DNA of 23,053 bases from a virus, in the IMG/VR virus record IMGVR_UViG_3300030106_002621, positions 1 to 23,053 of that record, one strand, 5' to 3'. A model generated the notes under the pieces. That model was not told where the DNA came from, searched no databases, and was given only the letters and a program-made list of their open reading frames with translations. The first letter of the stretch is position 1. Every line of letters begins with the position of its first letter. The position numbers and the translations under genes were made by a program. Below are positions 1-23,053 of this stretch, one piece after another.

Positions 1-26
1 GCCTCATAGATACTGAGCCAGTTTTA

Positions 27-69
27 GGGTGGGGGGGGTCAAATAGAATTGTGGTATATTGTCACCACT
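27..69. other. G-rich leader upstream of terminase genes
   Basis: This is the non-coding start of the window. It holds a run of eight G at 31-38 within a G-rich stretch, then a 5-bp inverted repeat GTGGT (51-55) / ACCAC (64-68) ending just before the small terminase start. In many HK97-like phages the packaging site (cos or pac) lies just upstream of the small terminase gene, so this stretch is a candidate part of it. Nothing here proves a cut site, and no convincing promoter was found. Confidence 0.25.
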
Positions 70-528
70 ATGACAGCACAACGAAAGACAATTAACCTGA
101 AAGCCTTGCAGGGCACGGATAAAGCAAGCCGCAGGATAGAACCCGTGAAGAAAGTGTTGACGCAGATCCCGGAGCCTGTCTTTGACTTCAGCCCGGCAGA
201 GCGCGAGGTTTACGATTCACTAGTAGCACACCTTCAGGAATATGAACTCCTGCACACCATCGACGCTATTGGTCTGAGCGCACTTACCAAGAACGTAGTC
301 ATCATGAAGTGGTGTGCTGAACAGATCAGAGATGTACATGATGTCATTCAAGTCTTTGAGAATGGCACGTCAAATGTGAGCGGTGTGTACACCGCGTACC
401 AGAAGGCGCAGGCATCCTTTACCAGTCTCATGAGTAAGTGGGGGTTATCTCCGACAGACAGAGAGAAGATAGCCGGGATGCTCTTGGACAATACCGACGA
501 TGACTATGATCTGATCAAAGGCAAATGA
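70..528 (+). CDS. terS: Phage terminase small subunit, P27-like
   Basis: This is the likely small terminase subunit, which recognises phage DNA and hands it to the large subunit for packaging. The 152-residue protein has a basic N-terminus, then a helical region, and ends with a segment typical of P27-type small terminases: AYQKAQASFTSLMSKWGLSP followed by TDREKI (about residues 111-136). That segment and its place three genes before the large terminase are the main evidence. I chose the ATG at 70; the frame stays open back to a TTG at 49, but the added seven residues look unlike a phage N-terminus. The stop overlaps the next start as ATGA, so the two genes are probably translationally coupled. 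The C-terminus is acidic (DNTDDDYD). Confidence 0.85.
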   Translation: MTAQRKTINLKALQGTDKASRRIEPVKKVLTQIPEPVFDFSPAEREVYDSLVAHLQEYELLHTIDAIGLSALTKNVVIMKWCAEQIRDVHDVIQVFENGTSNVSGVYTAYQKAQASFTSLMSKWGLSPTDREKIAGMLLDNTDDDYDLIKGK

Positions 529-1316
529 AATCAGTAACCAGTGTGAGTGGCGGTCAAAGCTCTGCCTACATCGCAGCCAACCACCGAAGCGACTACCTCG
601 TATTTGCTCTCGTTACTACCAACGACCCTGTGGTCAAATACCCGGATACCAAGCTGCGGCAAATGGTCAGCGACAAGATCGGCAGGGAGTTCATCGGAAC
701 TCTGGAGGAGGACGTGATCATCCACACCATCCTTGACCTTGAGCAGATGTTGGGTCAGGAGATTGAGTGGGTTGTCGGTAAGCCTTTTGAGGACATCATT
801 AAGAAGAAGGGAGATTACCTCCCGAATGTGATGACACGATACTGCACTACTGAAATGAAAATCAAGCCAATGTTTGAATGGTGGCAGGAAAAGTTCAACG
901 AACCTATCGAGATGCAGATTGGTTTCAGAAGTGGTGAGCAGCGTCGCGCCAAGAACATGATAGATAAATGTGTTGATGGCTTACGACAGTACGGCAAGGT
1001 GGGGTGGCAAAAACCTACTTTCCCCCTAATTGACAACGGGGTCAAGAGAGATCAGATTGTCTCTTACTGGAAAGACAAGCCCGTGCGGTTTGCTGTGCAA
1101 AACAACTGCGTGGGATGCTTTCATCGAAACCCTTTGGTGCTGCGTAAGAAGTTTGATGACTTTCCGTCTAAGATGCAATGGTTTGTAAATCAAGAGGCCC
1201 GCACCAAGAATCAATTTAAGAAAGAAGCGTCTTATCAAGAGATAGCTAATCACCGCCCACAAATAGAGATAGACTTTGAGGACTGGGGTTGTGATTCTGG
1301 TTATTGTGGACTATAA
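525..1316 (+). CDS. PAPS-reductase-like / PP-loop ATP-dependent enzyme
   Basis: This 263-residue protein belongs to the adenine-nucleotide alpha-hydrolase group that includes PAPS reductases and thiolation enzymes. The N-terminal PP-loop SGGQSSA is at residues 8-14. YCTTEMKIKPM (106-116) and GFRSGEQRRA (133-142) match the conserved middle of phage PAPS-reductase-like proteins. Cysteines at 107, 195, 198, 256 and 261 could bind zinc or an iron-sulfur cluster, as in DndC-type and tRNA-thiolation enzymes. The family activates substrates with ATP and often handles sulfur; the actual substrate here is unknown. It lies inside the packaging cassette, overlapping the small terminase by 4 bases (ATGA). 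Possible roles are DNA or tRNA sulfur modification or host sulfur metabolism. The family call is firm, the reaction is not. Confidence 0.8.
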   Translation: MKSVTSVSGGQSSAYIAANHRSDYLVFALVTTNDPVVKYPDTKLRQMVSDKIGREFIGTLEEDVIIHTILDLEQMLGQEIEWVVGKPFEDIIKKKGDYLPNVMTRYCTTEMKIKPMFEWWQEKFNEPIEMQIGFRSGEQRRAKNMIDKCVDGLRQYGKVGWQKPTFPLIDNGVKRDQIVSYWKDKPVRFAVQNNCVGCFHRNPLVLRKKFDDFPSKMQWFVNQEARTKNQFKKEASYQEIANHRPQIEIDFEDWGCDSGYCGL

Positions 1317-1325
1317 TAGAAAGGG

Positions 1326-1658
1326 ATGCCATCAATACCGAAACGTGAAAAAGCAAGACCGTGGAAGCGAAAGCTCAAAAGCCGCAAACCACAAGCCGGG
1401 CGACTCCGAGAACCCGACCCGCGCTATCATACTAAGCAGTGGCAAAGAACCAGAAAGCTTGTGCTCCTTAGAGACCCAGTATGTGTGCTTTGTGAAAAAC
1501 TTGGCAAGCTCACCCCAGCCACCGTTGCAGACCACATCATTCCTGTGCGCATGCGAGATAGAGAGGACGACCGATTTTACGACATCGAGACTATCCGTGG
1601 CCTATGCACCTCCTGTCATGCCCGGGTCTCAGGACGTCAAGCACATGGTAAAGCATGA
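1326..1658 (+). CDS. HNH endonuclease, terminase-associated
   Basis: This is a 110-residue HNH nuclease. Residues 1-45 are strongly basic. The core has a CxxC pair (C53, C56), the ADHIIPV block with D69-H70, and a second CxxCH (C94, C97, H98), the usual zinc-stabilised HNH layout. The central Asn of the HNH triad is not obvious; the DIETIRGLC segment stands where NLxxLC is usual, so the site is somewhat divergent. HNH proteins beside the terminase genes, such as HK97 gp74, assist terminase in cutting DNA at cohesive ends, and the position here suggests the same job. The stop overlaps the large terminase start. Confidence 0.88.
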   Translation: MPSIPKREKARPWKRKLKSRKPQAGRLREPDPRYHTKQWQRTRKLVLLRDPVCVLCEKLGKLTPATVADHIIPVRMRDREDDRFYDIETIRGLCTSCHARVSGRQAHGKA

Positions 1659-3361
1659 TGGACCTCACGTATGTTCAATATGCCGAGGACGTCTTGAATG
1701 GAGAGATCCCGACATCGAAGTACGTTAGGAAAGCGGTTGAGAGCTTTGAGGAAGATCTAAACAAAGATGAGTTTGATTACTACTTCGATGCAGCAGAGGC
1801 AGAGAAGTACATCATGTTCTTCTCCCGCTTTCTGAAACACAGCAAGGGCACATTTGCTGGACAGAGCTTCGAGCTGCTTCCGTGGCAACAGTTTGTCATC
1901 GCCAACATCTACGGGTGGAAGAGGTCTGACAATCACGCACGACGCTATCGCACAGCGTACATTCAAGTCGGCAGAAAGAATGGCAAGTCCACTATGCTCA
2001 GTGGCTTGGCCTTGGCTATGCTTGACTTCGATGGTGAGGAGGGCAGTGAGGTGTACTTCGCGGCAACGAAGAGAGACCAAGCCCGCATCTGCTTTGATGA
2101 GGCAGCCCGTATGGTTCGATCAAGCCCAAGCTTGTCCAAGCGCATCGGAGTACACCGTGCGAATATGCACGTGACCAAGACAAACAGTAAGGCCGAGCCA
2201 TTGTCTAGCGACAAGAACAGTCTTGATGGCCTGAACGCGCATCTTGCCGTGATCGACGAGTACCACGCCCACCCGACCTCGGCTGTGTACAACGTGCTCA
2301 AGTCATCTATGGGTAGTCGCAAGCAACCACTCATGTTCACGATTACGACGGCAGGGTTCAACGTAGACGGAGCTTGTTATCAGTTAGCCAAAACGTGCAA
2401 GGAGGTCTTAGACAAGAAAAAGACAGATGACAGTCTCTTCAGCATGATCTACGAACTGGACGAAGATGACGATTGGCGGGATGCAAAAGGTTGGATCAAA
2501 GCAAACCCGAGCTTAGGGAGCAGCATAAGCTTGGAGTATCTGCAACAGCAATACACACAAGCCAAGAACTACGGTGGTGCAGAAGAGGTGAACTTCAAGA
2601 CCAAGCATTGTAACCAATGGGTGCGATCCAGTAGCAGTTGGGTCAGCGACGAAATATGGAAAGCCAATGATCTTGGCGTGGTCGATTGGGACGGGGAGAC
2701 AACTTGCTATGGTGGTCTTGACCTTGCAAGCGTCAGTGACTTTTGCAGCCTAGTGCTCGTTAGCCCACGCAGCGATGGAGGCTATGACACCAAACGCTTC
2801 TATTGGTTGCCAGAGGATGCCATCGAGAAAAGATTATACAAAGATGAAAGTACCATCTACATGGAGCTGCGATTCGCAGAAGAAGTCTTTGTCACTCCGG
2901 GCAACGTCACGGATTACGATTACATACGTCGTTGCATCACAGGCTACTATGTGGAAAACGGTGTGGTAAACTTCGACGACGATTGCTTGATGAAGAAGTA
3001 CGATCTTCGTAGCATCGCTTTCGATAGGTATAATAGCAGTCAGCTAATTATCAATCTAACCAATGACGGTGTAGAAATGTCACCAATGGGCCAAGGGTAT
3101 GTAAGCATGAGTGCGCCTATGAAGGAGGTGTACCGTTTACTGCTGGAAGGCAAACTTAATCACGAAGGCGACCCGGTGCTCAGGTGGATGGCTGGCAACC
3201 TTGAAGTGACATACGATCCCGCCATGAACTGCAAGCCAGACAAAGCGAGATCTCAAGACAAGATTGACGGGATCACAGCTCTGATCTGTGCTGTGGGTGA
3301 AGCCATGACTGAGACCCATGATGACGAGCTACCGGAAGATTACACCATACGTTTCTTATGA
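1655..3361 (+). CDS. terL: Phage terminase large subunit
   Basis: This is the 568-residue packaging motor, with ATPase and nuclease domains. The ATPase has an adenine-contact region around LLPWQQF (74-80), a Walker A variant QVGRKNGKS (104-112) and a Walker B LAVIDE (197-202) with E202 as likely catalytic carboxylate, followed by TITTAG (229-234) as the coupling segment. The nuclease half has acidic residues D356 (GGLDLAS), D457 (IAFDRYN) and D538 (KIDGI), as in RNase H-like terminase nucleases. Length and motif order fit the Terminase_1 / HK97 group. There are two adjacent ATGs, at 1655 and 1658; the first gives an ATGA-type overlap with the HNH gene. The end overlaps the next small gene by 4 bases. 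Confidence 0.97.
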   Translation: MMDLTYVQYAEDVLNGEIPTSKYVRKAVESFEEDLNKDEFDYYFDAAEAEKYIMFFSRFLKHSKGTFAGQSFELLPWQQFVIANIYGWKRSDNHARRYRTAYIQVGRKNGKSTMLSGLALAMLDFDGEEGSEVYFAATKRDQARICFDEAARMVRSSPSLSKRIGVHRANMHVTKTNSKAEPLSSDKNSLDGLNAHLAVIDEYHAHPTSAVYNVLKSSMGSRKQPLMFTITTAGFNVDGACYQLAKTCKEVLDKKKTDDSLFSMIYELDEDDDWRDAKGWIKANPSLGSSISLEYLQQQYTQAKNYGGAEEVNFKTKHCNQWVRSSSSWVSDEIWKANDLGVVDWDGETTCYGGLDLASVSDFCSLVLVSPRSDGGYDTKRFYWLPEDAIEKRLYKDESTIYMELRFAEEVFVTPGNVTDYDYIRRCITGYYVENGVVNFDDDCLMKKYDLRSIAFDRYNSSQLIINLTNDGVEMSPMGQGYVSMSAPMKEVYRLLLEGKLNHEGDPVLRWMAGNLEVTYDPAMNCKPDKARSQDKIDGITALICAVGEAMTETHDDELPEDYTIRFL

Positions 3362-3579
3362 CTTGCGAAGAGAAGCTTCAACTTGCAAGGAAACTTAATA
3401 CTGCCGAAGGCTTCGTCGACGAATACCAAAACAGACTGTACGACTACACGAGGAACATTGATGCCTACTACTCAGTGGAGAATGATTACTTTGATTTGTT
3501 TGGCCGCAACAGGTATAGCTGTTACCAGAGCTTCCACACGATTTTGAGAAGAATCATAAAAAGAAATCGAACAAGGTAG
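3358..3579 (+). CDS. Small hypothetical protein in packaging cluster
   Basis: I do not recognise this 73-residue protein. It starts on an ATGA overlap with the large terminase stop, which supports it being a real translated gene. It is rich in aromatic residues (YDYTRNIDAYYS, then DYFDLFGRNRY) and ends in a basic tail with RRIIKRNRTR. There is no membrane segment or signal peptide. Its place between terminase and portal suggests a packaging accessory role, but this is position-based inference only. Confidence 0.65.
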   Translation: MTCEEKLQLARKLNTAEGFVDEYQNRLYDYTRNIDAYYSVENDYFDLFGRNRYSCYQSFHTILRRIIKRNRTR

Positions 3580-3587
3580 GGTGCTTG

Positions 3588-3612
3588 ATTGCCTATCTAA
3601 TGTAATCTTGCA
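3588..3612 (+). promoter_or_regulatory. Weak promoter-like site before portal gene
   Basis: The 36-base gap before the portal gene contains a TAnnTTTG-like element, TAATCTTG (one mismatch), ending about four bases before the ATG, with a poor TTG match 15-16 bases upstream. Spacing is shorter than the usual 17-23 of Bacteroidota promoters. It is recorded as a weak candidate; the A-rich run just before the ATG may simply aid translation. Confidence 0.2.
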
Positions 3613-3615
3613 AAA

Positions 3616-4848
3616 ATGGCTGAAAACCGGAAGAGCTTACTGACGCGACTACGTGAAGCTGTGACCCCTCCGCAAGAGGAGAAACGCTCCTTTGACCCGA
3701 CTCTCATCTACCCGTTCCGACCAACAGGCAGCGGAGTAGTCTTGAGCGAAGAGGGTGCGCTGGCGGTTAGTGCTGTGTATGCGTGTATCAACAAGATCAG
3801 TTCCACCATTGCAAGCCTTGACCTTGGATTGTACGAGGTGCAGGAAGATGGCAAGCGTGAGGACAAGACGCACATTGCATATCAGCTCATCACCCGTGAA
3901 CCAAATATGTACATGGGCGCGTATCATTTCTGGGTACACATTGTCAGCGATGCTTTGATGCACGGGGGCGGCTACGCCTTGATTGACCGCGATGCCAACG
4001 GGCGACCTAAGAGTCTGACTCTTGTGCCACCGGATCAGATCAAAGCCAAAGACTTGAATGGTCGTCGCATCTACCTTTATCGTGATAGTGACGAGGCACT
4101 CTTTAATGATGATGTTCTTGCGATTGAATGCTTCCGTGGCATCAGTCCGATTCAAGAGCACCTAGAGAACATTGGGCTTTCCTATGCCGCGCAGCAATAT
4201 GGGGCTGCCTTCTTTGGAAGTGGGGGCAACATGAGCGGAGTGCTCATGACAGACAAAACCCTGAGCGAAGATCAATACCGTCGTTTGGCGGGCACTTGGG
4301 ATCAGAAGTACCACGGCATGAACGCAAGTCACGCCACGGCCATTCTGGAAGCAGGGCTGAAGTATGAGCGTGTTGGCATCCCACCGGAGACGGCTCAGGC
4401 TTTGCAAACGCGAAGGTATCAAGTAGAGGAGATCTGCCGCATCTTCAATGTCCCCCCTTCACTGATCCAAATGAGCAGTGATGTGAAGTACAGCAACGTT
4501 GAGCAGCAAGACTTGTTCTTTGCCAAGCATACGATCGCTCCGTGGGTCGTAAACATTGAGCAGGAGCTTCGTCGTAAAATGTTGTTGCCTGTTGAGCGAG
4601 AGACATACGAGTTCAAGTTCTCCATGCTTAGTTTGATGCGTGGCGATATGGGAGCGAGAGCAAACTATTATCACACTTTGTTGTCTGATGGGGTATTGTC
4701 TATCAACGAAGTTCGTGCCTTAGAGGATCGCAACAGCATCCGCGACGGGGACATTCATTTGGTACAAGTGAATCAGTTGCCGCTAGAGGCTATGCGTGAC
4801 TACGCTAAATCTATCACCGGAGAACAAGTCGATGGCGACGTACAGTAA
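3616..4848 (+). CDS. HK97-family phage portal protein
   Basis: This 410-residue portal would form the dodecameric ring at the capsid vertex through which DNA is packaged and ejected. Typical features are AVSAVYACINKIS (50-62), the NMYMGAYHFW stretch (97-106), LTLVPPDQI (134-142), the ISPIQ motif (176-180) and ICRIFNVPPSLI (273-284), all in the order seen in HK97-type portals. Length is normal for the family. It lies directly before the protease and capsid genes, the standard head cassette. The 3' end overlaps the protease gene by 17 bases. An A-rich sequence precedes the ATG. Confidence 0.96.
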   Translation: MAENRKSLLTRLREAVTPPQEEKRSFDPTLIYPFRPTGSGVVLSEEGALAVSAVYACINKISSTIASLDLGLYEVQEDGKREDKTHIAYQLITREPNMYMGAYHFWVHIVSDALMHGGGYALIDRDANGRPKSLTLVPPDQIKAKDLNGRRIYLYRDSDEALFNDDVLAIECFRGISPIQEHLENIGLSYAAQQYGAAFFGSGGNMSGVLMTDKTLSEDQYRRLAGTWDQKYHGMNASHATAILEAGLKYERVGIPPETAQALQTRRYQVEEICRIFNVPPSLIQMSSDVKYSNVEQQDLFFAKHTIAPWVVNIEQELRRKMLLPVERETYEFKFSMLSLMRGDMGARANYYHTLLSDGVLSINEVRALEDRNSIRDGDIHLVQVNQLPLEAMRDYAKSITGEQVDGDVQ

Positions 4849-6136
4849 CTACCCTGAGTCAGCTCGCAAGGCAGCTCGTCGTGCTCTCCGATTTAAGGAG
4901 AAGAACGGCTCATCTTGCGGCACCTCGGTGGGCTGGACACGTGCATCACAACTATCATCCGGAGAGGCATTGTCCTTGGCTACGGTCAAGCGAACATTCA
5001 GTTTCCTGTCTCGCGCAGAAGTCTACAATCAAGGCAAGTTCACAGACGAGGATGGCAAAGAGATATGCGGCAGCATCATGTACGCTGCTTGGGGTGGTAC
5101 TTCTATGCGCTCATGGTGCAAGGGAGTCATCAACAAGGCCGAGCGGAGTAACATAGAGGACTCTGAGGAGCGGAACATTACTTCCGCTGTCAAGAAAGCC
5201 TTGGAGAAAAAGGTTAAGGATCACAATGAGGGCAAGACAAAACACAAAGCGACCTATGGGATGCTTGCGGCTTGCTTTCGTCGTGGTATTGGAGCGTACA
5301 AGACAAATCCTCAAAGCGTTCGGCCTTCGGTAAAAAGCCCAGAACAATGGGCATTTGCCCGTGTTAATGCTTTCTTATATGCCTTGCGTAATGAGAAGTT
5401 CAAGGGAGGCAAGTTCGACACCGACTTGTTGCCGAGCAGCCATCCTTTGAGCACAAAACGAAATAAAATGTCAGACGAAGAAAAGAGAAATACAGAACTT
5501 GAGCGACGCGCTTATGTCCCGACAACCGAGGGACACGAGGTGCGTATGTATGGAAAGGACGACGAGGACCGCACCGTCGAAGGTTACGCAGCAGTGTTCA
5601 ACCAGCCCACAATGATTGGGTCGGTCGAAGAGGTCGTTGCCCCCGGTGCTTTCGATGAGCGCATGATGGATGATGTAGTTGCTCTTTTCAATCACGACAT
5701 GAACATGCCCTTGGCTCGTTCGCACAAGGGCGAAGGGACTCTTGAACTCAAGGTTGATGACCATGGCTTGTACTATCGGTTCAAGCTGGGTAATCAGTCC
5801 TATGCCCAAGATCTCGCTGAAAGCATTCAGCGTGGCGATGTCCGGGGCAGTAGCTTTGGGTTCGTAGTCCGTGAGGATGACTACGAAAAGAAAGAGGATG
5901 GCACCTACCGTCGCACCATCACAAAGTTGGCGCGTATCGCAGATGTCAGCCCCGTCGTTTCACCTGCTTACCCTCAGACCTCTGTCAAGATGCGCGATGC
6001 CATCGCAGCTCTTGAAGGAGAACAGGAAGTCGAAGAGACTTCTGATCCAATCGAAATTCAGCCAATGCCTACCCCAAAACGACAGGTAGCAGAGGCACTA
6101 CTTTCTATTCACCACCACAAATCCCTTTCACAATGA
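4832..6136 (+). CDS. HK97-type prohead protease with N-terminal extension modules
   Basis: This 434-residue protein combines three parts. Residues 5-103 form a module starting NYPESARKAARRALR and ending AAWGG..SWCKGVINKAE. Residues about 120-208 form a second module with FRRGIGAYKTNP and SPEQWAFARVNAF. Both look like conserved phage modules of unknown function. Residues 224-390 are the prohead protease, with the likely catalytic His in ALFNHD (H288) and Ser in RGSSFGF (S340/S341), and the usual DVSPVVSPAYPQT block (371-383). The protease trims capsid and scaffold domains during maturation. I chose the ATG at 4832, which is preceded by GGAG; the frame is open back to 4796 inside the portal gene. 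An in-frame ATG at 5468 could make the protease domain alone. It overlaps the capsid gene as ATGA. Confidence 0.92.
   Translation: MATYSNYPESARKAARRALRFKEKNGSSCGTSVGWTRASQLSSGEALSLATVKRTFSFLSRAEVYNQGKFTDEDGKEICGSIMYAAWGGTSMRSWCKGVINKAERSNIEDSEERNITSAVKKALEKKVKDHNEGKTKHKATYGMLAACFRRGIGAYKTNPQSVRPSVKSPEQWAFARVNAFLYALRNEKFKGGKFDTDLLPSSHPLSTKRNKMSDEEKRNTELERRAYVPTTEGHEVRMYGKDDEDRTVEGYAAVFNQPTMIGSVEEVVAPGAFDERMMDDVVALFNHDMNMPLARSHKGEGTLELKVDDHGLYYRFKLGNQSYAQDLAESIQRGDVRGSSFGFVVREDDYEKKEDGTYRRTITKLARIADVSPVVSPAYPQTSVKMRDAIAALEGEQEVEETSDPIEIQPMPTPKRQVAEALLSIHHHKSLSQ
5455..5470 (+). promoter_or_regulatory. Possible internal translation start for protease domain
   Basis: An in-frame ATG at 5468 (residue M213 of the long protein) lies exactly at the junction between the N-terminal modules and the protease domain. 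It follows an A-rich stretch, ACGAAATAAA, similar to the A-rich leaders before other starts in this window. Initiation here would give a 222-residue protein, close to the usual size of HK97 gp4-type proteases. No promoter is seen; this would be internal initiation on the same message. Confidence 0.35.
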
Positions 6137-7455
6137 AAACATCTCTGATGTTGAAGGAAGAACGTGCCTCTCTGATCTCTGACTTGGAGGCACTCGTGGA
6201 CACCGCCAAAACAGACGAGCGGGAGTTCACGCAAGACGAAGAGGCGCGTCAGGCCGACCTCAATGAATCAATCTACGCTCTCGACGAGAAGATTGCTAAC
6301 GCTGAAAAGACCGAGACCATTATGGCTCGTTCCATGGCAGGCGAGGCATCTAAGTCTGAGGAGCGCGAAATGGAGCAACACGCCAAGGAATACTCTTTGC
6401 GCGATGCTGTCAACCAGTTCCGCACCGCAGGTAAGCTCGAAGGTCGTGAGGCTGAGATGCAGCAAGAGGCGGTCAATGAGTTCCGTCTCGCTGGTGTCAC
6501 ACCCAGCGGTCAGATCCAAGTTCCAATCGGATTGACCTATCGTAACACAGTGCAGTCAAGCGGTGTCACAGGCATTCAGCAGCAAGGCACTTTGCAGGGT
6601 CTCGTTCCTGAGTCTGTCATCGAGCAGGCAGGTGGAAACCGCATTACAGGTGTCTCAGGCACAGTGCGTCTCCCATCTTTGCCAACTGACGCTACGGCTC
6701 AAAAGACCGAGGTTGAGGCCATGACTGCTGGTTCAGCTATGACTGCGGTTGACATTGATCCTGTGCGTTTCGCTTCGCAAATCAATGTCTCTAACCAAGT
6801 GTTGGCTTTGTCTAACCAGTCTTTCGATGCCGCAGTTGCGGCTCAATTCCGTCGTCACTCCGGTGGTTTGATGGACGCGAAGGCTTGGAGCAACTTCATC
6901 ACTGCCATGGGCGGTACGGCTACTAGCTTCACTTTGCGTAGCATTGATGAAGCTGCGGCTGTTCCGGGTATCGACTTTGCTTCCTGTAATGACTTGATTG
7001 CCGCTCTTGGCAGCGCAAGTGCTTTGAATGCTTCAGGATCTTTCTTTGGTAGCCACGAACAGTTGGCTCGTGCTCGCTCTCAGCAAGCCGTAACCAACGG
7101 AGGCATTCCTACGTTGCAAGCCGACGGCACAATCGCTGGCTACAAGGCTTACGGGCACAGCTTGATCACTTCGTCCCTGTTGGCTTCAGGCTCAAGCGAA
7201 GCGTTTGAAACGATCACGGGAGACCAAGTGTACACAGCGGGAGCTTCTGACACGGCTATCACCAACGAGACCTCTTTGCAGCCATTCTTTATGGTCAATA
7301 TGAATGATGTGTACTGCTGCTATTGGGGCGGTGCGGATTTGATCATTGACAATATCACCGAGGCGCACAAAGGCAACACTCGGATGATTATGAACTACTA
7401 CGCCAACTGCAACGTCGGTCACGCGGCCAGCGTCAAGGCGGTCTATGTAGCCTAA
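6133..7455 (+). CDS. HK97-fold major capsid protein
   Basis: This 440-residue protein would form the icosahedral shell. The first ~105 residues are charged and helix-rich (EERASLISDLEALVDTAKTD onward, then ALDEKIANAEK), like the delta domain that scaffolds assembly and is removed by the protease. The rest has the usual capsid pattern: ASQINVSNQVLALSNQSFDA (257-276 region), the FGSHEQLARAR segment, and a C-terminus with GGADLIIDN followed by a basic helix and strand. The gene follows the protease directly (ATGA overlap), and a strong terminator follows it. Length is slightly above HK97 gp5 (385 residues). Confidence 0.95.
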   Translation: MKTSLMLKEERASLISDLEALVDTAKTDEREFTQDEEARQADLNESIYALDEKIANAEKTETIMARSMAGEASKSEEREMEQHAKEYSLRDAVNQFRTAGKLEGREAEMQQEAVNEFRLAGVTPSGQIQVPIGLTYRNTVQSSGVTGIQQQGTLQGLVPESVIEQAGGNRITGVSGTVRLPSLPTDATAQKTEVEAMTAGSAMTAVDIDPVRFASQINVSNQVLALSNQSFDAAVAAQFRRHSGGLMDAKAWSNFITAMGGTATSFTLRSIDEAAAVPGIDFASCNDLIAALGSASALNASGSFFGSHEQLARARSQQAVTNGGIPTLQADGTIAGYKAYGHSLITSSLLASGSSEAFETITGDQVYTAGASDTAITNETSLQPFFMVNMNDVYCCYWGGADLIIDNITEAHKGNTRMIMNYYANCNVGHAASVKAVYVA

Positions 7456-7466
7456 GAGTTAAAAAG

Positions 7467-7524
7467 AAGCCCCTGACCCCTAGCCACGCATGTAAACGCA
7501 CTGCTAAGGGGTTGGGGGCTTTTC
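7467..7524 (+). terminator. Rho-independent terminator after capsid gene
   Basis: A long inverted repeat sits just after the capsid stop. The left arm AAGCCCCTGACCCCTAG (7467-7483) pairs with the right arm CTAAGGGGTTGGGGGCTT (7504-7521), with one or two mismatches or bulges and a 20-base loop, and ends in TTTTC. The GC-rich stem followed by T residues is a typical intrinsic terminator. It would stop or dampen transcription from the head genes into the connector and tail genes. Confidence 0.8.
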
Positions 7525-7536
7525 ATTACAACAAGC

Positions 7537-8130
7537 ATGTATAAACATCCACACGTCAGAATTGAAGAAGGCACAACCTCTGGGTCATACACGGCAGGCA
7601 AATTCCCGGATCTCTCTGCCTTGAAAGAACACTTGCGTGTGGACTTTAGTGACGATGACACCTACATCGCTCTGTTGTTGCAGAATACAGTATCATACGT
7701 CGAAGAATACTGTGGTATCAAATTTGGCACAACGACTTACACCGCGTTCTGGGATTATGCTTATCCTGTGGTTCTCATAGGCCACAAGTTTGAAAGCATA
7801 GACGTCAGTGGCGGTGCTCTGAAGCTCGAACGTCTTAACGATAGCGGAAGGTATGAAGATGTGCCTGTCGCTGATTACACGATTGATTCCAACCAAAACC
7901 CTTTGAGGATTCACATGAAAAGTGGCTTCTCTTCTACCTCGGAGATCAATCAGTACAAAATGGTTTTCAAAGCGGTCAATATCTCACCACCAAAGACTGT
8001 TTATCAAGCCGCTCTCATGATTGCAGGCCATTTCTATGAGAATCGTCAATCGGTTGGTGGGGATCGTGTGTATGAAGTTCCCCTATCTAGTCAGCACTTG
8101 CTTGAGCGGTATCGACAAAGCACCTTCTGA
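7537..8130 (+). CDS. Head-tail connector, gp6-like
   Basis: This 197-residue protein resembles HK97 gp6-type connectors that form a ring below the portal. The N-terminal part has LKEHLRVDFSDDDTYIALLL (28-47 region) and VEEYCGIKFGTTTY, the family's typical start of helices followed by a strand. The C-terminus has VYQAALMIAGHFYENRQSV, also typical. The gene lies between capsid and head-tail joining genes, where this connector is expected. The ATG at 7537 comes just after the terminator. Its stop overlaps the next start (TGATG). Confidence 0.88.
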   Translation: MYKHPHVRIEEGTTSGSYTAGKFPDLSALKEHLRVDFSDDDTYIALLLQNTVSYVEEYCGIKFGTTTYTAFWDYAYPVVLIGHKFESIDVSGGALKLERLNDSGRYEDVPVADYTIDSNQNPLRIHMKSGFSSTSEINQYKMVFKAVNISPPKTVYQAALMIAGHFYENRQSVGGDRVYEVPLSSQHLLERYRQSTF

Positions 8131-8477
8131 TGGACATTGGTAAGTTCAACAAAAAGATAGAGATATATTCGCCTGTCGAAACCATCAATGACTTTGGTGA
8201 AACGCAGGTGACTTACACCTTAGCGATCACAGCATTTGCCAAAAGACGAGATATTGAGTGGTCAACCATTGGGGAAGAAGCGCACGGCAAACAGCTTGTC
8301 GTAGAAGCGCGCACTGAGTTCTACATCAAAAAGTTCAGATCAAGCATCACAGAGAAGCATCTCGTGTTGTACAAGTCTAAATACTACGAGATCACTCGCG
8401 TGGATGAATTTGGTCAAAATGAGTTCACCCGTATCCTAGGACTGCGCAGAGACAACTTCACTCCGGTCATCACATAA
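8130..8477 (+). CDS. Head-tail adaptor / joining protein
   Basis: This 115-residue protein fits the phage head-tail joining family (SPP1 gp16 / HK97 gp7-like). It starts with MDIGKFNKKIEIYSPVETIN, the usual basic first strand, then NDFGETQVTY, a middle block with GKQLVVEARTEFYIKKF, and a C-terminal strand YEITRVDEFGQ. Family members close the head and bind the tail. Length is close to the family norm of about 110 residues. It shares start/stop overlaps with both neighbours, so the connector genes appear translationally coupled. Confidence 0.85.
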   Translation: MDIGKFNKKIEIYSPVETINDFGETQVTYTLAITAFAKRRDIEWSTIGEEAHGKQLVVEARTEFYIKKFRSSITEKHLVLYKSKYYEITRVDEFGQNEFTRILGLRRDNFTPVIT

Positions 8478-9055
8478 TGGCACTCCTTAGCAGGCGATAC
8501 AAACCTAATCTAACTCTAAACTTCAAGGAGCTAGAAGATTTTGAGCGTCGCCTCAAAGTGTTGCACGGCATGACAGTGAAGCACCGCAGGAGAGAGATGC
8601 AAAAGATCACGACATACGCCCTGCGTCCCACCAAAAAGATCATGAAGCAGCTTGCTCCAAAGGGCAAGACGGGAAGCTTGAAAAAAAGCATTACCACGGC
8701 TGGCATGCGACGTGTTGGCTTGGGGTCACGTGTCGGTAGCCGTACTGGTGCGGTCTTACGCGGCAAGAGCAAAAGACGTGTGTACCATGCTCACCTCGTA
8801 GAGTTGGGCACGAGGAGAAAGAGAAAAAGGGTAGGCAAGGGCAAGAACCCTTTCACCTTTTACAGTGTGCGATACCGCAAGGTCTTGCGCCTAAGAACGA
8901 TTCACCATGGCAGTAAGGCCCAGCCCTTTGTCCGGCCTGCGTATCAACGCACAAAAGACATGCTGGTGCCGCGCATGAAGGAACGCTTGAAACCAGTGCT
9001 CATGAAGCTGATGCACCAACGCATCACCTCCGGCAGAAAAGTAGGCAGAAGATGA
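8477..9055 (+). CDS. HK97 gp10-like tail component
   Basis: This 192-residue, very basic protein matches the HK97 gp10-like family of neck/tail-completion proteins. It starts with FKELEDFERRLKVLHG (14-29 region), followed by PTKKIMKQLAPKGKTGSLKK and then HLVELGTRRKRKR. The C-terminal AQPFVRPAYQRTKDMLVPRM is the most typical segment (QPFlrPAl..). The central insert of about 40 residues rich in Arg/Lys makes it longer than most relatives (~130-150). Its position fourth after the capsid gene agrees. Confidence 0.85.
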   Translation: MALLSRRYKPNLTLNFKELEDFERRLKVLHGMTVKHRRREMQKITTYALRPTKKIMKQLAPKGKTGSLKKSITTAGMRRVGLGSRVGSRTGAVLRGKSKRRVYHAHLVELGTRRKRKRVGKGKNPFTFYSVRYRKVLRLRTIHHGSKAQPFVRPAYQRTKDMLVPRMKERLKPVLMKLMHQRITSGRKVGRR

Positions 9056-9447
9056 TTCATGTAATTCGACAGATCCTTGTAGATGATTCAAACCTGACGG
9101 CTCTTGTTCCTGCAAGCCGCATAAGTCTGGTCATGGCACGTCAGGGTATGCAGCGGCCATACATCGCAGTAGACTTAGAGGGCACAGCCTTCAACAGAAC
9201 CAACGTTGGGATCTCTCAGGAGGTTTACAACGTCATGGTCTATATCACAGACACCAAGATAAGTGACGCTTGGTCCATCCACAGTGCGGTGAAAGCTGCA
9301 CTGTCAGAATTTGAAGGAGCTAAGACAGTGGACGGAGTGACATACACCATTGCTCAGGCCAGTCTAGCAGACGTTGTGACGGACGCACACGAGCTTCACG
9401 ATTTCTACATCCTCACCCTTAGTTTCAACATATTCATCAATCCCTAA
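9052..9447 (+). CDS. Tail completion / tail terminator protein (DUF3168-like)
   Basis: This 131-residue protein fits the DUF3168 tail-completion family, which caps the head-facing end of the tail tube. Supporting features are the N-terminal helix MIHVIRQILVDDSNLTALVP, the PYIAVDLEGTAFN strand, a central helix in SDAWSIHSAVKAALSEFEG, and a C-terminal strand pair (HDFYILTLSFNIFINP). It overlaps the previous gene by four bases (ATGA) and is the last gene before the major tail protein, the normal place for this function. A 63-base gap with a promoter-like site follows. Confidence 0.8.
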   Translation: MIHVIRQILVDDSNLTALVPASRISLVMARQGMQRPYIAVDLEGTAFNRTNVGISQEVYNVMVYITDTKISDAWSIHSAVKAALSEFEGAKTVDGVTYTIAQASLADVVTDAHELHDFYILTLSFNIFINP

Positions 9448-9457
9448 TCGAACTCAG

Positions 9458-9488
9458 TTTGACATTGAGCTACACTATGGTATCTTTA
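9458..9488 (+). promoter_or_regulatory. Bacteroidota-type promoter for tail genes
   Basis: The gap between the tail-completion gene and the first major tail protein contains TTTG (9458-9461), a 19-base spacer and TATCTTTA (9481-9488). This matches the Bacteroidota promoter type (TTTG / TAnnTTTG, spacer about 17-23) with one mismatch in the downstream box. Transcription would begin about 17 bases before the ATG at 9511. It would allow high expression of the abundant tail tube protein, separate from the head genes. Confidence 0.5.
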
Positions 9489-9510
9489 TTGCAGACACAA
9501 ACCGACAGTT

Positions 9511-10005
9511 ATGGCAGTACGTCAAGGAAATAATATCTCACTCTACATTGATGTAGATGCAACCGCAAAGGCGGCGGATGAAACCGCGCTCGATGCTAAT
9601 TATACTCCTATAGAAGGGATTACTGGTTGCTCTGTTTCTGTGAGCAATGCGACTTACGAGACCAACTTCAAAAACGTAACGCCAGCAACAGGGGCGTCAG
9701 CTCCGGTTTTGGCTTCAACACGTGCTTACGCTGTTGGCACCACAACGACTACACTGAGTGTAGAAGGCGTCTTTGATCCTGCTCTCACTAACAATGCAAG
9801 TGCCATCTTCGATGAGGTGGCCCCATCTGACGGTAACAAGACCGTGCTCGGCATCTACATTAGAGATGAAACAGCCGGATTTGGTTGCGTCGGGGGTATT
9901 GGGTTTTGCACCTCCTTTGAACTTTCAGCGGGAATGGATGACTTTGTGACCTTTTCTGCTTCCTTTGAACTCACCGGTGATCCTCACCTCATTGCTTCTA
10001 CATAA
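9511..10005 (+). CDS. Major tail protein 1
   Basis: This 164-residue protein probably forms the tail tube. It starts AVRQGNNISLYIDVD and ends with a strand-rich block SFELSAGMDDFVTFSASFEL followed by TGDP, the general layout of siphovirus tube proteins, which begin with an N-terminal strand and end with a spin-type domain. The evidence is mainly position (after tail completion, before the chaperones), beta-rich sequence, and paralogy with the next gene. Shared motifs are AVGTTTTTLSVEGVFD against AVGTTSTSLSFEGVLD and GFCTSFELSAGMDDF against GFLTSFEINSSVDDF. It has its own promoter-like site. The stop overlaps the next start as TAATG. Confidence 0.78.
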   Translation: MAVRQGNNISLYIDVDATAKAADETALDANYTPIEGITGCSVSVSNATYETNFKNVTPATGASAPVLASTRAYAVGTTTTTLSVEGVFDPALTNNASAIFDEVAPSDGNKTVLGIYIRDETAGFGCVGGIGFCTSFELSAGMDDFVTFSASFELTGDPHLIAST

Positions 10006-10475
10006 TGGCTACTGTAAACGCGAATACTTGCGCTATCTACATTGACACCGCTGGCGGTGCTTTCGACGCTGACCCTGCCGACACTGCTGGTGCATCACCA
10101 TCCCTTGATCCTGTAGCTTTCAGTACCTCGGCAAGCATCTCTGTCACAAATTCTACATTCGAGGCTACGTCGATCAGTGATCCTTCTAACGCCACTACTG
10201 TGCGTGACTTTGCAGTGGGGACAACCTCAACATCCCTCAGCTTTGAAGGTGTCCTAGATTTTGAAGCAGTAGGACAAACCGTCGATGTAAGCGCAATCTT
10301 TACTGCTCTGCTCGCCAAAGATAAGATTACGGCAGTATGGGCATCAACAGATGACAACGCTGAGGCTTACGGAGGTAAGGGATTCTTGACGTCGTTTGAG
10401 ATCAACTCCTCCGTAGATGACTTTGCCACATATTCTGGCACTGTCGAATTGGACGGAGACCCCTCGAAAGTTTGA
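10005..10475 (+). CDS. Major tail protein 2 (paralogue of preceding gene)
   Basis: This 156-residue protein is a diverged tandem copy of the preceding tail protein: same N-terminal strand (NTCAIYIDTAGG), same central AVGTTSTSLSFEGVLD (69-84 region) and same C-terminal GFLTSFEINSSVDDF and ELDGDP. It is probably a tail tube subunit or a tube-decorating relative. Two copies could form alternating rings or a tube with two subunit types, or one may serve at a tail end; the sequence does not decide. It is coupled to the first copy by a TAATG overlap, which favours coordinated translation. Confidence 0.75.
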   Translation: MATVNANTCAIYIDTAGGAFDADPADTAGASPSLDPVAFSTSASISVTNSTFEATSISDPSNATTVRDFAVGTTSTSLSFEGVLDFEAVGQTVDVSAIFTALLAKDKITAVWASTDDNAEAYGGKGFLTSFEINSSVDDFATYSGTVELDGDPSKV

Positions 10476-10510
10476 TAGAAAGTTCGTAGATTGGGAGAAA
10501 TTCTCAACCT

Positions 10511-10855
10511 ATGAACAGTCTTTCTGGAAAGTTTGAAGTAGAGGTCGGTAAGAAAAAGTACACTTGCCACCTTTCCATGAACGCATTTCGCTTGTTGTGT
10601 GAGCGTGAAAACATCACATTTGCACAGATGGACGGCTATCTCTCTGATAAGCCACTCACAGCCGTACCAAAGGTTATCTGGTATGGGATGGTGAACAACA
10701 TCTACATGACCAAGGGGGATCTCGACAAGCTTCCAGATTACGAACACTTTGCAAGTGTCCTCCTTGACGACGTGAGTTCTGTCGAGAAGTACAGCACTCT
10801 GATTGGCAAGGCTTTTGCAGGAGAGGACGATTCCGATAAGGAGGGAAACGAGTAA
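10511..10855 (+). CDS. Tail assembly chaperone, G-like
   Basis: This 114-residue protein is in the position of lambda gpG: after the major tail protein and before the tape measure. It starts with a beta-like segment (SGKFEVEVGKKKYTCHLSMNAF), has a helical middle (FRLLCERENITFAQMDGYL) and an acidic C-terminus GEDDSDKEGNE. Such chaperones coat the tape measure before the tube polymerises around it. The last codons contain a slippery heptamer, so a fraction of ribosomes should shift and make the longer GT-like form. An A-rich/GGGAGAAA leader precedes the ATG. Confidence 0.8.
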   Translation: MNSLSGKFEVEVGKKKYTCHLSMNAFRLLCERENITFAQMDGYLSDKPLTAVPKVIWYGMVNNIYMTKGDLDKLPDYEHFASVLLDDVSSVEKYSTLIGKAFAGEDDSDKEGNE

Positions 10856-11202
10856 GCGATCAAGACGACACCCCTCGGGACTGGCATAGTTTGTATGTAG
10901 AGGGATTGAGCCTCGGGCTTCTGCCTGAGACGTTTTGGTCGATGACCTTCTTTGAGTATTCCAGTTATTCTAAGTTCTTTGCGGAGGAGGATAAGCGTCA
11001 GTGGTGGCATACGTCATCACTCTTGGCTCTGCATGCCAACCTGAACAGGGATCAGAAAAAGAATCCTTCACCATATAAAGCAGAGTCTTTTCATCCTTAC
11101 GAAGGCAAAAAGAAAAAAGCAAAGTTTGTTCGTGGAATGAGCCAAGCGGAGCGCGACCTTACAATGCAATGGGCGCAAAAACTCCAAGATAAAAATGGCT
11201 AA
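10511..11202 (+). CDS. Tail assembly chaperone GT-like fusion by -1 frameshift
   Basis: The frameshifted product joins 10511-10849 with 10849-11202, giving about 230 residues. The second part has no ATG start of its own near its beginning (the frame opens at 10840 and its first possible start is a TTG at 10891), as expected for a segment made only by frameshifting. It holds the T-type region: SLGLLPETFWSMTFFEYSSY, resembling the LGLSPDEFWxMT block of other tail T-proteins, then a Lys-rich tail with KKKKAKFVRG. In lambda the T part recruits tube protein to the tape measure. The end overlaps the tape measure start by 8 bases. The frame relation, junction and gene order agree well. Confidence 0.85.
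10843..10849 (+). promoter_or_regulatory. -1 ribosomal frameshift slippery site GGGAAAC
   Basis: The heptamer GGGAAAC is read in frame as G GGA AAC, the X XXY YYZ form needed for simultaneous -1 slippage to GGG AAA. The -1 frame has a stop at 10837-10839 and the 0 frame stops at 10853-10855, so any shift must occur in about 15 bases, and this is the one good heptamer there. It differs from the lambda site GGGAAAG by one base. An AAGGAGG sequence (10838-10844) overlaps it and may pause ribosomes. No strong downstream hairpin was seen. Confidence 0.85.
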
Positions 11203-14074
11203 CGAGCAGGAATTTAGCAAACTATCGGTATCGCTGCTTTTCGATACTTCTGAGTTTGAGTATGAGTTAAAGAACGTACAGAAGCTTCTCCGCACCAGCG
11301 GTCGAGCTATGCAGAACGTTGGCCGTGATCTGACCATCGGTTTGTCTGTGCCTCTCGGTCTTGCAACGCGAGCAATCGTAGATACGGCAACTACCTTCGA
11401 GTATCAAATGGCTCGTGTGCAGGCCATCAGTGGCGCAAGCTCACGGTCGTTTGGTATGCTTCAGAAAAACGCGGAGGATCTCGGGGCAAGCACAATCTTC
11501 ACGGCAACTAGTGTTGGTGAACTTCAAGAGGAGTTTGCAAAGCTCGGTTTCGTGTCATCAGAAATCGTAGCAGTCACCGAGAGTACGCTGAGTCTGGCAC
11601 AGGTGACGGGGGCTGACCTCTCAAGAGCTGCTGAAATTGCAGGTAGCACACTCCGTACATTCGGCATGGAGGCCAATGAGGTAGGAACTGTCAATGACAT
11701 TGTTGCCACTGCCATCAGTAAGTCGGCTCTCGACTTTGAGAGTTTCGCAGAGACGATGAAGTACGCGGGTTCGGAGGCAGCCATCAACGGCATCTCAATT
11801 CAAGAACTTGCTGCTGCCATGGGCGTGCTTGCCAACCGTGGCGTCAAGGGGTCCATTGCAGGTACTCGTCTGCGTATGATCTTCTCTAAGCTTGCGAAGG
11901 AAGGGGGCAACGTACATGAGAAGTTCTTGGACTTGATCAATGGTAATGTCACGATGACAGAAGCCATTGCCCGCTTCGGTGTGCGTGCCGCAGCAGCCGT
12001 CCCTGTGCTACAACAAAACAGAGACGAGTTCTTTGCGTTAGAGACAGCGATGTTGCAAAGCGCAGGCACGTTGTCAGCCATGCAGAAAATCATGGATGAC
12101 ACGTCATTCTCCGTGCAGCGTAGGCTCATTTCCGCTTTGGAGAACCTGTCTATCCAGTTTGGTAAGGTCATCTTGCCAATCGTAAACACCTTCCTTGAGG
12201 TAATCATCGCAGTTATCAATGGTCTTTCTATGATGCCTGCGCCCTTGAAAGGAGTCGTAGTTGCAATAGGAGGTTTAGCAATCGTTCTTGGCCCAGCTAT
12301 TTACCTGATGGGGACTTTCCGTCTCCGGATGGTTGAAATATCTCAAATGGCTCCGAAAATGGGCCGGGCTATCTCTCTGGCTTTTGGACCTTATGGCCTT
12401 GCCATAGCCGCTGTTGTAGGGTTAATTGCAGGGTTTGTGAGTTTAGCTGGCAAACAAGAAAAATTTGTAGCACTTAGCGACAAAATAAAAGACGCACAAG
12501 CAACCGCAGCGGAAGCTTCAGGCAAGGTGCTCGCTCCAATACGTCGATTGATTGGTGAATATGAAAACACTAACACTACTCTAGAAAGACGAGCCGAAAT
12601 CCTTGCGGAGTTGAAACGGTCTCAGCCTGACTACTTCGGTGATCTAGACGAGGAAGGCACCAATGTACAAACGCTCAAAGAGCGATATGAAGATCTGACG
12701 AAGGCCATTATCAACAAAGCCAAGGCACAAGCATTTGCAGGCAAAATCAAAGAGGTTGAAGCAGAGGCTGCAATTTTGATTGGGCAACAGGTTGATGCTG
12801 AGATACAGCTTGAAGATATAGCTAAAAGAGCTGCGGCAGGAGAAGAGGGTTTTGCTCCTCGGTTTGTCAAAGGCAGCCAAAAGTCGGGCTTACCTGACCG
12901 CACTGTTGACCCACAATTGTTGGTCAAAGAGAGCTTGAACAAGGTCCTTGCGGACAACCAAGCTGCTCTCGATGCTTTAGATAATCAACTTGAGTTGTTC
13001 TTAGGTAAGGCCAAAGAGTTCGGTCTGACCTACGACGACATCTTTGGCAAGGGCGGGGGTAGCGGTGGCGATGGTGGAGGTGATGGCACCACCAAGCAGG
13101 CTGATGCCATGGCACAGCTCGCCAAGGATATGTTCTTAGTCAACGAGCAGATACGCCTACTGAACATCCCGCCAGAGAAGGTAGCAGAACAACGCTTGCA
13201 AGCTTATCAACGCGCCCTACGTGGATTGATCAATGCGGCAGGGGAGGGTGAGAACGTTGAGCAGAACTTGAAGAGAGTTGCTTATGGAATACAAACTCAT
13301 GGCAACGTCCTTAAAAACATTAAGGATGACATAGAGACTCAGGAAGAGCTGAATAAAGCTATGGAAAAGACTAACACTGTCATGGGGCGTGTTAGCAACA
13401 CTCTGGGCATGATCTCGGAAAGTGACAGCATTGTCGAGCTGCAACTCTATCTGCGTCAACTTCAAAGAGATTACGCCAAACTAGGCGAGGTCGTTCGCAT
13501 TGTCAACGAACTTGGTTTGCAGACAGATTGGGCAAATGCAGCCCGAGAGATGTATAAAAACTTAGGGCAACAAATTCAGGACACGACGACTAAGATTGAA
13601 AAGCTGACAGCAAAACAAAATGCTCTCGTCAATGGCATTTTCAATGTAGCGCAAGCCGGAGCTGCGGCTGCCGCTCAACAAGAGGCAGTGGGTCGAGCAA
13701 TGATCAATAGTATTGCTCAGACTACTTCGGCGCTTCTCCGTCAGCTTTATGTAGAAACTGCCATTAAATCAATAAGAGAGAAAGGATTTACCTTGGGACT
13801 TGCTGCTCTTGGAATTGGGGCAGGCATTCTGAGCGGATTCTTGAACTCCATCCCTCAACTAGCCTCTGGTGGTATTGCTATCGGCCCTCAGTTGGCCGTG
13901 GTCGGAGATAACCGATCGGGACGCGAGGCAATTATCCCGCTCGAAAAGCTGCCCGGCTTGATGCAGAAGATGGGTGGTGCGGGCACAGGGCGGCTCTACG
14001 GAACCATTGAAGGCTACGACCTTGTTCTCACGAACGAACGAAACAACAGATTCCTCCAAAGACATTCTCGATAA
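11195..14074 (+). CDS. Tail tape measure protein
   Basis: This 959-residue protein sets tail length and is ejected during infection. The N-terminal third is a TP901-type core (about residues 60-300), with VQAISGASS, TATSVGELQEEFAKLGF and GVLANRGVKGSIAGTRLRM. Hydrophobic stretches at about 322-375 and 391-417 may insert into membrane. A helical region follows, with a Gly-rich linker near 619-631 and a long coiled section. The C-terminus carries LASGGIAIGPQLAVVGD then REAIIPLEKL (about 889-919), a common tape measure ending. At roughly 1.5 angstrom per residue the tail would be about 140 nm. It begins inside the end of the chaperone frame and ends directly before the tail-tip gene. Confidence 0.95.
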   Translation: MANEQEFSKLSVSLLFDTSEFEYELKNVQKLLRTSGRAMQNVGRDLTIGLSVPLGLATRAIVDTATTFEYQMARVQAISGASSRSFGMLQKNAEDLGASTIFTATSVGELQEEFAKLGFVSSEIVAVTESTLSLAQVTGADLSRAAEIAGSTLRTFGMEANEVGTVNDIVATAISKSALDFESFAETMKYAGSEAAINGISIQELAAAMGVLANRGVKGSIAGTRLRMIFSKLAKEGGNVHEKFLDLINGNVTMTEAIARFGVRAAAAVPVLQQNRDEFFALETAMLQSAGTLSAMQKIMDDTSFSVQRRLISALENLSIQFGKVILPIVNTFLEVIIAVINGLSMMPAPLKGVVVAIGGLAIVLGPAIYLMGTFRLRMVEISQMAPKMGRAISLAFGPYGLAIAAVVGLIAGFVSLAGKQEKFVALSDKIKDAQATAAEASGKVLAPIRRLIGEYENTNTTLERRAEILAELKRSQPDYFGDLDEEGTNVQTLKERYEDLTKAIINKAKAQAFAGKIKEVEAEAAILIGQQVDAEIQLEDIAKRAAAGEEGFAPRFVKGSQKSGLPDRTVDPQLLVKESLNKVLADNQAALDALDNQLELFLGKAKEFGLTYDDIFGKGGGSGGDGGGDGTTKQADAMAQLAKDMFLVNEQIRLLNIPPEKVAEQRLQAYQRALRGLINAAGEGENVEQNLKRVAYGIQTHGNVLKNIKDDIETQEELNKAMEKTNTVMGRVSNTLGMISESDSIVELQLYLRQLQRDYAKLGEVVRIVNELGLQTDWANAAREMYKNLGQQIQDTTTKIEKLTAKQNALVNGIFNVAQAGAAAAAQQEAVGRAMINSIAQTTSALLRQLYVETAIKSIREKGFTLGLAALGIGAGILSGFLNSIPQLASGGIAIGPQLAVVGDNRSGREAIIPLEKLPGLMQKMGGAGTGRLYGTIEGYDLVLTNERNNRFLQRHSR

Positions 14075-17000
14075 ATGGCTATCCGACAACGATACTACGC
14101 ACCCATTCAAAGCCGTAGCGGAGACTTGTACAAGCTCTCCGTGTGGGACCTTGACCACCAGTCCGCATCGAATGTCCAGACGGAAACATGGGGCTGGATC
14201 AGTTCATCTGACGATGACGCAAAAGAGATAGATACAATCTATGACAGTATAGAGATTGTTTGGGACGGTGACAATGACAAGGTGCATCAACCTATTATTG
14301 GTAGCACTTTGCGCGTCACCTTCCTAGCAGAGACGGACGACGAAATGGGGATCCCCAAGGCCCTGCGTAAAGACACCGAGTTTCGTGTTGGCATCAAACT
14401 AGAACGATACGACTACACCACTGAGGCATACGACCCGTACTGGTATGGTGTGGTTCTGCCAGAGGCGGTCCGTGTCAACTTCAGTGACCACCCGACAGTC
14501 ATTGAGATTACGGCCACGGACGGTCTGAGCACATTGCGTGACAAGCCTTACGTCAACACAGATGACTCATTGTACGCTCAAACCACAGCAGACGTTCACC
14601 GTCCGGCCCGTGTACAGATTGGTAACTGCTTTAAGCATCTACCTCACCTTGCGCTTTGGGGAGAACAAGACGACTTCTTCTTTGAGTGCGTTGATCTCTT
14701 TCATGAGAGTCACGCGACACTGGACAGCTCCAATGCCATTACATCTATTGAGAGCATCCTTGACAACACAGGATGTAATCAGAACATCTGGTATGAGGAG
14801 CGTGATGTATCACCTCCTTTCTTCAGAGAGACAGAGATGCGGACCACAGGCGCGACCTGTTACGATGTCATATCAAATTGGATGTCTACCCTTGGTTTGC
14901 GTCTGTGCCACACGAACGGTGCGTTCCTTGCGGTAAGTCCCTTCGCTGATCGCAGTAACATCAACAGTCGCCTGTACAAGTCTGACAAGCGGACCCTTGT
15001 AGACCCTGACTTCCAGTTTAGCGCAGCGGTGCTTCAGGACAGCAATACGGGCCTTTTGCCGGATGAACTTGATCTAACATCAGAGAAGATCCTAGAAGGC
15101 AGCACCAAGTCTTATTTACACCCCGTTCGTGGTGTGTTCTATAAGCACCTGCAAGGTGGTGCTGCACGTCTCTTCCCAGAGGTCAAGTGGGTAGCCATCG
15201 CAGGGGACTTCCCTCAGACAGACCAGACTGCGAACCTGCTTGGACAGATTTATGAGATCAGCGAGAACTACAACGTACAGTTCCCATTGCAGAACGACGA
15301 TTGCATTGTGCCTACGCAGATCGCGCTCCGCATGGTTGGCACGTTCCAGCACTTCTTTCGCCCTGCTGACACGAGCGATGAAGATACCGCTATCGGTGCT
15401 CAGTTCGAGGTCAAAATGAAGATCAAGGTCGGCGACAAGTACCTAAAGCAAAGTGTCGGCCTTGAGGCTGATGCTAACCTCAATAACGACTCAGACTTCG
15501 GCACAATCGTCAAGACTGGATCTGACATCACAACGTGGAAGCCGTTGGTCATTACAGACGACGTGGAGTGGACAAGTAACTCGGCAGATCGCTTTAGTTT
15601 CCCCGCTTTCCTTGACGGCAGTCGGCTTGTGCCATCTATAGATAATCTGCAATACGATGCCGGAGACGGGAACATCGTAGAGTATCCCCCGGGGTTTGGA
15701 TGCACTCGTCACCCAGATCACCCAAATAAACAAAGGCATAATTCTAGGTCCCGTAAGGTTTGGAAGCAGGCTTATGAAGTTGACTTGGACTTTGCTCTTC
15801 CTGAATTGCCGACTGGCAACATTGAAGAGACAGGTGTTGAGATAAGTGTCGAAGTCATCATGTACAAGAATGATGGCACGACGACTTCTACGGGGTCAGA
15901 AGTGTTCCCAACAAACATCACGCGTCCCGACGGTGCTCGCATCATTGGCTTCAATCTGTTTGTTGGTGACGGAGCAGACGAGGGTGACGCATTCTATTAT
16001 GCAGAGCTAGACGCAAAAAACGGTCGAGAGATGCTGCTGGGGGGAGAGAGCCTTGTCGCAAGTCGTGTTGTCGAAGATTATGGAGAGTTGGGAGCGATTA
16101 CGGCTAATTCTCTGTACACGCATAAGTGGCACTCAGAAAACAACTTTACTTTCGGCAGCGGACAGCGTAACCTCGCTGTTCTAGCCGAGGAGCACATACG
16201 TCTGAGAGGCGTTGCTCGGGACACGTACAGCTTACGTTTTCTCGTGTCGTCATCCGAGCTTGCTCTACCGCATCCGCTCCATACCATTAAGTTTAGTGAG
16301 GGGTCTGCAAGTACATTCATGCGACCCTTTACGATGACTCACGCTATCTCTGAGAATGTGATTGTTGCGGAGGGCTACAAGACAGGCCGAGACACGGGTA
16401 CGATCACTGCGGTCAATGACGCGGCCAAGAAAAATGGTGGCGTATCGAGTCAGGGAGCAGGGGGTATTACTGGGACAACTGCGGAGTTCAAGCCTCGCAG
16501 CACTGCGGGATCTTCTCTACCCGGCATAGCTCCTGACGATCAGACCAAGCTTGATGGCATCGCAGCTGGCGCAACGGCTAACGACACTGACGCCAACCTC
16601 AAAGACAGGGCTAATCACACAGGTACGCAAACGGCTACTACAATTAGCGACTTTGCCAGCGCAGTCACGGCTGTGCAGGCCGTCGTAGACAACGCTGCTA
16701 AGGTTGTGCCATTGACGCTTAATGCTGGGGGCACAGCTTTTACATCTGTCGGAATCGAACAAGACGCGATCCGTGCCGATAAATTGTTGACGTCAACAGA
16801 CCATCAACTCATAACGCAGACTCAGTTAAATGCGATTGCGTCAAATACAGTAACTAACGCCTCGCACACAACATCCATCGGTGACATTGAGGACAAAACA
16901 GACCTCATAAGCATTTCTGCGCAGCATAATCTTGACGACACCAAAGACAAGGTTGGGCACATCCAAATTGACGGTTCCAACGGAATCACTGGCCTTACAG

Positions 17001-17944
17001 TGAAAGCAGGCAGTACGCCTTTGACAGCCGACGAGGTAAGTGTCTCAGGCACCACCAACAAGTTTGTCACCACAGCGCAGAAGAATAAGATTGATCACTT
17101 GACGGTGACTGATGCCACCAACCTAGACACCCACAGGCAGAAGGTAAGCTACATTACAGCCACTTCCCAAGGCATCACGGGCTTCACGGTTCCGTCCGGA
17201 GGTAAGCCTTTGACAGCGGACCAGATTGATGATGCCACCACTGGTAACAAATTTACCAATGCCGCTGGCGTGCAGGCTCTAAGCCACATCGCATCAAACG
17301 CAGATGGCATCACAGCCATTACCACCGGAGTTGGCACCACCATCGACATGGAGGATCTGTCTGATACCGTGGCATTGCTGCCTGACCCTGACACCGATCG
17401 CAGCTCGCAGACGGGAGCTAAGGTGCTCACCATCGCCAGCAACGGAGCTTTCCAAGAAGTTGCAGATGGCGGAGCAGGACAGTTCCTACAAACCAACGGC
17501 AGCGGTGTGTTGTCCTTTGCCAGTGCAGGCGGTGGATGGCATGGCAGCACTACTCTGATCAAAGTCTTGCCAACAGAATGGATGGGTAACGATGTCGGCC
17601 GTGCTATCGTACAAGCACGTATCGAGGACGACACTGCCAACACCCTTGGTGTGCAAATCAATGATGCGTCAGGAAGCATCTTCGCTTTCAATGAAATCCC
17701 GACGGGCTTCAAAGCGACGCACGTCCATGTCTACACGAGTTCTGCGGTCACGAATGGAGTGACAGTGCTGCACTACAACACAACCACTGGTGCCACAAGC
17801 AACTCCACAACCGGGAACACGAACACCAGCATTGACATTACAGACTTAACGTCGTCAACAACCAACGCCCTTGTCATTCAAGTCAGCCCGGGATCAACGT
17901 CTGTATTCACCTTTTCAGCATCCATTACAATCACATCTGTTTGA
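14075..17944 (+). CDS. Giant tail-tip / tail fibre fusion protein
   Basis: This 1289-residue protein is the only large gene between tape measure and lysis genes, so it probably combines distal-tail, hub and receptor-binding roles. Residues 1-~760 look like a structured tip region (YGVVLPEAVRVNFSDHPTVI, then TATDGLSTLRDKPYV); I recognise no enzyme motif there. After a Gly-rich joint (about 790-805) comes fibre sequence: DDQTKLDGIAAGATAND (from 821), then HTGTQTATTISDF, a common fibre motif. Two 63-residue repeats follow near 961-1073. GAGQFLQTNGSGVLSFAS precedes a ~135-residue beta-rich C-terminal domain starting WHGSTTLIKVLP, likely the receptor-facing end. The ATG follows the tape measure stop without a gap. 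The functional split is inference. Confidence 0.75.
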   Translation: MAIRQRYYAPIQSRSGDLYKLSVWDLDHQSASNVQTETWGWISSSDDDAKEIDTIYDSIEIVWDGDNDKVHQPIIGSTLRVTFLAETDDEMGIPKALRKDTEFRVGIKLERYDYTTEAYDPYWYGVVLPEAVRVNFSDHPTVIEITATDGLSTLRDKPYVNTDDSLYAQTTADVHRPARVQIGNCFKHLPHLALWGEQDDFFFECVDLFHESHATLDSSNAITSIESILDNTGCNQNIWYEERDVSPPFFRETEMRTTGATCYDVISNWMSTLGLRLCHTNGAFLAVSPFADRSNINSRLYKSDKRTLVDPDFQFSAAVLQDSNTGLLPDELDLTSEKILEGSTKSYLHPVRGVFYKHLQGGAARLFPEVKWVAIAGDFPQTDQTANLLGQIYEISENYNVQFPLQNDDCIVPTQIALRMVGTFQHFFRPADTSDEDTAIGAQFEVKMKIKVGDKYLKQSVGLEADANLNNDSDFGTIVKTGSDITTWKPLVITDDVEWTSNSADRFSFPAFLDGSRLVPSIDNLQYDAGDGNIVEYPPGFGCTRHPDHPNKQRHNSRSRKVWKQAYEVDLDFALPELPTGNIEETGVEISVEVIMYKNDGTTTSTGSEVFPTNITRPDGARIIGFNLFVGDGADEGDAFYYAELDAKNGREMLLGGESLVASRVVEDYGELGAITANSLYTHKWHSENNFTFGSGQRNLAVLAEEHIRLRGVARDTYSLRFLVSSSELALPHPLHTIKFSEGSASTFMRPFTMTHAISENVIVAEGYKTGRDTGTITAVNDAAKKNGGVSSQGAGGITGTTAEFKPRSTAGSSLPGIAPDDQTKLDGIAAGATANDTDANLKDRANHTGTQTATTISDFASAVTAVQAVVDNAAKVVPLTLNAGGTAFTSVGIEQDAIRADKLLTSTDHQLITQTQLNAIASNTVTNASHTTSIGDIEDKTDLISISAQHNLDDTKDKVGHIQIDGSNGITGLTVKAGSTPLTADEVSVSGTTNKFVTTAQKNKIDHLTVTDATNLDTHRQKVSYITATSQGITGFTVPSGGKPLTADQIDDATTGNKFTNAAGVQALSHIASNADGITAITTGVGTTIDMEDLSDTVALLPDPDTDRSSQTGAKVLTIASNGAFQEVADGGAGQFLQTNGSGVLSFASAGGGWHGSTTLIKVLPTEWMGNDVGRAIVQARIEDDTANTLGVQINDASGSIFAFNEIPTGFKATHVHVYTSSAVTNGVTVLHYNTTTGATSNSTTGNTNTSIDITDLTSSTTNALVIQVSPGSTSVFTFSASITITSV
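16955..17293 (+). repeat. Two 63-residue tail fibre repeats
   Basis: Within the fibre part, a unit beginning GHIQIDGSNGITGLTV (DNA from about 16955) recurs as VSYITATSQGITGFTV (from about 17144), 189 bases later. They align without gaps for about 50 residues, sharing GITGxTV, PLTAD, TxNKF and the helix end. A more distant third copy may precede them (from LNAGGTAFTSVGIEQDAIRA, about 16710). Such units usually build a trimeric fibre shaft; copy number may vary between related phages. Confidence 0.7.
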
Positions 17945-17947
17945 GTT

Positions 17948-18157
17948 ATGATCGAGAATCTTACACACTTTGAGTTCTTAACTGTGGCAGGCGCCTTAGT
18001 GGCGGCATGGGTCAAGTTCCAGTCAGAGTATTCAAAGCTTAATGCGCGGGTCACAGCTTTAGAAACAGACACCGCAGAGTTCAAGCAAGACATGAAACAA
18101 CTTCTCAGTGACATCCAAGAAATCAAGTTGCTGCTTGCCAAAAACAAAGTAGAGTGA
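17948..18157 (+). CDS. Small membrane-anchored coiled-coil protein (possible holin/lysis accessory)
   Basis: This 69-residue protein has one probable membrane segment near the N-terminus (FEFLTVAGALVAAWVKF, residues 8-24) followed by a helix with heptad pattern (about 27-66, SKLNARVTALETDTAEFKQD onward). The layout resembles XhlA-type/hemolysin-like lysis accessories and other phage proteins encoded just before the endolysin. It lies three bases after the fibre gene stop, two genes before the amidase. A lysis role is inferred from topology and position; no catalytic motif is present. Confidence 0.65.
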   Translation: MIENLTHFEFLTVAGALVAAWVKFQSEYSKLNARVTALETDTAEFKQDMKQLLSDIQEIKLLLAKNKVE

Positions 18158-18207
18158 CACTAAGCTGGTTATCACTATCTTGGCACAGAACCAATATCAA
18201 AACAACT

Positions 18208-18375
18208 ATGGTTGACTTTATTCTATCTCATTGGGCAGAGATTGTTCTTGCCCTCATGACCTTTGCCAAGGCGGTGTTGAATCTTGTGCCAAGTGAAAAG
18301 CCCATCCAAATCTGGGGATACCTTGACACCTTGGTAAACGCCATTATCTCTGATCGTCGTGTCGAAAAAAAATAA
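18208..18375 (+). CDS. Small single-span membrane protein, holin candidate
   Basis: This 55-residue protein has one membrane segment (FILSHWAEIVLALMTFAKAV, residues 3-22), then a short VPSEKPIQIWGYLDTLVNAI part and a charged end SDRRVEKK. The frame is open back to a GTG at 18154 that would overlap the previous stop, but the ATG at 18208 follows an A-rich leader (ATATCAAAACAACT) and gives a cleaner N-terminus. It resembles short holin-like proteins of Bacteroidota phages with a segment followed by a TPTEK/VPSEK-like turn; this likeness is from memory. It overlaps the endolysin start by 17 bases, as expected of a lysis cassette. Confidence 0.65.
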   Translation: MVDFILSHWAEIVLALMTFAKAVLNLVPSEKPIQIWGYLDTLVNAIISDRRVEKK

Positions 18376-18865
18376 CACGATCAATCTAGACGGACTAAGG
18401 TTCGGCAGGAATCAAGACAAAGTAATCCTGCATCACACCGCCACAAAACGTATGAAAAAGTACGACGTGGAGTGGTGTCGAGATTTGCACTTGGGCAAAG
18501 GGTGGTACGACATTGGATACCACTTCTACATCGAGTACGACGGTAAGATCAAGCTTGGCCGAGAACTCCACAAGACCGGAGCACATTGCCTCGGGCAAAA
18601 TGTCCAAGCGATCGGTATTGCTTTTGTTGGAGGGCTGGACAGTGACGGTGAGGATGCGGTTACGATTACCGATACTCAGAGGCGCAGTGTTGCTTGGCTG
18701 CTTAAAGAGCTTCGGGAGAAGAGCGGACGAGAACTGCCGATCTACTCACACAACCATTTCCGAGACACCTTCTGCCCGGGCTTTGATGCTCGTGAGGTCG
18801 ATTGGTACAGTTTCTTAGATGACGGAACACCAGATCCAGAGCCTGCTCGTAAAGCTGATAAGTGA
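18359..18865 (+). CDS. Endolysin: N-acetylmuramoyl-L-alanine amidase (T7 lysozyme/PGRP type)
   Basis: This 168-residue amidase would cut the bond between muramic acid and L-alanine in peptidoglycan for host lysis. It has the Amidase_2/PGRP pattern: VILHHTATK (22-30) with the first zinc His, WYDIGYHFYIEYDGKIKLGR (49-68), AIGIAFVGG (84-92), and YSHNHFRDTFCPGF (129-142) giving a second zinc His (H131 or H133) and C139. No signal peptide is seen, so it depends on a holin. The start appears to be GTG at 18359, within the previous gene; no nearby ATG keeps the conserved N-terminus. The charged C-terminal tail (DPEPARKADK) overlaps the nuclease gene. Confidence 0.93.
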   Translation: MSKKNNTINLDGLRFGRNQDKVILHHTATKRMKKYDVEWCRDLHLGKGWYDIGYHFYIEYDGKIKLGRELHKTGAHCLGQNVQAIGIAFVGGLDSDGEDAVTITDTQRRSVAWLLKELREKSGRELPIYSHNHFRDTFCPGFDAREVDWYSFLDDGTPDPEPARKADK

Positions 18866-19187
18866 GCAGTATCCAGATTTGCTCTACTGCGCCACCGTGG
18901 GTGGAGCACGTATGAGCATCAATCAAGCACGAATGATAAAGCGTCAGGGCTACCGTAAAGGTGTTCCTGACCTTATCTTTTATGAGAGTCGCAAAGGGTA
19001 CTACGGCCTTTGCATGGAGATCAAAAAGAAAGGAGGCCAACCATCGCCACACCAACGTGCTTGGATAGCTGACCTCCAACGGAGAGGGTATCAAGCCCTA
19101 ATATGCAAGGGTCTTGATCAGTGTATCGAGGCTTTTGAGGAATACTTCAATCTTCAACTCTCTCGAACACCGGACGCACCTGAATAA
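18819..19187 (+). CDS. VRR-NUC-type PD-(D/E)XK nuclease
   Basis: This 122-residue stand-alone nuclease has the VRR-NUC pattern. The PD-(D/E)XK core is GVPDLIF (48-54) with D51 and GLCMEIKKKGGQPSPHQ (63-79) with E67, K69 and Q79, and GYQALICKG follows. The first helix and a CATVGGAR segment (24-31) precede it. Phage stand-alone VRR-NUC proteins are thought to act on branched or flapped DNA in recombination or packaging. The gene overlaps the amidase by 47 bases and is the last plus-strand gene; its 3' end overlaps the convergent regulator gene by 41 bases. Length fits the family (about 100-130). Confidence 0.9.
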   Translation: MTEHQIQSLLVKLISEQYPDLLYCATVGGARMSINQARMIKRQGYRKGVPDLIFYESRKGYYGLCMEIKKKGGQPSPHQRAWIADLQRRGYQALICKGLDQCIEAFEEYFNLQLSRTPDAPE

Positions 19188-19374
19188 AGACGCTTTGTCC
19201 TAACACCTGTGCCCACTTCTTTAAGGTGTCAAACTTCGGGCAGAGGACTCCACGCTCGTACTTAGACAGGGTAGACTTGTCAATATCAGCCATTTCTGAC
19301 AACAAGTCAAGGCTCATGCCATTCCCTTTCCGTACAGTTTGAAGCTGCAAACACAGTTCTTTGATCTCATCCAT
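19147..19374 (-). CDS. XRE-family helix-turn-helix regulator
   Basis: This 75-residue protein is a compact XRE-type DNA-binding protein. The helix-turn-helix is at about 21-42 (SLDLLSEMADIDKSTLSKYE), followed by the typical ERG...P..DTLKKWAQVLG (40-59). The C-terminal strand SVFIQVRPV may aid dimerisation, as in some Hig/Hip-type antitoxins. The frame opens at 19404, but the ATG at 19374 gives the natural N-terminus (MDEIKEL). A Bacteroidota promoter-like site ends only four bases upstream, so the message may be almost leaderless. As the first gene met at the strand junction it may control the early/late switch. No toxin partner was recognised. Confidence 0.88.
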   Translation of the reverse strand: MDEIKELCLQLQTVRKGNGMSLDLLSEMADIDKSTLSKYERGVLCPKFDTLKKWAQVLGQSVFIQVRPVFERVED

Positions 19375-19378
19375 GAGA

Positions 19379-19410
19379 CAAAGATAGATAAAACATTCAA
19401 TCAATCCAAG
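19379..19410 (-). promoter_or_regulatory. Bacteroidota-type promoter for the XRE gene
   Basis: On the minus strand, an exact TAnnTTTG box, TATCTTTG (19386 to 19379), has a TTGG/CTTG element 19-20 bases upstream (about 19406-19410), a partial match to the TTTG upstream box. The start codon at 19374 lies just four bases beyond the downstream box, so the transcript would begin at or next to the ATG. The element overlaps the end of the preceding gene, giving the regulator its own promoter besides any read-through. Confidence 0.5.
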
Positions 19411-19639
19411 TTACTTTGATCTGAAAAGCCTCAAGCTCGTCTGCCTCGATGAACTCAGGGTAACGCTCACGCATCAAGTCCATGACTCTGGGCAGCAGCA
19501 GGAACTCAATGACCTCGCTCTCTTCAACAATGTAATCGGCCCGCATTTTGCCAGATGTCGGACAACGTCCTGCATTGTACTCAATGAACTTCAAGTCTTT
19601 TGACGCACGAACGTGAATAATCGTAGGATATTGCTTCAT
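19397..19639 (-). CDS. Hypothetical protein, 80 residues
   Basis: I do not recognise this protein. The frame is open upstream to 19738, but the ATG at 19639 (MKQYPTIIHVRAS) is favoured: it overlaps the stop of the 27-residue membrane peptide as ATGA and is preceded by GAAAGA. It looks like a small alpha/beta protein: strand (TIIHVRAS), a CPTSGKMRADYIV stretch, then a helix-rich second half (EVIEFLLLPRVMDLMRERYP). There is no membrane segment or known catalytic motif. Confidence 0.65.
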   Translation of the reverse strand: MKQYPTIIHVRASKDLKFIEYNAGRCPTSGKMRADYIVEESEVIEFLLLPRVMDLMRERYPEFIEADELEAFQIKVTWID

Positions 19640-19719
19640 GTGCGAGATCTTTCGATGATGAATGCGGACCCCACGAGGAGCAAGTAAAGAGAGGTGATGA
19701 TGTAAGCTACGATTTCCAT
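19636..19719 (-). CDS. Tiny 27-residue single-span membrane peptide
   Basis: An ORF of 28 codons lies between the dockerin-like gene and the 80-residue gene. The ATG at 19719 sits inside the last codons of the dockerin-like gene, and the TGA at 19636-19638 overlaps the next ATG (ATGA). The peptide starts MEIVAYIITSLYLLLVG, continues SAFIIE and ends in basic RSRT: one membrane span with a positively charged C-terminal end. The tight overlaps on both sides match the coupling seen through this operon. It fills an otherwise unexplained gap. Function unknown. Confidence 0.55.
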   Translation of the reverse strand: MEIVAYIITSLYLLLVGSAFIIERSRT

Positions 19720-19892
19720 TGTGCAGATTGTTTGTCAAGAGGAGGCTGCTGAGACAGCATTTCTAAGAAGTCATACATATCAATAGTGCCGTTCCCGTTG
19801 AAGTCAAACTGAGAAGCTTCACTACCCGGGGTCAACTCTGTGCCGTATGCCGTAAGCAAGAGCAACAGATTCATGATGAAGTCTGACCACAT
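19707..19892 (-). CDS. Dockerin-like / EF-hand-type small protein
   Basis: This 61-residue protein resembles a shortened dockerin. The first part (SDFIMNLLLLLTAYGTE, 3-19) looks like the helix of a dockerin repeat (DLLLLLAAYG). After a short linker comes a complete calcium-binding loop, FDFNGNGTIDMYDFLEML (29-46), with D30, N32, N34, D38 and D41 at loop positions 1, 3, 5, 9 and 12. So it carries about one and a half repeats, only one with a loop. Dockerins normally bind cohesins or other surface proteins; in a phage the partner is unknown. I chose the ATG at 19892; a TTG at 19907 and an ATG at 19874 are alternatives. No classical signal peptide is seen. Confidence 0.6.
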   Translation of the reverse strand: MWSDFIMNLLLLLTAYGTELTPGSEASQFDFNGNGTIDMYDFLEMLSQQPPLDKQSAQWKS

Positions 19893-19922
19893 ACCTCTTT
19901 TACGCAATTATGTCCGCTTGTG

Positions 19923-20708
19923 TTACACAACTTTGCCGTCAACGATTCGCTTATTTTGGACTTCGTACCTATCGCCACTTTTAAACTTGACAAACGCAAA
20001 TCCGTGGTTGTATTTGTTGATTGGACGATATGCCGGAGTCAGCTCTGACAGGCAGCCCATGGTCCAACAAGTGACCACCTTGCCCCGAACATTACGCTCC
20101 GTGTGCTCCCCAGACTGGTGATGATGACCACATATCGTTGGGGTCTTGGCTTTATTGTACAAGGCACGGGCAGGGCTGTTACTACTAGCACCCGTTATCT
20201 CATGACCGTGCATGATCGTGAGCTTGCCAGCCTCGATGTACCGCTTGTCACGCACGACATCCATTCTGTACTTGTCTGCCCACAGCAGGTTGTTGATCTC
20301 AAACTCGTCAATGCCGAGCAACTCAGGGGCTTTGCTCTTCATAAACCGCTCGTAGCGATCCTCGTGGTTGCCGAGTTGATAGATGAAGTGAGCCTTTGGA
20401 AAGACGTTACGGAGTGTCTGGAGGATTGATCGCCCCATGCGTAGTTCCTCTGCAAATCCGCGTCGTCGAGGATCCTTCTCAAATGAGCTTATGCTGTAAC
20501 AGTCAAGGAAGTCCCCATTGATCAGAATGGTGTCAGCCTTGTTGTCTACACCATACTGGATTGCAGCCGTCAGAGCCGCGACATTGTGATAGGGTACGTG
20601 TACATCTGGAAGCAGCAGGACACGCTTGCACTTCTTAGGCAAGGTGTACGGCTTATATGTATCTTCGTCAGAGTAAGGGAGGTTGTAAGGGTTTATTCGC
20701 CTTGGCAT
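19923..20708 (-). CDS. Calcineurin-like metallophosphoesterase
   Basis: This 261-residue protein has the metal-binding motifs of calcineurin-like phosphoesterases in order: LLLPDVHVPYH (about 31-41), INGDFLD (62-68 region), LGNHEDR, IMHGHE and CGHHHQSGEH. These coordinate two metals and hydrolyse phosphodiesters or phosphomonoesters. Phage members may act in DNA metabolism or nucleotide signal turnover; the substrate is not evident. The frame is open to 20849, but the ATG at 20708 (MPRRINPYNLPY) gives the expected N-terminus and overlaps the preceding gene by 16 bases. A 30-base gap separates it from the dockerin-like gene. Confidence 0.9.
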   Translation of the reverse strand: MPRRINPYNLPYSDEDTYKPYTLPKKCKRVLLLPDVHVPYHNVAALTAAIQYGVDNKADTILINGDFLDCYSISSFEKDPRRRGFAEELRMGRSILQTLRNVFPKAHFIYQLGNHEDRYERFMKSKAPELLGIDEFEINNLLWADKYRMDVVRDKRYIEAGKLTIMHGHEITGASSNSPARALYNKAKTPTICGHHHQSGEHTERNVRGKVVTCWTMGCLSELTPAYRPINKYNHGFAFVKFKSGDRYEVQNKRIVDGKVV

Positions 20709-20926
20709 TGTTGTTCGGTAAAGGACAAGCAGATAGGTAGAATAGAAATGGCAGCCAATACGACTGCCATCCATGAGATTCCGTTCAATACTATATCGTT
20801 GCAAGCAGTCCCCGCGATCAACCCCCCGATCGTCCGTTTTGCACTCCAACGCTTCAAATCTCCTTTTGTCTTGAAGGCTTGTGTTAGGTCAAGACCTGCG
20901 AGCGTTTGTAGGAGTTTGTGCTTCAT
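20693..20926 (-). CDS. Small membrane protein with two possible spans
   Basis: This 77-residue protein has a charged N-terminal part (MKHKLLQTLAGLDLTQAFKT), a basic KRWSAKRT motif (25-32 region), then two hydrophobic stretches: TIGGLIAGTACNDIVLNGIS and WMAVVLAAISILPICLSF. The topology, basic cytoplasmic part followed by a hairpin of membrane helices, recalls small phage holins with SxKR before the first span, but that is from memory and its place in the minus-strand early-type block is unusual for a holin. It starts on an ATGA overlap with the preceding stop, which supports it being real. Confidence 0.65.
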   Translation of the reverse strand: MKHKLLQTLAGLDLTQAFKTKGDLKRWSAKRTIGGLIAGTACNDIVLNGISWMAVVLAAISILPICLSFTEQQCQGE

Positions 20927-21201
20927 TCTAATCCAGATATACGACGAATGTGCCGCGAAAGTTCCCTTTGGCTAGGGGCGTAATCGTAAGTGACATCTAG
21001 CTTGTTCATTTCAAAAGTTGCATGCAACTCCCTGAACCTTAGCATTGACAAGTCTGAATCTAATATCTCTGCCTCGTACTCGTCGTGTACATTGTCGTAA
21101 TACCGACACTTGCCCAGCAGGTGCAACAGGTAACTGCGCATGCGCTCTGTGACTTCGGGCTTCTCTAACTCTTCAAAGATGTCGTCGATCCAATCATTCA
21201 T
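20923..21201 (-). CDS. Hypothetical acidic helical protein
   Basis: I do not recognise this 92-residue protein. The ATG at 21201 (MNDWIDDIFEELEKPEV) overlaps the methylase stop; the frame extends to 21243, but the extra residues would lie wholly inside the methylase gene. It is helix-rich and acidic at the start (DDIFEELEKPEVTERMRSYL), with YDNVHDEYEAEILDSDLSML in the middle and a basic end (QRELSRHIRRISGLE). Membrane segments and cysteine motifs are absent. It ends on an ATGA overlap with the membrane protein gene. Confidence 0.65.
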   Translation of the reverse strand: MNDWIDDIFEELEKPEVTERMRSYLLHLLGKCRYYDNVHDEYEAEILDSDLSMLRFRELHATFEMNKLDVTYDYAPSQRELSRHIRRISGLE

Positions 21202-21856
21202 CGCTATGCAGATATAGTAGTTCTGTACTGTGTTTACGACCACCCCAATGTCCTTTTAACAAAACAAACGGCAACCAATCTGCTTGATTGTTTTCACAAA
21301 CAATGACCTGTCCATTCCTTGTCTTTACCCAAGCGCTCAACTTGTCGTAATCCAGTTTGTTGCCAAACGGGTAATGTTCACCACCATTTTGATATGGAGG
21401 ATCAACAAACCAAGTGGCTCTTTCATTTTTGATTTCAGTGTAATCACCACACACTAGAGTCCAATGCTTTATTTTGTCCAAGATGTCTATGGTGCGTTGA
21501 ATCTTATGTGACACTTTAGGTGCTGCCCTTTTGGTCACTGTATTTCTTGGTGTGCTCACGCCTTCGCTCACCACAAATCCTAAATAATTCCGTTCCTCCT
21601 GACTTAAATTGTAATCGCTTAATCTTTCGCCATGTTGCAAAACAGGCAAGCTCTGTAGATCGCGTTTATTACAATTCTGTAGGTAACGCCAAACAGAGAT
21701 GATCGTTGGATTCTTGTCACATAGCACAATGTCGTTTTGCCAATGTTCGAGAGAGTACCGAGCTGATCCTGCAAATGGCTCAATTATTTTGTCATGAGAA
21801 GGCTCCGGATACAACTTAACCACCTTGCTTTTACTCCCGTAATAACTCCACATCAT
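21194..21856 (-). CDS. DNA adenine methylase, D12/Dam-like
   Basis: This 220-residue enzyme should transfer a methyl group from SAM to N6 of adenine. It has WSYYGSKSKVV (3-13) in place of the usual YxGGK start, the SAM-binding motif IIEPFAGSARYSL (24-36), LCDKNPTIISVWRYLQ (45-60) as the acidic loop, and the catalytic DPPY (152-155). It is shorter than Dam (about 270 residues), with a reduced target-recognition region, a form I associate with Bacteroidota phages. It probably protects phage DNA from host restriction or marks it. It overlaps the preceding gene as ATGA and the following gene by 8 bases. Confidence 0.92.
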   Translation of the reverse strand: MMWSYYGSKSKVVKLYPEPSHDKIIEPFAGSARYSLEHWQNDIVLCDKNPTIISVWRYLQNCNKRDLQSLPVLQHGERLSDYNLSQEERNYLGFVVSEGVSTPRNTVTKRAAPKVSHKIQRTIDILDKIKHWTLVCGDYTEIKNERATWFVDPPYQNGGEHYPFGNKLDYDKLSAWVKTRNGQVIVCENNQADWLPFVLLKGHWGGRKHSTELLYLHSDE

Positions 21857-22260
21857 TCATCGCTTTGGACATTCTCATCTTCTCCATACACACCGAACTT
21901 GTAAAGGCCCACGCACTTTAACACCGCACGACTGAGTGCTCTCTTCTCCGCAGTAGCCCAGAAGTAGGCGTTCTTACAGTTCTTTGGACTGGCCTCCCCG
22001 TATGTCACAACCTCTTGCGCCACACGCTGCTTATCGTTTTCCACAAGGTAAGTTGCTGTAGCCTTAAGCACCACCTCGTCGATCGTTGCTACAATCTCTT
22101 CATAGTCGATCTGGATGTTCATTTGAGCTTGGATCTTCTCAATGCCTGTACGCTTGATGATCACAAAGTGGTTGTGTGTGAAGATGTCGTCTTGATGAAG
22201 GTTGTACTTCTCGAAGAGTTCTCGCATCTCCTTCTTTTCATTGTCTGTCAGTTTTCCCAT
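21853..22260 (-). CDS. Possible single-strand annealing / recombination protein
   Basis: This 135-residue protein has a segment AEKRALSRAVLKCVGLYKFG (104-123), preceded by an N-terminal part with FVIIKRTGIEKIQAQMNIQI (32-51). The AEKRAxxRAVLK helix is common in phage Rad52/Erf/Sak-like annealing proteins and in related unnamed Bacteroidota phage proteins. Catalytic motifs are not expected in that group. The protein is shorter than most annealing proteins. The neighbouring methylase and the partial gene upstream agree with a DNA-metabolism block. It starts on a TAATG overlap with the preceding stop. The functional call is tentative. Confidence 0.5.
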   Translation of the reverse strand: MGKLTDNEKKEMRELFEKYNLHQDDIFTHNHFVIIKRTGIEKIQAQMNIQIDYEEIVATIDEVVLKATATYLVENDKQRVAQEVVTYGEASPKNCKNAYFWATAEKRALSRAVLKCVGLYKFGVYGEDENVQSDE

Positions 22261-22610
22261 TAGTTGTTGTTTCCTTTCATTTCTTGGTATGCTTTGACTG
22301 CCGCAGCTACGGCATCTATGTAGCTCTCATCTAGCTCGAAAAGTTGTAAGAACATGACAGCGAACTGAGGCACAGTGCCATTGGCAAGCACACTGTACTC
22401 ATCACAGTTTGCGCTGCCTTCACCCTCAGCATCAAAGTAAAATTCATCGTACTCAACATCTGCACGAATCAAGGCATCTTCATTTTGATCACGCTTGATA
22501 CGAATATACAGATATGCCTGCCCCGGATCTTGAGCAGCCTCCTCAAGTAGAATCTCTATGTTGTCATCGGTGCCATCATAAGAAGGCAAATCTTCAAAGT
22601 CGTCCATCAT
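22260..22610 (-). CDS. Hypothetical acidic protein
   Basis: I do not recognise this 116-residue protein. It is strongly acidic in its first half (MMDDFEDLPSYDGTDDNIEI, then EAAQDPGQAYLYIRIKRDQN), with a strand-rich middle (RADVEYDEFYFDAEGEG) and a C-terminal helix pair (FAVMFLQLFELDESYIDAVA, then VKAYQEMKG). Signal peptide and membrane segment are absent. It begins 17 bases inside the preceding gene and ends TAATG-coupled to the next. The C-terminal half resembles small phage proteins that accompany recombination genes, but this is not strong enough for a name. Confidence 0.6.
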   Translation of the reverse strand: MMDDFEDLPSYDGTDDNIEILLEEAAQDPGQAYLYIRIKRDQNEDALIRADVEYDEFYFDAEGEGSANCDEYSVLANGTVPQFAVMFLQLFELDESYIDAVAAAVKAYQEMKGNNN

Positions 22611-22944
22611 GTACGTGTTTCTCTATCTCTTTTTTCAAACGCCTGTTGGTCTTCTCAAGATCGGCATTCCTGCGTACAAGATCACGATTGTCCAACCTCA
22701 ACTCCAAAGACAAACGTTTCTCTTCCCCAAGCGATGTTTGACTGGCTTCTAACTTCTGCTCCAAGCAATAGCATTGCTCTAACAGAACTGCAAGGTTATC
22801 TATCACAAGATTCAAAGCCTCGCGGCTTCGCGGTACGTCGATCAGAACTTCCTCATCGAGCTGCAAGCGTATAGTTTCAATGACACCGCCAGCATGGATG
22901 CGGTCAGCAATGCGCATGGCATCGCTCAGTGTTCGCACCCTCAT
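22594..22944 (-). CDS. Hypothetical coiled-coil protein
   Basis: I do not recognise this 116-residue protein. After a short N-terminal part (MRVRTLSDAMRIADRIHAGG and a strand IRLQLDEEVLIDVP), residues 40-110 form a long charged helix with heptad-like spacing (LNLVIDNLAVLLEQCYCLEQ, then RLSLELRLDNRDLVRRNADL and EKTNRRLKKEIEKHVH), most likely a dimeric coiled coil. It starts on an ATGA overlap with the partial gene upstream. Function unknown. Confidence 0.6.
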   Translation of the reverse strand: MRVRTLSDAMRIADRIHAGGVIETIRLQLDEEVLIDVPRSREALNLVIDNLAVLLEQCYCLEQKLEASQTSLGEEKRLSLELRLDNRDLVRRNADLEKTNRRLKKEIEKHVHDGRL

Positions 22945-23053
22945 TGTACGAACCTATTAGTAGTGCGATCGAGAAAGAGTTTCGCCAAACCTAGTGAGCC
23001 GCTGCCACGTGGTTTCGTTTTCTGATTGATGATCCAAGTCTCACCATCCTTGG
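22941..23053 (-). CDS. C-terminal end of a gene running off the window
   Basis: A minus-strand reading frame enters at the window end and stops with a TGA overlapping the next start (ATGA at 22941-22944). The visible 36 codons read ...KDGETWIINQKTKPRGSGSL and on to ...DRTTNRFVQ: a basic, helix-plus-strand C-terminus. There is too little to name. The 4-base overlap, the same as at other joints in this operon, supports the call. Confidence 0.55.
   Translation of the reverse strand, partial: KDGETWIINQKTKPRGSGSLGLAKLFLDRTTNRFVQ

Follow-up and report, generated by a model that had tools for sequence, protein, structure and literature searches.

Dockerins are paired docking modules on secreted enzymes, and their usual interface is two-site. 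Type I dockerins (PF00404) contain two tandem calcium-loop/F-helix repeats, end a secreted protein, and bind cohesin. The protein that we describe here is encoded in a 23,053-nucleotide viral sequence (IMG/VR record IMGVR_UViG_3300030106_002621; hereafter the window). It keeps the first F-helix and the second calcium-loop/F-helix repeat of a type I dockerin, and the ligands of this remaining repeat (D1, N/D3, N/D5, and D12) are present in all 30 distinct members of its family. However, it has the second loop only, it is free-standing with no enzyme attached and no signal peptide apparent on inspection of the sequence, and no cohesin system is evident for the family. Because several of the features that define a dockerin were looked for and are absent, we do not count this protein as a dockerin, although its remaining half resembles one, and refer to it as a solo half-dockerin.

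The original prediction had placed a 61-residue phage protein at positions 19707-19892 without naming a strand. This protein is borne out, and the strand is the minus strand, where the interval translates as MWSDFIMNLLLLLTAYGTELTPGSEASQFDFNGNGTIDMYDFLEMLSQQPPLDKQSAQWKS followed by the stop codon; the plus strand of the same interval contains two internal stops. An in-frame TTG lies five codons 5' of the ATG, which we chose as the start because nearly all relatives start there or within one or two codons. The five predicted loop residues, D30, N32, N34, D38, and D41, are all found in the translation, and the helix that had been described as loop-less indeed has no loop before it, either in the translation or in the AlphaFold model. 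The features of the locus are collected in Table 1.

Table 1. Features at and around the solo half-dockerin gene in the window.
Feature	Position	Strand	Remarks
HTH_3 (Cro/C1-type) regulator	19147..19374	-	downstream of partner gene; adjoins partner in L001 too
Partner gene, 80 aa (SKDLKF...KVTWID family)	19397..19639	-	ATG overlaps micropeptide stop (ATGA)
Hydrophobic micropeptide, 27 aa, MEIVAYIITSLYLLLVGSAFIIERSRT	19636..19719	-	overlaps end of solo gene
Solo half-dockerin gene	19707..19892	-	61 aa; ATG at 19892, stop 19709-19707
Predicted parts of the solo protein			helix 1, residues 2-14; calcium loop, residues 30-41; helix 2, residues 39-47
Putative ECF-sigma-type promoter element, GTAAC-N17-CGTA	19901..19926	-	CGTA ends 8 nt before ATG
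Metallophosphoesterase (Metallophos; phrog_221)	19923..20708	-	upstream of solo gene; stop inside GTAAC box

As a single sequence the window protein gives sub-threshold Pfam matches to EF-hand_6 (4e-4), EF-hand_1 (7e-4), and Dockerin_1 (0.0024), and the Dockerin_1 score of P0001 is 18.5 bits, below the gathering cut-off of 22.9. Dockerin_1 matches 27 of the 30 distinct members at E-values up to 1, the best being 2e-4. The similarity to dockerin and EF-hand families that the original prediction anticipated from HMM searches thus appears in most members of the family, with the window protein itself remaining below threshold. In a PDB profile search troponin C and calmodulin match the loop alone, and the match to the dockerin 2y3n_B also spans helix 1 (profile positions 8-42). 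The AlphaFold model (pLDDT 88) consists of a helix at residues 2-14, a turn, a loop from residue 30, and a helix at residues 39-47, which agrees with the predicted arrangement of a helix 1 with no first loop, followed by a calcium loop and helix 2. Dockerins make up most of the leading Foldseek matches (TM 0.42-0.58), with E-values that are not significant (0.2 or worse). We rejected a simple EF-hand reading. In a canonical EF-hand the E-helix runs directly into the loop and position 12 is Glu, whereas helix 1 of the solo protein ends at residue 14, the loop starts at residue 30, and position 12 is Asp in 30/30 family members. The long linker and Asp12 favor a dockerin without loop 1 over a canonical EF-hand, and the predicted fold is that of a dockerin minus its first calcium loop. 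Together with the solo reading frames, the Pfam matches, and relatives in the Flavobacteriales, this predicted fold upholds the name solo half-dockerin.

A scan of IMG/VR with the single sequence returned 10 relatives, and a scan with the alignment returned 43 viral loci. The solo gene is thus carried by 44 viral-contig loci including the window, and by one Flavobacteriales-binned contig. With lengths of 52-68 aa the proteins are all short, and no member is clearly the end of something longer: the phage reading frame starts at helix 1, and an in-frame stop lies upstream in 44/44 viral loci, mostly 2-14 codons away and 39-170 codons away in eight. Ten positions are invariant in the 30 distinct members (W2, S3, I6, M7, G17, D30, G35, D41, Q49, and P50). 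Loop positions 1, 6, and 12 (D30, G35, and D41) are accordingly fixed, and loop positions 3 and 5 (residues 32 and 34) are N or D throughout. Position 38 (loop position 9) varies (D in 15, G in 7, T in 5, S in 2, and N in 1), so that the predicted conservation of the loop residues holds at positions 30, 32, 34, and 41 and fails at position 38. Differences between related members fall at codon positions 1, 2, and 3 in the numbers 848, 537, and 2229. Judged from these comparisons, the solo half-dockerin is a dedicated small-protein family of phages, and the gene family is more than chance.

The single match in genome_contigs, where each of 84,980 species is represented by one genome, is L045, which lies on a contig of 6.9 kb from a Flavobacteriales MAG. 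The amidase-like, metallophosphoesterase-like, and tail-like ORFs of this contig resemble those of the window and indicate a related phage. In annotated phage records there was no tblastn match to the solo protein at E-values up to 1, and the protein matches no PHROGs family. We found no account of phage or free-standing half-dockerins in the open-access literature, subscription journals being largely outside the search. The most likely hosts of these phages are marine Flavobacteriales, an assignment based on the one MAG contig and on the promoter and homologue match described below.

The window gene sits in a minus-strand block of non-structural genes that includes the metallophosphoesterase, the HTH regulator, and a methyltransferase-like ORF, and the head and tail genes are on the opposite strand. 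This placement bears on the explanation that the solo protein is a minor virion protein attaching the particle to host surfaces. In seawater the one calcium loop would be occupied, and in L013-L015 the solo gene is near the portal gene; however, the location of the window gene, among non-structural genes and opposite the virion genes, argues against such a role, to which we assign very little probability, and the attachment to phage particles suggested in the original prediction is not supported. Elsewhere in the window, a 106-aa protein at 20923-21243 on the minus strand matches SPARC_Ca_bdg below the cut-off (E 0.002) and has similar ORFs in L001 and L045, and an ORF at 525-1316 on the plus strand, flanked by the small first ORF and an HNH-like ORF, resembles by eye a PAPS-reductase-like phage protein.

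The neighbor most tightly linked to the solo gene across the family is the partner gene, whose products (72-84 aa; SKDFKF...TWV) follow the solo gene in 38 of the 42 loci with enough downstream sequence. The partner start usually overlaps the solo stop or lies within 3 nt of it, and in about 33 loci it is no more than a few bases from that stop; the partner thus would usually be translationally coupled to the solo gene. The micropeptide follows the solo gene in the window group and in a few others: L001, L012, L008, and L025 have homologues of it, and L013-L015 carry a related micropeptide. In most relatives a gene for an 86-aa lipoprotein precedes the solo gene. The tight linkage is an argument for the main rival to the interpretation that we prefer, namely that the half-dockerin acts only within a phage cassette, folding with or onto the partner and, in some phages, the micropeptide, in a small complex whose target is unrelated to host dockerins. 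No other gene is linked to the solo gene as tightly, and the ends that are specific to the phage family (MWSTYIM... and SQQPP) are missing from host dockerins. However, L013-L015 keep the solo gene and the micropeptide without the partner, L019 lacks both, and the partner protein has no recognizable family or fold, with no convincing match in Pfam, in PHROGs, or by fold. We consider a purely phage-internal complex unlikely, though not strikingly so. In L019, the gene at 3094-4392, immediately ahead of those for the lipoprotein and the solo protein, encodes a product that has a type-B sorting domain for type IX secretion (TIGR04131).

In ECF-sigma promoters a -35 box containing AAC and a -10 box containing CGT are separated by 16-17 nt. 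The sequence before the solo gene has this layout: AAC-N16/17-CGT is found 7-11 nt (mostly 8 nt) before the ATG in 43/44 viral loci, against 0.4 in shuffles, and in the non-redundant set with N17 spacing AAC and CGT are fixed and the spacer has mostly drifted. The -35 box in the window lacks a CTT extension (GTAACACA). Transcription that starts about 7-8 nt past CGTA would place the 5' end of the mRNA at the ATG, and the solo mRNA is therefore predicted to be leaderless. L019 is the sole exception; here the solo gene is instead TAATG-coupled to the upstream lipoprotein gene. In many phages, the window included, the upstream gene ends on the TAA within GTAAC, and these three bases are for this reason not independent evidence.

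Instead of a promoter, the element could be a by-product of the upstream stop and tight gene packing, or an operator for a phage regulator; in favor of such a reading are the double use of the TAA and the near-unique occurrence of the site, about once per record, in each phage genome. However, the element is present where no upstream stop contributes to it, in L008 (behind a terminator-like hairpin), in L013-L015 (CAAAC), and in L025/L026 (GGAAC), a stop codon cannot account for CGTA, and the same two boxes with the same spacing precede host ORFs (see below). We therefore regard an operator or by-product as improbable, and continue with the element as a putative promoter. A phage-encoded sigma factor was considered as its driver and rejected, with a confident Sigma70_r2 match only in G033 and none in the window record; several relatives have sub-threshold matches to sigma region 4. 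Small sigma-like proteins of about 143-175 aa with sub-threshold Sigma70_r2/r4 matches occur in relatives of this phage, in L006 (3769-4266, minus strand), G002, G008, G015, G023-G025, and G027. The near-unique occurrence of the element in each phage genome favors a host sigma factor, and we infer that a host ECF sigma factor would transcribe the phage solo gene.

Relatives of the solo protein are present in the candidate hosts. When the phage profile was searched against 299 genomes of the order to which the MAG belongs (Flavobacteriales), 89 gave matches. Many of these are C-terminal two-loop pairs, e.g., DFNADLVRNLYDLLLLLVHFG...LDLDNDGTINTSDLLGLLTVFGVPC followed by the stop codon, which end large reading frames (1,250 aa). 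Helix 1, linker, loop 2, and helix 2 align with the phage protein over about 41 residues, but the pairs have both loops and end large proteins, and neither is true of the phage solo. Fifteen of the 299 genomes (L240-L254) encode a solo half-dockerin of their own, a 45-aa protein with the sequence MTLSDLLQLLANFMQPVTKANAMYDLNGDGLITTSDLILLLSQLL and variants (e.g., L241:443-577, plus strand). In the 13 loci scanned, this gene always ends just before a tRNA-Met on the opposite strand, and in 12 of them a tRNA-Val lies on its other side. Differences between the host solo genes are mainly at codon position 3, and the gene is for this reason very likely translated; it has probably been overlooked by annotation. 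The host protein (alignment A3) is free-standing, has no first loop, and is similar in sequence to the phage solo, whereas it has a shorter linker, lacks the phage-type ends, and is not followed by a partner gene. The phage and host solo profiles (A2-A3, hhalign) align over 41 columns (37%, probability 96.8%, E 2.7e-10). By these profile alignments the phage solo is homologous both to the C-terminal pairs of Flavobacteriales and to the 45-aa host solo. In viral contigs the host-solo profile gave no more than weak partial matches, and there is no ECF-type element immediately upstream of the host solo genes.

The dockerin homology and the dockerin-like C-termini in host genomes also lend themselves to the explanation that the solo protein occupies cohesin-like scaffolds or surface-anchoring partners of the host, perhaps externally after lysis. 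However, the solo protein lacks a signal peptide, cohesin exceeds the cut-off in only 12 of 150 genomes from this order with no solo-carrying genome among the matches listed, and the absence of the first loop leaves the usual two-site interface of dockerins incomplete. We judge this explanation highly improbable. The original prediction had suggested the occupation of host cohesins and, alternatively, an interaction with an extracellular host assembly; the rarity of cohesin in the host order and the missing signal peptide leave the former unsupported, and the missing signal peptide likewise the latter. That prediction did not include the ECF-type promoter, the partner gene coupled to the solo gene, or the counterpart in hosts.

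The promoter-like element, too, has counterparts in candidate-host genomes. A search for GTAACCTTT-N13/14-CGTA, which corresponds to 17- and 18-nt spacers, returned by hand count 128 matches with the 17-nt spacer versus 18 with the 18-nt spacer, where chance predicts equality. The total in hosts is not above that of a reversed-pattern control, and only spacing and position are for this reason informative. Among the 17-nt sites inspected, which were partly picked from genomes with multiple hits, 37/64 are followed by an ORF start at a distance of 5-60 nt; 28 of the 37 ORFs are signal-peptide-like as called by a crude script, and 12 have their ATG within 12 nt. In the controls ORF starts follow 2/9 sites with the 18-nt spacer and 2/30 sites with a scrambled -35 box, with no signal peptides in either (Fisher P about 1e-7 over sites). 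The targets include PorP/SprF proteins of type IX secretion (TIGR03519) and, by eye, Hpt-like proteins. We regard these targets as a candidate type IX secretion regulon under an ECF sigma factor, with leaderless mRNAs. Host loci L148-L209 have GTAACCTTT-N13-CGTA before PorP/SprF, other signal-peptide, and Hpt-like genes, several with an ATG 8-10 nt downstream. The element is present in 14/15 genomes that carry the host solo half-dockerin, an overlap that may reflect a single clade, and the MAG with contig L045 has no excess of the loose element.

Our preferred interpretation, which we hold tentatively and at somewhat less than even confidence, is that the phages encode a leaderless half-dockerin driven by a host ECF sigma factor, and that this protein acts as a mimic on the envelope or secretion system of the host. 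The host sigma factor would transcribe the leaderless solo mRNA at times when the envelope or secretion regulon is active. The half-dockerin would be co-translated with the partner protein, and, having no signal peptide, would work in the cytoplasm, delivered together with the partner and sometimes with the membrane micropeptide. There it would mimic or replace the surfaces of host half-dockerins or dockerins and compete for the protein that binds them, which it would contact through helix 2 and the calcium loop. Intracellular mimicry is the least certain step of this scheme and a guess. As to its origin, the phages may have taken a half-dockerin from a host and placed it under the ECF regulon for surface proteins and type IX secretion, so that the leaderless mimic is made when this regulon is on; we consider this scenario possible, yet doubtful.

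The conservation of a free half in phages and, separately, in their likely hosts, where a free-standing half-dockerin has apparently not been described so far, suggests that half-dockerins may act alone, without cohesins. Through the shared element, the phage gene is linked with a candidate ECF/type IX secretion regulon in uncultured marine Flavobacteriales, and whether a phage exploits an ECF sigma factor of its host becomes testable. The described systems closest to the element are ECF-sigma promoters, which include those of the SigP/PorXY-controlled regulon for type IX secretion in Porphyromonas gingivalis. The motif proposed for SigP, C(T)AAA(G/C/T)A(T)A(C)T(A/G)A (PMC4800418), differs from the AAC-N16/17-CGT element; however, as in the P. 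gingivalis regulon, the host targets found here include PorP-type genes.
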